Below are positions 1-64,000 of a stretch of 64,000 bases of DNA, piece after piece. Made by a program: the position numbers and the translations under genes. The notes below the pieces were generated by a model that saw nothing but the letters and a program-made list of their open reading frames with translations, did no database searches and was not told where the DNA came from. This DNA comes from an uncultured Spirochaetaceae bacterium (GTDB lineage Bacteria > Spirochaetota > Spirochaetia > Sphaerochaetales > Sphaerochaetaceae). Within the stretch, counting starts at the first letter, position 1; each line of letters opens with the position of its first letter. The stretch covers positions 1-64,000 of the forward strand of contig CALXMP010000004.1 in assembly GCA_944389505.1 (NCBI GenBank), read 5' to 3'.

Positions 1-104
1 GCACCGAGGCTGTATTCTCCACACTTGGACCCTCTTTGTAAAGCACTTTTCGGAAAATTTTTACATTTATTTTTTATCTCTTTATTCTGTATGGAAATGA
101 TTTT

Positions 105-1766
105 TCAGGACTTACCATTCCACTTTCTATTGATCTCCTTAAGCTCATCTGTAAGGCGCTTTATTGCCCGTCCAAGCCTCTCAGCGCCCTTCTCATCAGA
201 AAGATCGGCAGAGTCCGCTCTTGCTCTTATCCTCGACACTATGCCATCGAACTCCTCCATTGCATCCCCAAGCTCGCGTAGCCTTGGTTTTATCATCTGG
301 GCGGAATGGCGTCTGAGAGGAACTGCTCCCTGCTCCGGGAACTCCTCTCCAAGGACAAAACTCTCACCGAGTTCCGGAGCATATGCTTTCACACCAAGGG
401 AAGATGAGATCATCGATGCGAAATACTGCGCTGTCTCATTCTCTCCATGCACTACGAATATGCCTCTGGGTTTTGAAGAGAAAGCAGAAGCCCATTCTAT
501 TAGGCCGTTCTTGTCTGCGTGGCCTGAGGTTCCCTTGAGTATGGCAATCTCGGCATTTACCATAATCTCCTCTCCGAAGAGATTCACTGATTCAGCACCA
601 TCCACGATCTCACGGCCCAGCGTTCCCTCAGCCTGATAGCCCACAAAGAGTATCGTTGAATCGGAGCGCCATATATTGTGCTTAAGATGATGGCGTATGC
701 GGCCTGCCTCGCACATACCGGATGAGGAGATTATCACAGCGCTCTCCTTCCTCTGATTGAGCTTCTTTGATTCCTCCGAGTCGATAACAGCAGTCAGCGA
801 TGGGAATAGGATAGGATTCACACCTTTGGCAATCATCTCTCTTGCCTCATCATCGAAGTAATCATCGCGGAGGCATGAGGCAAATACTGCGGTGGCCCGG
901 ACCGAGAGCGGGCTGTCAACGAAGACAGGTATCTCATATGGAAGAATCCTATTCTCCATGATTATCCTGAAAAGATAGAGAATCTCCTGTGTACGTCCGA
1001 CAGCGAATGATGGGATTATGAGATTACCGCCGCGCCTGAACGTCCTGTCCGTTATCTCAGCAAGTTCCTCCGCCCTCTTCCTGAGTACATCCTTCTCTGT
1101 CCCCTCTGGCTTCTCATGCAGTCTATCCCCATATGTCGATTCCATCACAGCATAGTCCGCGGTATCGAAGTATTCGGGGTTGCGCAGCATCGGTTGGTCC
1201 GTGTTCCCGATATCACCGGAGAAGACAATGGACCGCTCCTCGCCATCCTCGCTGTAGAAGATCTTCACTGATGCAGATCCGAGAAGATGTCCGGCATCGA
1301 TCATCATGAAAGATATATCGTCACGAAGGAAAGTCCGCTGGCAGTACGGCACGCTCTGGAAGAGGCCCAGTGCAGCCTCTGCATCCTCTGCCGTGTAAAG
1401 CGGCTCTACAGAAGCCCCACCCTCCCTCATCGACCTCCGTGATTTCCAGAACGCATCGCTCTCCTGGATATGTGCACTATCAAGAAGCATTATCGAGGAG
1501 AGCCTGTATGTGGCCTCGGTGGCATATACTGGGCCGCTATACCCCTCCTTCGCAAGAAGCGGGAGACGGCCTGAATGATCGATATGCGCGTGTGTAAGTA
1601 TAACTGCATCGATATCCTGGGCGGAGAACGGAAGCTCTGAGCCGGTTCTCTCCTCATCGTTTCCCTGGGCCAGTCCCAGATCGATAAGAAGCGAGAAACC
1701 ATTATGCTCAAGAAGAAAAGAGGAGCCGGTTACCATGCGGGCGGCTCCAAGAAAGGTTATCCTCAT
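105..1766 (-). CDS. beta-CASP metallo-beta-lactamase-fold RNase/hydrolase
   Basis: This 553-residue protein has the metallo-beta-lactamase fold with an inserted beta-CASP domain, the architecture of CPSF/RNase J-like RNA-processing enzymes. The zinc motif HAHIDH is at residues 59-64. Further metal ligands fit the GHLLGS and FSGDIGN segments, and the SSGMCEAGR and GTSGHAD stretches are typical of the C-terminal beta-CASP part. Length matches bacterial members without extra domains. The ATG at 1766 has an AGGAGG site four bases upstream. It lies 42 bp behind the PTS IIA-like gene on the same strand, and a strong hairpin covers its ribosome binding site, so translation may be restrained unless the RNA is processed. 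RNA as substrate is inferred from the family, not shown here. Confidence 0.85.
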   Translation of the reverse strand: MRITFLGAARMVTGSSFLLEHNGFSLLIDLGLAQGNDEERTGSELPFSAQDIDAVILTHAHIDHSGRLPLLAKEGYSGPVYATEATYRLSSIMLLDSAHIQESDAFWKSRRSMREGGASVEPLYTAEDAEAALGLFQSVPYCQRTFLRDDISFMMIDAGHLLGSASVKIFYSEDGEERSIVFSGDIGNTDQPMLRNPEYFDTADYAVMESTYGDRLHEKPEGTEKDVLRKRAEELAEITDRTFRRGGNLIIPSFAVGRTQEILYLFRIIMENRILPYEIPVFVDSPLSVRATAVFASCLRDDYFDDEAREMIAKGVNPILFPSLTAVIDSEESKKLNQRKESAVIISSSGMCEAGRIRHHLKHNIWRSDSTILFVGYQAEGTLGREIVDGAESVNLFGEEIMVNAEIAILKGTSGHADKNGLIEWASAFSSKPRGIFVVHGENETAQYFASMISSSLGVKAYAPELGESFVLGEEFPEQGAVPLRRHSAQMIKPRLRELGDAMEEFDGIVSRIRARADSADLSDEKGAERLGRAIKRLTDELKEINRKWNGKS

Positions 1767-1768
1767 AA

Positions 1769-1804
1769 AGCCCTCCTGATATGATTCTACATCAGGAAAG
1801 GGCT
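1769..1804 (-). promoter_or_regulatory. hairpin covering the ribosome binding site of the beta-CASP gene
   Basis: An inverted repeat of two blocks, AGCCCT/AGGGCT and CCTGAT/ATCAGG, closes a 10-base loop. In the minus-strand transcript the 3' arm contains the AGGAGG site of the downstream beta-CASP gene, three to four bases before its ATG. No U run follows the hairpin, so it is a poor terminator. It looks like a translational gate or an RNA-processing site between the IIA gene and the nuclease gene. Confidence 0.55.
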
Positions 1805-1808
1805 GTGT

Positions 1809-2261
1809 TCATTCAAAGAATAACTGATAGACATCATCCTTTGTCTTCGATGATAGAAGCATCCTGACAAAGAGCTGGGATGAAGCAGCCTTTGCTATCG
1901 AAGAGAGTATCTGGACATGCTCCGAGGGATTATCCTTCGGGGCAAGCACAAGGAAGAAGACCTTGGAGACATTCCCGTCAGGGCCTCCGAATGCGATAGG
2001 CAGCCTTGAGATACCGATTATGACAGAGGACTTGTCCAGACCTTCGATGCGCGCATGCGGTATGGCGATGCCATTATCCATTGCAGTAGACCCAAGAAGC
2101 TCCCTTGCCTTGACTGCCTCGGAGATCGATTTCTCCTCGGAAGGAGAGAGATTCCTCTCTTTGGCAAAGAGGGAGACAAGCTCATCGATCACGCCATTGC
2201 CATCGGCAGATGAGAGCGGGACCTTTATCAGATTCTTATCAAGCGCTTCAAGCAGTGTCAT
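1809..2261 (-). CDS. PTS IIA-like phosphocarrier/regulator (fructose/nitrogen family)
   Basis: A 150-residue EIIA domain of the fructose/PtsN type. The phosphorylatable His69 sits in the family motif GIAIPHAR, followed by the expected VIIGIS strand and a KVFFLVLAPKDNPSEH core. The start at 2261 is chosen because GGGGAGG lies seven bases upstream and because it gives the normal EIIA N-terminus; an upstream in-frame ATG at 2309 would add 16 unrelated residues. It overlaps the stop of the stress-protein gene region by a base or two, so it is translationally coupled at the distal end of the V-ATPase gene string. No EIIB or EIIC lies nearby, so a regulatory role like PtsN is more likely than sugar uptake. 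Confidence 0.82.
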   Translation of the reverse strand: MTLLEALDKNLIKVPLSSADGNGVIDELVSLFAKERNLSPSEEKSISEAVKARELLGSTAMDNGIAIPHARIEGLDKSSVIIGISRLPIAFGGPDGNVSKVFFLVLAPKDNPSEHVQILSSIAKAASSQLFVRMLLSSKTKDDVYQLFFE

Positions 2262-2262
2262 A

Positions 2263-2748
2263 TCATACCTCCCCGAATTCTTCCCAGATATCATCGGACT
2301 CACGAACAACGAGGACAGGACAAGGAGCGGTCCTCAGCATCCTGTCGTTCTCGCTCGTGAGCTCATCGCGCCTAGAGCGTATAGCATTAACAGGTCCTAT
2401 AGCAAGCATATCGATGCCATGCATCTTGATGTAATCAAGGATCACATGATGCGGCGAGCCCTCAATCACAGCAGTCACTATATCGAGATCCTTTGAGGAG
2501 GCAAGCTTCTCCGCATGCCTTATGTGCCTTGCTGCATCCTTCTTCAGATCCTCCTGGTACTCGGCCTTCTCCTGATCGACAAAGATATGGGAGCGGACCA
2601 GATCGCCTAGGGCCTTCGTATTCACGACATAGACAGCATGAAGCTCCGCACCGGTGCTTTTTGCGAGGATGATCGAATACATCAGCGCATTGATAGACCC
2701 CTCGCTGCCGTCCAGATAAACAAGTATCCTACTGTATGGCACCTTCAT
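2263..2748 (-). CDS. universal stress protein, UspA family
   Basis: A 161-residue single UspA domain. It begins YSRILVYLDGSEGSINALMYSIILA, the usual first strand and helix, and ends with PCPVLVVRE, the usual last strand. The ATP-binding pattern G-2x-G-9x-G(S/T) is not intact in the segment after AIGPVNA, so it may belong to the non-nucleotide-binding branch. Its ATG overlaps the stop of the V-ATPase D gene by four bases (ATGA), so it is translationally coupled to the ATPase operon. A function in energy stress is suggested only by this position. Confidence 0.85.
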   Translation of the reverse strand: MKVPYSRILVYLDGSEGSINALMYSIILAKSTGAELHAVYVVNTKALGDLVRSHIFVDQEKAEYQEDLKKDAARHIRHAEKLASSKDLDIVTAVIEGSPHHVILDYIKMHGIDMLAIGPVNAIRSRRDELTSENDRMLRTAPCPVLVVRESDDIWEEFGEV

Positions 2749-3380
2749 CTGCCGCCCTCCTTTGCTCTTTCCATTCTATCCTTTACGGCCTTCATAAGCA
2801 CGAAATTCTCCCTCTCGGCCTCCTCGATGCGGCCCGTGAGGTAACGCACGGTCTCCTCCCTGTCAGGGATGACGAGCTTCTCAAGGGAATTTACCTTCCT
2901 GATTGTCTTCTTGACCTCCCTTGAGAGACGCATTATCGAGACCTTGAGCTCAGCCATCTGACCCATCAGCGAGAGCGCTTCGCTGAAACGGCTCACAGCC
3001 ACCTCGCCGATCATGCTCGTTCCCTCCGGCGAGAAGAACGGGCCGGTCCCGGAAAACTCCGTAGAGACCTTCGGCAGCGCTACACCCATCACCTTCCTTG
3101 AAGAAAGCGATATAGATGATGAGATGCTGACAGCGCCTGCGAGATTCGCAACTCTCAGCCTTCCCATATGCATTATAGCATCCTGAAGCGAAGTCTCGGC
3201 ATCCTGAAGCGCCCTTTCAACCCTGTTCTGGTAATCCACGGCCTGATCGACGAGCGTAAGAAGCTCCGAGACAAGGATGGAACGCTTCTGGTCCAGGAGG
3301 TCATACCCCGTCCTGGAGAATGCCAGCTCATTCTTGATCCTCATCAGGTTGCTTCTTGTCGGTGCTATCTGCGCATTCAT
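2745..3380 (-). CDS. atpD: V-type ATP synthase subunit D (central stalk)
   Basis: This 211-residue, mostly helical protein starts with APTRSNLMRIKNELAFSRTGYDLLDQKRSILV, the diagnostic N-terminus of V/A-ATPase subunit D. D forms the long antiparallel coiled coil of the rotor shaft inside the A3B3 head, and both termini here are coiled-coil rich as expected. The length is within the family range. It follows subunit B after a two-base gap and overlaps the stress-protein gene by four bases. It is the last structural gene of the ATPase operon. Confidence 0.96.
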   Translation of the reverse strand: MNAQIAPTRSNLMRIKNELAFSRTGYDLLDQKRSILVSELLTLVDQAVDYQNRVERALQDAETSLQDAIMHMGRLRVANLAGAVSISSSISLSSRKVMGVALPKVSTEFSGTGPFFSPEGTSMIGEVAVSRFSEALSLMGQMAELKVSIMRLSREVKKTIRKVNSLEKLVIPDREETVRYLTGRIEEAERENFVLMKAVKDRMERAKEGGR

Positions 3381-3382
3381 AA

Positions 3383-4819
3383 TCAGCCCTTATAGTGCTC
3401 GGAGATTTCCTCCTCGGTCAGCCTCTGAAGCTCCTCGGAAGGAAGAAGCGAGAGCGCATCCCATGCAAGATCGAGAGTCTCCTCTATGGATCGATCCTCA
3501 TCATATGCCTGGGAGACGAACTTCTTCTCGAAGAACTCCCCGAATTCCATATAGTGATGGTCCAGCTCGGTAAGCTCCTCCTCGCCGATGACAGATGCAA
3601 GGTTCCTCACATCCTGCACATGCGAATACGAAGCGAAGAGCTGATTCGAGAGATGCGGATGATCTGCTCTGGTCATCCCTTCTCCGATTCCATCCTTCAT
3701 CAGTCTTGAGAGCGACTGGAGCGCATTGATAGGCGGATAGATTCCGCTTCCATGCATATTGCGGTCGAATACGATCTGACCTTCGGTGATGTATCCTGTA
3801 AGGTCAGGTATCGGGTGGCTTATATCATCATTGGGCATCGTCAGGATCGGAAGCTGTGTGATTGAGCCGGTTCTGCCGATGAGCTTTCCCGATCTCTCAT
3901 AGATCTCAGCAAGATTCGAATACAGATACCCAGGATAGCCCTTTCGAGAAGGAATCTCACCTCTCTGCGTCGAGATCTCCCTCAATGACTCACAGTAGTT
4001 CGTCATATCGGTCATGATGACAAGAACCTGCTTTCCGCAGTCAAAGGCAAGGTGCTCAGCAAGCGTGAGCGCTGACTTCGGGGTGATTGTCCTTTCAAGG
4101 GATGGGTCATCGGCAAGGGAGAGGAACATCGCAACGTTGTCAAGAACACCAGTCTCCTCGAAAGAGTCGATGAAGTACTTTGCGACATCGTACTTGACGC
4201 CCATAGCAGCGAATACGATTGCAAAATCGGACTTGCCTCCACGGACCTTCGCCTGGCGCACGATCTGGGCAGCAAGCTGGTTATGCTCCATACCGTTCCC
4301 TGAGAAAATCGGAAGCTTCTGCCCCTGGATAAGGGTCATCATGCCATCGATTACTGAAATACCTGTCTGGATGAAGTCCCTCGGGTACTCACGGGCAGTA
4401 GGATTCATCGGTGTGCCATTGACATCGCGCTCATCGGATGATGCGGGAACAGCTGCCCCATCGCGGCTCTTTCCCAGTCCGTTCATGACGCGTCCAAGCA
4501 TCTTCTCGGAGACACCGAGCGTAAGAGGCTCTCCGAGGAAGTGCATCTTCGTGCCAGGAAGGGAGAGCCCATCTGTTCCCTCAAAGCACTGCACGCATAC
4601 AGCCTCATCGGAGGTATCGAGAACCTGACCCGACCTTATCGATCCATCTGGAGCTACTATCTCAACAAGCTCACCATACCCTACCGGATGCGTATTACGC
4701 ATATATACAAGCGGGCCATCGATCTTCGATGCGCCTCTGTACTCACGACCGGAGAGAAGAGCCTTCTCGCTGTTCCGCAGAAGCGAATCCCTATCATTTG
4801 CCATAGTATCACTCATCAT
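3383..4819 (-). CDS. atpB: V-type ATP synthase subunit B (non-catalytic)
   Basis: A 478-residue B subunit of the V1 head. It carries the degenerate, non-catalytic nucleotide-site loop SGNGMEHN in place of a Walker A motif, followed by [21 protein letters not shown] and the [11 protein letters not shown] stretch typical of B subunits. Two ATG codons occur in tandem at the start, with GGGGAG five bases upstream; a third ATG five codons in is also possible. It overlaps the end of the A gene by 11 bases. B alternates with A in the hexameric head and contributes arginine contacts to the catalytic sites. Confidence 0.97.
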
Positions 4820-6590
4820 ATAAGCTCCCCAGCTGCATCATCGACCTCTCGAGCTTAAGCTCAAGCTTATCGATATCATCGGCGCTGTCATTGGAAACGG
4901 TGAATCTCATCTTCGCGATATCCTGGACAACCTGCAGCCTCCTGACCTTCACGAGCGGAACACCTTTCGATATAGCCTCGCTTCCAAGATCGTAGTAATG
5001 GAGGATAACTCCAAGCATCTTCACCTGCTTCTCGACAGAGCAGTACCTGTCGATATCATCAAAGGCATTCTGCTGGAGGAAAGCAGTCTTGAAGAGAGAG
5101 CATACCTCAAGTATGAAATTCTGCGAGTCAGGAAGGGCATCAGGGCCGACAAGCTTCACGATCTGCTGGAGCCTTACCTCCTTCTGCAGAAGCTCCATTA
5201 TCCTTCTTCTGTTCTCGGACCATTTGTCCTGGCTGTGGCCATTCCACCAGTCACGGACCTCATCGACATACTCCGAATAGCTGTCGAGCCATGAGATCGC
5301 AGGATAGTGGCGGGCAGATGCAAGAGATCTGTCAAGGCCCCAGAACGCCCTCACGAAACGCTTGGTATGCTGTGTCACAGGCTCGGAGAAATCTCCGCCA
5401 GGAGGAGAGACCGCTCCGATAACGGATACAGAACCATCACCACCGGAAAGGGTCTTCATATGGCCAGCCCTCTCATAGAACTGGGCAATCCTCGTCGGCA
5501 GGTATGCAGGGAATCCCTCCTCTGCTGGCATCTCCTCCATGCGCCCGGAAAGCTCACGGAGAGCCTCCGCCCATCGTGACGTACTATCTGCCATGATCGC
5601 AACATTGTATCCCATATCGCGGTAGTACTCAGCCATTGTGATACCTGTATAGATCGATGCCTCTCTGGCCGATACAGGCATGTTGGATGTATTCGCGATG
5701 AGGACTGTGCGCTGCATGAGCGAGAGCCCTGTGCGCGGATCTATCAGGTTCGGGAACTCACGGAGAACGTCCGTCATCTCATTGCCGCGTTCGCCGCAGC
5801 CGATATACACGATTATATCCGCATCGCACCACTGTGCGATTGAGTGCTGCGTCATCGTCTTTCCCGTACCGAATCCACCGGGGATGGCGACAGTACCGCC
5901 CTTTGAAAGCGGGAAGAGCGTATCGATGACCCTCAGTCCTGTGATGAGAGGCACCTTGAGATCGAGATGATCGGCCACTGGCCTAGGAACACGGATCGGC
6001 CAGTGCTGTATCATCGTAAGAGGATAGCTCTTACCGCTCTCATCCTCGATCTGGGCAATCGTATCGGTAACCTTGTAATCGCCCTCGGCAGCTATGCTTG
6101 TGATAGTAAGCTCACCCTTGAATGCTGGCGGTACCATTATCCTATGCTCGACACGCTCCGTCTCCTGGACCGTACCGAACACAGAGCCGCGCGAGATCTT
6201 GCTTCCGACCTCTGCTGAAGGCACGAAATGCCATAGCTTATCATGGCTGACGGCAGGGACCTCGATGCCCTTGCCTATGAAATCCCCGGAGAGTGTCCTG
6301 ATCTCCTCAAGCGGTCTCTGGATACCGTCATATATATTCCCGATAAGCCCAGGACCAAGCTCGACCGAAAGGCTCATTCCAGATCCGTAGACATTATCAC
6401 CAGGGGCAATGCCTGTAGCATCCTCGTAGACCTGTACTGTAGCTCTATCCCCGTCAAGCTTGACGATCTCTCCTACGATGCGCATATCAGAGACATGCAC
6501 AAGCTCCATCATCATAGCATCGGTAATGCCGCTGATGGTCAGGACAGGACCGTTTACGCGCTTAACCTTACCTACTATTCTCTCTTGCAT
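4809..6590 (-). CDS. atpA: V-type ATP synthase subunit A (catalytic)
   Basis: A 593-residue catalytic subunit. It shows the N-terminal beta barrel, the A-specific non-homologous insert around residues 110-190, the Walker A loop GGFGTGKT at 238-245 and the [17 protein letters not shown] segment characteristic of V/A-type A subunits. It hydrolyses or makes ATP and couples to the rotor. The gene overlaps the 3' end of the E gene by 23 bases and the 5' end of B by 11, so translation is probably coupled. Length and motifs are complete, with no sign of damage. Confidence 0.98.
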
Positions 6591-7194
6591 TTTCTTCCTG
6601 CACTATTCTCTTGATATCCCTCTGATACCGTCTGATCCTCACCCCGAGCTGGTTATTGTATGAGACCTTGCCATCCATTGACGAAAGCATCACACCCGCG
6701 CCGCTTATCCTGACAGGATCGATGGTGAGATTCACCTCAGCACCTGTAAGATCGAGAACCTTCTTCTCGGCTCTCTGCAGGATCTCATCGGTAACAGGAG
6801 TCCTGACGGAGAAGGCGACCTTTGCATCCTTCCTGTCAAGACCGATGGCAGCCTCTGCAATCCAGTCAACGATCACATCGCTGAATCCGGGCTCGCCCAT
6901 CCTCTTATCGATCCGTCTCTCCACCTCAGCCATGATCTCCTTATAGGAGGAATCAAGGTTCTTCAGCTCGGAGAGCCTATCGATATTCCTCTTCGCGCTC
7001 TCCTCCCTGAGCTTTATCTGCTCAAGGCGCAGAGCATAGGACTTCTCGGCAGAAGTTCTCTCCTTCTCAGCCCGCTTCCCGCCTTCGCTGATGATACTGG
7101 CAGCTTCCTCATTGGCCTTGCCTATGATCGCATCTGCCTTCTTCCTGGCATCATCGAGTATGCCTCTGATGAGGGGATTCTCTTCACTGGTCAT
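6568..7194 (-). CDS. atpE: V-type ATP synthase subunit E (peripheral stalk)
   Basis: A 208-residue protein with a long charged, alanine-rich coiled coil over residues 10-90, starting with ARKKADAIIGKANEEAASII, and a globular C-terminal domain ending in GVRIRRYQRDIKRIV. This is the plan of the E subunit, which forms the peripheral stalk with the small G/H subunit. It overlaps subunit F by an ATGA junction and subunit A by 23 bases. The assignment rests on architecture and operon position because E sequences diverge quickly. Confidence 0.9.
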   Translation of the reverse strand: MTSEENPLIRGILDDARKKADAIIGKANEEAASIISEGGKRAEKERTSAEKSYALRLEQIKLREESAKRNIDRLSELKNLDSSYKEIMAEVERRIDKRMGEPGFSDVIVDWIAEAAIGLDRKDAKVAFSVRTPVTDEILQRAEKKVLDLTGAEVNLTIDPVRISGAGVMLSSMDGKVSYNNQLGVRIRRYQRDIKRIVQEENARENSR

Positions 7195-7490
7195 AGAGAC
7201 ACTCCTATAGCTTCATTTACCAGCTCCCTGAGATCAGGCCCCTTCTCCCCGCCAGGAGATGGAATCTCCACGACAAGCGGGAATGTTTCAGAGAAAAGGA
7301 ATCTGTCAACCGTGCTGCGGATCATTCCGGCAGCTGCGGATGTGATGATTATGACAGCATGCTCCTTGTCCTCCAGAGCCTTATCCCATGCGGCCCTTGC
7401 CTCAGCCTCTGTCGAAACGGCAATGCCGTTGACACCTACGAGGGAGAAGCCCAGGACCGTATCGGAATCACCGATAACAAAATATTCCAT
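7191..7490 (-). CDS. atpF: V-type ATP synthase subunit F (rotor regulatory)
   Basis: A 99-residue protein starting MEYFVIGDSDTVLGFSLVGVNGIAV, the typical first strand and loop of V-ATPase F, then an alternating alpha/beta pattern with AVIIITSAAA and PLVVEIPSPGG. F binds the D shaft and modulates rotation and coupling. Length is normal for the family. It lies three bases after the K gene and overlaps E by four bases. Confidence 0.94.
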   Translation of the reverse strand: MEYFVIGDSDTVLGFSLVGVNGIAVSTEAEARAAWDKALEDKEHAVIIITSAAAGMIRSTVDRFLFSETFPLVVEIPSPGGEKGPDLRELVNEAIGVSL

Positions 7491-7493
7491 ATC

Positions 7494-7838
7494 TCATGCG
7501 TTGCCGAGAATCATCAGGGCTGTAATGAATCCAAAGACGACGAGACCTTCCGCAAGAGCGATGAAGATAAGTGCGTTCGTTGCGATCTCCGGCTTCTCGG
7601 AGATAGCACCCATAGCAGCAGATCCTACATTTGATATAGCCATTCCTGCACCGATTGCGCCGAAGCCGAAGGCAAGAGCCGCTGCGAAGCAGACCCATGC
7701 TGTATTGCTGTCTCCATTCTGGACAGCATCAGCTGCAGCTGAAAGAGTCGGAGTGAAGATGAATGCGGTTGCTGCAAGCAGCACAAGCGTGAACACAAGC
7801 GAAAGACCGATCTTTCTCTTGAATGCGTATGCGGTCAT
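7494..7838 (-). CDS. atpK: V-type ATP synthase subunit K (membrane rotor ring), single hairpin with leader
   Basis: A 114-residue proteolipid. Residues 8-29 form a hydrophobic leader ending near PTLSAAA, which looks like a cleavable signal. Two membrane helices follow at about 45-70 (with a GxGxG-rich FGFGAIGAG stretch) and 85-111. The ion-carrying carboxylate is Glu97 in ALAEGLV. It therefore builds a ring from single hairpins, as recalled for Thermus, not the four-helix duplicated form of Enterococcus NtpK. No obvious extra sodium ligand is seen next to Glu97, so a proton-type site is the simpler inference. It sits between subunits I and F. Confidence 0.93.
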   Translation of the reverse strand: MTAYAFKRKIGLSLVFTLVLLAATAFIFTPTLSAAADAVQNGDSNTAWVCFAAALAFGFGAIGAGMAISNVGSAAMGAISEKPEIATNALIFIALAEGLVVFGFITALMILGNA

Positions 7839-7855
7839 ATGTTGACCCTCCTATA

Positions 7856-9838
7856 TCAATCGGACACGATCCTGCTTCTGAGCCCGACAGGCTCGAAAGC
7901 GATTCCGTGACCGGTAAAATACTTAGTGAAGAACTCGTAATAGTTGAGCCTGAGGGACTGGATTCCAGCGGACATGCCCTCAAGGACTATGACGAGCACA
8001 TTGCCCAGAAGAGCAATGATGACGAATGCTATTGCGTTCCCAGGAAGAGCGGCAAGCTGGTAGAACGCCATCATCAGCGATGCATGCGCTATTCCAAGGC
8101 CTGCGACTCTCATGAACGAGAGCGTATTCGAAAGAAGTCCGGAGAAGATCTCGAGGACCTCAACCAGGAACTCCATTACAGTACTCAGGATAAGGTGGGA
8201 GATTGTTCCTGCATCCTGTCCCTTATGCTTCTTGATAATGAACTCCAGAGGTTCCTTGACCAGGATAAGGACAAGGCAGAACGCAATCAGCGGCATGAAC
8301 CAAGGAGCGGACGGGAATACCCTGTATCCTGACCTGACGAATCCATATGCAAACCATATACCGGCTGCATACAGCACACCGCCCACGATTCCGTTCTTAT
8401 CGAAGACAAGCTCAATATAGCGCTTCTTCCTGAAAAGATTTATCCAGTTGAGGAAAAGCCCCAGGTATATGACACCGATACCGAAGAAGATCGTGATGGC
8501 GAGGATGTCATAGACTGAGTTTATGAGCCCTGGCACAGGCTCTCCCTCCACGACTGCATCGAATGGGAACCATAGCGCCGGTATCTGCAGGCCGAAGAGA
8601 GATCCGAATAGAAGTCCTCCGACCATCGATGCAGGCCCAAGGTATATGAGGAGCGTGCAGAGGTATCTTGATAAAAGACCGTCCTTCATCTCCGGATGCT
8701 TCCTGTATACAGCGCTTCCAATAAGACCGACGAGGAGAAGAACCAATCCCTGGCCGACATCCGCGAACATGAGCATGAACATAAGCATGTATGCTACGGC
8801 GGTGAACGGCGTTGGATTGATCGATCCGTACTCAGGCGTATTGTAATTGTCGACCATGCGCTGGAAAGGCCTCAGTATCTTCGGGGACTTCATAGCGACA
8901 GGAACCTCATCGCGCGGGATCGAATCGGCATCCGTCCATTCGACTATCGATACACCCTTCGTCGTCTCATAGATTATTCTGGAGATATCATCGGCATACT
9001 CTGCAGGCACCCAGCCCGAGAAGAGCGTCGTATTCTTCGTATATGAGAAGCACGACTCAACATGCTCACAGAGCTCATGAACACGGACATTCGTCCACAT
9101 CGGAATAAGCTTGTCACTGCTTTCAAGGATCTTTGACTTCGCATCTTCCGAAAGCTCTCCCAGCTTCTGCTGTATCTCCACAGACAGGGCCTTGGCCTTG
9201 CCAAGCGCCTCCGGAAGCGCATTCTTCTGTGTCTCCGGATCGGGACTCTCTGCCCACCCGAACTTATCCATCAGGTCCGATATGCGCTGCGAATCACGGC
9301 GGAATGTGAGCGAGATATATGGCTCAGCATCGAAAAGGTAGATGCCATCGATAAGCTGCAGTCTCGAAAGAAGATCCTTGACAGATCCATGGGTGATCGT
9401 ACCGGTGCGGAGGTCTAGATACTCATTCTTACCCTCTGCCGCATAGCGCTGTATCTCAGAGTAGCTCAGAAGCTTCTCATTGAGCTCCTTCTGCTCCGCT
9501 CTTATCGTCTGGAGAGAACCGGAAAGCCTATCCAGGAATCTCCTATAACCTTCCATATCAAGCGGAGGAAGCTGATCGATATCCACACTCTCGATATCTG
9601 GAAGAGGAATGCCCGCTTCCCTCATGAGCGTCTCGATTCTGACTCTGGCATCGGTAAGAGCCGCACGCGGAACGGATGATGAATGGGATGAAAGCCGGGA
9701 CATCTTATCCGCAGGGAGCGCATCGATATGGACGAACTCCATGACGCCCTTCCTGAGAAGCGCACGTACAACGCTGTCTCTATCGTTCTCCATGACAACC
9801 GCAGTAAGCATCTTCATCTTCTGGGTAAACATGCTCAT
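7856..9838 (-). CDS. atpI: V-type ATP synthase subunit I (membrane stator)
   Basis: A 660-residue I/a subunit. The N-terminal half, to about residue 330, is cytoplasmic with coiled-coil segments. The C-terminal half has around seven membrane helices, beginning near TPFTAVAYMLMFMLMFADVGQG and ending near NAIAFVIIALLGNVLVIVLEGMSAGIQSLRLNYYEFFTKYF. That last stretch, with its arginine, is the conserved ion-path region. I forms the two half-channels and anchors the peripheral stalk. It overlaps the C gene by an ATGA junction. Confidence 0.96.
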   Translation of the reverse strand: MSMFTQKMKMLTAVVMENDRDSVVRALLRKGVMEFVHIDALPADKMSRLSSHSSSVPRAALTDARVRIETLMREAGIPLPDIESVDIDQLPPLDMEGYRRFLDRLSGSLQTIRAEQKELNEKLLSYSEIQRYAAEGKNEYLDLRTGTITHGSVKDLLSRLQLIDGIYLFDAEPYISLTFRRDSQRISDLMDKFGWAESPDPETQKNALPEALGKAKALSVEIQQKLGELSEDAKSKILESSDKLIPMWTNVRVHELCEHVESCFSYTKNTTLFSGWVPAEYADDISRIIYETTKGVSIVEWTDADSIPRDEVPVAMKSPKILRPFQRMVDNYNTPEYGSINPTPFTAVAYMLMFMLMFADVGQGLVLLLVGLIGSAVYRKHPEMKDGLLSRYLCTLLIYLGPASMVGGLLFGSLFGLQIPALWFPFDAVVEGEPVPGLINSVYDILAITIFFGIGVIYLGLFLNWINLFRKKRYIELVFDKNGIVGGVLYAAGIWFAYGFVRSGYRVFPSAPWFMPLIAFCLVLILVKEPLEFIIKKHKGQDAGTISHLILSTVMEFLVEVLEIFSGLLSNTLSFMRVAGLGIAHASLMMAFYQLAALPGNAIAFVIIALLGNVLVIVLEGMSAGIQSLRLNYYEFFTKYFTGHGIAFEPVGLRSRIVSD

Positions 9839-10932
9839 AAGCCCAAAGCCTCCCTGATCTTCCCTTCGCTCCAGCTGTAGCTCTTCGCTGAGAGCACCGC
9901 CTGGATCATGCTGTCCTCCTGGCGCTCAAGGAAGAAATACGATAGGACGACACCGATGGAGAAAGGCTTGCCAAGAAGCAGCCTCTGATAAGCCTTCAGC
10001 CGCCATGCGGCAAGATAATTCTCGATGAGCATTATCTGCCTGGCATTCTCCTCCATAGTCGTGAAATCGTCGGCAGTACGCCTTATATTGTCTATTTCCT
10101 CTGTTATCGCTGGATAGCGGCGATGCACTATATCCTTTAGAGAGGCAATCGGGTCATCAGATCTTAGTACGCCCCTCCTGGCAGCCTCCGTGCCTATGTA
10201 TCCAGCAGGTATTATCACCTCGGAAAGCCTTGCGCCTTCAAGATGATAGTAATATCCGTATCGGACAAGTATCAGTATGTTCTTCAGATCGATATCCACA
10301 TTGTAGATATCCTCCGCAAGATGGCGGTCAACCGATGGAAGCTTCCTTATAGCCTCCATGAGATGGGAGAACCACATATGGTCGAGCGCTATCTCAAGCG
10401 GGAAGAGACCGCTCTTTGAGAGAGACTCGAATGTGAATGCAGAGAGGATATCCTTATATGGAGTTCCAGCCACAGCAGTCTCGACCTCACCGAATGCTGA
10501 TGCATTCATTATCCTGTCATAGTCTATAGGATGGACGATAAGCGTGCGGCAGACATATTTTGCCCTATCAGAGATGCTATGGTGCATGATTGAAGCAGAG
10601 TACCATAGCCTTATCGCTGTCTTAAGGTTCTCCATCTCAAGCTTTTCTAGAAGAACTGTCATGAAAAATGAGCTCTCAGATGGAAGGAATGGAACAACCT
10701 CCCTATAGGATGCGACCTGCTCCTCGATCAGAGAGAGCTCTGCAGCCTCAAGGTCGCCCGTGCTTCTGTAGACATCTGCAATATGCTGATGCCTCGTTCC
10801 ATCGAGCTTCGCGACAGCTTCAACGAGCGTAGGAGCTTTGATCATGTTCTCGATTATGTCCGATGAGCGCATGATGCCGATACGTGCTCTCAGCCGGGCA
10901 TTGATGTATGCATAATCAGAAACCCTGCTCAT
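9835..10932 (-). CDS. atpC: V-type ATP synthase subunit C (rotor adaptor, AC39/d type)
   Basis: A 365-residue helical protein starting SDYAYINARLRARIGIMRSSDI, the family signature of the V-ATPase C/d subunit. NVDIDLKNILILVRYGYYYHLEG in the middle matches the second of its repeated helical units. C/d forms a funnel that joins the central shaft to the K ring. It shares one base with the end of the upstream small-subunit gene and overlaps I by four bases. Length is slightly above the usual 320-350. Confidence 0.92.
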   Translation of the reverse strand: MSRVSDYAYINARLRARIGIMRSSDIIENMIKAPTLVEAVAKLDGTRHQHIADVYRSTGDLEAAELSLIEEQVASYREVVPFLPSESSFFMTVLLEKLEMENLKTAIRLWYSASIMHHSISDRAKYVCRTLIVHPIDYDRIMNASAFGEVETAVAGTPYKDILSAFTFESLSKSGLFPLEIALDHMWFSHLMEAIRKLPSVDRHLAEDIYNVDIDLKNILILVRYGYYYHLEGARLSEVIIPAGYIGTEAARRGVLRSDDPIASLKDIVHRRYPAITEEIDNIRRTADDFTTMEENARQIMLIENYLAAWRLKAYQRLLLGKPFSIGVVLSYFFLERQEDSMIQAVLSAKSYSWSEGKIREALGL

Positions 10933-11261
10933 TACTCGTCCTGCACTCCTGTGCTGAGTATGCGATTCACGATACGCTCCGCGGCCCTGTCCAGAACCTC
11001 CGGATCGATATGCTTCTCTCCGGAAAGGATCCTTGCCCTCTCCTCTTCATACATTGCCAGATGGGATTCCAGGAGAGCCTCTGCCGCATCGACATCGCTC
11101 TGTCCGCGCTTCCTTGCTTCCTCAAGGGACTGGGAAACCAGCTTTGCCGCCTTATCATTGGCCGCAGCTATAATTGAGCTGGCTTCCTTCTGTGCATTCT
11201 CTATGATTTCTTCTGCCTCATCCTCTACTGAGAGGATGCCGTCAATCACACCACTCTGCAT
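10932..11261 (-). CDS. V-type ATP synthase small peripheral-stalk subunit (G/H type)
   Basis: A short, highly charged coiled-coil protein of 109 residues, first gene of the ATPase operon. Its core EEIIENAQKEASSIIAAAND has the alternating Ala/Glu/Lys pattern of the G/H (NtpF/AtpG-like) subunit that pairs with E. The start at 11261 is preferred over the longer ORF start at 11303 because GGAG lies five bases upstream and the extra 14 residues look like noise. Assignment is by size, coiled coil and position; sequence alone is weak for this family. Confidence 0.8.
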   Translation of the reverse strand: MQSGVIDGILSVEDEAEEIIENAQKEASSIIAAANDKAAKLVSQSLEEARKRGQSDVDAAEALLESHLAMYEEERARILSGEKHIDPEVLDRAAERIVNRILSTGVQDE

Positions 11262-11304
11262 ATGCACTCCGTTATGGTAACACTTTGCATAATGTGATAC
11301 CAAT

Positions 11305-11310
11305 TGTCAA
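11305..11310 (-). promoter_or_regulatory. possible -35 element of the V-ATPase operon
   Basis: A perfect TTGACA occurs 44 bases upstream of the first ATPase start codon. No good -10 hexamer is found at the standard 16-18 base spacing. The flanking stretch 11320-11400 is very rich in A and T and has several TATAAT-like words on the minus strand, so the true promoter could lie there. No gene is seen in 11262-11412. Confidence 0.3.
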
Positions 11311-11412
11311 GCAATACGCACAAACAGCTATATATACTGATTATATAAAATTATATAATCTTTATTATTATAAATTTATATTATTCCAATTTCAAAAACT
11401 AGAAAGAATATA

Positions 11413-11931
11413 TCATTCTTGAACTATAGTAGCAAAACCATCAACCTTCCCAAGCACAGCGGCAAACGCGGCTTCATCGCCTTCGGGAGTACCGCAGCCT
11501 AGGAATGAGTACTTCATACCAAGATACCCAGCCATCTCAGAGAACTGCTCTGAGAGTATCCTGTACTCCGCATCGCTATCCTCCGCCTCACCGTTCATGA
11601 TGACGGCAAGCTTCTTTCCCTTGAGCTCTCCATCCCTGAGCGCATATAGCCTGTCTATGACCAGCTTGATCTGGGCTGTCGTCTGCCACCAATAGACTGG
11701 AGAGATAAGGGCAATGCCATCCGAAGTCCTGATGCTTTCCAGAACTGAGGGCATATCATCCTTCTGCACGCATGTCCCGTTTCCTGCGCCTTTGCAGTAG
11801 CCGCATGCCCTGCACGGTCCTATACGGAGATTCCGCGCATAGATGATCTCCGAATCTGTGAGTCCGGCAAAGCGCTCTGCTATCCTATCTGAATACATTC
11901 CCTTTCTCGGGCTGCCTGCTATCACAATCAT
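11413..11931 (-). CDS. iron-sulfur flavoprotein (NADPH-dependent FMN reductase/Isf family)
   Basis: A 172-residue flavodoxin-fold protein. MIVIAGSPRKGMYSDRI gives the first strand and the FMN phosphate loop. Cys40, Cys43, Cys46 and Cys54 form a compact Cx2Cx2Cx7C motif like that binding the 4Fe-4S cluster in archaeal and clostridial Isf proteins. SPVYWW fits the second flavin-binding loop. These proteins move electrons from ferredoxin to oxygen, peroxide or other acceptors in anaerobes. The start at 11931 is chosen because GAGGG lies eight bases upstream and the protein begins directly with its first strand. The gene overlaps the end of the ABC ATPase by 47 bases. Confidence 0.85.
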   Translation of the reverse strand: MIVIAGSPRKGMYSDRIAERFAGLTDSEIIYARNLRIGPCRACGYCKGAGNGTCVQKDDMPSVLESIRTSDGIALISPVYWWQTTAQIKLVIDRLYALRDGELKGKKLAVIMNGEAEDSDAEYRILSEQFSEMAGYLGMKYSFLGCGTPEGDEAAFAAVLGKVDGFATIVQE

Positions 11932-12583
11932 GAAGTCTTCCCTCTTCCATATAAAGTATGCGGTCTGAGATATACTCAAGAGCCATCTTATCATGGCTTA
12001 TGACAATAAGCGAGGCATCTATCGACTCAAGCAATGATAGCATCCCCGACCGGAGCGATGCATCAAGCGATGATGTGATCTCATCGCATATAAGGATCTC
12101 CGGCTTCAGGGCAAGGGCCCTGGCTATCGCTATTCTGGCTTTCTCCCCGCCGGAGAACTCATCGGGACGCTTATCCATATCCCCTGCTCGGAGACTGACA
12201 CAATCAAGAATACCAGAAAGGAAGCTCTCCTCCGATCCATCTATCGTATGGTTGTATCTCGCCCCTTCCAGGATTATATCCTTCGCACTCATCCTTGCAT
12301 TGAGCGTGGTTCCGGGATCCTGAGGCACCATCTGAATCGGAACACGGACCTTCCTCAGCCTGCCTGCAGGAATCCTAAGCAGATCGATTCCATGGAATAT
12401 GACAGAGCCTGAATCTGGTTCTACAAGTCTCAGAATGCACTTCATCAGCGTAGTCTTCCCGGATCCGGATCTTCCTTCGATGCCAAGCCGCTCACCTCTG
12501 GAAAGGGTGAAGGAGACAGAATCGACAATAGTCCTACCTCCGAAGCTCTTTGAGATATCCTTCACTGAAAGCATCTCATCCAT
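11885..12583 (-). CDS. ABC transporter ATP-binding protein, OppF/DppF-like
   Basis: A 232-residue ABC ATPase. Walker A is GRSGSGKTT (residues 38-46), the signature is FSGGEKARIAIARAL, and Walker B is LICDEITSSLD. The match to peptide/nickel family ATPases comes from the QMVPQDPGTTLNARM segment. It lacks the C-terminal oligopeptide HPY extension, so it is shorter than classic OppF. It overlaps its partner ATPase by eight bases. No permease or binding-protein gene adjoins this pair, so the transporter must be completed from another locus. Confidence 0.9.
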   Translation of the reverse strand: MDEMLSVKDISKSFGGRTIVDSVSFTLSRGERLGIEGRSGSGKTTLMKCILRLVEPDSGSVIFHGIDLLRIPAGRLRKVRVPIQMVPQDPGTTLNARMSAKDIILEGARYNHTIDGSEESFLSGILDCVSLRAGDMDKRPDEFSGGEKARIAIARALALKPEILICDEITSSLDASLRSGMLSLLESIDASLIVISHDKMALEYISDRILYMEEGRLHDCDSRQPEKGNVFR

Positions 12584-13499
12584 TTATGCACCTCCAGCTA
12601 TGGCTTCCTTCCCTCTTCACCGGCACTGGATGATCGCACTGCACTGTACGGTATGGGCATCTTGAGGAGAAAGAGCATCCGGGAACCGGATCATATGGAG
12701 AAGGCATCTTCCCGGGAATGGAAAACAGCCTGCCGCTCTCATCCTTCTCCAGTGACGCGCACCGCAATAGGAGTGATGTATATGGGTGCATCGGGGAGGA
12801 AAGCACATCCTCTGCAGTTCCCTCCTCCACTGTATACCCTCCGTGCATCACAGCGATATACGAGGCATATTCAGATGCAAGCTTGAGATCATGAGTGATT
12901 ATAAGAACGGATGCATACCGTTCCGCTGCCATATTCCTGACAAGGTCCATGATCATATGGGCAGTATCATCATCAAGCGATGATGTGATCTCATCAGCGA
13001 CAAGAAGCTCTGGACCGGGAGCCATGGCGATTGCGGTGAGCGCTCTCTGCCTCATTCCTCCGGAAAGCTCATGAGGATACCTATCATAAGCCTCCTCTAT
13101 TCCTGCCTCAGAGAGTATTCTCCTGATATTCTCCTCAGAGGAATCCCTGCCATTGATCCTGAGGACTGTCCTTACCTGCTGTCCTATCCTATAGACAGGG
13201 TTCAATGCATCCGCTGCGCTCTGAAGCATAAGGGAGATGCCTCTCCCCCTTACCAAGCGGATGCTATCTTCCGGCGATGCGAGCAGCTCTCTGCCTGAGA
13301 ATACAATGCTTCCGGATGCAGTGAAGCCGGCGGGAAGCAGACCGGACAAGGCAAGCGCAGTCAGGCTCTTACCCGCCCCTGATTCACCGACGAGCGCTGT
13401 GATCTCCCCCCTGAAAACAGAAAAGGAAGATGACCTGACAGCCTCTTCCTTTCCTTTTCTTATACTCAGATTGCTGACAGAAAGAAGAACATTGTCCAT
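12576..13499 (-). CDS. ABC transporter ATP-binding protein, OppD/DppD-like
   Basis: A 307-residue ABC ATPase with Walker A GESGAGKS, signature LSGGMRQRALTAIAM, Walker B LLVADEITSSLDD, and a C-terminal oligopeptide-type extension (PYDPVPGCSFSSRCPY with clustered cysteines). That extension is diagnostic for the peptide/nickel/opine importer family and may bind an iron-sulfur cluster in some members. It forms a likely heterodimer with the next gene. The GGAGGGAGT site directly precedes ATG 13499. The tRNA-Pro gene ends only 20 bp upstream with no terminator between, so both may share a transcript. Confidence 0.92.
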   Translation of the reverse strand: MDNVLLSVSNLSIRKGKEEAVRSSSFSVFRGEITALVGESGAGKSLTALALSGLLPAGFTASGSIVFSGRELLASPEDSIRLVRGRGISLMLQSAADALNPVYRIGQQVRTVLRINGRDSSEENIRRILSEAGIEEAYDRYPHELSGGMRQRALTAIAMAPGPELLVADEITSSLDDDTAHMIMDLVRNMAAERYASVLIITHDLKLASEYASYIAVMHGGYTVEEGTAEDVLSSPMHPYTSLLLRCASLEKDESGRLFSIPGKMPSPYDPVPGCSFSSRCPYRTVQCDHPVPVKREGSHSWRCING

Positions 13500-13519
13500 A
13501 CTCCCTCCGCCATTTCTAG

Positions 13520-13593
13520 TCGGGCAAGGCGGATTTGAACCGCCGACCCCAAGTCCCCCAGACTTGTACGCTAAACCCCTGCGCTATTGCCCG
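13520..13593 (-). tRNA. tRNA-Pro (anticodon GGG)
   Basis: On the minus strand a 74-base cloverleaf folds fully. The acceptor arm is CGGGCAA with TTGCCCG, the T loop is TTCAAAT and the anticodon stem CAAGT/ACTTG closes a CTGGGGG loop. The anticodon is GGG with G37. C1-G72 and A73 are the known identity bases of bacterial tRNA-Pro. CCA is not encoded. A clear promoter lies upstream, and the gene runs straight into the ABC ATPase genes. Confidence 0.96.
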
Positions 13594-13605
13594 AGTACGA
13601 CAAGC

Positions 13606-13634
13606 AAATTAGCACAATCGGCAGATAGTGTCAA
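13606..13634 (-). promoter_or_regulatory. sigma-70 promoter of tRNA-Pro
   Basis: TTGACA (13629-13634) and TAATTT (13606-13611) are separated by exactly 17 bases, placing transcription start a few bases before the tRNA 5' end at 13593. The -35 box overlaps the last codons of the FAH-family gene. Confidence 0.8.
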
Positions 13635-14380
13635 ACAACATGATTCCTTAAAACGCCCAGCCCTTCTATCTCCACCTCGACGATATCGCCACGCTTCATG
13701 CCGCTTATGCCTCCGGGAGTGCCTGTTATGATTACATCGCCCGGCTCAAGCGTCATCACGGATGAGAGATAGCTGACAAGGAATGCTGGAGGGAATATCA
13801 GGTGCTTTATGTCCGAAGACTGCTTCACCTCGCCATTCAGCCTGCACTCGATATGCCCGTGCGCTGGATCGAAATCATCAACAATGCATGGACCTAGAGG
13901 GAGGAATGTATCAAAGCCCTTCGCTATTATCCACTGCCCATCATGGGGCTGAAGGTCACGGGCAGATACATCATTGGCACAGGTATATCCAAGTATGCAG
14001 GAAGCAGCCTCATCTTCATTGACCGCATGGCATCTTCTGCCGATCACAATAGCAAGCTCAGCCTCGTAATCCACCCTACCACTCATCGAAGGATAGATAA
14101 TATCCTCCTCAGGTCCGATGACAGCAGTAGACGGCTTCATGAACACAACAGGTGTCTTAGGAATCTCATAGCCGCACTCCTCTGCATGGTCGCGGTAATT
14201 CAGTCCGATGCAGAGAATCTTCCCAGGCTTCACAGGGGCGAGCAATTCAGCAGACGACAGATCATACTCCAATCCTGCCTTTCCAGTTCCATCGAACGGT
14301 GACGCTATTGATACAACACGATTCCCTTCAAACGAACCGAACTGTACCTTTCCCTCAGCAAGGAATCTGCAGATTCTCAT
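13631..14380 (-). CDS. fumarylacetoacetate hydrolase family protein
   Basis: A 249-residue FAH-superfamily enzyme. KILCIGLNYRDHAEECG is the family entry motif. The metal ligands fit DYEAELAIVIG, and NDVSARDLQ and GIPGGISGMKRGD-like segments complete the active site. Members hydrolyse or decarboxylate beta-diketo acids, or act as oxaloacetate decarboxylase or tautomerase. The exact substrate cannot be read from sequence. The start at 14380 has AAGGAGG five bases upstream; a start at 14401 is less likely. It stands alone, divergent from the Rpn-type gene. Confidence 0.88.
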   Translation of the reverse strand: MRICRFLAEGKVQFGSFEGNRVVSIASPFDGTGKAGLEYDLSSAELLAPVKPGKILCIGLNYRDHAEECGYEIPKTPVVFMKPSTAVIGPEEDIIYPSMSGRVDYEAELAIVIGRRCHAVNEDEAASCILGYTCANDVSARDLQPHDGQWIIAKGFDTFLPLGPCIVDDFDPAHGHIECRLNGEVKQSSDIKHLIFPPAFLVSYLSSVMTLEPGDVIITGTPGGISGMKRGDIVEVEIEGLGVLRNHVV

Positions 14381-14525
14381 ATATCCTCCTTCATTGCTCA
14401 CAGGCTCTCTTTGATTGCCATCAGCAGATTAATTCTACATTATTTTCACCAAAGCTGTCAGGAAGGCCGGTCTAGGGCGTATATATTACAGGAGCAGCCA
14501 TGATGCATGCTCCTGAAGGAGGCCT

Positions 14526-15365
14526 ATGGAGCTTATCAGCAGGAAGGAGAAGATGGAGATAATCAGGGATATCACGCTCGAGGATGATATCTTCTTCTCG
14601 AAATGCCTTGACGGGAGCAATGAGTGCGCATCCCTCATGCTCCGCATAATACTCGGGCGCGATGACCTCGAGGTCACGAGGACTGAGACCCAGAAATGGA
14701 TGCAGAGCGTCCTCAGCCATTCTGTCAGGCTCGACGTGTACGCGACCGACAGGGACGGGAACCTCTACGACATAGAGATCCAGAAGGAGGATGACGGGGC
14801 GCCTGCAAGGAGGGCAAGATACTACAGCTCCATGATCGATGCCTCAGCACTCGGCAAAGGAGCGGGATACGGCAGCCTCCCGGAGACCTATGTGATCTTC
14901 CTGACAAGGGGCGATGCCCTCGGGCATGGCAGGGCCCTGTGCAGGATAGACCGCTATCTGGATGGAGGATGGGAGCCCTTCGGGGATGGGGCGCATATGG
15001 TGTACGCAAGCTCGATGCTTGCTGACGAGGGGACGGAGCTCGGGCACCTCATGCATGACCTGAGGTGTGCCAATCCCGGGGAGATGCACTATAATGAGCT
15101 AAGGGAAAGAGTGGCTTATTTCAAGGATGACACGGAGGGAGCAGAGGAGATGTCGAGCGTATTCGAGGAAATACTTCAGAGGAAGATCCAGCAGACAAGG
15201 GAAGAGAGCCTTCTGAAAGGCGAGGCCAATGGACTTAAGAAAGGACGCCAGGAAGTTGCCAGGAGCATGGTAGCTGATGGTTCCATACCGCTTTCCAAGA
15301 TCGCAGAATTCTCCGGGCTTACGCTTGGAGAGGTTGAAAACATCAGAAAAAGCATGCACGCCTGA
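14526..15365 (+). CDS. Rpn-family PD-(D/E)XK nuclease (recombination-promoting nuclease/putative transposase)
   Basis: A 279-residue protein of the Rpn/YhgA type. The nuclease core shows Asp70 in VRLDVYATD and Glu84-x-Gln86 in YDIEIQKE, the PD-(D/E)xK variant of this family. A GEANGLKKGRQEVARSMVADG stretch and a helix-turn-helix-like C-terminus (LSKIAEFSGLTLGEVENIRK) are also usual. Two starts are possible: 14526, with AAGGAGG upstream, or 14553, with GGAAGGAG upstream. The early part of the gene looks richer in G and C than neighbouring genes, which may point to transfer. Rpn proteins are linked to recombination and possibly phage defence. No terminal repeats of a transposon are visible. Confidence 0.85.
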   Translation: MELISRKEKMEIIRDITLEDDIFFSKCLDGSNECASLMLRIILGRDDLEVTRTETQKWMQSVLSHSVRLDVYATDRDGNLYDIEIQKEDDGAPARRARYYSSMIDASALGKGAGYGSLPETYVIFLTRGDALGHGRALCRIDRYLDGGWEPFGDGAHMVYASSMLADEGTELGHLMHDLRCANPGEMHYNELRERVAYFKDDTEGAEEMSSVFEEILQRKIQQTREESLLKGEANGLKKGRQEVARSMVADGSIPLSKIAEFSGLTLGEVENIRKSMHA

Positions 15366-15385
15366 GAGCGCTGTCTTATAGTAAG

Positions 15386-15414
15386 CAAAATCCGGGCAAG
15401 TTACCCTGCCCGGA
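15386..15414 (-). terminator. intrinsic terminator of nrdD
   Basis: TCCGGGCA and TGCCCGGA form an eight-base-pair stem with an eight-base loop. On the minus strand it is followed by TTTTGCTT. It lies just downstream of the nrdD stop. On the plus strand no U run follows, so it serves nrdD and not the Rpn-type gene. Confidence 0.75.
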
Positions 15415-15438
15415 AAGAATTGGAGTTATTATATCGGA

Positions 15439-17814
15439 TCAGACAGCGCTTTCCGCGAATGCCCTGATCTGCGATGCATTTGAAACGACGGTGGCGACAC
15501 CATCGGTGAAGGATACGAGCGTAGGAGCCTGTACGATTCCGTACTGCCTGCAGAGATCCATGTTCTCCTCAGCATCCACTACCCTGTACTTCATGCCAGC
15601 CTTATCAAGAGCAGCCTTCGCAATGCGGCAGTTAGGGCATGTCTTCGTTACGAAGAGAAGCATCTCATCGCCGCTGTGCTCTGCTGTGAAACAGCTCTCA
15701 TCCTTTGCATGAGCCTTCATCACGCCCTGATGGGTAAGCTTCGAATGAGGGATATCATAGGTCTTCCTCTCCTTGAACTCCTCAGCCTTGCCTACATTCC
15801 AGTTCTGGACCGGGCGGTAGTATCCGGTGATTCTGGAGTACACCTCAGTAGTCTTTCCGCAATGCGGGCATCTATAGACCTCACCCGCTATATAGCCATG
15901 CTCTGAGCATACTGAGTATGTCGGGCTGAGCGTATAGTACGGAAGCTCATAGTTCTCTGCAATCTTCCTGACAAGAGACATAGCGCTCTTCCAGTCAGGC
16001 ATCTTCTCTCCGAGGAAGGCATGGAAGACAGTCCCGGAAGTATAGAGTGTCTGGAGCCTGTCCTGGACATCAAGAGCCTGGAAGATATCATCGGTATAGC
16101 CAACAGGAAGATGTGAGGAGTTCGTATAATACGGAGCATTCTCATCGGAGGATGCCGTGATGATATCAGGGAACTGCTCAACATCATGCTTTGCAAGCCT
16201 GTAGGATGTTGACTCTGCCGGGGTAGCCTCAAGGTTGTAGAGATCGCCATACTGCTCCTGGTAATCGGAGAGCCTCTCCCTCATGTGGTTGAGTACCTCT
16301 ACAGCGAAGTCCTGAGCCCTCTTGTCCCCAAGGTCGACACCAAGCCAGGATGCATTGAGGCAGGCCTCATTCATTCCAACAAGACCGATTGTGGAGAAGT
16401 GGTTCTCGAACGTTCCAAGGTATCTCTTCGTATAAGGATAGAGACCTTCGTCCAGAAGCTTCGTGATGACTGTCCTCTTGATCTTCAGAGAACGTGCGGA
16501 AAGATCCATGATCCTATCAAGCCTCTTGTAGAAATCGTCCTTGTCCTTTGCCTGATAAGCGATTCTCGGGAGGTTCACTGTGACAACACCGACAGAGCCT
16601 GTGCTCTCTCCTGATCCGAAGAAACCACCGGACTTCTTCCTAAGCTCCCTGAGGTCAAGGCGGAGACGGCAGCACATCGATCTCACATCGTTCGGAGACA
16701 TATCCGAATTGATGTAGTTGGAGAAGTACGGAGTACCATACTTTGCTGTCATCTCAAAAAGAAGCTTGTTGTTCTCGGTCTCAGACCAGTCGAAGTTCTT
16801 CGTGATTGAATATGTCGGGATAGGATACTGGAATCCCCTGCCCTCAGCATCGCCTTCGATCATGATCTCGATGAAGGCCTTGTTGACCAGATCCATCTCC
16901 TTCTGGCAGTCGCCATATGTGAAATCCTGATCCTTTCCGCCGACGATGGCAGGAACATTCTTGAGATCCTCTGGGCAGACCCAGTCAAGCGTTATATTCG
17001 AGAACGGAGCCTGCGTTCCCCATCTTGAAGGAGTATTTACACCATAGATGAAGGACTCGATGCACTTCTTGACCTCATTGTAGCTGAGATTGTCCTTCTT
17101 CACGAATGGTGCAAGGTATGTGTCGAAAGATGAGAATGCCTGTGCGCCAGCCCACTCGTTCTGCAGGATTCCGAGGAAGTTGACCATCTGGTTGCAGAGC
17201 GTCGCAAGGTGCGATGCTGGGCTTGAGGTGATCTTGCCGGGGATTCCGCCAAGACCTTCCTGGATCAGCTGCTTAAGCGACCAGCCTGCGCAGTAGCCCG
17301 TGAGCATCGAAAGGTCATGGATGTGGATATCGCATGAGCGATGTGCATTTGCGATCTCCTCATCATAGATCTCGGAAAGCCAGTAGTTCGCTGTGATGGC
17401 TCCGCTATTGGAAAGGATGAGACCACCGACAGAGTACGTTACAGTACTGTTCTCCTTGACCCTCCAGTCATTGAGCTTGAGGTAGTTATCCACAACACCC
17501 TTGTAGTCAAGGATTGTGGACTTCATGTTCCTCATCTTCTCGCGCTGCTTGCGGTAGAGTATGTAGCTTTTCGCGACATCGCCGTATCCTGCTTCTCCAA
17601 GCACTTCCTCAACGGAATCCTGGATATCCTCAACTGCGATCTTCCCATCCTTGATCTTTGAAGAGAAGGCTGCCGTAACCTTGAGTGAGATGAAATCGAT
17701 TACGTTATCATCATAGGGCTTCTCGATTGAATCGAATGCCTTCTTTATCGCTGCGGATATCTTCGATATATCGAAGCCGACGACCTGTCCATCACGTTTT
17801 ACTACCTGATACAT
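15439..17814 (-). CDS. nrdD: anaerobic (class III) ribonucleoside-triphosphate reductase with fused glutaredoxin-like domain
   Basis: A 791-residue enzyme reducing ribonucleotides to deoxyribonucleotides under anoxia by a glycyl radical. It has an N-terminal ATP-cone regulatory domain (about 1-95), the large catalytic barrel, four zinc-binding cysteines (from CSEHGYI and CPHCGK) and the radical loop RITGYY with Gly664. The C-terminal 75 residues form a separate thioredoxin/glutaredoxin fold with the redox pair CPNC at 726-729 and the cis-Pro loop QAPTLV. Ordinary NrdD stops soon after the radical loop. The fusion suggests a thiol reductant and not formate. GGGAGGAG precedes the ATG. Paired NrdR-like boxes and a promoter lie upstream. 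Confidence 0.96.
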   Translation of the reverse strand: MYQVVKRDGQVVGFDISKISAAIKKAFDSIEKPYDDNVIDFISLKVTAAFSSKIKDGKIAVEDIQDSVEEVLGEAGYGDVAKSYILYRKQREKMRNMKSTILDYKGVVDNYLKLNDWRVKENSTVTYSVGGLILSNSGAITANYWLSEIYDEEIANAHRSCDIHIHDLSMLTGYCAGWSLKQLIQEGLGGIPGKITSSPASHLATLCNQMVNFLGILQNEWAGAQAFSSFDTYLAPFVKKDNLSYNEVKKCIESFIYGVNTPSRWGTQAPFSNITLDWVCPEDLKNVPAIVGGKDQDFTYGDCQKEMDLVNKAFIEIMIEGDAEGRGFQYPIPTYSITKNFDWSETENNKLLFEMTAKYGTPYFSNYINSDMSPNDVRSMCCRLRLDLRELRKKSGGFFGSGESTGSVGVVTVNLPRIAYQAKDKDDFYKRLDRIMDLSARSLKIKRTVITKLLDEGLYPYTKRYLGTFENHFSTIGLVGMNEACLNASWLGVDLGDKRAQDFAVEVLNHMRERLSDYQEQYGDLYNLEATPAESTSYRLAKHDVEQFPDIITASSDENAPYYTNSSHLPVGYTDDIFQALDVQDRLQTLYTSGTVFHAFLGEKMPDWKSAMSLVRKIAENYELPYYTLSPTYSVCSEHGYIAGEVYRCPHCGKTTEVYSRITGYYRPVQNWNVGKAEEFKERKTYDIPHSKLTHQGVMKAHAKDESCFTAEHSGDEMLLFVTKTCPNCRIAKAALDKAGMKYRVVDAEENMDLCRQYGIVQAPTLVSFTDGVATVVSNASQIRAFAESAV

Positions 17815-17846
17815 TTATACTCCTCCCGCATATCACGGTAGAGGAC

Positions 17847-17875
17847 AATATACCACGCAGAGGGAGAGTGTGCAA
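17847..17875 (-). promoter_or_regulatory. sigma-70 promoter of nrdD
   Basis: TTGCAC (17870-17875) and TATATT (17847-17852) are 17 bases apart. The predicted start leaves a short leader before the nrdD ATG at 17814. The two NrdR-like boxes lie directly upstream, the nearer one eight bases from the -35 hexamer. Confidence 0.65.
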
Positions 17876-17883
17876 TAGCAAAA

Positions 17884-17930
17884 CCACAATAGAAAGTGCT
17901 ATTAAAGTTATACTACCCCATATATAGTGT
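17884..17930 (-). promoter_or_regulatory. pair of NrdR-box-like operators
   Basis: On the minus strand ACACTATATATGGGGT (17915-17930) matches 14 of 16 positions of the NrdR consensus as I recall it (acaCwAtATATwGwgt). GCACTTTCTATTGTGG (17884-17899) matches about 12. Their start points are 31 bases apart, three helical turns, the spacing expected for cooperative NrdR binding. NrdR represses ribonucleotide reductase genes when dATP is plentiful. The boxes lie in the 119 bp between nrdG and nrdD. Confidence 0.75.
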
Positions 17931-17933
17931 ATA

Positions 17934-18623
17934 TCACCTATCGCGTATAAATACATTTTCTATATGAGTTCTTAGTATTGCGCTATAGGCTTCAAGCTCC
18001 TCAGCAGAGGGGGCTGAGAATATAGGGTTGATGATATCTCCTGCATCTGAATAGCTTTGCAGATAATAAACATGGCTATGCCTGGCCATATACGCTATTT
18101 TCCTGAAAGATTCTTCATCGTGGAGCTCATGCATCACTGTCGTACGGAACTCATACATCACTTTGTCCTCTGCAAGGTACTCCACAGAGCGCTCGATAAG
18201 CGACGGATCGAAGCCCGCGATGCCTGCAGTCTCGGGGTACTTGTCAAGGGAATTCTTTATATCCATAGCGACATAGTCCACCCCGCTCTCAACAGCCTTC
18301 TGCAGTACATCAGGCCTGTAGCCATTGGTATCGAGCTTAACACTATATCCGATGTCCTTGAGACGCTTTATATAGTCGATGAGATCACTGGCAAGAGTCG
18401 GCTCCCCTCCTGTTACGACAACACCATCTAGAAGGCCTTTCCTCTTTTTGAGGTATGAGAATATCTCATCATCGGGTATAGCCTCCTCCGTATCAGGATG
18501 GAGGACAAGGGCCGCATTCTGGCAGAACGGACAGCGGAAATTGCAGGCACCGGTAAAGAGTATCGCTGCAACCTTCCCTGGATAATCGACAAGCGTCATC
18601 TTCTGAAGACCATGTATGAGCAT
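17934..18623 (-). CDS. nrdG: anaerobic ribonucleoside-triphosphate reductase activating protein
   Basis: A 229-residue radical SAM enzyme. Cys27, Cys31 and Cys34 in CNFRCPFC bind the 4Fe-4S cluster, and VVTGGEPTL is the SAM-binding GGE motif. It generates the glycyl radical on NrdD Gly664. TLVDYPGKVAAILFTG is the usual start of this NrdG type (longer than the 154-residue E. coli enzyme). The gene precedes nrdD on the same strand. nrdD has its own promoter and NrdR boxes in the gap, so the two may be partly uncoupled. Confidence 0.92.
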   Translation of the reverse strand: MLIHGLQKMTLVDYPGKVAAILFTGACNFRCPFCQNAALVLHPDTEEAIPDDEIFSYLKKRKGLLDGVVVTGGEPTLASDLIDYIKRLKDIGYSVKLDTNGYRPDVLQKAVESGVDYVAMDIKNSLDKYPETAGIAGFDPSLIERSVEYLAEDKVMYEFRTTVMHELHDEESFRKIAYMARHSHVYYLQSYSDAGDIINPIFSAPSAEELEAYSAILRTHIENVFIRDR

Positions 18624-18642
18624 ACAGCGATTATATGCGATA

Positions 18643-18675
18643 AGAGAGAAAGAACAAGGGCGGTTGCCCGCCCTT
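18643..18675 (-). terminator. probable intrinsic terminator of valS
   Basis: AAGGGCGG and CCGCCCTT form a perfect eight-pair stem with a four-base loop. On the minus strand it is followed by a U-rich GTTCTTTCTCTCTT. It lies between the valS stop and the nrdG start. Confidence 0.7.
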
Positions 18676-18682
18676 ATGCCGA

Positions 18683-21331
18683 TCAGAATGACTCAAGAAG
18701 CTTAATATGCTCCTTTGCCTTCCCTATCTTCTCCTCGAACTCAGCCTTCTTCCCCTTCTCCTTCTCTATGGCCTCCGGCTTAGCATGGGAGATGAAGTTC
18801 TCATTGGAGAGCTTCTTCTCTGATGCCTCAAGAAGCGCTGTGTTCTTCTGTATCTCGTTCTCAAGCCTCTTTATCTCCGCCTCGATATCAATAGCGTCAC
18901 GGACAAAGACAAAGGCCTCGAATCCGATAGCGGTTGCAGGGAATGCACCCTTCACATCCTCGCTTCCGTCTGTATCGATCGTAACGGATGATGCTGTCAT
19001 GAATGACTTCATAAGATCGGATTCCTGGCGGAAGAACGCGGCCGCAGGGGAATCCTCCATCCTGATCACGACCTTGAGCTTCTTCTCAGGAGCAATCTGA
19101 AGGTTGGCCCTTGCAGCTCTTACAACCCTGGATGCCTCCTGCATCAGCCCAACAAGATCATCTGCTACCTTGTCCTCTGCCTCTGCAGAATACTCAGGGT
19201 ATGCAGCTGTTATCACATCACCATCATGGTTAGGAAGCTTCTGGTATATCTCCTCTGTGATGAATGAGAGGAACGGATGCATGAGCCTCATTGACTTCTC
19301 GAGAATATCCATAAGGACAGAGACGGCAAGGTTCTTCTCATCATCGCTTCCAGCAAGGAGCCTTGGCTTGGATGCCTCGATATACCAGTCGCAGTAGTCA
19401 TTCCAGAAGAAGGAATAGATAGCCTGCGCAGCTTCATTGAACCTGTAGTTCTCCATTGCATCATGGATTGTCTTCGACGCCGTATTGAGGCGGGAGTAAA
19501 TCCAGCGATCCATGATTGAGAGCTTTGATCTGTCAATCTGGACAAGCTCCCTTCCCTCCAGGTTCAGAAGAAGATATCTGGCTGCATTCCATATCTTATT
19601 GGCGAATCTTGATCCCAGGCGGAAGGACTCCATATCGATCATGACATCCTGTCCCTGAGCAGCAAGATAGCAGAGCGTGAACTTCATTGCATCCGCTCCG
19701 AAGCGGTCAATGACCTCAACCGGATCGATGCCATTGCCAAGGGACTTGGACATCTTGCGTCCCTTGATATCCCTGACAAGACCCGTTATGACGATATCAC
19801 GGAAAGGAGCCTTGCCCATGAATATCTCCGATGACATTATCATCCTGGAAATCCAGAAGAAGATGATGTCATATGCTGAGACAAGGGTATTTGTCGGGAA
19901 GAACTTCTCAAGATCAGGTGTCTTATCAGGCCATCCGAGCGTTGAGAACGGCCAGAGCCATGATGAGAACCAGGTATCGAGGACATCCTCATCCTGATGC
20001 AGATTGTGGCTATGGCAGTCCGGGCACTCTGTGACATCCGTGCGTGAGACAATCATCTTGCCGCAGTCCTGGCAGTACCATACAGGAATCCTGTGTCCCC
20101 ACCAGAGCTGACGGGAGATACACCAGTCCCTTATATTCTCCATCCAGTGCGAGTATGTATTCTCCCATCTTCTAGGATAGAAAACGATATCGCCATTCTT
20201 CCATGCAGCAAGCGCCTTATCAGCAAGAGTCTTCATAGAGACGAACCACTGCTCTGAAAGATAGGGTTCAACGGTTGTATGGCAGCGGTAGCAGTGACCG
20301 ACATCATGTACGTGATCGGTGACCTTGACAAGGTATCCGCCCTTCTCGAGATCCTCCACTACCAGAGCCCTTGCATCCTCAGCCATCATTCCACGGTACT
20401 TCTCGGGAACATTCTCATTGAGCGTTCCATCAGGATTGAGGAGGTTGATTGCCTCAAGGTCGTGGCGCTTTCCGCATTCGAAGTCATTCGGATCGTGGGC
20501 TGGCGTGATTTTTACCATGCCTGTACCGAACTCCATATCGACGAATCTGTCGGTGATGATAGGAATCTTCCTGTCTGTAAGCGGAAGCAGGAGCTCCTTG
20601 CCTACAACGCTCTTATAGCGCTCATCATCAGGATTGACAGCAACAGCAGTATCACCGAACATCGTTTCAGGACGCGTTGTCGCAACCGTTATATACCCCG
20701 ATCCATCGGCATATGGATAGCGAACATCATAGAGCTTGCCAGGGACGTTCTCATACTCTACCTCATCATCGGCAAGCGCGGTTCCGCACTTCGGGCAATA
20801 ATTGACAAGATACTTGCCCTTATAGATCAGCCCCTTCTCATAGAGTGTTACGAATGCCTCGCGGACAGCACGAGAAAGACCTTCATCCATCGTGAAGCGC
20901 TCATGATCCCAGTCACAGGAACAGCCCATCTTCTCGAGCTGGCTCTTGATGATATCATGATGCTTCTCCTTAACCTTCCATGTGCGCTCGACGAACTTCT
21001 CACGGCCAAGGTCCTGGCGCCTGAGGCCTTCCTTCTGAAGCTGTCTCTCGACAACGTTCTGCGTTGCGATGCCAGCATGGTCCGTTCCCGGAACCCAGAG
21101 CGTCGGGCGTCCATGCATCCTGTAGTACCTGATGATTATATCCTGCAGGCTGTTGTTGAGCGCATGCCCCATGTGAAGAACGCCTGTGACATTCGGTGGC
21201 GGCATGACGATCGAGAAGTGCTCTTTATCGGAATCGGAAGGGGCGAACTCGCCATTATCCTTCCAGTAAGAATAGATACGGTCCTCAAAATCCTTAGGAT
21301 CATAAGCCTTGGACAGCTCAACTGCTTTCAT
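18683..21331 (-). CDS. valS: valyl-tRNA synthetase
   Basis: An 882-residue class I synthetase charging tRNA-Val. The HIGH motif appears as HMGH at residues 53-56 after MPPPNVTGVL, and the KMSKS motif is in GRKMSKSLGN. The editing domain (CP1) and zinc-type cysteines (YCPKCG and CQDCGK) lie between. The C-terminal 70 residues form the coiled-coil arm (IEAEIKRLENEIQKN) typical of ValRS. Length is normal. The AAAGGAAGG site is eight bases before the ATG. The leader is too short for a T-box. Confidence 0.98.
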   Translation of the reverse strand: MKAVELSKAYDPKDFEDRIYSYWKDNGEFAPSDSDKEHFSIVMPPPNVTGVLHMGHALNNSLQDIIIRYYRMHGRPTLWVPGTDHAGIATQNVVERQLQKEGLRRQDLGREKFVERTWKVKEKHHDIIKSQLEKMGCSCDWDHERFTMDEGLSRAVREAFVTLYEKGLIYKGKYLVNYCPKCGTALADDEVEYENVPGKLYDVRYPYADGSGYITVATTRPETMFGDTAVAVNPDDERYKSVVGKELLLPLTDRKIPIITDRFVDMEFGTGMVKITPAHDPNDFECGKRHDLEAINLLNPDGTLNENVPEKYRGMMAEDARALVVEDLEKGGYLVKVTDHVHDVGHCYRCHTTVEPYLSEQWFVSMKTLADKALAAWKNGDIVFYPRRWENTYSHWMENIRDWCISRQLWWGHRIPVWYCQDCGKMIVSRTDVTECPDCHSHNLHQDEDVLDTWFSSWLWPFSTLGWPDKTPDLEKFFPTNTLVSAYDIIFFWISRMIMSSEIFMGKAPFRDIVITGLVRDIKGRKMSKSLGNGIDPVEVIDRFGADAMKFTLCYLAAQGQDVMIDMESFRLGSRFANKIWNAARYLLLNLEGRELVQIDRSKLSIMDRWIYSRLNTASKTIHDAMENYRFNEAAQAIYSFFWNDYCDWYIEASKPRLLAGSDDEKNLAVSVLMDILEKSMRLMHPFLSFITEEIYQKLPNHDGDVITAAYPEYSAEAEDKVADDLVGLMQEASRVVRAARANLQIAPEKKLKVVIRMEDSPAAAFFRQESDLMKSFMTASSVTIDTDGSEDVKGAFPATAIGFEAFVFVRDAIDIEAEIKRLENEIQKNTALLEASEKKLSNENFISHAKPEAIEKEKGKKAEFEEKIGKAKEHIKLLESF

Positions 21332-21361
21332 ATGAAATACCTTCCTTTGGAATACAGCTGG

Positions 21362-21390
21362 ATTCTATCAGATTACGCAGAATGGAACAA
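21362..21390 (-). promoter_or_regulatory. sigma-70 promoter of valS
   Basis: TAGAAT (21362-21367) is preceded after 17 bases by TTGTTC (21385-21390). The -10 box is strong and the -35 box weak. The leader to the valS ATG would be about 25 bases. Confidence 0.55.
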
Positions 21391-21403
21391 TATTGCCTTC
21401 ATC

Positions 21404-22444
21404 TCAGAAGATCACCAGATCAGCACCTGAAAGGCTGTAGTCAAGGACCTGCCATGACCGGAGAGGCATATCAGCCTCACCCAGGCTATCCAGAGAATCG
21501 ATGACGGCAGCAGGAATAGATGGAGATGCTTCGGCAACGGGTGTATTGTACAGTCTTGCTATATTCGCTGCTATATCCATCGCAGAAAGCCTGTCCTGCC
21601 CTGTTACAGCAAAAGATCCATCCGTATCATCGTACTCAAAGGACTGGGCGATGTAGTCAATAAATGGATCCCAGGTCGTCCTCTCCCCATTCTCATCCAC
21701 CATATTGAAGCTCATTGACTCCTGATCCGAGCGTGATGCGGCTATCATCCAGAGATTTCCCCTAGGGGAAGATCCCTGCCCGAGCTGGAGGGACATAGCC
21801 TCGGAGAGAGCCTTGCAGATGGAGAACTCCGTAGTGAACAGCTCCCCATCCGAAGCAATCTCAAGCCCATCGCTCATGGTCCCGCTTCCCAGATCTGCAA
21901 TCGTACCGGAGAAACAAGTCAGGAAGAAGGCAAGCTTATTGCACCGTATTCCATCCATAATGCTTATGAAATCAGCAGGAGAAAGGAGATCGATACCATG
22001 ATTGCTATCGGGATTATAGAAGCAGAGGGAACCATCTGCCATGCCATGGCCTGCGATAAAGTAAATCAGAAGATCGTTGCTATCAGCCTTCTTTGCAATG
22101 CTCTCAAAGGCAGGGATGACATCAGCATCAAGCGTCCACGTCCCTGCCGGCCCCGCAGAGGATACGGACGAAGAGACCCTGAAAGTGCCATTGACCTCAT
22201 CGAATATAATCTCCTCCAGCTCATCGAAGCCCGTGTGCCCAGCCTGGAAAAGCTCCTCGATAGCAAGGACGATATCATTCCTGTTAACAGTTTCCGCAAT
22301 GTATGATGCAGAGTTCTCATCGCCGAATGTCATCGTCGTCTGCACAATGTAGAGCGTCCTCGGATTATCACTATCCGTAGCAGGGCTTACAGCGCAGGAA
22401 ACCAATAGAACAATCACTGCAGATAAATAGGCCAGTTTTCTCAT
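21404..22444 (-). CDS. caspase-like (clan CD) cysteine-peptidase lipoprotein
   Basis: A 346-residue exported protein. Residues 1-16 form a lipoprotein signal ending LLVSC, with Cys17 as the lipid-modified residue. The body has the caspase-type layout: His133 in YFIAGHGMADG after a hydrophobic strand, and Cys177 in LAFFLTCFSG after another, the usual catalytic dyad of the C14/metacaspase-like superfamily. The conserved ASRSDQESMSF stretch later fits the substrate-side strand. The start at 22444 is used because it gives a proper signal peptide and has GGGGAA upstream; the longer ORF start at 22531 is unlikely. Substrate is unknown, and the protein is probably anchored at the cell envelope. Confidence 0.75.
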   Translation of the reverse strand: MRKLAYLSAVIVLLVSCAVSPATDSDNPRTLYIVQTTMTFGDENSASYIAETVNRNDIVLAIEELFQAGHTGFDELEEIIFDEVNGTFRVSSSVSSAGPAGTWTLDADVIPAFESIAKKADSNDLLIYFIAGHGMADGSLCFYNPDSNHGIDLLSPADFISIMDGIRCNKLAFFLTCFSGTIADLGSGTMSDGLEIASDGELFTTEFSICKALSEAMSLQLGQGSSPRGNLWMIAASRSDQESMSFNMVDENGERTTWDPFIDYIAQSFEYDDTDGSFAVTGQDRLSAMDIAANIARLYNTPVAEASPSIPAAVIDSLDSLGEADMPLRSWQVLDYSLSGADLVIF

Positions 22445-22549
22445 ATAAATTCCCCTGAACTTCCCCTTATGTTCTAGCACATTGCAACCCTGGCATCCAT
22501 CAGAAGCGCAGCTTGTGGAACACAATTTCAAGATTTTGCGTTAAACGTA

Positions 22550-22578
22550 TTGACAGCAGGTATCAAAATCCGTATTCT
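22550..22578 (+). promoter_or_regulatory. sigma-70 promoter of tRNA-Asn
   Basis: TTGACA (22550-22555) and TATTCT (22573-22578) are separated by 17 bases and lie about 25 bases ahead of the tRNA 5' end. Confidence 0.85.
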
Positions 22579-22602
22579 CTCCATTGTTCGAAAGAACGCA
22601 AT

Positions 22603-22675
<73 letters not shown>

Positions 22676-22680
22676 CATAA

Positions 22681-22712
22681 GACTCCTTGGAAACAGGGAG
22701 TCTTTCATTTTT
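22681..22712 (+). terminator. intrinsic terminator of tRNA-Asn
   Basis: GACTCC and GGAGTC form the stem, followed by TTTCATTTTT. It begins five bases after the tRNA. Confidence 0.85.
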
Positions 22713-22751
22713 ACCGGCTGAAATCATCTAGAGGGGAATCCAGGTATCATT

Positions 22752-23648
22752 TTGCAGCTTGATATCCTCCTTTTCTTCCAGAGTATCGCAAATCCATTTC
22801 TTGATGTGCTCATGAATCTCGTATCGATGGCAGGAGAGATCATAATCCCGCTGTTCATCATACTGCTTGTCTACTGGTGCATTGACAAGAAAAGAGGCTA
22901 TGCTGTCACGCTCTCCATGCTGACAGCCCTTATTACGACGCAGATTGTGAAGGCGATTGTAAGGTATCCTCGTCCATTCATGGTCTATCCGGAGCTGATC
23001 GGAGGAGGAAGGCTCGAGACCGCTACTGGCTACTCATTCCCCTCAGGCCACAGCACCGGCGCATCATCGTTCTACGGCTCGCTTGCAGTGCTCTTCAGAT
23101 CGAGAATACTCAGGGCAATTGCCATCATTCTCATAGTGATGGTACCTGTATCAAGGATGTATCTCGGCGTGCACTGGCCGATGGATGTGCTTGCAGGAAC
23201 AATCATAGGTCTTGTCTCTGCGTTCATGCTCGCCCCTATGTTCCTCCGCATGCAGGAGAGCAGGGAAAGCTTCCTCGCATTCACAGCAATCTATGGGATA
23301 ATATGCGCTGCAGTATCCATTCTTACAGCCATTCTTCTCGACATGGGAATCATCGAAGCCCTCGCCTTCTCCGATCTCTCCTCGAATACGGCAATCGCCG
23401 CAGGAGCGCTTATCGGAGGTAACATAGAAAAAAGATATGTGGATTTCACTTCAGATGGAAGCAGAGGAAAGAAGATAGCAAGGTATCTGGCAGGTGCTGT
23501 ATCGGCAATTGCAGTGACGGTCATCCTCATAATGCTTCCTCTGCCACATTACAGCAGGCAGTTCCTTGCATTCGCAGGACTTGGGCTCTGGGTAACAGCA
23601 GGATATCCTGCGATTGCAGTAAAACTTGGACTGATGGAAAGGGCTTAG
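22752..23648 (+). CDS. PAP2-family membrane phosphatase
   Basis: A 298-residue integral membrane phosphatase with about seven helices. All three PAP2 motifs are present: K67 to RP at 74-75, PSGH at 97-100, and SR (134-135) with His141 and Asp145. Such enzymes remove phosphate from undecaprenyl pyrophosphate, phosphatidate or similar lipids, and the active site faces outward. The start appears to be TTG at 22752 with a weak AGG upstream. The next ATG, 20 codons in, would cut the first conserved segment. The 3' end overlaps the convergent exonuclease gene by four bases. Confidence 0.9.
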   Translation: MQLDILLFFQSIANPFLDVLMNLVSMAGEIIIPLFIILLVYWCIDKKRGYAVTLSMLTALITTQIVKAIVRYPRPFMVYPELIGGGRLETATGYSFPSGHSTGASSFYGSLAVLFRSRILRAIAIILIVMVPVSRMYLGVHWPMDVLAGTIIGLVSAFMLAPMFLRMQESRESFLAFTAIYGIICAAVSILTAILLDMGIIEALAFSDLSSNTAIAAGALIGGNIEKRYVDFTSDGSRGKKIARYLAGAVSAIAVTVILIMLPLPHYSRQFLAFAGLGLWVTAGYPAIAVKLGLMERA

Positions 23649-24220
23649 ATTCTCTTCGGGTAGCGCCCGCTCTTCTCCTTATATACCCTGCGGAAGAAGC
23701 GCTTCGCCTCCTCATCATCAAAGAGATTGCTCCCGCATAGCCTGGCAAAGAGACGTCCGCAGGTATCACTGTCTGCAAGCGCATTGTGGGCATCATACTC
23801 CCATCCAAGGGATTCAGCCAGGGCTGTGAGGCTGTATGAGCGCCTGCCCTTCCAGAGCTTCCTGGAAAGGGATAGCGTGCAGAAATAATCATTATGCGGC
23901 GCTTCAATCCCCCATGCTGCGGCAGATGACCTGAGGACATTGATATCAAAAGGAGCATTATGGGCAACAAGCGGCGATGAACCGATGAATGAGGATATCT
24001 CATCCCATATATCTGCTATCGTCGGTGCCTTCATGATATCAGCAGGATCGAGATGATGGACTGCAGTGCAATGGGGGTCGAATGCAAGACGCGGTGGCCT
24101 GATAAGCGAATAATAGCTATCAAGCGTAATACCTTCCGCGTCTTTTCTGACAAGACCGATTGCACAAGCAGAATCCGGAGACCCCGATGCTGTCTCGAAA
24201 TCTATCGCAACATATTCCAT
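23645..24220 (-). CDS. DnaQ-like 3'-5' exonuclease (DEDDh)
   Basis: A 191-residue exonuclease domain protein. The DEDDh residues are visible: Asp7 and Glu9 in AIDFETA, the Asp in HNAPFDINVL, and His/Asp in HNALADSDTCGRL. It resembles the proofreading epsilon subunit of DNA polymerase III and stand-alone exonucleases such as those acting on RNA or damaged DNA. No polymerase gene adjoins it. Convergent with the PAP2 gene and followed upstream by manA. Confidence 0.88.
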   Translation of the reverse strand: MEYVAIDFETASGSPDSACAIGLVRKDAEGITLDSYYSLIRPPRLAFDPHCTAVHHLDPADIMKAPTIADIWDEISSFIGSSPLVAHNAPFDINVLRSSAAAWGIEAPHNDYFCTLSLSRKLWKGRRSYSLTALAESLGWEYDAHNALADSDTCGRLFARLCGSNLFDDEEAKRFFRRVYKEKSGRYPKRI

Positions 24221-24265
24221 ACAGGAGAGGAATATAGCAGAGAAAGACCGGTAAAACCAGTATCC

Positions 24266-25441
24266 TCAGAGAGATACAGGATCAGGAATCTCTGCGAAGA
24301 ACACCGTTCCCCTGATGTTTATCCCATAGGGAGCAGCCGAAGCAGGAATGAGCGCGCACTCGCCCTTCTCAAGCCTCAGTCCCTCTCCTTTATAGGAGAA
24401 TCTCGCAGTTCCTTCTGTGACGAGGGCAAGAGACAGCCTTCCCCCCTTCACCTCATAGCTACCGCTCGATGCGCGCCTGAGCACGAAGCTCTCGGATGGA
24501 GTATCGTACGACACCCTTCCCGATCCCGTGCGCTCTATCTGCGCCTTTGGAGCCGGGGATGCATCGAATGACATGATGCGTTCAAGCTCCTCAAGATCGA
24601 TCCTCTTCCTGGTCAGACCGCCCCTGAGGACATTATCAGAGGCATCCATCAGCTCAACGCCATTGCCAAGCACGTAGGCATGAAGGGTATCAGGCTTCAG
24701 ATACAGCGCCTCCCCTACCTGCAGATTCACGATGTTCATCATATACGGGAAGATTGCCCCGATGTCCCCTGGATACTCCTTCAGACACTTAAGAGCTATG
24801 CCCTTTCGCGTGAGGAAAAGCCCTGACCAGCTATCATCGGAGCTGTTCTCCAGCGCCTCTGAGAACTCCTTCAGGATGCTCTTCCTATTCTTGCCATCGA
24901 GTGAATACAGACCGAGGAAAAGCGACTTTATGTCCGTGGATATATCCTTCAGTATTCCAGCATAGGAAACGGGAATAAGCGCAGCAAGGTCAGCTTTCGT
25001 TATCTCGATATCCCTGAAGCCGCACATAGCTGTAATCGGAGAGAGTGCTGCAATAACCTCGGCCTTCTGGTTGTCATCCTGGTAATTGACCTCCTCACCG
25101 CGATTCCTCTTCTCCTCTTCCCTTCTCCATCCATCCTCTGCCTGGATTTTATCAGGATGGCACTGCAGCGAGAGCGGGCTAGCGATAGCAAGCACCTTGA
25201 AAAGAAGGGGCAGCTGCCCATGGAACCTCTCGTAGTCCCTCTCTCCAAGGATGGATGCATCCGATGCTATGAGCTCCGAAAGCCTCGTGCCATCCTCTGT
25301 ATATGACTCTCCAGATGGATGCGTCCCGAACCAGAGCTCAGCCTGGGGCTCTCCTGTATATCCTCCGACAAGGGATGGAATGAAATCATCATTCCCCCAT
25401 GCATAGTCCTTTACCGTTCCTTTGATCTTCCTGATGTCCAT
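24266..25441 (-). CDS. manA: mannose-6-phosphate isomerase, class I
   Basis: A 391-residue type I phosphomannose isomerase that interconverts fructose-6-phosphate and mannose-6-phosphate. It starts IRKIKGTVKDYAWGNDDFIPSL. The zinc site is marked by LSLQCHPDKIQAEDGW, the C-terminal part has YLKPDTLHAYVLGNGVELMDASDNVLRGGLT with the conserved His and Arg, and a jelly-roll domain follows. Length is standard. A MATE transporter gene lies 12 bp upstream on the same strand. Confidence 0.96.
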   Translation of the reverse strand: MDIRKIKGTVKDYAWGNDDFIPSLVGGYTGEPQAELWFGTHPSGESYTEDGTRLSELIASDASILGERDYERFHGQLPLLFKVLAIASPLSLQCHPDKIQAEDGWRREEEKRNRGEEVNYQDDNQKAEVIAALSPITAMCGFRDIEITKADLAALIPVSYAGILKDISTDIKSLFLGLYSLDGKNRKSILKEFSEALENSSDDSWSGLFLTRKGIALKCLKEYPGDIGAIFPYMMNIVNLQVGEALYLKPDTLHAYVLGNGVELMDASDNVLRGGLTRKRIDLEELERIMSFDASPAPKAQIERTGSGRVSYDTPSESFVLRRASSGSYEVKGGRLSLALVTEGTARFSYKGEGLRLEKGECALIPASAAPYGINIRGTVFFAEIPDPVSL

Positions 25442-25453
25442 GCATCCATTGTA

Positions 25454-26839
25454 TCACAGAGCGTCGCTGTTCTGTATCTTCCCCTGCTCTTTCTGCCTGA
25501 GCATCCTGTTGAAGGAGATGAAGAAGAATATCGCGGCAATGAATGTGATGAAATCGCTCAGCGGCTGCGCGATCTCGACACCGAGGATGCCGAGTTTAGA
25601 TGGCAGTATGAGAATCAGGGGGATGAAGCATATGCCCTGCCGTGCCATAGCAAGGATTGTCGCAGGAAGCGCCTGCCCCGTACTCTGCAGTCCCATGTTC
25701 GTAGTTGTCACAAGTCCTGTAAGCGGAAGGAGAATAGCCTGCAGGCGGAGCGCAGTCACCCCGATTTCCATCACATCGGGATCATCGGCCCTGAATGCCC
25801 CTATGATAGGATGGGCAAAGACTATGCAGATAGCTGCGGCGGCTGTCATTATCACGGTGCCGGTGATGGCCGTGAACCGGACTGCCTCACGCACTCTGCC
25901 ATAGCGCTCTGCGCCATAGTTGAACGATGCCACAGGCTGGAATCCCTGCCCGAATCCGAGCATTGCGCTGAAGGCGAACATCGATACCTTGCCTGCTATG
26001 CTCATAGCAGCAACAGCGGCATCGCCGAAAGCCGCTGCTGCGACATTGAGAGAAATCGATGCGATGCTGGCAAGGCCCTGCCTCATAAGAGTCGGAAGCC
26101 CTATCTTCACAATCTGGATATAGGTTCTTACGCTTCTGGAGACCCTCCTCAATGATATCCTCACACTGCTCTTTCCACGGAGGAAGAACGAGAGAAGGAT
26201 GCAGAACGATACGAGCTGGGACAGGGCTGTAGCCATCGCAGCGCCTGCTGTTCCGAATCCGAATGTGAATATGAATATAGGATCTAGAACGATATTCAGA
26301 AGACCGCCTGTCGTTATGCCGATCATGCCAAGCATGGCCTTTCCCTCGGCTCTGAGGTAGTTGTTCATAACGAACGAAAGGCACATCACCGGACACCCTA
26401 TGAAGATATACTGGGCATAGGCCTCAGCGTACGGCAGTATTGTCTCTGTAGCTCCAAGAAGTCTCATAAGCGCAGGGCGGAAGGCTATTCCGATGAATGC
26501 GAGAATCAGTGAAAGAAGGAAAGCGAAGAAGAAGCCGGAGGAGGCTGTAACCGTCGCGTCATCGTCTCTTTTCGCCCCAAGCTGGCGCGACAGGATATTC
26601 CCCGCTCCCATCCCTATCGTGAATCCAATCGCCTGGATTATAGCCATGATCGAGAACACTATGCCGACAGCCCCTGCAGCGCTCGTTCCGAGCTTCGCAA
26701 CGAAGTATGTATCAGCGGTGTTGTAGATCGCAGAGACAAGCATGCTTATGATCGTCGGGACGGCAAGACGTGTTATAAGGCGTGGCACTGGGGTTTCCGT
26801 CATCTTCCTGTAGTGTTCCATGCGCTGTTTATCGTCCAT
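25454..26839 (-). CDS. MATE-family efflux transporter (1 of 4)
   Basis: A 461-residue protein with twelve predicted membrane helices in two homologous halves. TPVPRLITRLAVPTIISMLVSAIYNTADTYFVAKLG is the standard MATE entry, and GFGQGFQPVASFNYGAERYGRV in the second half is the matching family motif. MATE proteins export cationic drugs and metabolites using proton or sodium gradients. It is very like the copy at 32412 in its opening residues (MTETPVPRLI against MTETPVKRLI). Substrate unknown. Confidence 0.93.
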   Translation of the reverse strand: MDDKQRMEHYRKMTETPVPRLITRLAVPTIISMLVSAIYNTADTYFVAKLGTSAAGAVGIVFSIMAIIQAIGFTIGMGAGNILSRQLGAKRDDDATVTASSGFFFAFLLSLILAFIGIAFRPALMRLLGATETILPYAEAYAQYIFIGCPVMCLSFVMNNYLRAEGKAMLGMIGITTGGLLNIVLDPIFIFTFGFGTAGAAMATALSQLVSFCILLSFFLRGKSSVRISLRRVSRSVRTYIQIVKIGLPTLMRQGLASIASISLNVAAAAFGDAAVAAMSIAGKVSMFAFSAMLGFGQGFQPVASFNYGAERYGRVREAVRFTAITGTVIMTAAAAICIVFAHPIIGAFRADDPDVMEIGVTALRLQAILLPLTGLVTTTNMGLQSTGQALPATILAMARQGICFIPLILILPSKLGILGVEIAQPLSDFITFIAAIFFFISFNRMLRQKEQGKIQNSDAL

Positions 26840-26854
26840 TACCGCCTCCTATGC

Positions 26855-26883
26855 TTGCAAAAGCAGAGCCTTTGTTATATTCT
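26855..26883 (+). promoter_or_regulatory. sigma-70 promoter of tRNA-Gly
   Basis: TTGCAA (26855-26860) and TATTCT (26878-26883) are 17 bases apart. The -10 hexamer is the same as in the tRNA-Asn promoter. Confidence 0.7.
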
Positions 26884-26893
26884 CATCGCATAT

Positions 26894-26965
26894 GCGACCG
26901 TCATATAGTGGCTATTACCTCAGCTTCCCAAGCTGAAGATGCGGGTTCGATTCCCGTCGGTCGCT
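26894..26965 (+). tRNA. tRNA-Gly (anticodon CCC)
   Basis: A 72-base cloverleaf with acceptor GCGACCG/CGGTCGC, anticodon stem CAGCT/AGCTG around TCCCA, and T loop TTCGATT. Anticodon CCC reads GGG codons. The discriminator is U as expected for bacterial tRNA-Gly. CCA is not encoded. It is a single-gene unit with its own promoter and terminator. Confidence 0.95.
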
Positions 26966-26971
26966 CTGCTG

Positions 26972-26998
26972 GCCCGGATCTGTCCGGGCTTTGTTTAT
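26972..26998 (+). terminator. intrinsic terminator of tRNA-Gly
   Basis: GCCCGGA and TCCGGGC form a seven-pair stem with a TCTG loop, followed by TTTGTTTAT. Confidence 0.85.
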
Positions 26999-27034
26999 CA
27001 GTGATGATTATAATCCCTTTTCACACTATTTTCA

Positions 27035-27043
27035 TGCTAGAAT
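27035..27043 (+). promoter_or_regulatory. extended -10 element giving a leaderless rfbB transcript
   Basis: TGCTAGAAT is an extended -10 box ending seven bases before the ATG at 27050. Transcription would start at or next to the A of the start codon. No ribosome binding site is present. No good -35 box is seen, as expected for extended -10 promoters. Confidence 0.5.
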
Positions 27044-27049
27044 CTGTCC

Positions 27050-28009
27050 ATGGTCATAGCTGTAGCAGGAGGAGCAGGATTCGTCGGCTCCGCGTTCATA
27101 AGATATATGGCAGAGCATCATCCAGAGGACAGGATCATATGTTTCGATGCCCTCACCTATGCTGCCGATATGAACAATCTCAGGAAGGTGATGGATTCCA
27201 GCTCATTCCTGTTCCTGAAAGGGGATATAACCAGAAGGGATGATGTGGAAAGGCTCTTCTCGTACCATCCTGACATCCTCATCAACTTCGCTGCAGAGAG
27301 CCATGTCGACAGGTCGATTGAATCGCCGGGGCTTTTCATCCATACCAATGTCTACGGAACAGGAGTCCTTCTTGATGCGTGCATAGAGCATGGAATAAAG
27401 CGCTTCCACCAGATCTCAACAGATGAGGTATATGGTGATCTGCCTCTGGACTATATGGGAGACGGATTCACGGAGGAGTCGCCTCTACGTCCAAGCTCTC
27501 CATACAGTGCTTCGAAAGCCGGAGCAGATCTTCTCGTGCTTTCCTACATCAGGACGTATGGCCTGAAAGCCACTATATCACGAAGCTCGAATAACTTCGG
27601 ACCGGGGCAGAACAGGGAGAAGCTGATACCCAAAACGATATGGAACGCACTCCATGGAATTGAGATCCCCATCTATGGCGATGGACTCAACATCCGTGAC
27701 TGGATACATGTGGATGAGCACGCCCGAGCCGTGGATATGATCATCCGCCACGGCAGATGCGGAGAGGTATACAATATCGGGAGCAGGAATGAGGTAAGCA
27801 ACATAGCGCTGGTGAGACACATACTGGAAGTACTCGGAAAACCTGACTCCCTTATATCCTATGTCCCTGACAGGAAGGGACATGACAGACGCTATGCAAT
27901 CGATCCGGGAAAGATCAGCAAGGAGCTGGGATTCGATGCCGGGAGGATGGCCTTCGATGACACCATCCTCTCCTATGCAGCTTCATTCGGCAAGCTGACT
28001 GATGAATGA
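27050..28009 (+). CDS. rfbB: dTDP-glucose 4,6-dehydratase
   Basis: A 319-residue short-chain dehydrogenase-type enzyme converting dTDP-glucose to its 4-keto-6-deoxy form. It shows the NAD loop GGAGFVGS (7-14), the catalytic STDEVYGDL segment with Asp and Glu specific to RmlB, the YSASK pair (Tyr and Lys) and NNFGPGQNREKLIP. It is the first committed step to dTDP-rhamnose and related sugars. No rmlA, C or D gene is nearby, which is unusual for this pathway. The start is an ATG without a ribosome binding site (see the promoter entry). Confidence 0.93.
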   Translation: MVIAVAGGAGFVGSAFIRYMAEHHPEDRIICFDALTYAADMNNLRKVMDSSSFLFLKGDITRRDDVERLFSYHPDILINFAAESHVDRSIESPGLFIHTNVYGTGVLLDACIEHGIKRFHQISTDEVYGDLPLDYMGDGFTEESPLRPSSPYSASKAGADLLVLSYIRTYGLKATISRSSNNFGPGQNREKLIPKTIWNALHGIEIPIYGDGLNIRDWIHVDEHARAVDMIIRHGRCGEVYNIGSRNEVSNIALVRHILEVLGKPDSLISYVPDRKGHDRRYAIDPGKISKELGFDAGRMAFDDTILSYAASFGKLTDE

Positions 28010-28387
28010 CGGGATCTGATGAGGCCGTCTGGTAACCGATGAGATGAAAGCTATCTTTATATCGAGCTCGGCAAGAAGATCGGAGCCACGCATGATGCGC
28101 TGGTGGACGGTGCATGAGAAATGCTGCATTTCCTTCACAGAGGTATAAACCTCAATGATGTCATCGAGGAATCCGGGATTCCTGAATTCGATGCTCATCG
28201 AGCGCACTACCATGAAAACACCATCCTCTCCCTTCGATAGCTCAGTCTGGGAGTAATCCGGAATCAGCTCCCTCAGCATCTCGGTACGCGCATGCTCTGC
28301 CCAGTCCAGATACCGTGCATGGTATACGATGCCCTCTGCATCGGTATCTGAGAAATATACCCTATTCCTGAATATGAATTCCCTCAT
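27983..28387 (-). CDS. YbgC-like acyl-CoA thioesterase (hot-dog fold)
   Basis: A 134-residue hot-dog protein. VYFSDTDAEGIVYHARYLDWAEHAR is the YbgC/4-hydroxybenzoyl-CoA thioesterase signature with the catalytic Asp16. The family hydrolyses short or aromatic acyl-CoA esters; in proteobacteria it sits with Tol-Pal, which is absent here. It overlaps the topoisomerase gene by four bases upstream and converges on rfbB with a 27-base overlap. Confidence 0.88.
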   Translation of the reverse strand: MREFIFRNRVYFSDTDAEGIVYHARYLDWAEHARTEMLRELIPDYSQTELSKGEDGVFMVVRSMSIEFRNPGFLDDIIEVYTSVKEMQHFSCTVHQRIMRGSDLLAELDIKIAFISSVTRRPHQIPSFISQLAE

Positions 28388-30615
28388 TTTCTCTTTGAAG
28401 ACCTTTCCTTGTTCCTTTCCTGGCTGATGCGAAAGAAGTCAGCCATCGTACCGCCTCCGAAGTCAGATGATGAGAATCTGTTCTGGCTGGGTCTCCTGTC
28501 CTCATCGGCTCTTCTATCGCGCTTGAAGGCATGCTTGGATTCCCTTACGACCACGGTCTTTGTCTCATACACAGCCTTCGGTATCTTCACCGATGATTTC
28601 TTCGTTATGACGACACGAACCTTTCCGGAAGCATCTGTGGAGAACTTCTTCTCAGGAGATGCACCTGTGGAGACCTTCACCTTCACTTCCTTCTCCTCGT
28701 ACTGGCAGGAGAGCTTCTGGCAGATATAGTGCACGGAGCCATCGGCATCGACGGCCTTCATCATATCGGAATGGCAGTATGGGCACTTCTTCGTATCCTT
28801 GAACTTAGGAGAGAAGACCTTATCGCTTCTCTCAACCTCCCTGACAAGGTCAGAGGCCATCTTCTTTATATCCCTGATGAATGCCTCGGGGTCTTCCTTT
28901 CCCTTTGCGATCTTCTCAAGGCGGCCCTCCCATACGCCGGTGAGCTCAGGAGAGCGGAGCACCTCAGGCGCAAGACGAACGACCTCCCTTCCCTTTGCAG
29001 TGGGGATGAAGTACTTCCCTTCCCTCTCCACATACCTGTTCTGTATGAGCTTCTCGATCATATCGGCACGGGTAGCAGGCGTTCCAAGGCCGTTGCCAAG
29101 GTTTGCCTTCAGCTTATCATCATCGACAAAGCGTCCTGCATGCTCCATAGCAGAGAGAAGCGTTGCATCGGTGTATCTCTCAGGTGGATTTGTGACATTC
29201 TTCCTGACCTTTACGGAGTGGAGCGTAACCTCATCGCCCTCCTTCAGCGTCATGAGCGCGAAGCTGTTCTCACTGTCTTCAGTGATGAGAGAAGCGCTCT
29301 TTATGCCTGCGCTCTCAGCCGCAGACCTGTATCCCTTCCTCACAGGGACAGTCAGCCTGGTGCGGAAGAGCTTGCCATCAACATCGATATCGCAGACAGT
29401 GGTCTTATATAGATAATCCTCACCGATTACCTCAAGGAAGCGGAGAGCAATAAGCTGCCAGAGCTTGAGCTCATCGGATGAGAGCTTCTCTGTCTTCACA
29501 GGCTCCTCCGTCGGAATGATGGCATGGTGGTCGGATACGAGGGAGTCATTGACGAAGCGGGGATTATCGCTTCTGAAACCCGACTGGAGATACTCATCGG
29601 CCTGGCGGGAGAATATCGTCTGCGACAGCGCCTTGATGCGCTCAGGAAGCGTAGGAACGATATCCGTAGTGATATACCTTGAATCCGTCCTCGGATAAGT
29701 CACGATCTTATGGACCTCATAGAGCCTCTGGAGCGTATCCAGTGTCTCCTTTGCAGAGAAGCCAAGCACTATGTTCGCATCTCTCTGGAGCTCGGTCAGG
29801 TCATATGCCTGCGGAACGGGATCGCTCTTCTCCTCCGATGCAAGCCTGACGACCTTTCCCTTCTTCTCCTTCCACTCTGGAAATTCCTCTGCGAGCGCAT
29901 CATCGGTGAATCTTACTGTATTGTCCTCTGGATAGTAGGATGCGGAGAAGATCCCGAAGTCGCCGCGGGCCGAATAGTAGTACTTGCCCTCGAAGCTCTC
30001 TATCTCATCCTCCCTGGCTGTCATGAGAGCCAGAGTCGGGGTCTGGACCCTTCCTGATGAGAGCTTTGCATCGTAATAGCAGGTAAGTGCTCTCGTGACA
30101 TTCATACCTACATACCAATCCGCGGCTGCACGGCACTCCGCAGCATGGTAGAGATTATCGTAATCGGAGGCTGGCCTGAGATTCTCAAAGCCCTCCTTGA
30201 TTGCCTTCTCTGTCTGGGAGGATATCCAAAGACGCTCAGCCTTCCCCTCATAGCCGGAGAGCTTGAGTATCCAGCGGGCAACGAGCTCGCCTTCACGCCC
30301 TGCATCGGTAGCGATGACAACCGATGAGATATCATCACGGGAAAGGAGAGAGGAGATCACATCGAACTGCTCCTTCGACTCATCTATGACGACCTGGTCA
30401 AGATGCTCTGGGAGCATCGGAAGCGTCTTCAGGGACCAGCGCTTATAGCTTTCCGAGTAATGCTGAGGCTCAGCAAGCTCGACGAGATGGCCCAGCGCCC
30501 ATGTCACGATATAGTCAGGCCCCTCCGTATAGCCCTTCTCCTTCTGGAAGCATCCGAGGTTCCTTGCTATCTCACGTCCGACAGACGGCTTTTCCGCTAT
30601 TACGAGTTTCTTCAT
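28384..30615 (-). CDS. topB: DNA topoisomerase III (type IA)
   Basis: A 743-residue type IA topoisomerase. The Toprim domain begins KKLVIAEKPSVGREIA and has IATDAGREGE at 101-110. The active tyrosine is Tyr307 in TYPRTDSRY. SSGRVQTPTL marks the gate region. After the core comes one four-cysteine zinc ribbon (CPYC and a later C and C) and a basic tail rich in Lys, Arg and Ser. It relaxes and decatenates DNA through single-strand passage. The lone YbgC gene follows with an ATGA overlap. Confidence 0.95.
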   Translation of the reverse strand: MKKLVIAEKPSVGREIARNLGCFQKEKGYTEGPDYIVTWALGHLVELAEPQHYSESYKRWSLKTLPMLPEHLDQVVIDESKEQFDVISSLLSRDDISSVVIATDAGREGELVARWILKLSGYEGKAERLWISSQTEKAIKEGFENLRPASDYDNLYHAAECRAAADWYVGMNVTRALTCYYDAKLSSGRVQTPTLALMTAREDEIESFEGKYYYSARGDFGIFSASYYPEDNTVRFTDDALAEEFPEWKEKKGKVVRLASEEKSDPVPQAYDLTELQRDANIVLGFSAKETLDTLQRLYEVHKIVTYPRTDSRYITTDIVPTLPERIKALSQTIFSRQADEYLQSGFRSDNPRFVNDSLVSDHHAIIPTEEPVKTEKLSSDELKLWQLIALRFLEVIGEDYLYKTTVCDIDVDGKLFRTRLTVPVRKGYRSAAESAGIKSASLITEDSENSFALMTLKEGDEVTLHSVKVRKNVTNPPERYTDATLLSAMEHAGRFVDDDKLKANLGNGLGTPATRADMIEKLIQNRYVEREGKYFIPTAKGREVVRLAPEVLRSPELTGVWEGRLEKIAKGKEDPEAFIRDIKKMASDLVREVERSDKVFSPKFKDTKKCPYCHSDMMKAVDADGSVHYICQKLSCQYEEKEVKVKVSTGASPEKKFSTDASGKVRVVITKKSSVKIPKAVYETKTVVVRESKHAFKRDRRADEDRRPSQNRFSSSDFGGGTMADFFRISQERNKERSSKRK

Positions 30616-30646
30616 GAGCGCGATGATAGCAGAAATAAGGTATCTC

Positions 30647-30655
30647 TGCTATATT
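30647..30655 (+). promoter_or_regulatory. extended -10 element giving a leaderless MATE transcript
   Basis: TGCTATATT ends eight bases before the ATG at 30663, so RNA would start at or within one base of the start codon. No ribosome binding site precedes the gene. The layout copies that of rfbB, including a C-C-A-T-G-G context at the start codon. Confidence 0.5.
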
Positions 30656-30662
30656 TCCTGCC

Positions 30663-31985
30663 ATGGCTGCAAAGGATCTTACAAAGGGCGGCATCACCGG
30701 CCCGATGCTCTCTTTCGCTTTACCTCTGATTCTCGGCAACATGCTCCAGACGCTGTACAATGCCGCAGATTCAGTCATCGTAGGCCGCTTTGTTGGTCCC
30801 GATGCGCTTGCTGCAGTCGGATCTGCATATTCACTGATGACATTCCTGACATCGCTGATGATCGGACTGTCGATGGGAGCTGGTGTCTCCTTCTCCTATT
30901 TCTATGGATCAGGAGACAGGAAGAGCCTGAGATCCTCTCTCGGGATATCCTTTCTTATGATCGGCATCGTCACCGCACTGATAACGATTCTTTCATATCT
31001 GCTTCTGGAGAGAATACTCGTAGTCCTCTCCGTACCGGAAGACATCGTTCCCATGATGAGGGAATACCTCCTTGTCATATTCGCAGGCCTCCCTGCCTTA
31101 TTCCTCTTCAACTTCTATGCATCTGCAGAACGTGCTGTGGGGAACAGCCGCATAGCGCTCATATTCATGGCGCTCTCTGCGCTTATGAACATCGCGCTGG
31201 ATCTCTTCTTTGTCATATCGCTGGACTGGGGTGTATGGGGAGCTGCCGCCGCCACTGTGGTATCCCAATACGCGGCGGGGATAGGGATAATGCTCTATAC
31301 GGTAATCTCGGCAAAGCTCCTGACCTTCTCGGTCAAGGACATGAAACCGGAGAAGAAGCTCCTTATGGAGATATCATCGCTATCGGTACTGACATCGCTG
31401 CAGCAATCAATAATGAATCTCGGGATACTCATGGTCCAGGGACTGGTGAATTCCTTCGGAACAGGTGTAATGGCGGCATTCGCGGCAGGAGTCAAGATCG
31501 ACAGCCTCGCCTATATGCCGCTTCAGGAATTCGGGAATGCCTTCTCGACGTTCGTCAGCCAGAATATGGGAGCAGGCAGGATGGACAGAGTCCGGAAAGG
31601 AATGGCCAGAGCATTCACGATAGCCGCAATCTTCGGCGTTCTTGTCTCCGTGATCGTATTCATCATCCCCGATCTCCTCATGACGATATTCGTCGATCCA
31701 TCTGAGAGAGATATCATCGCTATCGGCAGAAGCTATCTCAGAATCGAAGGTTCGTTCTACGCCCTGATCGGCTTTCTCTTCCTTTTCTATGGAATATTCC
31801 GCGCCCTGAAGCATCCAGCTGTATCGCTAATCCTTACGATAATAAGCCTCGGACTCCGTGTCGTCCTTGCCTATGCGATGGCAGGCCCTATCGGCGAAAC
31901 AGGAATCTGGATGAGCATACCGATCGGCTGGGCAATTGCGGATACAGCGGGAATACTCATTTTCAGGATGATGCAGAGAAGATAG
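30663..31985 (+). CDS. MATE-family efflux transporter (2 of 4)
   Basis: A 440-residue, twelve-helix MATE protein starting LTKGGITGPMLSFALPLILGNMLQTLYNAADSVIVGRFVG. The second-half motif VQGLVNSFGTGVMAAFAAGVKIDSLAYMPLQEFGNAFSTFVSQNMGAG is also seen. This copy is closer to the one at 36848 (FVG in the first loop, FVSQN/YTAQN in the second half) than to the other two. Substrate unknown. It is divergent from topB and appears to be translated from a leaderless message. Confidence 0.93.
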   Translation: MAAKDLTKGGITGPMLSFALPLILGNMLQTLYNAADSVIVGRFVGPDALAAVGSAYSLMTFLTSLMIGLSMGAGVSFSYFYGSGDRKSLRSSLGISFLMIGIVTALITILSYLLLERILVVLSVPEDIVPMMREYLLVIFAGLPALFLFNFYASAERAVGNSRIALIFMALSALMNIALDLFFVISLDWGVWGAAAATVVSQYAAGIGIMLYTVISAKLLTFSVKDMKPEKKLLMEISSLSVLTSLQQSIMNLGILMVQGLVNSFGTGVMAAFAAGVKIDSLAYMPLQEFGNAFSTFVSQNMGAGRMDRVRKGMARAFTIAAIFGVLVSVIVFIIPDLLMTIFVDPSERDIIAIGRSYLRIEGSFYALIGFLFLFYGIFRALKHPAVSLILTIISLGLRVVLAYAMAGPIGETGIWMSIPIGWAIADTAGILIFRMMQRR

Positions 31986-32058
31986 CCTAGTTGCCTTATG
32001 CTAACCACTTTTTAAGCGAAAATACCTTGGAAAGTACATCAAAAGAACATTATCTCGG

Positions 32059-32087
32059 TTGACGCCGGACAGCCTTCGGAGTAGATT
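32059..32087 (+). promoter_or_regulatory. sigma-70 promoter of the ferredoxin gene
   Basis: TTGACG (32059-32064) and TAGATT (32082-32087) are 17 bases apart, 47 bases ahead of the ATG. The clear own promoter and terminator make the ferredoxin a single-gene unit that is likely to be highly expressed. Confidence 0.75.
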
Positions 32088-32133
32088 CTAAGCAGATGAC
32101 AAATGCTGCTTCAGCGGCAGAAGGAGTTAAATT

Positions 32134-32301
32134 ATGGCTTACAAAATCACCGATAGCTGCATCGCATGCGGAACATGTGCTGGAGAGTGCCCAGTTGGCG
32201 CAATCAGCGAGGGAGATATCTACTCAATCGATCCTGATACATGCATCAGCTGCGGAACATGCGCAAGCGTATGCCCACAGGGCGCAATCGAAGAGGAGTA
32301 A
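32134..32301 (+). CDS. 2[4Fe-4S] ferredoxin
   Basis: A 55-residue clostridial-type ferredoxin. Two CxxCxxCxxxCP motifs (CIACGTCAGECP from residue 9, CISCGTCASVCP from residue 37) bind two 4Fe-4S clusters. The two halves are near repeats, ending PVGAI and PQGAI. AAGGAG lies seven bases before the ATG. It carries low-potential electrons in the cytoplasm, for example to hydrogenase, pyruvate:ferredoxin oxidoreductase, the iron-sulfur flavoprotein or glutamate synthase. It has its own promoter and strong terminator. Confidence 0.97.
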   Translation: MAYKITDSCIACGTCAGECPVGAISEGDIYSIDPDTCISCGTCASVCPQGAIEEE

Positions 32302-32320
32302 GAGAACTCTTCACCACTGA

Positions 32321-32346
32321 GGCCGCAACCGGAAGCGGCCTTTTTT
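32321..32346 (+). terminator. intrinsic terminator of the ferredoxin gene
   Basis: GGCCGC and GCGGCC form a six-pair stem with an eight-base loop, followed by TTTTTT. Confidence 0.9.
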
Positions 32347-32411
32347 CTTTAACATTTTCTTAACATCCGCTTTCTTCTTGCCATTTGCGGGAGTAATATC
32401 AGAGAAAGACC

Positions 32412-33782
32412 ATGAAAGCACAATCGGCAGAAGATAAATTCAGGCAGATGACGGAGACGCCTGTAAAACGGCTGATACTCACGCTCTCTGTCCCCACTGT
32501 CATAAGCAACCTTATATCCACGCTATACAATGCTGCGGATACATTCTTTGTCGGACAGATATCGACAAGCGCATCGGCTGCTGTCGGTGTTGCGCTCTCA
32601 CTCCAGGCAATAATCCAGGCAATCGGATTCTTCTTCGGGCAGGGAAGCGGAAACAATATGTCCAGACGGCTCGGAGCCCATGATGAGAAAGCGGCAGAAG
32701 AGCTTGCATCCACCGGTTTCTTCTCCTCGCTGATCCTCTCCTCTCTTGTTACGATACTCGGCCTTATATTCCTCCGTCCAATGTCGGTATTCCTTGGCTC
32801 CTCGGAGACAATACTCCCCTACGCCATGGATTACATGTTCTGGATACTTCTAGCAGCTCCGTTCATGGCTGCATCGCTTGTCCTGAATAACCAGCTCAGG
32901 TTCGAAGGCAATTCCTTCTACTCTATGATAGGACTGACAACAGGAGGAATCCTCAATCTGTTCCTCGATCCGCTCTTCATCTTTGTCTTCAACATGGGAA
33001 TCTCCGGAGCCGCGCTTGCCACAGCGATAAGCCAGGTCATAAGCTTTGTAATCCTATTTGTGCTCTCAGAGCGCATCGGCACAGTCAGGATCAGACCAAG
33101 GTCATTCAAGCCTTCCCTCAAGATTATAGGCACGATAACGAATGGCGGTCTTCCATCACTATGCAGGCAGAGCGTTGCATCCGTTGCGATGATAGCACTG
33201 AATAATGCGGCACTTCCATTCGGAGATGCCGCGATAGCTGCTATGGCAATCGTTAATAAAATCGGAAACTTCACGAATTCAATACTCATAGGCGTAGGTC
33301 AGGGATACCAGCCTGTCTGCGGCTACAACTATGGTGCAGGACTGTATAAGCGCGTTAAGGAAGGATTCTGGTTCTGCGTCAAGCTTATGTCCATTGTCCT
33401 TCTCGTGCTTGCTGTCATTGAATTCATATGGGCATCACCTATCGTCGGATTCTTCAGGAAAGGTGATCCGGAGGTCATAGAGATTGGGAATATAGCGCTT
33501 CGTCTGAGATGCTTCACGCTTATCCTCTCCTCCTGGCTTATTATCAGCAACATGCTTCTCCAGACAACAGGAAAGATGTGGAGAGCATCAATACTCGGAT
33601 TCGCCCGCCAGGGAATAATCCTCATTCCGATAGTCCTTATCCTTCCCCCTCTGATTGGGATATGGGGCATACAGATCGCACAGCCGCTTGCCGACATCGT
33701 CTCATTCATAATCTCCATACCGATGACCACAGGAATACTCAAAGAGCTTAATGAGGAAGTCAGGCAGGAAACGGGATTCTGA
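32412..33782 (+). CDS. MATE-family efflux transporter (3 of 4)
   Basis: A 456-residue, twelve-helix MATE protein. TPVKRLILTLSVPTVISNLISTLYNAADTFFVGQIS opens it, and GVGQGYQPVCGYNYGAGLYKRV marks the second half. It resembles the copy at 25454 more than the others (GQGxQPVxxxNYGA). The start has a GAGAAAG site. It lies just behind the ferredoxin terminator. Confidence 0.93.
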   Translation: MKAQSAEDKFRQMTETPVKRLILTLSVPTVISNLISTLYNAADTFFVGQISTSASAAVGVALSLQAIIQAIGFFFGQGSGNNMSRRLGAHDEKAAEELASTGFFSSLILSSLVTILGLIFLRPMSVFLGSSETILPYAMDYMFWILLAAPFMAASLVLNNQLRFEGNSFYSMIGLTTGGILNLFLDPLFIFVFNMGISGAALATAISQVISFVILFVLSERIGTVRIRPRSFKPSLKIIGTITNGGLPSLCRQSVASVAMIALNNAALPFGDAAIAAMAIVNKIGNFTNSILIGVGQGYQPVCGYNYGAGLYKRVKEGFWFCVKLMSIVLLVLAVIEFIWASPIVGFFRKGDPEVIEIGNIALRLRCFTLILSSWLIISNMLLQTTGKMWRASILGFARQGIILIPIVLILPPLIGIWGIQIAQPLADIVSFIISIPMTTGILKELNEEVRQETGF

Positions 33783-33918
33783 ATTAGCAATTAGTACTTA
33801 CTAATTAATCATTTAATTATATTATAACAAAATATAGTAGTTTTTTTTGATTATTTTCAGGTACTGCTTATTGAATAATCAGGAAAGCTTAACAATATGA
33901 TAAAATCCAATTATAGCC

Positions 33919-36612
33919 ATGGATAGGAAAGAACAGCTTATATTCCTGAAAGGAAAAGAACGCACCGAGGATATTTCTGCGCTTCATTATTCCAATGGCA
34001 TCTATTCGCTTAGATTCAAAGATAGCAATACGGCGTATCACTACAGAAAAGAAGCGATAAAGATATACAAACCAGTCTCTATCGACCTCACTGATTGCAG
34101 AGTGCTTCTTGATGGGAAGGAATTCAAGGATATTTCAGGATTATGGCATTACAGCGAGGCAGGATATTACTATGCGGAAAAGGCATATGGACGATGGCTT
34201 TTCAAGGACTGCCGGATAAGGATCCGCAGATCCCTGCTTTCTTCTCCTGAATGCTCTGATCTCATCGCATATCTTAAAGAACTCTCAACAATAAATAAGC
34301 TGGGATATGAGGATGGGGAATGTATTCTGAGAAGATACTATGAATCAATTGATTTCATAGATAAGGATTCAGTCCTTGCTGCATATATCACGGGAAAATC
34401 CCTAACGCGAGTAGATGATGAAGTGATTATATTCCCATTCGGATGCAACCGAAGTCAGATAGAAGCTGTAAGGAATGCGCTCTCCAACCAGATAAGCGTA
34501 ATACAGGGGCCTCCAGGAACGGGAAAGACACAGACAATACTGACAATTGCTGCGAATCTCATTCTCAGGGACAAGACTGCAGAAATTGTTTCTAACAACA
34601 ACTCTGCTATACAGAATATATATGACAAGCTTGATTCATATAGACTGGGCTTTATCCTTGCTTCTCTTGGAAGATTAGAAAATGTAAGAAAATTCATTGA
34701 TTCACAGCATGATCTTCCAGACATGTCCAGATGGTTCAGCAACAACAATCCAGCATCTGCAGAGAGGCTGATAAATAATCTTACAGACGAGCTTTATTCC
34801 CTATATGCAATGCAGGAAGAATTGCAGAAGAAGAAAGCGGAAAGAGATGGGATCAGGAGAGAAAGAACATACTTTGAAAGAAGCCTATCCAGGTCTGAAT
34901 GCAGCTTCTCTGATGATGACATTCCGAAGGAAATCCAGTCAGATAAGCTTCTGGAGTACATGGAAGGATACAGGCACTCGGTCAGAAACGGTAAACTAAC
35001 CTTTTGGGGAAGGTTTCTCGCGGCTTTCATACATAGAAGCATGTTCTGGGAATTCTCAGCCTCTCCCTACTCCGATATTGAGACTTACTTCGGCTGGCGA
35101 TACTACAAGGCAAAGGATGCAGAGCTATCAGAAGAAATAGACAGGATCGAAGAAAAGCTGAGAGCTGGGAATATCAAAGATAAAACACAGAAGCTTCAGA
35201 AACTCTCAATGGAAGTTCTTTTGGATAATCTTGCAAGAAGATACGATGAACATATTCCACGTAAACAATTCTCTGAAAAGGAAATACAAAATCATCCTGA
35301 TGAATTTCTTCGGGAGTATCCAATAGTAACAAGCACTGTCTTTTCTGCATCCTCAGCCCTATCAGGAGCAGTCTTCGATTATGTGATAATGGATGAGGCT
35401 TCACAGAGCGATATCGCAACAGGAGCGCTGGCTCTCCTCAATGCAGAAAACGCTGTAATCGTCGGGGATTCAAAGCAGCTTCCGAATGTCATCACAGAGG
35501 ATGACAGGAAGGAAGCCCTCGAGATATACAGCAGGTATAACCCTGGGATACAGTATTCATACACAGATAGCAGCTTTCTAGCATCGGTCTGCATGGTCTT
35601 TCCAGATGCTCCTGACACTCTTCTGAAGGAACATTATCGATGCCATCCAAAGATTATTGGATTCTGCAATGAGAGGTTCTATTCAGGAGAACTGGTCATC
35701 ATGACCGAAGACAGAAATGAACAGGATGCAATCGAGCTATATCTTGCACCAGCGGGGAACCATAGTAGGGATCATGCAAACCTTAGACAGGCAGAGATAA
35801 TCAAAGATGAGATTCTTCCAAATTTGAAACAGTTTGATAGTTCTGAAATCGGAATAATAACTCCTTATAACAATAATGCAAGACTTATACAGCAGCTTTC
35901 AGGAACCAGCATACGAACATCTACAGTCCACAGCTTCCAAGGACAGGAGATGGATACAATCATCTATGTATCCTCTGATGATACCGCTACTGAATTCTCT
36001 GACAATCCGGCCCTCATAAATGTAGCTGTTTCCAGGGCCAAAAAGAAATTTATTCTTATCGCAACAGATAACAAACAACCTGCTGGGAGCAATATCGCTT
36101 CTCTGATCTCCTATATCTCATACTGCAATTTCATGATCAAACGCTCAGGAATACAGTCTGTATTCGATCTTCTCTACTCAGAAGCGGAAGAAAAGAGGAA
36201 GGACTATCTCAGACGACACAGAAGAATTTCAGATTTTGATTCTGAGAATCTGATGTATGCACTGATTGAAGAGGTTCTTGCATCCTACCCTGACAAACAG
36301 CTTTCAATGATTCCACACTATCCTCTGCGGTATCTTTTTGAACTGAATGATGAACTTACCGAAGAGGAAACAGACTACATGCAGAGAGATGGAACACATA
36401 CGGATTTCATATTATTCCGGAAAATCGGGAAGGAACCGATTCTAGCCATAGAAGTCGATGGATACCATTATCACAAAGAAGGCACCAATCAATACGAGCG
36501 GGACAGACTGAAGGATTCAATCTTCAGAAAATACGACCTGCCGTTGATGCGATTCAGTACAAATGGAAGCAGAGAGAGGGAAAGACTCGACGCCTTCATA
36601 TCTGGATTATAA
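33919..36612 (+). CDS. SF1 (DNA2/UPF1-like) helicase fused to a C-terminal Vsr/DUF559-like nuclease
   Basis: An 897-residue protein of superfamily 1 with an AAA_11/AAA_12-type helicase core. Walker A is GPPGTGKT at 197-204, preceded by the Q-type GCNRSQ. Walker B is VIMDEASQSD, motif III is VGDSKQLPN, and motifs V-VI are VHSFQGQEMD and VAVSRAKKK. A coiled coil splits the two motor halves at about 290-430. The last 80 residues form an endonuclease-like domain with Asp829, Glu845 and Asp847 in AIEVDGYHYH. The gene lies between long AT-rich gaps and looks richer in A and T than its neighbours. There is no ribosome binding site. A single-gene defence helicase-nuclease is plausible; the exact family is not established here. 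Confidence 0.85.
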   Translation: MDRKEQLIFLKGKERTEDISALHYSNGIYSLRFKDSNTAYHYRKEAIKIYKPVSIDLTDCRVLLDGKEFKDISGLWHYSEAGYYYAEKAYGRWLFKDCRIRIRRSLLSSPECSDLIAYLKELSTINKLGYEDGECILRRYYESIDFIDKDSVLAAYITGKSLTRVDDEVIIFPFGCNRSQIEAVRNALSNQISVIQGPPGTGKTQTILTIAANLILRDKTAEIVSNNNSAIQNIYDKLDSYRLGFILASLGRLENVRKFIDSQHDLPDMSRWFSNNNPASAERLINNLTDELYSLYAMQEELQKKKAERDGIRRERTYFERSLSRSECSFSDDDIPKEIQSDKLLEYMEGYRHSVRNGKLTFWGRFLAAFIHRSMFWEFSASPYSDIETYFGWRYYKAKDAELSEEIDRIEEKLRAGNIKDKTQKLQKLSMEVLLDNLARRYDEHIPRKQFSEKEIQNHPDEFLREYPIVTSTVFSASSALSGAVFDYVIMDEASQSDIATGALALLNAENAVIVGDSKQLPNVITEDDRKEALEIYSRYNPGIQYSYTDSSFLASVCMVFPDAPDTLLKEHYRCHPKIIGFCNERFYSGELVIMTEDRNEQDAIELYLAPAGNHSRDHANLRQAEIIKDEILPNLKQFDSSEIGIITPYNNNARLIQQLSGTSIRTSTVHSFQGQEMDTIIYVSSDDTATEFSDNPALINVAVSRAKKKFILIATDNKQPAGSNIASLISYISYCNFMIKRSGIQSVFDLLYSEAEEKRKDYLRRHRRISDFDSENLMYALIEEVLASYPDKQLSMIPHYPLRYLFELNDELTEEETDYMQRDGTHTDFILFRKIGKEPILAIEVDGYHYHKEGTNQYERDRLKDSIFRKYDLPLMRFSTNGSRERERLDAFISGL

Positions 36613-36847
36613 TTTCCATTAAGTATTTATATGGTAGCTATATTTAATTAATGAGTTTTATATATGATATATATGTTTTATTATTTATAATAATGAAAAT
36701 TAGATATCGATATTGCAATGATTACTATCGCTACAATCATAAAACATCTCTTAAGTTATTTTAGTCATAGCAAATTGTATGCTATATAGCATATTGCTTT
36801 ACTATCTTATACCGATGTTCATATAGCAGTATTCGTTTGATACGATA
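36613..36847. other. AT-rich gap without a gene
   Basis: Strongly AT-rich, with runs such as TATATATGATATATATG. The 3' ends of the helicase gene and a MATE gene point into it. No open frame with coding character, clear terminator or terminal repeat is seen. Confidence 0.6.
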
Positions 36848-38191
36848 TCAAACAGCAGTTCTTCTGATTCTAAAATACCCGACGAGACATGTAACAAGAT
36901 AGATTGTCCAGCCAACAGGAACAACATACCAGACAACCTCCACGCCATAACGTGGAGCAAAGATCATCGATCCGATTACCCTGAATGACAGATTGAGGAT
37001 GCTCCCAAGCGTGAACCATTTCATATGCCCAAGACCTCTGAGGACTCCACCGGTCACCATCGCAAAGCCAAGGATTGGATAGAACCATCCGAGGAATGCT
37101 ATATAGTCTTTTCCTGTCTTATACGCAAGTGCAGTTCCCCCATCTCCAAGGAATAGCTCCATTATGCCTGAGCGGAATATCTGTAGAAGGGAGCAGATCG
37201 CTATCCCGAATATTACGATATACAGCATGCCAGACCTGAAGCCCTTGCCTATCCTTTCCTCATTCCCGGCTCCTGCATTCTGTGCTGTATACGGACTCAT
37301 GGCATTGCCCATCGAGCTAAGGGGAACTCCAGCGAGGCTATCAACGCGTATAGCAGCACTGTAGCCAGCAAGGACCTGACTTCCAAAGAGATTGACAACG
37401 CTCTGCACAAGCATCATACCAAAGGAGATTGTTGCCTGCTGTATGACGGAAGGAACGGCGATTGATGACATGCGGCAGAAGATTCCGAAGTCGAAAAGTA
37501 CGTACTGCTTCCCTTCATACCCTTCCATAATCCTCATAAGAATAGCAAACGAAAGCACAGCAGAAATTGCCTGGCTTATAAGTGTTGCCCATGCCGCTCC
37601 TGCAACACCCATCCCAAGCGATACGACAGCGATGAGAACCAGTACGATATTCATCAGCGATGAGAAGATCAGCAGAAAGAGCGGAATCTCAGACTTTCCC
37701 AGAGCATTGAAAAGCGAGGACAGGATGTTGTACATGAAGAGAAACGGAAGGCCAAGGAAGTATATCTGAAGATAGACCTCGGCATCCTCGATTATATTCC
37801 CAGGTGTCCTTAGCACTGACAATATCCTGTACGAAAGAAAGTACCCCGTAGCTGCCAAAAGGAAAGAAAGGATGAGAAACGATACCAGAGCTGTGCTGGC
37901 AGCGGTTTTCAGCTCATTCCATTTCCTCTCACCATATGCATGGCTTACAAGCACACTGGCTCCATTGCCTCCTCCGATTGCAACTGCTATGAATACGCTT
38001 GTAAGCGCATAGGATGCTCCGACCGCTGCAAGGGCATTCTCACCGACGAAGCGCCCTACAATCATTGAATCAACTAGCGTGTAAAACTGCTGGAAGAAAG
38101 CACCGAGCATCATTGGAAGACAGAGCGTGAAAAGAGCTACTGCAGGTCTGTCATGCAAAAGATAGTCATCATCCTTCCTCTTAATGCCCAT
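36848..38191 (-). CDS. MATE-family efflux transporter (4 of 4)
   Basis: A 447-residue, twelve-helix MATE protein. DRPAVALFTLCLPMMLGAFFQQFYTLVDSMIVGRFVGENALAAVGASYALT is the opening family segment. VQSVVNLFGSQVLAGYSAAIRVDSLAGVPLSSMGNAMSPYTAQNAGAG is in the second half. It belongs with the copy at 30663 and resembles the subgroup of uncharacterised Firmicutes/spirochaete MATE proteins. AT-rich gaps lie on both sides, so with the helicase gene it may form part of an acquired segment. Confidence 0.93.
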   Translation of the reverse strand: MGIKRKDDDYLLHDRPAVALFTLCLPMMLGAFFQQFYTLVDSMIVGRFVGENALAAVGASYALTSVFIAVAIGGGNGASVLVSHAYGERKWNELKTAASTALVSFLILSFLLAATGYFLSYRILSVLRTPGNIIEDAEVYLQIYFLGLPFLFMYNILSSLFNALGKSEIPLFLLIFSSLMNIVLVLIAVVSLGMGVAGAAWATLISQAISAVLSFAILMRIMEGYEGKQYVLFDFGIFCRMSSIAVPSVIQQATISFGMMLVQSVVNLFGSQVLAGYSAAIRVDSLAGVPLSSMGNAMSPYTAQNAGAGNEERIGKGFRSGMLYIVIFGIAICSLLQIFRSGIMELFLGDGGTALAYKTGKDYIAFLGWFYPILGFAMVTGGVLRGLGHMKWFTLGSILNLSFRVIGSMIFAPRYGVEVVWYVVPVGWTIYLVTCLVGYFRIRRTAV

Positions 38192-38407
38192 GATTCTGGA
38201 TTATAGCTCCAGGAGGTGTAGAAGTCACTAAGAATCGACAGGAATATCCTATAGTTTAATAATAGGATTATAATATATTTATATGTAATACCTATTATAT
38301 TAATATTTATATTTAATGATATTTATACAATTACAGATGCAGGCAGAAATAGATTATATTCATTCAGATACTGGACTTCTGAATGAATAACTGGAATCTG
38401 TATGGAC

Positions 38408-39340
38408 TCATTCCTTGTCTGAGCCGGTATCCCTTACCTTCCATTTCTCGATAAGCGATGGAAAGTCTGTCTTCTGCAGGATCATCTGTTTCTTCTTTAC
38501 CTCATCCTGCAGTACATCCTTATCCACGAACGGCTTCCATTTCTCAACGACATTCTTTCCTGCAATATGCCTGATGGAAAGCGCCTTGGTATAGAATCTG
38601 TTTACGCCATCGCAGAGGGATCTGTCCTCGATGATTGAGATTCTCTCTGGGAACTGCACTGCAAGTGAACGGCAGGTGAAGATCCTGTATCCGAAAAGGA
38701 AGCATCTGACGCCGAAATCCATCGACTGGAAGTACTCTCCCGCAATCTGCTCATCAAAGCCCCTCAGGCGCTGGAACAGGGCACGGTCATAAAGGCCTAT
38801 CTCCATTACAGGATAGAGGTTATCCTCCTCTGCATCCTCCTCGATTGTCGGAACGAATGAGAGAGGCTCGACCGTACGGCCCTTGATATAAGGAGCACGG
38901 AGAGTCGGAAGGATATCGCCGGTGGAGGATATCATAACAGGAGTAATGAGCGCAGGATGGTTGTGCTCAGCCATATGGGCCATGAGCTTATCGCCCTCGA
39001 ATGCAATCAAGACAGCATCTGTCCTCACGACAAGGAAGAATGAAGCATAGCACTCATCCGCGAATGCATTGATATACGCGCCGGTTGTCGAGGCATTCTT
39101 GAATACGATGAAATTCACATCCTGGAAGCTGTCCTGGATCTCGCCATCGTCCATACGCTCCGATGTCGTCATCACGTAGATATGTGCACTCATATTCTCC
39201 GTGTACCACTTCAGTGTATTCTCAAGATCCTCTCTTGTCGATAGATCAAGTATGCCTATGGCAAGCTGCTCCTGCCTGTAGAGCGAGGAAATCCTCAGTC
39301 CAAGATCCTGGCGGCGATGTATAACCCTGTATTCACTCAT
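38408..39340 (-). CDS. glycosyltransferase-like protein (GT-A/GT2 type)
   Basis: A 310-residue protein with a glycosyltransferase 2-like layout. An N-terminal half of alternating strands and helices includes AYINAFADECYASFFLVVRTDAVLIAFEG, where RTDAV may be the DxD-like spot. A later segment, LFQRLRGFDEQIAGEYFQSMDFGVRCFLFGYRIF, is the typical acceptor-side motif (GFDE, then D-G-R). The start at 39340 is used because it is an ATG overlapping the proB stop by a few bases; a TTG at 39355 is possible. It ends the yqeC-yqeB-proA-proB string. Donor and acceptor are unknown. Confidence 0.6.
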   Translation of the reverse strand: MSEYRVIHRRQDLGLRISSLYRQEQLAIGILDLSTREDLENTLKWYTENMSAHIYVMTTSERMDDGEIQDSFQDVNFIVFKNASTTGAYINAFADECYASFFLVVRTDAVLIAFEGDKLMAHMAEHNHPALITPVMISSTGDILPTLRAPYIKGRTVEPLSFVPTIEEDAEEDNLYPVMEIGLYDRALFQRLRGFDEQIAGEYFQSMDFGVRCFLFGYRIFTCRSLAVQFPERISIIEDRSLCDGVNRFYTKALSIRHIAGKNVVEKWKPFVDKDVLQDEVKKKQMILQKTDFPSLIEKWKVRDTGSDKE

Positions 39341-40451
39341 TGTCCATAAAGACAAGATCCTCAGGTCTGAAGATCACGTCCTTCCTCCCTTCTCCGAGTA
39401 TTGCCGCTATCTCTGAGCTCTTGTGGCCCTGGACCAGCTCAAGCTCAGTGCTGTCGAAATATGGAGCGGCTTTTGCGAAGACTTTCCCTTCCTTATCCAT
39501 TATAGCGGCGACCTCGCCTGCGGAGAATACTCCCTTTACAGCTATTATGCCCGAAGGAAGGAGACTCTTGTGGCTATGGAGAGCCTGGACAGCGCCATCA
39601 TCGACGACGATAGCCCCTTCATATGTGGTATTCAGAAGCCAGCGCTCACGCTGCGTCAGTCTCTTATCTGGATGGATGTAAGTTCCGACATCCTCTCCAT
39701 TGACGATCTTCAGAAGAACATCATCGACATAGCCGGAGGCAATCACGGTCGCGCATCCGCCTTTCTTCGCAATCTCCGCAGCAAGAAGCTTCGTCTTCAT
39801 TCCACCTGTCGCAAACCTTGAACCAGCGCCTTTGGCAAAAGACATGACCTCAGGGGTTATCTCCTCGATCTCAGGGATGATCACAGCATTCTTATCTGTC
39901 TTCGGATTTCCCGTATATATCCCATCGATATCGGTAAGAAGAACAAGAAGGTCCGCATCGATCTTCGATGCGACAAGCGCGCTCATCCTGTCGTTATCGC
40001 CGAACTGATTGCCGATTTCCGCAGTTGATACAACATCGTTCTCGTTGAATATAGGGACAACCCCCATCGCCAGAAGCATCGAAACCGACTGCCTGAGGTT
40101 ATTGTAGCTCGTCCTGTTATTGAGTATCGTCCGGGTTATAAGCACCTGGGCGCATAGAAGTCCATGGCTTTTGAAAGCCTCCCTGTATGCGCTCATAAGC
40201 ACAGGCTGCCCGATAGCGGCACATGCCTGCCTCATACCGATATAGACAACAGGATTGGTATGCCCAAGCGCCTTCGCGCCAAGGCCTACAGCTCCAGATG
40301 ACACAAGGAGCACCTGATACCCCTTCTCCTGAAGAGCTGCAATCTGGCTTGCTATGCTCCTTACCCTGTCCATATCTATCCCATCAGGGGATGAAAGAAT
40401 ATTCGTACCGGCTTTTATGACAATCCTTTTCAGGCGTGGAATGGTGCGCAT
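39333..40451 (-). CDS. proB: glutamate 5-kinase
   Basis: A 372-residue enzyme making glutamyl-5-phosphate, the first step of proline synthesis. The amino-acid kinase domain starts RLKRIVIKAGTNILS and has VLLVSSGAVGLG and the LLTDIDGIYTGNP loop. A C-terminal PUA domain (from about residue 275, SLLPSGIIAVKGVFSAGEVAAIMD) is present as in full-length ProB. It shares one base with the end of proA. The order proA-proB is reversed relative to many bacteria. Confidence 0.96.
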   Translation of the reverse strand: MRTIPRLKRIVIKAGTNILSSPDGIDMDRVRSIASQIAALQEKGYQVLLVSSGAVGLGAKALGHTNPVVYIGMRQACAAIGQPVLMSAYREAFKSHGLLCAQVLITRTILNNRTSYNNLRQSVSMLLAMGVVPIFNENDVVSTAEIGNQFGDNDRMSALVASKIDADLLVLLTDIDGIYTGNPKTDKNAVIIPEIEEITPEVMSFAKGAGSRFATGGMKTKLLAAEIAKKGGCATVIASGYVDDVLLKIVNGEDVGTYIHPDKRLTQRERWLLNTTYEGAIVVDDGAVQALHSHKSLLPSGIIAVKGVFSAGEVAAIMDKEGKVFAKAAPYFDSTELELVQGHKSSEIAAILGEGRKDVIFRPEDLVFMDNE

Positions 40452-41731
40452 CAGATAAGCTCCTTATGATGGAACTGCTTCCCGTTCTTCCCGGAGTATT
40501 CCGCAACGGTCTCACCATGGCCCGTGAGAAGCCACTTCGACGTCATAAGTCCGGAAAGCCCTACCGGACCACGGGCATGGATCTTCCCTGTCGATATCCC
40601 GACCTCAGCGCCAAGCCCGAAGCGGAAGCCATCGGCGAAGCGTGTCGAGCAATTGCAGAAGACATCGGCGCTATCAACGCTCTGGAAGAAACGGCGCTTC
40701 GATTCCTCGCTTCCGGTGACGATGGCATCGGTATGATGGGAGGAATGCTCTGCAATATGCTCAATAGCCTCATCAATCGAGGAGACAACCTTCACGGCGC
40801 ATTCCAATGATAGGAACTCTGTATCGAAATCTGAAGAAACAGCCTTCTGGGCTTCCGGCATGTAGACGATGGCATTCTCATCGGCATGGACCTTCACTCC
40901 AAGCTCTGAGAACCGTGATGCAAGCTTAGGAAGGAATTCCGGTGCTATGTCCTTATGGACTAGGAATGTCTCTGCTGCATTGCAGGCCGCAGGATACTGA
41001 ATTTTGCTGTCGACTGCTATCGTAAGCGCCATATCAACATCGGCAGAGGCATCGATATAGACCGAGCAGATACCATCGGCATGTCCAATCACAGGAATCC
41101 TCGTATGCTCCATCACATAGCGCACAAACGCATTTGATCCGCGCGGAATGACAAGATCGATATACTTATCCATCCCGAGAAGCGTATTCACATCCTCATG
41201 GCTTTCCACTCCAAGGATCCAATCGCTTCCCGCAGCAGCGGAGATGATGCTGACAAGAGCCCTGTTCGTATTCCTTGCCTCGCTGCCGCCTTTCAGGACG
41301 ACAGCATTGCCAGAGCGCAGAGAAAGACCGGCAATCTGCACAAGGGCATCGGGCCTTGCCTCGAAGATCATCGCAATGACTCCAATCGGGAATGAGACGC
41401 GCTCAAGCACAAAACCGGGATCGAGCTCCCGCTTCTCCAGCGTCCTTCCTATCGGGTCTGGAAGCTGGCAGAGCTCTCTAAGCCCCTGTATTGATGAATC
41501 AATCTTCTCATCGGTGAATGCGAGGCGCTTTAGAAGAGCAGGCTGGATACCCCTGGCCTCTGCAGCCTTCAGATCCTCTTCGTTTGCCTTCCTAATGATT
41601 TCCCTGCTGCTATCAAGAGCTGATGCAACTGCCAGAAGCGCATCCTGGCGCTCCTTATCTGACGATGACGAAAGCCTTCCTGCTCCCTTTCTGAGAGCCA
41701 TGATCATTTCCTGTAGCGTTTTCTCTGCCAT
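40451..41731 (-). CDS. proA: gamma-glutamyl phosphate reductase
   Basis: A 426-residue aldehyde-dehydrogenase-fold enzyme reducing glutamyl-5-phosphate to glutamate semialdehyde with NADPH. The active cysteine is in KIQYPAACNAAET. PIGVIAMIFEARPDALVQIAGL and GLGAEVGISTGKIHARGPVGL are ProA signatures. The start at 41731 aligns best with the N-terminus of E. coli ProA, although no good ribosome binding site precedes it; 41707 or 41701 (after AGGAA) are alternatives. It pairs with proB in one operon. Confidence 0.96.
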   Translation of the reverse strand: MAEKTLQEMIMALRKGAGRLSSSSDKERQDALLAVASALDSSREIIRKANEEDLKAAEARGIQPALLKRLAFTDEKIDSSIQGLRELCQLPDPIGRTLEKRELDPGFVLERVSFPIGVIAMIFEARPDALVQIAGLSLRSGNAVVLKGGSEARNTNRALVSIISAAAGSDWILGVESHEDVNTLLGMDKYIDLVIPRGSNAFVRYVMEHTRIPVIGHADGICSVYIDASADVDMALTIAVDSKIQYPAACNAAETFLVHKDIAPEFLPKLASRFSELGVKVHADENAIVYMPEAQKAVSSDFDTEFLSLECAVKVVSSIDEAIEHIAEHSSHHTDAIVTGSEESKRRFFQSVDSADVFCNCSTRFADGFRFGLGAEVGISTGKIHARGPVGLSGLMTSKWLLTGHGETVAEYSGKNGKQFHHKELI

Positions 41732-41767
41732 ACACTGAAGCTTACAACAATATACAGCGATTTCCAA

Positions 41768-42577
41768 TTACCGATTGAGGAAATGGTCCACGGCCTCCAG
41801 CACACCGCCTGCTATCGCGCGGGCCTTGTCGGAGACTGTAAGATAATCGGCATCAGCGCCTCTTGGATCTATATCAGCGATCTTGAAGCCTTCCGGGACA
41901 TAGAGACCGGATGAGAGAAGCCCTCGGAGCATGCCATCGATCGATGCGGCGACAGGAGTGCCAGATACATCCGCTATGATATCCCCCTTGGATACGATAT
42001 CACCAATCGACCTATGCCCATTGAAGACACCGGCTATGGGTGAATGGATAACGCGCTCAGCAGCATATCCTGCTATCATGCCAGGAATCCCGGTATTTGC
42101 GATAGCGGATCCGGAGTAGATGATCCTGCCGAGCGAATGCCCCCTCTTCGTCTCAACCACTGCATCCACGTCCTGGCCTGCAATGAATCCCGGGCCGAGA
42201 GCTATTGTGAATGGAGCCATGGAACGGTAAGTCCCTAGGTTACGCTTTGCTATGATTGCATCTACAAGCACCGCTGGATGATAACGATCCAGGACTGACA
42301 TATCAGGGTCGATAAGCACAGGAATACGGTCCCTGCTGAGGATATCTGGAATGGAGTCCAGGCAGCCTTTCTCGGCAGTGACGCCCTCTACTGTCATGGT
42401 CCCATCATAGATTGCCTGTGCAAACGATACAGTGCGCCTGATCACAGTGGGATTCTCCACCTCCAGCGCAACAACCTTGTACCCTGCATTATGAAGGCGG
42501 AGTATCGTGCCTGTAGCAAGATCCCCGGCACCACGGACAACAATCAGCTTCCTGTCTGCCTCATCCAAGCTTCTCAA
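41768..42577 (-). CDS. yqeB: selenium-dependent molybdenum hydroxylase maturation protein, YqeB family
   Basis: A 269-residue YqeB/EF2563-type protein. KLIVVRGAGDLATGTILRLHNAGYKVVALE is a Rossmann-like opening, and VDAIIAKRNLGTYRSMAPFTIALGPGFIAG is the family signature. It is a known marker for selenium-dependent molybdenum hydroxylases (purine or xanthine-type), acting after selenide activation. It overlaps yqeC by 17 bases. No hydroxylase, selD or other molybdenum gene is in this window, so the enzyme it serves must lie elsewhere. Confidence 0.9.
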   Translation of the reverse strand: MRSLDEADRKLIVVRGAGDLATGTILRLHNAGYKVVALEVENPTVIRRTVSFAQAIYDGTMTVEGVTAEKGCLDSIPDILSRDRIPVLIDPDMSVLDRYHPAVLVDAIIAKRNLGTYRSMAPFTIALGPGFIAGQDVDAVVETKRGHSLGRIIYSGSAIANTGIPGMIAGYAAERVIHSPIAGVFNGHRSIGDIVSKGDIIADVSGTPVAASIDGMLRGLLSSGLYVPEGFKIADIDPRGADADYLTVSDKARAIAGGVLEAVDHFLNR

Positions 42578-43265
42578 TTATCCTGTCCTCCCTTATTGAG
42601 ACTGCATAGGCGCTTTCCGGGTAGGAAAGGCCACGAAGCATCGACATACGATCCTCAGAAAGTTCCTCAGCTCCATTTATAAGGATTGCCTTATTCCCTG
42701 TCATACCCTTGCAGAGCCCTTCCGGTGCCGCCATGTACCATGATAGATAACTGGAATCGACTATGCCCTCACGGCCATCACCGAAGACAGCTGAATAGAT
42801 CTTATCCCCGATTCCCCAGCCCCCCATGATAGCAACAGTCGCACTCGTAAGCGGATGGATCACCGGGTCGCGCTCTGTATGTATCTTCAGAGGAAGGCCA
42901 CGCGAACCATCAGCCTCCGCAATGATCACATCATAGAAACCATAGAGAGCTGACAGCACCTCCAGCCGTGGAGAGAGCCACTTCTTCATATCCATTGTGC
43001 TCCTCTCAGCATAAAATACCAGCTCGGCCTTCCGTGGCCTGTAGCCAAGAACGTCCTCTCCGCTGAATATCATATCCTGCCCGTATTTATGGAGCCGTGG
43101 TGACATAACCTTCGTGGTCGTCGTAATCAGCACGGAAAGACCTTTATCCCGGAGATGCTTACCGAAAGAAGCCATGAAGGAAGTCTTTCCTCCTCCGCCT
43201 GTAACGGAAACAAAGCCACGTCCGCCGGAGATGAGAGTCCTCTCCATTTCATCCATAAGTCCCAT
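42561..43265 (-). CDS. yqeC: selenium cofactor biosynthesis protein YqeC
   Basis: A 234-residue P-loop protein. SVTGGGGKTSFMASFGKHL is the Walker A of this family and VIIAEADGSRGLPLKIHTERDPVIHP its second signature. YqeC travels with YqeB in selenium-dependent molybdenum hydroxylase systems. A TATAAT on the minus strand ends six bases before the ATG, so the mRNA may start at the start codon. Confidence 0.9.
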   Translation of the reverse strand: MGLMDEMERTLISGGRGFVSVTGGGGKTSFMASFGKHLRDKGLSVLITTTTKVMSPRLHKYGQDMIFSGEDVLGYRPRKAELVFYAERSTMDMKKWLSPRLEVLSALYGFYDVIIAEADGSRGLPLKIHTERDPVIHPLTSATVAIMGGWGIGDKIYSAVFGDGREGIVDSSYLSWYMAAPEGLCKGMTGNKAILINGAEELSEDRMSMLRGLSYPESAYAVSIREDRIIEKLG

Positions 43266-43271
43266 ACCTTG

Positions 43272-43277
43272 ATTATA
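43272..43277 (-). promoter_or_regulatory. -10 element directly in front of yqeC (leaderless candidate)
   Basis: A perfect TATAAT on the minus strand ends six bases upstream of the yqeC ATG at 43265. A weak TTTATC lies 17 bases further upstream. RNA would begin at or beside the start codon; AAGG three bases before the ATG would be outside the message. Confidence 0.45.
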
Positions 43278-43320
43278 ATCTTCTTGCCCTCATCGATAAA
43301 GGAGGCTAAACTCTCGTGTA

Positions 43321-44433
43321 ATGACCAGCGACGATAGAAACAGGATACTTAAAAGGACGGCATTGACGGGCATCATCTCCAATGCTTTCATTGCAGCATG
43401 CAAGCTTGTGATCGGACTCTTCTCGGGCTCGGTCGCTATTGTCTCCGATGCGGCAAACAATGCTTCCGACATGCTCTCATCCGTTGTTACGATCATAGGG
43501 TTCGATGTAGCGAAACGAAGGCCTACCCACTCCCATCCTCTCGGTTTTGGGAGAATTGAGTACATTTCCGCGCTGTTCGTCGCATTCCTTGTCATATTCA
43601 CAGGCGCAGCATTCTTCCGCTCGTCGGTCACCGCGATAAAAGATCCACAGCCAGTTCTTGTCTCCCTCCCGATGATGTTCATCCTGCTGATTACGATAGG
43701 CATCAAGCTTATGCTATGGAGGCTCAGCGTAAGGAACGGGAAGAAGATAAACAGCGAAGCGCTATCAGCATCGGGGTCTGATGCGCTCTCCGATGCGCTG
43801 GCAACCACTGTCACAATCATCGCATCCATCATCGGGCATTTCTCTTCTGTTCCTATTGATGGCTATGCAGGGATCATAGTGAGCATATTCATTCTGTACT
43901 CCGGAGTCAGGAGCATAATCGAGACGGTATCGGCAATCGTTGGAGAACGTCCCGAGAAGAAGACCGTGGAGAATCTCAGGGCCATCATCAACAGCCATCC
44001 CCCGCTTTCCGGTGGATACGATGTCCAGATACATACCTATGGCCCATCTAGGTCGATCGGGACATGCAATGTCGAGGTTCCTTCCGATTCGATGGCCGAG
44101 GAGATTTTTGATGCAATGACCGACGCCCAGGAGGAGATCATGGCAAAGATGGGAATCTACATGACATTCGGCATGTATGCGGTCAACTCAAAGAACCCCG
44201 TAGTACAGCTGATGAAGAAGGAAGTGCTCAAGGTACTCAAAGAAGCTTCCCCTGCTGTAATCGGCATCCATGCATTCCATGTCCACCTCGAAGACTCCCG
44301 TGTGCACTTCGACGTCGTTGTCGATTTCACTATCCGTGACTATGCAGAATTCAGGAGAACCGAGGAGAAAGCCCTTGAAGCCGCATTCCCGACATACAGC
44401 TTCCAGTTCAATATCGATCCGGATTACGCTTGA
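43321..44433 (+). CDS. cation diffusion facilitator (CDF) metal transporter
   Basis: A 370-residue CDF protein. Six membrane helices fill residues 10-215. The metal-site aspartates fit SDAANNASDMLSS in helix 2 and SDALSDALATT in helix 5. RRPTHSHPLGFGRIEY is the classic loop motif. A C-terminal cytoplasmic domain of about 150 residues ends with FQFNIDPDYA. CDF proteins export Zn, Mn, Fe or similar ions. GGAGG lies 15 bases before the ATG, unusually far. It is divergent from yqeC. Confidence 0.94.
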   Translation: MTSDDRNRILKRTALTGIISNAFIAACKLVIGLFSGSVAIVSDAANNASDMLSSVVTIIGFDVAKRRPTHSHPLGFGRIEYISALFVAFLVIFTGAAFFRSSVTAIKDPQPVLVSLPMMFILLITIGIKLMLWRLSVRNGKKINSEALSASGSDALSDALATTVTIIASIIGHFSSVPIDGYAGIIVSIFILYSGVRSIIETVSAIVGERPEKKTVENLRAIINSHPPLSGGYDVQIHTYGPSRSIGTCNVEVPSDSMAEEIFDAMTDAQEEIMAKMGIYMTFGMYAVNSKNPVVQLMKKEVLKVLKEASPAVIGIHAFHVHLEDSRVHFDVVVDFTIRDYAEFRRTEEKALEAAFPTYSFQFNIDPDYA

Positions 44434-44565
44434 GGCATTTCTCAGCTATTTCATTATGCTCAATTGTTCTCCATAATTATGAGATCGGCAAAAGCTTTCG
44501 ACGAATCTCCGCCTTGGCTTGGGATCATTGATAATCTAATGGATGTGTGTACTACAATTTCCCAT

Positions 44566-45309
44566 TCAAAGATTTCCATAAATCATTTTCATGAGGAGTT
44601 CAGCATATTCCTCCGGATGTTCTAGACTCAGCTCGCCATGACTGTATCCATGAAGTATTCTAATCCTGCTTCCCTCTATCATTTTGCTGAGCCTTCTCGC
44701 AGAGCGTAGCATTATTCTTCTTTCTCTAGAACCAATTACCACAAGTGCATTGATATCCTTGATGGCAGGATCTGGTACAAAAACCGCGTTCTCCCTAAGC
44801 ATCCTTAAAAGGCTTTCCTTGCTTATATGGATTGATGAATCATAATACTCTTCGAATAGATCTGCAGGTATTCCAAGCGTTTTAGCTTGCAGCCTTGAGA
44901 ACCATTTATGCTTTATTAATGGATAACTGAGACAGACAGAAACTGAGACAAAAACAGCAGAGACTCGCATGGGGATTGCCAACGTGCTTTCAAAGATGAA
45001 GAATCTGGATATTCCATTTCTCCTTGCAGCAATCTCAAGAAGTATCTGGCCACCTAACGATAAACCTCCGATAGCAAGCACTGAACCATCGCAGTAAGTA
45101 TCAATAAAATCTATAATCTCCTCAGCTGCTGATTTTATGGATGTGAATGGCCTATCGCTACCTTCATGCCCATCCAGAACGGGCAGTATAACATGGAATC
45201 GACTGGCAAGGATCCCAGCCTCTCGCCTGTAATTCCAACTGGAGAGCCCTGCTCCGTGCAGGAGGATGATCGTATCGCTATTTTTCTTGCCGTATTCTGT
45301 AAATTTCAT
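44566..45309 (-). CDS. alpha/beta-hydrolase
   Basis: A 247-residue alpha/beta-hydrolase. The oxyanion region is ILLHGAGLSSWNYR, the nucleophile elbow is GGLSLGG (Ser in the middle), and the late GYSHGELSLEHPEEYA segment carries the catalytic His. The start at 45309 gives the usual N-terminus; the ORF start at 45327 adds six residues. Substrate cannot be told. A decayed membrane-protein frame lies just upstream on the same strand. Confidence 0.82.
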   Translation of the reverse strand: MKFTEYGKKNSDTIILLHGAGLSSWNYRREAGILASRFHVILPVLDGHEGSDRPFTSIKSAAEEIIDFIDTYCDGSVLAIGGLSLGGQILLEIAARRNGISRFFIFESTLAIPMRVSAVFVSVSVCLSYPLIKHKWFSRLQAKTLGIPADLFEEYYDSSIHISKESLLRMLRENAVFVPDPAIKDINALVVIGSRERRIMLRSARRLSKMIEGSRIRILHGYSHGELSLEHPEEYAELLMKMIYGNL

Positions 45310-45376
45310 TGCCCTACCATTGTACAATGACTTTTCAGGTCTTCTGCAAAATTGGATTGCTGTTTTCAGCGGGCAG

Positions 45377-45700
45377 TCATTTTATGAAGATCAGTCCCAG
45401 CACAAGAACCTTGCCCTTGGGAATCTTATCTTGTCCAGGTCATTGCCAAACGGAAGGCACAACAGACCAAGCCCGCATGCCATGTATATGCCCATTGCCC
45501 CTCTGTACTTGGCAGATCCTATGCTCTTACGTAACAGGATACTTTCCTGTAAGCAGGCTGTTGATACTCCCAGATTCCGTGGTCCTTCAATCTATCATAA
45601 GGGTCCCGCTCATACCCTACAGAAAGCAGGGAATACTGATAACCTACCATGCACATAGGTCGTTCATATGAATACAAACTCTGAAGAGGCCGTTAAATGT
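45377..45700 (-). pseudogene. probable remnant of a small membrane-protein gene
   Basis: In the gap before the hydrolase gene the minus strand reads protein-like sequence in three successive frames. The first is VGYQYSLLSVGYERDPY and onward to QQPAYRK. Then comes ILLRKSIGSAKYRGAMGIYM with a hydrophobic run, and then KGKVLVLGLIFIK with a stop at 45377. Joining them needs two frameshifts near 45542 and 45430. The joined product would be about 105 residues with one or two membrane segments. No known family is recognised. It could also be chance, so the call is tentative. The rest of the 45310-45861 gap holds no gene. Confidence 0.35.
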
Positions 45701-45833
45701 ACGAGCGATTTGCCCGAAGGAACCGGAAAATATGAGCAATATGGCTGCTTTGCGAATGGTATGAAATTATTATTCTCTTATAATATAAATACATAGAGTT
45801 TTGTGTATTTTGCAATCCAGACTATGCACAACC

Positions 45834-45855
45834 ATTATATTTCTGATAATATAAT
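45834..45855. promoter_or_regulatory. perfect inverted repeat, possible metal-responsive operator
   Basis: ATTATATT and AATATAAT form a perfect 8+8 inverted repeat with a six-base centre TCTGAT, ending seven bases before the ATG of the permease gene. The size and AT content fit an operator for a Fur-, PerR- or DtxR-like repressor of a metal-uptake operon, though it is not a textbook Fur box. It would also overlap the ribosome binding region. Confidence 0.5.
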
Positions 45856-45861
45856 GGAAGC

Positions 45862-46875
45862 ATGAGAACCACAGAGAGAAGACGGAAAGAAGTACTTGCC
45901 GTATTGATTATAATATACCTTGCTATCTTTGTACTATCCTTTTCCATAGGACGCTTCCCTGTATCTCCTATAGAGCTCATGCGCATATTGCTTTCCAGGA
46001 TTCTGCCTATAGAGAAGACCTGGGCTGCGCAGGCAGAAGCCGTTGTCTTCAGCATCAGGCTTCCCAGGATTGCGGTATCATCGCTTATCGGAGCAGCTCT
46101 TGCCCTCTCTGGAAGCATATTCCAGATAATATTCCGCAATCCCATGGTCTCCCCCGATGTCCTTGGATGCTCGGCAGGAGCAGGATTCGGTGCAGCGCTT
46201 GCACTGCTTCTCGGACTAAGCGGATTGGGCGTTTCCTTGTCCGCATTCATCGCGGGCCTTGCCGCTGTCATGATAGTCTGGAGAATAGGCTCTGTGATGA
46301 AGGGCAATCACATACTCGGACTGATACTCAGCGGCATAATGGTCAGCTCGGTATTCCAGTCAGCGACCAGTTTTGTGAAGCTTGTTGCGGATCCAGAGAA
46401 TGAACTGCCGGCAATAACATACTTTTTGATGGGATCGCTTGCAGGAGCGGGCAAGGATGAGCTTATGCTGATCATCCTTCCTATGGTAATAGCATTCATA
46501 CCGGTCCTGCTCCTCTCATGGAGGCTGAATATCCTATCACTGCCGGAAGAGGAAGCCCTGTCCCTTGGCATTCCTGTCAGGATGATAAGAGCCATAGCGA
46601 TCGCATCAGCATCGCTTATGACCGCATTGACGGTTGCCGTAGCTGGAATGATAGGCTGGGTCGGGCTTGTCATACCCCATATAACGAGGATGACTGCGGG
46701 AACGGATGCAAGGACAGCAGTCCCTGCTTCGGTGCTTCTCGGAGCCGCATTCCTCACAGCAGTCGATACAGCATCCCGCAGCATGGCGACCTCGGAGATC
46801 CCGATAGGCATACTGACATCATTCATAGGTGCACCATTCTTCCTCTATCTCATAATAAGGGAGGGACGAAGATGA
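45862..46875 (+). CDS. FecCD-type ABC transporter permease (siderophore/cobalamin/haem family)
   Basis: A 337-residue membrane protein with about nine or ten helices. The family motifs SIRLPRIAVSSLIGAALALSGSIFQIIFRNPMVSPDVLG and MIGWVGLVIPHITRM are present. Only one permease gene is present, so it works as a homodimer. It is the first gene of a four-gene operon: permease, ATPase, methyltransferase, binding protein, each overlapping the next. Cargo is an iron-chelate, haem, cobalamin or other metal chelate. Confidence 0.94.
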   Translation: MRTTERRRKEVLAVLIIIYLAIFVLSFSIGRFPVSPIELMRILLSRILPIEKTWAAQAEAVVFSIRLPRIAVSSLIGAALALSGSIFQIIFRNPMVSPDVLGCSAGAGFGAALALLLGLSGLGVSLSAFIAGLAAVMIVWRIGSVMKGNHILGLILSGIMVSSVFQSATSFVKLVADPENELPAITYFLMGSLAGAGKDELMLIILPMVIAFIPVLLLSWRLNILSLPEEEALSLGIPVRMIRAIAIASASLMTALTVAVAGMIGWVGLVIPHITRMTAGTDARTAVPASVLLGAAFLTAVDTASRSMATSEIPIGILTSFIGAPFFLYLIIREGRR

Positions 46876-47645
46876 GGCTCGAAACAAGGAATATCTCTTT
46901 CGGATACGGTAGGAGAAGGATCCTTTCAGAGGTTTCCCTGCTCATCGAAGGCGGTCATATCGCATCCCTCATAGGTCGCAACGGCGCTGGCAAGACAACC
47001 CTGATCAGGATCATCATGGGATTTCTCTCCCCTGACGAGGGATCGGTACTCATAGATGGTAGCGATGCTATATCGATGAAGGCGGAGGATAGAGCGAAGG
47101 CAATAGCATACATTCCCCAGTATTCATCGATGGTATATAGATATACAGTCCTCGACTCCGTGCTTATGGGAAGAGCGCCTCATATAGGGCTGTTCGGGCA
47201 TCCAGGAAAAAAGGATATAGATAAAGCCGCCGAAGCTCTTGCCATGCTTGGCATAGAAGACCTTGCGGAAAGACCCTGTGATGAGCTTTCCGGGGGTGAG
47301 AGGCAGCTGATGATGATTGCAAGAGCGCTTGCCCAGGATGCGAGGATCCTCATCCTTGATGAACCGACATCATCGCTTGATTACCCAAACCAGCTTCTAG
47401 TGATGGAAACAATCTCCCGGCTAAGGGAAAAGGGGTATTCAATACTCTTCTCCACGCATAACCCGGAACATGCACTGATGGTATCTGATACAATCATCAT
47501 GCTCGGGATGGATGGCAAAGCCGTATCAAGGAATCCGGAGGAGCTCCTTGATGGCCGTGAGCTCTCGTCCCTCTATGGCAGGAAGCTCTGCATTTCGAGG
47601 ATAGAAACAGGCAAAGGAGAACGGATCGTATGCGTACCGGAGTAG
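46872..47645 (+). CDS. FecE/BtuD-type ABC transporter ATP-binding protein
   Basis: A 257-residue ABC ATPase. Walker A is GRNGAGKTT, the signature is LSGGERQLMMIARAL, and Walker B is ILILDEPTSSLDYPNQ. The FSTHNPEHALMVSD H-loop follows. The start at 46872 overlaps the permease stop as ATGA; a longer in-frame ORF upstream is only a shadow of the permease gene. It energises the uptake system of this operon. Confidence 0.95.
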   Translation: MRLETRNISFGYGRRRILSEVSLLIEGGHIASLIGRNGAGKTTLIRIIMGFLSPDEGSVLIDGSDAISMKAEDRAKAIAYIPQYSSMVYRYTVLDSVLMGRAPHIGLFGHPGKKDIDKAAEALAMLGIEDLAERPCDELSGGERQLMMIARALAQDARILILDEPTSSLDYPNQLLVMETISRLREKGYSILFSTHNPEHALMVSDTIIMLGMDGKAVSRNPEELLDGRELSSLYGRKLCISRIETGKGERIVCVPE

Positions 47646-48304
47646 CATGGTGGGACGAGGAGAGAATCATCTGGTACGAACGTGCGGCGAAGTGCTGCTC
47701 ATTCCATAAGGAACTCTCAGAAATCATCCTGAACCATATTGATATATCCAGATCCGTCAATGAGATAGGATGCGGACTTGGGCATGCTGCGGAGATTCTA
47801 TACAAGCGAGGTGTGGATATATCGGCATCGGATAGGGATCCTATGGTAATAAAAGCTGCACAGGAGCGGTCAGGCCTCGATATATTCTCAGTTCATGATG
47901 CAGAGGAAGGTATCGTCCCTACCCCTCAGCTCCTGATGATCTTCTTTGGCCGCCTGATAGATGACGGCAAGCTTGGAAGATACCTGGAAAGTGCTGAACG
48001 AATCATCTATATCCTATCCGAGCACTCGGGCCAGGGAATCGATACAGGAAGGAAAGGCTCAATGGAGACTGAAAGGTTCCTCCGAGAATACCCCGGTATT
48101 GAATTCTCTTCAGAGCATTTCATGACCCCATTCCCCCAGCCCCTCGAATCTATCAATGAAGCCAGGCATTTCATCGGCAAGAGCTATGGAGAGGACAGAA
48201 TTGATGCCCTGCTGCCATTCGTCCAGCCATCACACAAAGATTACCCGCTGATATTCATCAACAATAAGAAGTGCACCCTTTTTGATATACGGAGGAAGAT
48301 ATGA
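47630..48304 (+). CDS. class I SAM-dependent methyltransferase-like protein inside the metallophore ABC operon
   Basis: A 224-residue protein. Motif I of SAM methyltransferases is visible as VNEIGCGLGHAAEIL (about residues 43-57), followed by an acidic strand end, ISASDRDP. The expected LMIFFGRL and YILSEHS strands come later. It overlaps both neighbours: 16 bases with the ATPase and ATGA with the binding protein, so it belongs to the uptake system. A methyltransferase between transporter genes may modify or demethylate the imported chelate. The substrate is unknown. Confidence 0.7.
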   Translation: MRTGVAWWDEERIIWYERAAKCCSFHKELSEIILNHIDISRSVNEIGCGLGHAAEILYKRGVDISASDRDPMVIKAAQERSGLDIFSVHDAEEGIVPTPQLLMIFFGRLIDDGKLGRYLESAERIIYILSEHSGQGIDTGRKGSMETERFLREYPGIEFSSEHFMTPFPQPLESINEARHFIGKSYGEDRIDALLPFVQPSHKDYPLIFINNKKCTLFDIRRKI

Positions 48305-49311
48305 GAAAGCTATTGATAGCTGTCATGATACTGGCAGCCGCCAGTGTCTCTGCAGTTCCATTCACGGACTCACTCGGAAGAACGGTGGAGCTTCCGGATA
48401 GAATTGAGAGAATCGTCCCTTCAGGCAATCTTGCCCAGATGGTCCTCTACTCCCTTGCTCCTGAACGCATAGCAGGATGGTCATCAAAGCTCTCAGGATC
48501 TGCAGAGGAGTATTTCATCCAGGATACAGTCACCCTCCCTGTCTTCGGGACGTTCTATGGAAAGAAGGCAAATCTGAATAAGGAAGCGCTCATGGCTGCA
48601 TTCCCCGATGTCGTCATCGACATGGGAGAGATAAAGGGCTCTAGAGAAGCAATGATAAACGACCTCGACAAGCTCTCTGGGGATATCATGATACCGGTGA
48701 TATTCATCGAGGCATATCTCGACAACACCCCTGATGTTTACAGGACAACGGGAAAGCTCCTCGGGCTGGAAGACAGGGCGGAGGAACTTGCCGTCTTTGC
48801 TGAGGAAGCCATCGGAATGGCAGCTGAGGCCCGAGAGAGGATAACCGACCCGGTCACGGTCTATTACTCCACTTCACCCGATGGGCTTGAAGCTATTGCA
48901 GAGGGGAACTTCCATGGCGAGGTCATAGAGAAGATAGGTGCAAAGAACATCGTACCATCATCTTTCGGCGAATCAGGCGGAAGCGTATCGATGGAACAGC
49001 TGTATATATGGAATCCTGAAGTGATTCTCTTCCAGGAAGAGGAAGCATACCGCCATGCGATGGAGAGCCCTGAATGGCAGGTGCTCGATGCGGTAGCGGA
49101 AGGGAATGTCTATCTCATACCTTCAGAGCCATACTCATTCATCGATGCTCCTCCTGCCACGAACAGGATCATAGGCATCTACTGGCTTGGTAATCTTCTA
49201 TATCCAGAACTGTATCCCGTTGATGTTGTCCAGAAGACAATCGAATACTACAGTCTCTACTACAGCTATGACCTCACAGAGGAGCATGCAAGGGAGATTC
49301 TCCATATCTGA
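48301..49311 (+). CDS. periplasmic metal-chelate-binding protein of the ABC importer
   Basis: A 336-residue FecB/BtuF-like binding protein. A signal peptide covers residues 1-18 (LLIAVMILAAASVSA), with no lipobox, and the mature protein opens with FTDSLGRTVELPDRIERIVPSG, the family start. NPEVILFQEEEAYRH is the second-lobe segment. It captures the chelate outside the inner membrane and passes it to the FecCD-type permease. Its stop codon touches the stop of the convergent EamA gene. Confidence 0.93.
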   Translation: MRKLLIAVMILAAASVSAVPFTDSLGRTVELPDRIERIVPSGNLAQMVLYSLAPERIAGWSSKLSGSAEEYFIQDTVTLPVFGTFYGKKANLNKEALMAAFPDVVIDMGEIKGSREAMINDLDKLSGDIMIPVIFIEAYLDNTPDVYRTTGKLLGLEDRAEELAVFAEEAIGMAAEARERITDPVTVYYSTSPDGLEAIAEGNFHGEVIEKIGAKNIVPSSFGESGGSVSMEQLYIWNPEVILFQEEEAYRHAMESPEWQVLDAVAEGNVYLIPSEPYSFIDAPPATNRIIGIYWLGNLLYPELYPVDVVQKTIEYYSLYYSYDLTEEHAREILHI

Positions 49312-50172
49312 TCAAGAGAAGACAATAAGCATCGTGCCGGAGATTATCATCATTAGTCCAGCAAGGGATCTGGAAGAGAGCCTTTCATGGAAGACTATCC
49401 TTGAGAAGAGTATCGAGACAAGAATGCTGAGCTTATCGATCGGCACGACAGCGCTGGCGGGGCCTTCCTGCAGAGCCCTGTAATAGCAGAGCCAGGAAGC
49501 ACCCGTCGCGAATCCCGAAAGGATTATGAACACAAGCTCATTGTGAGGAATCTCCATAACCTTTCCTCCCTTACCTGTAAGGAAAAGCACGGCCCATGCC
49601 ATCACAAGGACAACAGATGTCCGGATGGCAGTACCGAGATTCGGATCCACCCCCTCTATCCCGATCTTCCCAAGTATAGAAGTGAGGCTTGCAAACAACG
49701 CGGAAAGAATGGCAAAAACAAGCCAGGAACGCTTTGTACCGACACTCCTTTCCTCTTTATTCTCAATCATCAGCAGAGTTCCCAATCCGATCAGGATCAT
49801 TGCCACGATACCATATGCGGTAATACCTTCTCCAAGAAACACCATTGCAAGGAGCATTGTCAGCACCGTGCTTGATTTGTCTATCGGCACAACTTTGCTG
49901 ATACTCCCATTCCGGAGAGCATGGAAATAGCAGAGCCAGGAAGCCCCTGTAGCCAGACCAGAAAGGACAAGGAACACCCATGTCCTAGCACTGATGCTCT
50001 CAATCGCTCCTGATGAGTATGTAATTATGGCCATCAGCCAGGAGAAGGCCAGAACAACGATAGTGCGCACAGCTGTTGCCGCTGTTGAATCAGAGCTTCT
50101 GATCCCGCATTTGGCAAGAATCGCTGTTATCCCTGCGAAGAATGCTGAACCGAAAGCAAATATAATCCACAT
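49312..50172 (-). CDS. EamA/DMT-family transporter
   Basis: A 286-residue protein with ten membrane helices in two repeated halves. The repeat is easy to see: LSGLATGASWLCYFHALRNG in the first half and LSGFATGASWLCYYRALQEG in the second, each followed by VVPIDK. This is the inverted duplication of the EamA family of metabolite exporters. GGGGG precedes the ATG. Substrate unknown. It converges on the binding-protein gene with no gap. Confidence 0.92.
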   Translation of the reverse strand: MWIIFAFGSAFFAGITAILAKCGIRSSDSTAATAVRTIVVLAFSWLMAIITYSSGAIESISARTWVFLVLSGLATGASWLCYFHALRNGSISKVVPIDKSSTVLTMLLAMVFLGEGITAYGIVAMILIGLGTLLMIENKEERSVGTKRSWLVFAILSALFASLTSILGKIGIEGVDPNLGTAIRTSVVLVMAWAVLFLTGKGGKVMEIPHNELVFIILSGFATGASWLCYYRALQEGPASAVVPIDKLSILVSILFSRIVFHERLSSRSLAGLMMIISGTMLIVFS

Positions 50173-50251
50173 AAGCCCCCGGCATTTCCGCCCCGCATGC
50201 AGATGCAGGGCAGATATCCGACTAGAAGTCTAATCACCAGCGGGTAGATGC

Positions 50252-52018
50252 TCAAGCCATCTGACGCTCATTCTCTCTGACCTGGATATGCCGAGGGAAT
50301 GTCCTCTCGATAGCCTCCTCGAATGTGGATACGAATATGATATCCACATCGGGAAGGATTGAAGAAGGAACATCCTCGACATCCTTCCTGTTAGCGGAAG
50401 GGATGATGACCTTCCTGGCACCCTGCAATGCTGCTCCCGATATCTTCGCGAGCACTCCTCCGACAGGAAGCACATTCCCTGTAAGGGATACAGCACCTGT
50501 CACTGCAGTGGTCTTAGGCACGGCTATGCCGGAAAGATCCGAGATGATGGCAAGGGCTGTCGCGAGGGAAGCCGAGTCTCCTCTCTTCTGGATGCTGTAT
50601 GTATAGTTCACAGTCACCGCTTCAAGATTCATGTGCATATGGCGCTGGGCGTAGCTGTCCGCAAGGTCATATGCAATGTTCGCGCTCTCGAGCATGACCT
50701 GCTCGACAAGTCCTGTCACCTTCACCTCCCTCAGAGGGGAATGTACATTCCTTGCCTCGACTGGAAGGATGAATCCACGGCCTGCCATGACGCTTATTCC
50801 GCTGATGACCCCAGGACTGTAGATGAAGTCCTTTGCAAGATCAGGGAACTCCACATTGTGAAATACAGCATCCCCTATATCATCTTCCCCTACCTTTATC
50901 GGCTCAGAGGAAGCTGAGGACAGAGCAAGCTTCGCCTTCGAGGCATAGACCCTGTCTATGGCTTCCTTCAGAGGACGCACGGAAGCACTCATGCCGAAGC
51001 AGGAGTATACGAGCCTGCGCTTTGCCTTCATCGAGAATCCAAGCTTACGCCTTGCCGTTCTGTTCCTATCCTTGATCACTCGGTCAGCAATCTCCATGAG
51101 ATCATCGAAGCTGTAATCATCCATCTGGAATATGGACAGCCTGTCAAGGAGCGGAGCTGGTATCCCCTGCAGCGTATTCGCAGTGAAGATATACCAGGCA
51201 TTCGATGCATCGATTGGCAGTGCCATGAAAGCATCGGTGAACAGCCTGGCGCGTTCTGGCTGCAGAAGGTCCAGAAAGGCGCTGTCAGCACGGGAATGTG
51301 TCTCGCTCTGTCCGATCTTATCCAGCTCATCGAAGATGATTATAGGACTCATCGATCCCGCCTGCAGGAATGCCTTCAGGATAAGGCCAAATGTGCATGC
51401 CCTCCATGCCTGATCCACACCGGAAAGCTCGAAGGCCGCATCCTTGCCTGTAAGGCTTATCACAGCATGGCCTCTTTCAGGGAATGCAGAGGCAAGACTT
51501 ATAGCCAGACTCGTCTTACCGCACCCGGGATCTCCCACAAGGAGAATCGGTTTGGGCCTGATGCCATTGGCTACGCTGGTTGAAATCTCCTCGAGAAGGA
51601 AGTCCTTGAGCTTCACCATCCCCGCATGGCTTTCATCCATTGCTTTTGCAGCCCTCTCGATATCCTCTGCGGCAAATGAATGGACCTTCATTCCAAGAAG
51701 CTGCAGCAGCGCAGATCTGCGTCTTGCGATTATCTTCTCCTCCGCATTGTCACTCGAGGAGTCCATAGTACTGTCCCACATTGAGATGATTGCATCCACA
51801 GTCTCCTTGCCGAATGGACAGTCAGCAGCAGTCAGACGGCTGATGATTGCCTTCCTGGCATCCTCATCTTCCACCTCATCCGATTCATCATCCACCGATG
51901 GCGGATTGTAGTTTGCAAGAAAACTCTTTGCCATGCCACGGAGTCTCTCGATCTCCGCAGCATCCATCCCCTCCTTGAACGAATCGATTATCGTCTCAAG
52001 AACATCACCATAGAACAT
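50252..52018 (-). CDS. Lon-like AAA+ serine protease (S16)
   Basis: A 588-residue ATP-dependent protease. An N-terminal helical region (1-140) precedes an AAA+ domain with Walker A GDPGCGKTS and Walker B IIFDELDKIG. The C-terminal S16 protease has Ser482 in GDSAS and Lys525 in GGVLAKISGA, the LonB-style dyad. There is no membrane insert such as archaeal LonB has, and no large Lon N-terminal domain, so it is shorter than bacterial LonA. The acidic spacer DDESDEVEDEDA at residue 42 is notable. GGAGG lies eight bases before the ATG. Confidence 0.9.
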   Translation of the reverse strand: MFYGDVLETIIDSFKEGMDAAEIERLRGMAKSFLANYNPPSVDDESDEVEDEDARKAIISRLTAADCPFGKETVDAIISMWDSTMDSSSDNAEEKIIARRRSALLQLLGMKVHSFAAEDIERAAKAMDESHAGMVKLKDFLLEEISTSVANGIRPKPILLVGDPGCGKTSLAISLASAFPERGHAVISLTGKDAAFELSGVDQAWRACTFGLILKAFLQAGSMSPIIIFDELDKIGQSETHSRADSAFLDLLQPERARLFTDAFMALPIDASNAWYIFTANTLQGIPAPLLDRLSIFQMDDYSFDDLMEIADRVIKDRNRTARRKLGFSMKAKRRLVYSCFGMSASVRPLKEAIDRVYASKAKLALSSASSEPIKVGEDDIGDAVFHNVEFPDLAKDFIYSPGVISGISVMAGRGFILPVEARNVHSPLREVKVTGLVEQVMLESANIAYDLADSYAQRHMHMNLEAVTVNYTYSIQKRGDSASLATALAIISDLSGIAVPKTTAVTGAVSLTGNVLPVGGVLAKISGAALQGARKVIIPSANRKDVEDVPSSILPDVDIIFVSTFEEAIERTFPRHIQVRENERQMA

Positions 52019-52163
52019 ATCAGCACCCTCCTTCTAGCCCAATATGCCAATGACGCGCGAAAGCATGCCATACTCAGAAAGAGAAAGGCATACCACGAAA
52101 AGCCTGCAGAACGTCTCTGTCCTCATAGCTTCTCCTGAAAATGAATTGAATGATTATTGTGAC

Positions 52164-52182
52164 TATGCCAGGTTATGGCATA
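52164..52182. promoter_or_regulatory. inverted repeat upstream of the Lon-like gene
   Basis: TATGCCA and TGGCATA form a perfect 7+7 inverted repeat around GGTTA. Related words (ATGCCA, GGCAT) recur at 52067-52098, between this repeat and the gene. This could be a repressor operator for the protease gene 146 bp downstream. No regulator is identified. Confidence 0.3.
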
Positions 52183-52374
52183 CCCTGATTCCCAACCGGA
52201 TCAGTATCAGATATTGGATATTCCCTGTTTCATTGCTATCTCCCTACATCAATCAGAAAACTACAACTACTACCAAAGAGTTTTCAAAACGAAGTAGATA
52301 ATTATTACACAAAATAGGAGAAAAAGTCAATAGGTTTTGAGAAAATAATTTAAAGAGCAGATAAAATAATGATA

Positions 52375-52400
52375 AAAAATGCGGAAAAACAGTGTTCCGC
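52375..52400 (-). terminator. second hairpin with U run downstream of glnN
   Basis: GCGGAA and TTCCGC form a six-pair stem with an eight-base loop. On the minus strand it is followed by ATTTTTTATC. It may serve as a back-up terminator for the glnN operon. Confidence 0.5.
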
Positions 52401-52524
52401 CATAATTTAGAATATCCATCAGTTTATTGAAAACTTTTATATAAAATATATCAAATATATTTAAATTAGACATATATTATCTATATTTTTGATATTTAAA
52501 ACAGCAGAAACATTAGCATTCAGG

Positions 52525-52568
52525 TATAATAAAGTCCGCAGATAGCCTTTGAATGACTACCTGCGGAC
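52525..52568 (-). terminator. intrinsic terminator of glnN
   Basis: GTCCGCAG and CTGCGGAC, extended by TAG/CTA after a mismatch, form a long stem seven bases after the glnN stop. On the minus strand TTTATTATA follows. Confidence 0.8.
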
Positions 52569-52574
52569 AGATCC

Positions 52575-54650
52575 TCAGACATAGAAGAGGATTTCAGAAT
52601 ATGTAGGAACAGGCCATGAGGATTTATCAGCAAATGTCTCAAGTTCATCGCTGATTCTCCTCGCAGCTTCCATTGCAGGGATAATCCTGTCAGCTGCATA
52701 GAAGGCGGCCTTCTCAGTCTCCTCAGGGCTTGCTGCAACGCATTCATCGAGCTCATCGGTCTTGAGCATCAGCTCATCACAGAGCGAGCTGACCTTCGCG
52801 CAGAGAGCCTTGTCCGCATTGGCGGCAACGCCTATGCTCTCCTTGGTCTGTACAGAAGAAGCCAGGGATGCGGAGAAGCGGAGCGAAGCCGGGAGGATCT
52901 GCCTCCTCAGCATCTCGATCATCGTGACAGCCTCGATATGTATTGCCTTCTGATACTCATCGAGCGATATCTCGAGTCTGGATTCCATCTCCTCCTTCGT
53001 ATATACCTTGTGCCTCTTAAAGAGCTCAACATTCTTATCGTCGCAGTAATGGACAAGGGCATCTGGTGTTCTCTTGTAGTTCGAAAGTCCTCTTTTCTCT
53101 GCCTCAGCTTCCCATTCCCTGCTATAGCCGTTTCCATTGAACAGGATTCTCCTGTGCTTCTCCAGCTCCCTCTTTATCAATGCATTCAGAGATGCGTTGA
53201 AGTCAGCAGAGCCCTCAAGCTCATCGCAGAAGTCCTTCAGAGCATCAGCTACCGCCGTATTCAGCATGACATTGGTACATGCGATGTTGAATGAGGAGCC
53301 TGGCATGCGGAACTCGAACTTGTTGCCGGTGAATGCGAACGGGCTCGTCCTGTTCCTGTCCGAGTTATCGCGGGCAAGCTTAGGAAGGACGCTTGTCCCG
53401 ATATCAAGACGGGAGGATGATGTCCTGCCTTTGAATGGCTTATCCTCAATAATCGATTCGATTACCGATTCAAGCTCATCCCCGACGAATATCGATACGA
53501 TTGCAGGGGGTGCCTCGTTTGCTCCAAGCCTGTGATCGTTACCAGCGCTGGCAACGCTTATACGCAGCAAATCCTGATACTCATCGACAGCCTTTATGAC
53601 AGCTGTCAGGAAGAGAAGGAACTGTGCATTGTCCTTCGGAGTCTTTCCTGGATCAAGGAGGTTCTCACCCTCGTCTGTGCTGAGAGCCCAGTTGTTGTGC
53701 TTTCCCGATCCGTTAATGCCCTCAAAGGGCTTTTCGTGGAGAAGGCATGCAAAGCCATGGCGCTCAGCAACCTTCTTCATCATCTCCATCGTAAGCTGGT
53801 TCGCATCGGTTGCCTTGTTGGCATTATCGAAGATCGGAGCCATCTCATGCTGGCAAGGAGCAACTTCGTTATGCTCGGTCTTCGCTGTTATGCCAAGCTT
53901 CCAGAGCTCCTCATCGAGATCGGCCATGAAAGCCTTGACCCTGGGCCTGATAGAGCCGAAATAGTGATCCTCCATCTCCTGGCCCTTCGCAGCAGGCGCG
54001 CCAATAAGCGTCCTTCCAGTAAGCCTGAGGTCAAGACGCTTCTGATAGTCGCTCTTGTCGATGAGGAAATACTCCTGCTCGGCACCGATGGTGGCATTTA
54101 CTCTCTTCACATGCTTGCCAAAGAGCGCAAGCGTCCTCACAGCTTCGCTGCTTATCGCATCCATGCTCCTCAGAAGCGGTGTTTTCTTATCGAGGATCTG
54201 GCCGGTATATGAGCAGAAGGCTGTCGGGATGCAGAGCGTATCATCCTTGATGAAGGCATAGCTTGTCGGATCCCATGCAGTATAGCCGCGCGCCTCGAAG
54301 GTTGCCCTGAGACCACCAGAGGGGAAGCTGGATGCATCGGGCTCGCCCTTAGTCAGCTCCTTACCGGAGAAATCCATTATGACGCAGCCGTTCTTGTCTA
54401 CAGTCAGGAAGCTGTCATGCTTCTCAGCCGTTATTCCCGTCATCGGCTGGAACCAATGGGTGAAGTGCGTTGCGCCCTTGCTTACAGCCCATTCCTTCAT
54501 TGCGGATGCCACGATATCAGCAACATCCTCATCGAGAGCCTTTCCTTCCAGCATAGTATTCTGCAATGATTGATATACCTTTTTCGGAAGCATTTCCCTC
54601 ATTACTTGATCGTTAAAGACCATAGAGCCAAACATCTCAGGTACGTTCAT
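52575..54650 (-). CDS. glnN: glutamine synthetase type III
   Basis: A 691-residue GSIII, much longer than GSI. It makes glutamine from glutamate, ammonium and ATP. The GSIII hallmarks FTHWFQPMTGITAEKHDSFL and GLRATFEARGYTAWDPTS are near the N-terminus, then IGAEQEYFLID (metal ligands), KTEHNEVAPCQHEMAPIF and GSGKHNNWAL. Last gene of the operon glnA-ANTAR-glnN, ten bases behind the regulator gene. A genome with both GSI and GSIII in one operon is unusual; GSIII is common in Bacteroidetes, cyanobacteria and some anaerobes. Confidence 0.97.
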   Translation of the reverse strand: MNVPEMFGSMVFNDQVMREMLPKKVYQSLQNTMLEGKALDEDVADIVASAMKEWAVSKGATHFTHWFQPMTGITAEKHDSFLTVDKNGCVIMDFSGKELTKGEPDASSFPSGGLRATFEARGYTAWDPTSYAFIKDDTLCIPTAFCSYTGQILDKKTPLLRSMDAISSEAVRTLALFGKHVKRVNATIGAEQEYFLIDKSDYQKRLDLRLTGRTLIGAPAAKGQEMEDHYFGSIRPRVKAFMADLDEELWKLGITAKTEHNEVAPCQHEMAPIFDNANKATDANQLTMEMMKKVAERHGFACLLHEKPFEGINGSGKHNNWALSTDEGENLLDPGKTPKDNAQFLLFLTAVIKAVDEYQDLLRISVASAGNDHRLGANEAPPAIVSIFVGDELESVIESIIEDKPFKGRTSSSRLDIGTSVLPKLARDNSDRNRTSPFAFTGNKFEFRMPGSSFNIACTNVMLNTAVADALKDFCDELEGSADFNASLNALIKRELEKHRRILFNGNGYSREWEAEAEKRGLSNYKRTPDALVHYCDDKNVELFKRHKVYTKEEMESRLEISLDEYQKAIHIEAVTMIEMLRRQILPASLRFSASLASSVQTKESIGVAANADKALCAKVSSLCDELMLKTDELDECVAASPEETEKAAFYAADRIIPAMEAARRISDELETFADKSSWPVPTYSEILFYV

Positions 54651-54660
54651 GATATTCCTC

Positions 54661-55212
54661 CTATGATAATTCCCTTATTATGCCCACCGCGGCATCTTCC
54701 AGGCTTATGCGGCAATTCATCGCCTTCTTCTCTATAAAGCTATGAGCCTCGGCCTCGCTCATACCCCTTCTGCCTGCAAGAAGGCACTTGGCCTCTGTCA
54801 GCAGCTTCTCATTCTTCAGCCGGAGAAGAAGCTTCCTGTTCTTCTCCTCCGCCTTCCGGATCTTCTCCCTTGCAACGCTGATTGCACCCAGGACCGCAGA
54901 GAAACTATCCCTGCTTGATCCAGAGACATACACGCCATGCTTCATCATCATCGCAGCCATATGAGAGGAGATCTCATCCGGCACAATGAGGATTGTATCA
55001 GCATCCATTGATGCAGCGAACACAGCGATATCCTTTGAAGCGCTTCCTGGAAGCATCGCATCGACGATGACAAGAGACAGCTGGAAATCAAGGAGCTTCA
55101 TCCTTGCTTCCTTCTCGCTCTCCGCCCTGATGAACGCATATCCACCAGGCAGGAAAAGCTTTTTTATCTCATCGCATCGTGCGCGTTCTGCGACCACAAG
55201 CACCGTTTCCAT
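54661..55212 (-). CDS. ANTAR-domain antitermination regulator
   Basis: A 183-residue protein. The N-terminal 115 residues form a receiver-like domain; Asp51 in VIVDAMLPG occupies the phosphorylation site, but the usual N-terminal acidic pair is missing, so it may be a pseudo-receiver. A coiled coil (residues 112-140, EKIRKAEEKNRKLLLRLKNE) leads to a C-terminal ANTAR domain, LTEAKCLLAGRRGMSEAEAHSFIEKKAMN and onward. ANTAR proteins (NasR, AmiR, EutV) bind six-base-loop hairpins in leaders and stop a terminator forming. It sits between the two glutamine synthetase genes, and matching hairpins lie in both leaders of this locus. Confidence 0.9.
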   Translation of the reverse strand: METVLVVAERARCDEIKKLFLPGGYAFIRAESEKEARMKLLDFQLSLVIVDAMLPGSASKDIAVFAASMDADTILIVPDEISSHMAAMMMKHGVYVSGSSRDSFSAVLGAISVAREKIRKAEEKNRKLLLRLKNEKLLTEAKCLLAGRRGMSEAEAHSFIEKKAMNCRISLEDAAVGIIRELS

Positions 55213-55221
55213 AAAGACACC

Positions 55222-56508
55222 CTATATGAATCTGAAATACCTGCGGATCAGATAGTCATGATTCTTTCCGTTCCTCTCATACTCCATAGCCTCCGTGGCT
55301 CTGTCCTCCAGATAACCGGAAATAATCCGGTTTGGAATGACTTTATGGATGAAAGCGCTTAGCTCTGCCTCCGCCACCGCCTCGGAAAGGCTTCTGGGTA
55401 GCCTTTCCGAAAGCGGCGAGGAAAGCATATCACCTGCCGCTTCCGGTTCTGCTTCAAGACCATCCGCAATGCCTTCAAAGCCTGCAGACAGAAGAAGGGA
55501 AATAAGGAGGTATGGATTGGCGGCAGGATCGGGGCTTCTGACCTCCATACGGCAGTCATGGCCCTCTGCTGATGGTATTCTGATGAGAGTTGATCTGTTC
55601 TGATGGCTCCACGATATCGTCGATGGCGCCTCAAACTGTCCCAGTCTCTCGTAGGATGATGCAAGAGGATTGGCAAAGGATGTCATCTCCTTCATTCTCC
55701 TGAGAATGCCTGACATGAATGACATGGCCTTGGGATCCTCTCTCTCAAAGAGATTCTCCCCATTTTCATAGAGTGACAGATTTATATGCAGACCATTCCC
55801 GCTCTCGTTCGCCAAAGGCTTCGGAAGGAATGAGGCAAAAAGCCCATGCTGCTGGGCTATAGCCTTGACAGCTGTCTTGAATGTCATGAGATCATCGGCT
55901 GCCTTCAAAGGAGAGGAACAGCGGAAATCTATCTCATTCTGCCCCGGTCCGTGCTCATGATGGCTTCTCTCTGGCTTCACTCCCATGTTCTCCAGCGCAA
56001 AGCAAATCTCCCGCCTGACGTTCTCTCCTCTATCAAGAGGAGCCATATCGAAATAGCCGGCCTCATCGAAGGGCGTAAGTGTCGGGAAGCCCTTCTCATC
56101 TGTCTCAAAGAGGTAGAACTCGCACTCAGGACCGACAAGGAATGAGTATCCTGATTTCCCGCTTTTCCTCTCTATCTCGGAAAGGAGGTATCTCCCGTCT
56201 CCTTCAAAAGGTCTTCTGTCGGGGTACGTGATGTAGCAATAGAACCTGGCAACAGCCCTGTCAGAAGGTCTCCATGGGAGAACGGAGAATGTATCGAGGT
56301 CGGGAAAGAGCAGCAGATCGGACTCATTTATATTGAGAAAGCCCTTTATCGCGGAAGCATCGAATGAGACCCCATGCATTACCGCATGCTCGAGCTCATC
56401 GGCCATTATCGCGATATTCTTCTGCCTGCCTGAGATATCGCAGAAGGCAAGGCGGATGAATTTAATCTCATACTCCGCCAGCAGCTCTCTGATATCCTTT
56501 AAGTCCAT
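55222..56508 (-). CDS. glnA: glutamine synthetase type I-like
   Basis: A 428-residue GSI-family enzyme. The metal and substrate motifs are clear: GPECEFYLFE, HHEHGPGQNEIDFR, NGLHINLSLYENG with the catalytic His, and IRIPSAEGHDCRMEVRSPDPAANPYL. The adenylylation loop of enterobacterial GlnA is not seen, so control is more likely at the RNA level. The start at 56508 is chosen because GGAGG lies five bases upstream; the ATG four codons earlier and the ORF start at 56601 would overlap the leader terminator. First gene of the glnA-ANTAR-glnN operon. A GSI-like ligase with another amine substrate is possible. Confidence 0.9.
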   Translation of the reverse strand: MDLKDIRELLAEYEIKFIRLAFCDISGRQKNIAIMADELEHAVMHGVSFDASAIKGFLNINESDLLLFPDLDTFSVLPWRPSDRAVARFYCYITYPDRRPFEGDGRYLLSEIERKSGKSGYSFLVGPECEFYLFETDEKGFPTLTPFDEAGYFDMAPLDRGENVRREICFALENMGVKPERSHHEHGPGQNEIDFRCSSPLKAADDLMTFKTAVKAIAQQHGLFASFLPKPLANESGNGLHINLSLYENGENLFEREDPKAMSFMSGILRRMKEMTSFANPLASSYERLGQFEAPSTISWSHQNRSTLIRIPSAEGHDCRMEVRSPDPAANPYLLISLLLSAGFEGIADGLEAEPEAAGDMLSSPLSERLPRSLSEAVAEAELSAFIHKVIPNRIISGYLEDRATEAMEYERNGKNHDYLIRRYFRFI

Positions 56509-56526
56509 ATAGTCCTCCATTAACGG

Positions 56527-56559
56527 AAAAAGCGCCGCAGATACATCAATCTGCAGCGC
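56527..56559 (-). terminator. leader terminator in front of glnA
   Basis: An 11-pair stem with one G-U pair and a six-base loop runs from 56559 to 56532 on the minus strand, followed by TTTTT (56531-56527). It lies 18 bases upstream of the glnA ATG, inside its transcript, so transcription must read through for expression. Its 5' arm overlaps the hexaloop hairpin at 56554-56567. Confidence 0.85.
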
Positions 56560-56567
56560 CCTTGCTG
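56554..56567 (-). promoter_or_regulatory. ANTAR-type hexaloop hairpin (antiterminator) in the glnA leader
   Basis: On the minus strand CAGC-AAGGGC-GCTG folds into a four-pair stem with a six-base loop. A is first and G fourth in the loop, the signature bound by ANTAR proteins. Forming it takes up bases of the 5' arm of the terminator, so the two are mutually exclusive. The usual second (P1) hairpin is not seen upstream. Confidence 0.65.
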
Positions 56568-56578
56568 TCCATGGCTGA

Positions 56579-56608
56579 ATATTAGGAAAACCAGGACGCA
56601 ATAGTCAA
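56579..56608 (-). promoter_or_regulatory. promoter of the glnA-ANTAR-glnN operon
   Basis: TTGACT (56603-56608) and TAATAT (56579-56584) with an 18-base spacer. RNA would begin near 56572, only about five bases before the hexaloop hairpin. Confidence 0.6.
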
Positions 56609-56661
56609 GTGGTTCTATGCACCAATCTGCATTTTTATCCGAAATATATTCATGCATACAA

Positions 56662-56691
56662 TTGACAAGCGTCGTCCATCTGTCGTAAAAG
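56662..56691 (+). promoter_or_regulatory. promoter of the glutamate synthase-asnB operon
   Basis: TTGACA (56662-56667) and TAAAAG (56686-56691) with an 18-base spacer; the -10 box is weak. RNA would begin near 56698, just before the hexaloop hairpin. The gap to the divergent glnA promoter is 53 bases and contains ATGCA/TGCAT repeats that could bind an activator. Confidence 0.6.
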
Positions 56692-56699
56692 AACCTCAG

Positions 56700-56715
56700 A
56701 GAACAAGGACGTTCT
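56700..56715 (+). promoter_or_regulatory. ANTAR-type hexaloop hairpin (antiterminator) in the glutamate synthase leader
   Basis: AGAAC-AAGGAC-GTTCT folds into a perfect five-pair stem with a six-base loop having A first and G fourth. The loop and 3' arm are shared with the 5' arm of the terminator at 56705-56743. The loop differs by one base from that in the glnA leader (AAGGGC). Confidence 0.72.
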
Positions 56716-56743
56716 AAGAGAGATCTTAGTGCGTCCTTTTTTT
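56705..56743 (+). terminator. leader terminator in front of the glutamate synthase operon
   Basis: AAGGACG pairs with CGTCCTT and, inside a small internal loop, CTAAGA pairs with TCTTAG around a GAGA tetraloop. A U run continues to 56743. It ends 18 bases before the ATG at 56762, so the operon is subject to attenuation. Confidence 0.88.
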
Positions 56744-56761
56744 ATTTCCGGAGGTTTCCGA

Positions 56762-57856
56762 ATGAAGAAGGAAGGAGAAGTCAGGATCAGTTCAGGGTGT
56801 GCGATCAGCGGCATATTCTGCAGGGACGGCAGACGCATAACCGGTGAGGCAATCAAGAAAAGCATTGCTGTGATGCACAACAGATCGAATGGCCTTGGCG
56901 GAGGTTTCGCTGCCTATGGGATATATCCTCAGTACAAGGACTACTTCGCCCTGCATATATTCTATGAATCACAGGCTGCAAGGGAGGAAACTGAGAGATT
57001 CCTCGATAAGCGCTTCGATATAATAAACCTCTCGAAGATCCCTGTCAGGCAGACGCCTAAGATCTCAGATGCCCCGCTTATCTGGCGCTACTTCATCACC
57101 CCGCTTCCCCATCTTCTCCAGGACAGCCAGTTGGACGAGGATGAATACACATCCAGGGCAACAATCAGGATAAATGATTCAATCGGTGGAGCGTATGTCG
57201 TCTCCTGCGGTAAGGATATGGGAGTCTTCAAGGCTGTAGGATACCCGGAGGATGTCGCTGATTTCTACCGGATCGAGGAGTACGAGGGCTATTCATGGAC
57301 AGCGCACGGACGCTATCCGACGAACACTCCGGGATGGTGGGCAGGCTCCCATCCGTTTTCGCTTCTCGACCTTACCGTCGTCCATAACGGGGAGATCTCA
57401 TCATACGATGCGAACCGCAGAGCCGTTGAGATGTATGGCTACTCATGCAATCTGCTGACGGATACAGAGGTCATCACATACATACTGGACTACCTGACAA
57501 GGAAACAGGGGCTTTCCCTGAAGGAGTGCTCAGAGGTCATTGCAGCCCCATTCTGGACAACGATCTCCATAAAGGATGAGGAAGAGAGGAAAAGGCTTTC
57601 ATATCTGAGGAAGATGTTCTCATCGTTCCTGATTACAGGCCCGTTCTCGATCCTTGTTGGATTCAGGGGCGGGATGATGGCACTCAACGACAGGCTGAAG
57701 CTCAGGAGCCTTGTAGCAGCGGAGAAAGGGAACACGGTCTACTTCAGCTCCGAGGAGGCAGCGATAAGGGTCATCGAAGAGGAACCTGACAGGATCTGGG
57801 CACCTCGCGGAGGAGAGGCCATGATCGTCACACTTGATAAGGAGGCAGAACTATGA
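56762..57856 (+). CDS. glutamate synthase glutaminase (class II amidotransferase) subunit
   Basis: A 364-residue class II amidotransferase equal to the N-terminal domain of GltB. The N-terminal nucleophile is probably Cys13 in SSGCAISG after a short propeptide. HNRSNGLGGGFAAYG, HGRYPTNTPGWWAGSHPFSLLDLTVVHNGEIS and DTEVITYILDYL are the family motifs. It releases ammonia from glutamine for the FMN subunit encoded next. The start at 56762 has GGAGG seven bases upstream; the ORF start at 56729 lies inside the leader terminator. The next gene overlaps by ATGA. Confidence 0.93.
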   Translation: MKKEGEVRISSGCAISGIFCRDGRRITGEAIKKSIAVMHNRSNGLGGGFAAYGIYPQYKDYFALHIFYESQAAREETERFLDKRFDIINLSKIPVRQTPKISDAPLIWRYFITPLPHLLQDSQLDEDEYTSRATIRINDSIGGAYVVSCGKDMGVFKAVGYPEDVADFYRIEEYEGYSWTAHGRYPTNTPGWWAGSHPFSLLDLTVVHNGEISSYDANRRAVEMYGYSCNLLTDTEVITYILDYLTRKQGLSLKECSEVIAAPFWTTISIKDEEERKRLSYLRKMFSSFLITGPFSILVGFRGGMMALNDRLKLRSLVAAEKGNTVYFSSEEAAIRVIEEEPDRIWAPRGGEAMIVTLDKEAEL

Positions 57857-59337
57857 GGAGATACAGGATCAGGAAGGATGAGAGCTGCGTCTCATGCCTC
57901 AGATGCGTATCCGAATGCTCATTCGGAGCAATTGAGAAAGGAAAGGACAGGACACTGGTTTTCCATCACGATAAGTGCACCGACTGCCAGCGCTGTGTCT
58001 CATTCTGTCCGACTGGAGCTATATACATAACCGAGGATGAGAATAGATTCAGGCAGAACTCCGTATTCAGGGAGGATGATATACGGGAGATACTCCTGCA
58101 GGCTGAGACAGGCGGCGTCCTCCTTTCATCCATGGGTGCATCAGGGAAAAGCGTACCGATCTATTTCGACAAGCTGCTTCTCAATGCAAGCCAGGTTACC
58201 AATCCATCGATTGATCCTCTGAGGGAACCTATGGAGACCGCTGTTTTTCTGGGCCAGAGACCCGAGGAAGTACAGCGTGACCAGAGCGGGCGCATCGTCG
58301 ACAACCTTCCCCCTCATCTTGAGCTCAGGACCCCGATAATGTTCTCAGCGATGAGCTATGGTGCGATAAGCCTCAACGTCCATAAAGCACTTGCCGCAGC
58401 TGCTGAGAAGCTCGGCACATACTGGAATACCGGTGAAGGCGGTCTTCATGAAAGCCTCTATCCCTACAAGGAAAACACTATCGTACAGGTTGCATCAGGC
58501 CGTTTCGGCGTACATGGAACATACCTCAATACAGCCGCTGCGATCGAGATAAAGATAGGACAGGGAGCAAAACCTGGAATCGGAGGACATCTGACAGGAA
58601 AGAAGATCATAGGCGATGTCTCGAAGACTAGAATGGTACCAGAGGGACTCGATGCCATCAGCCCTGCCCCTCATCACGATATCTACTCGATAGAGGATCT
58701 TGCCCAGCTTGTCATGTCGATAAAGGAAGCTACGCACTACACGAAGCCTGTAATCGTCAAGGCTGCAGCTGTGCACAACATCGCACCGATTGCTTCAGGA
58801 ATAGCCAGAAGCGGCGCGGATATCATCTCGATAGACGGCTACAGGGGCGGAACAGGAGCTGCTCCGAAGCGCATCCGCGATAACGTCGGAATCCCGATAG
58901 AGCTTGCGATCGCTGCAGTCGACCAGAGACTCAGGGAAGAGAGGATAAGGGACAGGGTCAGCATCATAGCATCAGGCGGGATCAGGAACTCATCGGATGC
59001 TGTCAAAGCAATTGCGCTCGGAGCCGATGCCGTCTCGATCGGAACAGCCGCACTATGCGCGCTTGGCTGCCATATCTGCGCATCCTGCCATACAGGGCGA
59101 TGCGCATGGGGACTTGCGACTCAGGATCCCAAGCTCACAGAGAGACTTGATCCGGAAAAAGGCGCAGAACGGCTTGTGAATCTCGTGAATGCCTGGACAC
59201 GGGAGATCAAGGAGATCATGGGAGGAATGGGAATAAACAGCATCGAAGCATTGAGGGGCAACCGCATGGCACTCAGAGGAGTCGATCTCAATGCGAAGGA
59301 ACTAGAGGTTCTTGGAATCGGATATGCAGGAGAATGA
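57853..59337 (+). CDS. glutamate synthase FMN/iron-sulfur subunit with N-terminal 2[4Fe-4S] domain
   Basis: A 494-residue subunit equal to the central part of GltB. Residues 1-55 form a ferredoxin domain with two CxxCxxC clusters (CVSCLRCVSECS and CTDCQRCVSFCP). The FMN barrel follows, with SAMSYGAISLNVHKALA, GRFGVHGTYL, GGIRNSSDAVKAIALGADAV and the 3Fe-4S cysteines in CALGCHICASCHTGRC. It combines 2-oxoglutarate and ammonia to glutamate. No GltD gene adjoins it, so ferredoxin may be the donor. The arrangement resembles archaeal-type split enzymes. Confidence 0.95.
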   Translation: MRRYRIRKDESCVSCLRCVSECSFGAIEKGKDRTLVFHHDKCTDCQRCVSFCPTGAIYITEDENRFRQNSVFREDDIREILLQAETGGVLLSSMGASGKSVPIYFDKLLLNASQVTNPSIDPLREPMETAVFLGQRPEEVQRDQSGRIVDNLPPHLELRTPIMFSAMSYGAISLNVHKALAAAAEKLGTYWNTGEGGLHESLYPYKENTIVQVASGRFGVHGTYLNTAAAIEIKIGQGAKPGIGGHLTGKKIIGDVSKTRMVPEGLDAISPAPHHDIYSIEDLAQLVMSIKEATHYTKPVIVKAAAVHNIAPIASGIARSGADIISIDGYRGGTGAAPKRIRDNVGIPIELAIAAVDQRLREERIRDRVSIIASGGIRNSSDAVKAIALGADAVSIGTAALCALGCHICASCHTGRCAWGLATQDPKLTERLDPEKGAERLVNLVNAWTREIKEIMGGMGINSIEALRGNRMALRGVDLNAKELEVLGIGYAGE

Positions 59338-59338
59338 G

Positions 59339-60031
59339 ATGAAGGAATTTGATATCAGAAAAGATGGTCATGAGGAGATCATGGTAACGGACTGCCTTGG
59401 AGAGAGGTATATCGGATGCGGCATGAAGGACGGGGTAATGCATATCAAGGGAACCCCCGGCAATGCGCTTGCATCATACCTCGATGGAGGTACGGTGTAT
59501 GTCGATGGCAATGCCCAGGATGCGGCTGCTGATACGATGAATGCTGGTCTTCTTGCGATAAAAGGCTCTGCAGGCGATGCCCTTGCATATGGCATGCGCG
59601 GGGGACGGGTCTATGTCCTTGGCGATGCAGGATACAGGGCTGGTGTCCATATGAAGGCATATGAGGACAAGAAGAGCATACTTGTCATCGGAGGCAGAGC
59701 GGGCTCATTCCTGGGAGAATATCTTGCAGGAGGCATCATAATCGTCCTCGGTCTCGGCTGTGAGGGGAAGAGCATAACAGGCTATTTCTGCGGCAATGGC
59801 ATGTATGCGGGGACAATATACCTCAGAACGGACAAAGTACCTCTCAATCTCTCCGACAAGCTTATCAGGAGGAATGTCAGTGATGAGGAGAAGGACCGCA
59901 TCCTCCGCCCCATCATCGCCGATTATGCTTCTGTCTTCTCCATTTCCGCAGAGGATTGCCTCAAAGGAAGCTTCATAGCAATCGAGGCTGACAGATCCAA
60001 ATCATACAGCCAGCTCTATGCTGCAGTCTGA
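59339..60031 (+). CDS. glutamate synthase GXGXG-repeat subunit
   Basis: A 230-residue protein of the GltB C-terminal type, a right-handed beta-helix built from G-x-x-G-x-x-x-G repeats such as GGTVYVDGNAQDAAADTMNAG, GGRVYVLGDAGYRAG and GGIIIVLGLGCEGKS. It holds the other two subunits together structurally. The start at 59339 has AGGAG six bases upstream. It follows the FMN subunit directly and precedes asnB by eight bases. Confidence 0.93.
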   Translation: MKEFDIRKDGHEEIMVTDCLGERYIGCGMKDGVMHIKGTPGNALASYLDGGTVYVDGNAQDAAADTMNAGLLAIKGSAGDALAYGMRGGRVYVLGDAGYRAGVHMKAYEDKKSILVIGGRAGSFLGEYLAGGIIIVLGLGCEGKSITGYFCGNGMYAGTIYLRTDKVPLNLSDKLIRRNVSDEEKDRILRPIIADYASVFSISAEDCLKGSFIAIEADRSKSYSQLYAAV

Positions 60032-60039
60032 GGTGCTAT

Positions 60040-61626
60040 ATGTGTACAGTATTTGCTTACAGTGGGTCTGCTATCGGACTACCACAGATCAGGGGAATCC
60101 TTGAAAGGACACACAGAAGAGGTCCCGATGCAGAGCGGATCATCATGCCGGAGAAGGGTGTCTACCTTGCCTTCCAGCGGCTCTCGATAATGGGCATCGA
60201 CGAAAGAGGGATGCAGCCATTCGAATACAAAGGGAAGTACAGCATAACGAACGGGGAGATCTACGGCTTCCGTTCAATCCGCGAGGAGCTTGAGAAGGAA
60301 GGCTATATCTTCCACTCAGATTCTGACTGCGAGACAATCCTGTATCTCTACGAGAAGCACAGGGAGAAGATGTTTGCTCTCCTCGATGCTGAATATGCGA
60401 CAGTCATCTATGATAAGGACGATGGATTCATAGCAGCTCGCGACCCGATAGGCATCCGTCCCCTCTTCTATGGCTATGACCGGAACGGAATGATTGCATT
60501 CGCAAGCGAGGCATGCCTTCTCACTCCATTCTGCAGCAATGTGCTGCCATTCCCTCCAGGCCACTACTGGAAAGGAGGAGAATTCGTCTGCTATAGGGAT
60601 ATCTCAGAGGTGAGGGAATATACTTACGGCAGCATAGATGAGATAGCTGGAAACATACGCGACAAGCTAATAAAGGCCGTTGAGAAGCGCCTCGATTCGG
60701 ACACACCTGTAGCATTCCTTCTCTCTGGCGGTCTCGACAGCTCACTTGTCTGCTCGATTGCATCAAGAATCCTAGGAAAACCTATACGCACATTCTCCAT
60801 CGGGATGGACAGGGATCCGATAGATTCAAAATATGCAGAGCGAACCGCAGAGTTCCTTGGCTCGGTGCATACCAACGTTACGATGACGGAAGAGGATGTC
60901 ATAACAGTCCTTCCTGAGGTCATAGAAGCTCTTGCCACCTATGACATAACAACGATCAGAGCGAGTATCGGCATGTATCTTCTATGCAGATATATCCATC
61001 AGAATACAGATGTCAGGGTGCTGCTGACAGGAGAGGTCTCCGATGAGCTCTTCGGATACAAATACACCGATTTTGCCCCCAATGCGGAGGCATTCGAGAA
61101 GGAAAGCCAGAAGCGAGTACATGAGCTTTATGCCTATGATGTCCTCAGAGCCGACAGATGCATTGCTGACAACAGCCTTGAGGCAAGGGTTCCCTTCGGC
61201 GATCTCGATTTCGCATCATATGTGCTATCAATCGATCCGGAGATGAAGATGAACCACTCCGGGCATGGCAAGTACCTTCTCCGCAAGGCATTCGAAGGCG
61301 GCAACTGGCTCCCTGATGATATCCTCTGGAGGGAGAAGGCGGCATTCAGCGATGCGGTAGGACACAGCATGGTTGATGACCTGAAGGCATATGCTGAAAG
61401 GTACTATGAAGGCAGGGATCTGGAAGCTGAATACAGGAAGTATCCTGAGGATGGCAGGCCATTCACTCCCGAATCGCTCCTCTACCGCGAGATATTCGAG
61501 AGCTTCTACCCTGGACAGCACAGGATGATACCCGGTTTCTGGATGCCGAACAGCAGCTGGCCAGGATGCCAGGTCTCGGATCCTTCCGCAAGGGTATTGT
61601 CAAACTACGGCAAGAGCGGAGAGTGA
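60040..61626 (+). CDS. asnB: asparagine synthetase, glutamine-hydrolysing
   Basis: A 528-residue AsnB making asparagine from aspartate with glutamine and ATP. Cys2 (MCTVFAYSG) is the N-terminal nucleophile, RRGPDAE and NGEIYGFRSIREEL belong to the glutaminase domain, and the PP-loop LLSGGLDSSLVCSIA begins the synthetase domain, followed by TGEVSDELFGYKY and SLEARVPFGD. Slightly shorter than E. coli AsnB. Last gene of the glutamate synthase operon, so asparagine synthesis falls under the same leader control. Confidence 0.95.
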   Translation: MCTVFAYSGSAIGLPQIRGILERTHRRGPDAERIIMPEKGVYLAFQRLSIMGIDERGMQPFEYKGKYSITNGEIYGFRSIREELEKEGYIFHSDSDCETILYLYEKHREKMFALLDAEYATVIYDKDDGFIAARDPIGIRPLFYGYDRNGMIAFASEACLLTPFCSNVLPFPPGHYWKGGEFVCYRDISEVREYTYGSIDEIAGNIRDKLIKAVEKRLDSDTPVAFLLSGGLDSSLVCSIASRILGKPIRTFSIGMDRDPIDSKYAERTAEFLGSVHTNVTMTEEDVITVLPEVIEALATYDITTIRASIGMYLLCRYIHQNTDVRVLLTGEVSDELFGYKYTDFAPNAEAFEKESQKRVHELYAYDVLRADRCIADNSLEARVPFGDLDFASYVLSIDPEMKMNHSGHGKYLLRKAFEGGNWLPDDILWREKAAFSDAVGHSMVDDLKAYAERYYEGRDLEAEYRKYPEDGRPFTPESLLYREIFESFYPGQHRMIPGFWMPNSSWPGCQVSDPSARVLSNYGKSGE

Positions 61627-61659
61627 AAAGCATGGCAGGTGGGAATCACACCACCTGCC
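61626..61659 (-). terminator. probable pyrG terminator (between convergent asnB and pyrG)
   Basis: GGCAGGTGG and CCACCTGCC form a nine-pair stem with an eight-base loop, extended further by CATG/CATG. On the minus strand a short TTTT follows. On the plus strand there is no U run, so asnB would rely on the hairpin alone. Confidence 0.6.
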
Positions 61660-61664
61660 CATGA

Positions 61665-63263
61665 TCAATGAAGAGCTGCCTTGATGAAGCCATCGAATAG
61701 CGGATGGACTCTGTTAGGGCGGCTCTTGAACTCAGGATGGGACTGCACAGCGACGAAGAAGCGGCAGGATGGATTCTCCATAGCTTCGACAAGCTTCCCG
61801 TCAGGACTTGTTCCGCTGAAGACAATACCGCTATCAGCAATCTGATCCTGGAATGCAGGAGAAACCTCATAGCGATGCCTATGCCGTTCCTGCACGGTAT
61901 CCTGTCCATAGAGGCTATGGAGCAGCGTTCCTCTCTGTATTGCGCAGGGGTAGGCGCCAAGACGCATTGTCCCGCCCTTCGCGACGATATTCCTCTGCTC
62001 ATCCATCAGATCGATCACGCATTCATCACCTTCGGGATTGAATTCCCTGGAATTGGCATTTTTAAGTCCTGCCAGCGAACGCGCGGCCTCGATTACCGCT
62101 ATCTGCATGCCAAGGCATATGCCGAGATATGGGACATCATTCTCACGCGCAAACCTAGCACACTGGATCATGCCCTCGATTCCACGCGATCCAAAGCCTC
62201 CTGGAACCAGGATTCCATCGACATCCTTCAGCAGCTGTTCCGGCCCTATTTTCTCCACCTCCTCCGTATCGACAAACACAAGCTCGAGGTCAGCATCATT
62301 CCAGCTTGCTGCATGGTACAGCGCCTCATTTATCGAAAGATAGGCATCAGGCAGTTTCACGTATTTGCCGCAGATAGCGATCCTTAGTCTGCGGTCCTTT
62401 GGTCTCTCCATACGCTCGACAGCCGCAGTCCACCCCTCAAGATCGCATGGGCCGCAGTCCAGGGATAGCCTCGATACAGCAAAGTCATCAAATCCACGCT
62501 CATGGAGAAGCAAAGGAAGCGCATAGATCGGATTGACATTCTCGTTTCCGATTACCGCCTTTCTGCTGACATTGCAGAACATCGCAAGCTTTGAGAGGAT
62601 ATCATCATCGAGGGTCTTATCGGAGCGGGCAATAATACAGTCCGGCATAATGCCCATTCCCTGAAGCTCATGAACAGAATGCTGTCCAGGTTTCGTCTTA
62701 TACTCGCCACTGCAGGCAAGGTATGGGACAAGCACGACATGGATGAACATCGTGTTATCAACTCCAGCCTCTATGCGGAGCTGTCTTATAGCCTCAAGAA
62801 ACGGCTGGCTTTCGATATCACCGATAGTACCTCCGATCTCGGTAATCACAACATCGGCACCTGTCATCTCTCCAAGCGAGTATATCGCAGACTTTATCTC
62901 ATCGGTAACATGGGGGATTATCTGGACTGTCTTGCCAAGATACTCCCCTCGCCTTTCCCTTGTGAGGATATTCCAGAACACCTTTCCGCTCGTGAGGTTG
63001 GACTTCCTGTTGAGATTCTCATCGATGAATCTTTCATAATGGCCGAGATCGAGATCTGTCTCGGCACCATCCTCCGTCACGAATACCTCGCCATGCTGAT
63101 ACGGGCTCATCGTTCCCGGATCCACATTGAGGTACGGATCAAGCTTCTGTGCAGCGACCTTCAGCCCTCGCTGCTTTAGAAGCATTCCAAGACTCGCAGC
63201 GCTTACCCCTTTGCCGAGGCCGGATACAACACCACCTGTTACGAATATGTACTTGCGATCCAT
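61665..63263 (-). CDS. pyrG: CTP synthase
   Basis: A 532-residue CTP synthase making CTP from UTP, ATP and glutamine. The N-terminal synthetase domain opens KYIFVTGGVVSGLGKGVSAASLG. The C-terminal amidotransferase domain (from about residue 290) has the nucleophile in GICLGMQ and the His-Glu pair in SHPEFKSRP. The start at 63263 has AGGAGG four bases upstream and fits the family; the ORF start at 63410 lies upstream of the promoter and is wrong. Its leader carries a terminator-like hairpin. Confidence 0.98.
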   Translation of the reverse strand: MDRKYIFVTGGVVSGLGKGVSAASLGMLLKQRGLKVAAQKLDPYLNVDPGTMSPYQHGEVFVTEDGAETDLDLGHYERFIDENLNRKSNLTSGKVFWNILTRERRGEYLGKTVQIIPHVTDEIKSAIYSLGEMTGADVVITEIGGTIGDIESQPFLEAIRQLRIEAGVDNTMFIHVVLVPYLACSGEYKTKPGQHSVHELQGMGIMPDCIIARSDKTLDDDILSKLAMFCNVSRKAVIGNENVNPIYALPLLLHERGFDDFAVSRLSLDCGPCDLEGWTAAVERMERPKDRRLRIAICGKYVKLPDAYLSINEALYHAASWNDADLELVFVDTEEVEKIGPEQLLKDVDGILVPGGFGSRGIEGMIQCARFARENDVPYLGICLGMQIAVIEAARSLAGLKNANSREFNPEGDECVIDLMDEQRNIVAKGGTMRLGAYPCAIQRGTLLHSLYGQDTVQERHRHRYEVSPAFQDQIADSGIVFSGTSPDGKLVEAMENPSCRFFVAVQSHPEFKSRPNRVHPLFDGFIKAALH

Positions 63264-63274
63264 GATTCCTCCTG

Positions 63275-63318
63275 AAAAAGAGAAAGGACGCCTACTCCTG
63301 AAAAGAATAGACGTCTTT
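63275..63318 (-). terminator. leader attenuator of pyrG
   Basis: AAAGACGTCTATTC pairs with GAGTAGGCGTCCTTT on the minus strand, with a one-base bulge, a few G-U pairs and a loop rich in U. CTCTTTTT follows and the pyrG AGGAGG comes right after. It lies in the leader only 12 bases before the start codon. It is a candidate attenuator like that of Bacillus pyrG, though the G-start of that system is not obvious here. Confidence 0.6.
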
Positions 63319-63329
63319 GTCTTCAGCTG

Positions 63330-63358
63330 ATTATATTGCTTCAGCCTGTTTTCCTCAA
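63330..63358 (-). promoter_or_regulatory. sigma-70 promoter of pyrG
   Basis: A perfect TATAAT (63330-63335) and TTGAGG (63353-63358) on the minus strand with a 17-base spacer. RNA would start near 63322, giving a leader of about 60 bases. Confidence 0.8.
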
Positions 63359-63403
63359 CAGCAAGTCCATGGATCAGATAACGTTTTCTGAATTGCAAAT
63401 ATC

Positions 63404-63439
63404 TTGACAAACTACTAGGGGGGGGGGCATGCTCATAAC
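63404..63439 (+). promoter_or_regulatory. promoter of the terminal lipoprotein gene with poly-G spacer
   Basis: TTGACA (63404-63409) is followed by ACTACTA, ten G residues and CATGCTCATAAC. No good -10 box is at the standard 17 bases. CATGCT falls at 18 and CATAAC at 24. The distance changes with the number of G residues, so promoter strength is likely to depend on the tract length. Confidence 0.55.
63418..63427 (+). repeat. homopolymeric tract of ten G
   Basis: Ten consecutive G bases between the -35 element and the lipoprotein start codon. Such tracts slip during replication. It is the only long G or C run I saw in the window. Confidence 0.95.
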
Positions 63440-63459
63440 AACAAATCTAGGAGGATCAC

Positions 63460-64000
63460 ATGAGAAAATCCCTTTTGATTGCATTTGCGATAATCTTTAG
63501 CCTTACCGCATGCACAAATAGACCAGTATTCTGGCTTCCACCGGAAATATTCAATCCAGATCCAGAACCTGTAGAAGAATGCAAGCACATCAATCTGACA
63601 GAAGTCACCGAATATTTCGATCCATCAAGTGAACATTATCCCAAGACCGGCATCTGTGCTGAGTGCGGCGAGGAAATCACAAGAGATTCAATAGAAATAG
63701 GAACTGCAGATCAGCTTCTTATTCTCGGCAATGATTTGAGTGCAAACAATGACATCGGATGCTATACAATTTCCATTATTGATGACATTGATATGACAGG
63801 AAATCCATGGCCATACATAAATTTAGATGGATCCAAAGAGCCATATAACAAAAAGGAATTTGTAATCAATGGCAATGGACATTCAATTAAAGGCTTAACC
63901 ATCAATGACAATGATTTGACAATAACTGATATTCGTGGAATTGGCTTTATTTCAAGGACATGGAGTGCTGTCACATTGGAAATAAAAGATCTTACATTGA
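63460..64000 (+). CDS. lipoprotein of unknown function, truncated by the window end
   Basis: At least 180 residues, running off the window. Residues 1-17 form a lipoprotein signal with SLTAC, so Cys18 is the lipid anchor. The mature part begins with a Pro-rich linker and a CxxC-like pair (ICAECG). FVINGNGHSIKGLTINDND and onward then looks like the first turns of a right-handed beta-helix, as in repeat-containing surface proteins. AGGAGG lies six bases before the ATG. The region looks richer in A and T than pyrG. With the poly-G promoter it may be a phase-variable surface protein. Confidence 0.75.
   Translation, partial: MRKSLLIAFAIIFSLTACTNRPVFWLPPEIFNPDPEPVEECKHINLTEVTEYFDPSSEHYPKTGICAECGEEITRDSIEIGTADQLLILGNDLSANNDIGCYTISIIDDIDMTGNPWPYINLDGSKEPYNKKEFVINGNGHSIKGLTINDNDLTITDIRGIGFISRTWSAVTLEIKDLTL

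Follow-up and report, generated by a model that had tools for sequence, protein, structure and literature searches.

The locus studied here raises the question of whether the short leader in front of a glutamate synthase operon acts as an RNA switch and, if so, which protein would operate it and which other genes would answer to the same signal. The window, i.e., the whole 64,000-nucleotide stretch of DNA that we analysed, belongs to the 2.1 Mb genome of an Ornithospirochaeta-like spirochaete. On its minus strand lie, in the order glnA-nitR-glnN, the genes for a glutamine synthetase with GS catalytic and beta-grasp domains (glnA, 55222-56508; Pfam), for a receiver-like and ANTAR protein recognised by domain search and here named NitR (54661-55212), and for a type III glutamine synthetase (glnN, 52575-54650; Pfam GSIII_N). 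nitR is the only ANTAR gene in the whole genome. Divergent from them, on the plus strand, are a three-part glutamate synthase and asnB: gltS, the glutamine amidotransferase (GATase_2) part of the split enzyme (56762-57856; Pfam); the FMN/Fe-S subunit (57853-59337; Pfam PF01645 and Fer4); the GXGXG subunit (59312-60031; Pfam PF01493); and asparagine synthase B (60040-61626; NCBIfam NF006949, above cut-off). pyrG, encoding a glutamine-hydrolysing CTP synthase, follows on the minus strand (61665-63263; NCBIfam PyrG, with the start taken from leader comparison). The order glnA-nitR-glnN, with glutamate synthase and asnB divergent from it, is common to 13 named relatives; the named relatives of NitR come from uncultured Spirochaetales and Candidatus Ornithospirochaeta metagenome-assembled genomes.

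An earlier, sequence-only reading had described a hairpin with A1 and G4 in its loop that shares this loop and its 3' arm with a strong terminator ending 18 nt before gltS, and the sequence is as it stated. The hairpin on the plus strand is AGAAC (56700-56704), AAGGAC (56705-56710), GTTCT (56711-56715), and its loop and 3' arm double as the upstream arm of the predicted intrinsic terminator (56705-56743), which reads AAGGACGtt.CTAAGA-gaga-TCTTAG.tgCGTCCTT and ends in U7; gltS begins with an ATG at 56762. By predicted pairing the two structures are mutually exclusive, as expected of the P2 hairpin of an ANTAR target. Position 56662, where that reading began its stretch, is the first T of TTGACA, a putative -35 box (56662-56667) present in each of the 22 divergent-locus genomes, with almost constant spacing to the hairpin; CGTAAAAG lies between this box and the hairpin. 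After an 18-nt spacer comes a putative -10 box, TAAAAG (56686-56691), which is kept in close relatives, conserved as CGTAAAA, while distant relatives have AATAAT or TCTAAT instead, and from this promoter sequence transcription is predicted to start near 56698. The computed folding energies of the terminators (gltS -21.2 and glnA -23.2 kcal/mol, z -5.6 and -4.4) far exceed those of the hairpins alone (-3.2 and -4.8 kcal/mol), so that leader RNA left unaided is expected to terminate.

The glnA leader, on the minus strand, has the same arrangement: a putative promoter TTGACT-18-TAATAT (56603-56608 and 56579-56584), the hairpin CAGC-AAGGGC-GCTG (56567-56554), and an overlapping predicted terminator (56563-56527); its loop does differ from that of gltS by one base, as had been noted. 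A third leader of this kind precedes pyrG on the same strand, with a putative promoter TTGAGG-17-TATAAT (63330-63358), the hairpin AGAC-AAAGAC-GTCT (63309-63322), conserved in relatives, and a predicted terminator with a U-rich tail (63276-63315). When the window was screened by a tight rule (loop AANGRY, a stem of at least 3 bp, overlap with a terminator) it yielded exactly three sites, those before glnA, gltS and pyrG, against a mean of 0.55 in shuffled windows, which upholds the earlier argument that the same loop and geometry in separate leaders speak against chance. The space between the divergent promoters (56609-56661) contains, in most of 18 close relatives, a common A+T-rich element, ATKCA-N6-TGMATTTTTATTC ... 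TATATTCAT, with a likeness to tandem ARG boxes; an ArgR gene is present in the genome, and from this likeness ArgR may additionally control glnA and gltS at initiation.

Every one of the 44 gltS and glnA leaders from the 22 divergent-locus genomes has the hexaloop hairpin (A1, G4, stem of at least 3 bp). Further away in the genus, glnA is preceded by GAC-AAAGGC-GTC and glnN by CAAC-AAGGGT-GTTG, and one distant glnN leader carries a G at loop position 1. Over 45 leaders of different genes the closing C-G pair is invariant, the next three pairs alternate between A-U and G-C or the reverse, and four of the five stem pairs are altered on both sides; the covariation score of 0.584 compares with 0.245±0.025 for shuffled and at most 0.193 for slid alignments. 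In a wider list of 111 leaders the constancy of A1, G4 and the C-G closing pair is no evidence, since the list was filtered for these features; the 44 orthologous leaders out of 44 are. The leader matched no family among the curated Rfam models. In the more distant genus members a second conserved stretch (CTCCCGGTATCCGG...) lies past the terminator of the glnA leader, and may be another regulatory RNA.

A covariance model of promoter plus hairpin, run over the whole genome, returned four sites at E<0.02 with the next at E 7.6. They precede glnA, gltS, the gene of an ammonium transporter with a C-terminal PII domain (amtB-PII; L158:3299-5098 on G000:C1, minus strand), with a tandem pair of hexaloop-terminator units in its leader, and the gene of an extracellular solute-binding protein, where the promoter-hexaloop-terminator unit (G000:C4:92180-92257, minus strand) is situated between that gene and one for a probable GntR-type regulator and is also found in two relatives. 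The pyrG site is the fifth, found by pattern; the model missed it probably because its -35 box is TTGAGG. A plain pattern search of the genome was set aside, as its 37 matches were mostly noise and the covariance model, though without pyrG, was cleaner. The sequence-only reading had proposed one ANTAR protein for the GS-GOGAT cycle and asparagine synthesis. With a single ANTAR gene, lying in the glnA operon, one regulator for GS, GOGAT and AsnB is indeed the simplest reading, but the reach given to it was too narrow: pyrG, in the window itself, amtB-PII and the binding-protein gene have to be added to glnA and gltS-asnB.

That reading also hinged on the motif being conserved near nitrogen genes in related genomes, and this is what we found. 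Among spirochaete relatives, where genes were named from translated starts and by comparison with the proteins of the window, matches precede gltS, glnA, glnN, amtB, pyrG and the binding-protein gene; a hexaloop-terminator unit stands once before an M20-type peptidase gene (L142, at G030:C20:10061-10114). The hairpin was present in 31 of the 33 relatives with an ANTAR gene, versus 1 of the 27 without. Other spirochaete families contain real-looking sites before gltS, pyrG, glnN, carA and purA. One carA match sits in a genome in which no ANTAR gene was detected, and strict filters left no match in seven genomes of another spirochaete genus that do bear an ANTAR gene. Three further matches in other spirochaete families were discarded as looking like chance, probably within coding sequence. 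In the Clostridia the element is found before glnN, glnA, gltB, pyrG, carA, purF and purA: three genomes reached via NitR have the promoter-hairpin unit before glnN, further matches (identified from translated starts) precede gltB, carA and purA, and the 27 new matches examined in one clostridial family all stand before glnN, glnA, pyrG, purF or carA. In that family of 98 genomes, only 3 of which had served to build the model, 54 of the 66 with an ANTAR gene have the element versus 0 of the 32 without (Fisher p=3e-16, a value uncorrected for kinship). There is thus strong comparative evidence that the hairpin belongs to a regulon of glutamine genes, predicted to be under one RNA-binding ANTAR protein.

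The ANTAR domain of NitR (PF03861) scores 44.6 bits against a curated cut-off of 27.3, and the alignment with Rv1626, AmiR and EutV covers most of the protein. Its residues M165, K142, E153 and R168, invariant in 24 homologues, correspond to M172, K149, E160 and R175 of EutV, of which M172 is essential. Tyr164 of EutV, an RNA contact that stacks on loop G4, is His in NitR (as in AmiR), and R142 of EutV is not kept. The phospho-acceptor Asp of the receiver is present in the window's NitR and in 12 of the 24 homologues, the others having Asn, Glu, Val or Ser, so that control by a kinase is unlikely to be general. Judging from these replacements, NitR is probably switched on by a partner or ligand, not by a kinase; that GS or PII might play this part is speculation.

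The gltS leader departs from known ANTAR targets in one respect that the sequence-only reading missed: the A1/G4 hexaloop overlapping the terminator stands, but the leader lacks P1 and is, for that reason, a non-canonical target. ANTAR attenuators examined in detail use two hairpins, P1 and P2, and EutV-dependent induction is abolished or cut by deletion of P1 or a change in the linker (PMC3369931), so a single hairpin might not suffice. Contacts of the ANTAR domain are restricted to one hexaloop, although the dimer is held to contact both in turn, and the extent to which single hexaloops serve ANTAR proteins was left for further bioinformatic and experimental work (PMC8934654). A search of largely freely readable papers for single-hexaloop ANTAR attenuators found only that study (Walshe 2022). 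Here no conserved hexaloop is found where P1 would stand, separated from the hairpin by a short linker (of 5-12 nt in eut) on its upstream side. A scan for a hidden P1, which took in every A1/G4 hexaloop on either strand of the intergenic region in the 22 genomes, returned scattered and unconserved candidates. The apical loop of the gltS terminator, CTAAG-AGAGAT-CTTAG, was considered as a second hexaloop with zero linker and rejected: it shows A1 and G4 in the window, but two relatives have A at position 4, five have longer loops, and that of glnA differs.

Could an unseen promoter further upstream produce a longer transcript that includes P1, making this a canonical dual-hairpin leader? All precedent studied in detail would favour it, and 19 of the 44 leaders do have other A1/G4 hexaloops further upstream; these are, however, mostly 3-bp, A+T-rich and not shared, and the gltS and glnA leaders of the window have none upstream of P2. 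Nearly all of the 111 leaders have a TTGAC-type -35 box at a near-fixed distance. Counted from where the -35 box starts, the first loop base of the 111 leaders is 35-52 nt away (median 43), and their 4-bp stem begins at most 12 nt (median 3) after the predicted transcription start, a space into which P1 and its linker (at least 17 nt) do not fit. The sequence from the -35 box to the hairpin is, moreover, unconserved except for the -10 region. We therefore hold this explanation to be unlikely.

Less likely still is that the leaders are plain intrinsic attenuators or terminators of convergent sequence, with the hexaloop a by-product of terminator composition. Pairing within the terminator would by itself constrain the loop and the 3' arm, both of which are part of it; the 5' arm, however, falls outside the terminator and is nonetheless conserved and covaries, and the sites are limited, with few exceptions, to glutamine or nitrogen genes and to ANTAR-bearing genomes. 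We give equally little credence to the hairpin being the site of some other factor (a small RNA, a metabolite or a different RNA-binding protein), with the neighbourhood of NitR incidental. The His at the Tyr164 position leaves some room for it, as binding by NitR is what we infer, but the A1/G4 hexaloop, the C-G closing pair and the co-occurrence with ANTAR genes are all in keeping with ANTAR recognition, and the comparison with Rfam offers no other family.

The reading that we prefer, at a probability of about 0.8, is that the gltS-asnB leader is a transcription antitermination switch controlled by NitR. RNA polymerase would start just 5' of the hairpin and, by default, the nascent RNA would fold into the terminator and transcription would stop before gltS. 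Active NitR would bind, through its ANTAR domain, the A1/G4 hexaloop of this weak hairpin at the 5' end of the RNA and so hold the loop and 3' arm on which the terminator depends; transcription would then enter gltS-asnB. The hairpin adjoining the start site would work alone, with no recruitment hairpin (P1) upstream. NitR would act likewise on glnA-nitR-glnN, pyrG, amtB-PII and one binding-protein gene, so that the uptake of ammonium, the GS-GOGAT cycle and the syntheses that consume glutamine would respond together. We consider it fairly probable, from the comparative data, that this represents a widespread form of ANTAR antitermination in which one hexaloop at the 5' end suffices, serving a glutamine regulon that couples makers and users in Spirochaetota and in the Clostridia of the Bacillota.

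The closest known system is that of EutV and the eut leaders of Enterococcus faecalis (PMC3369931, PMC8934654), with which the leaders share an ANTAR regulator, an A1/G4 hexaloop, a conserved closing pair and the overlap of P2 with a terminator; the eut leaders have P1 and P2 where we find a lone hairpin next to the predicted start, and phosphorylation activates EutV, whereas half of the NitR homologues lack the phospho-acceptor Asp in their receiver. AmiR (PDB 1QO0) resembles NitR in joining a receiver-like domain, in AmiR one without phosphorylation residues, to an ANTAR domain, but it is held by AmiC, and no gene for such a partner is evident here. ANTAR regulons were predicted for glutamate and glutamine synthase genes, e.g., in Desulfotomaculum (Ramesh 2012, PMC3369931), which is the same nitrogen-gene theme; the list quoted there is without pyrG, purF and purA, which carry the element here. 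That search model was defined by both hairpins and so likely missed a single-hexaloop class. In PMC4676874, a GS-GOGAT cluster with an ANTAR gene is reported in C. thermocellum, and a NitR antiterminator of glnA in solventogenic clostridia, likewise tied to glutamine synthetase, is cited; a single-hexaloop RNA target was not found described for it there. The leaders described here are natural single-hexaloop switches by our reading, in units of about 45 nt suited to a direct test of the minimal ANTAR mechanism, and they suggest that gut spirochaetes and clostridia have a glutamine-wide regulon that extends to the synthesis of CTP, purines and carbamoyl phosphate.
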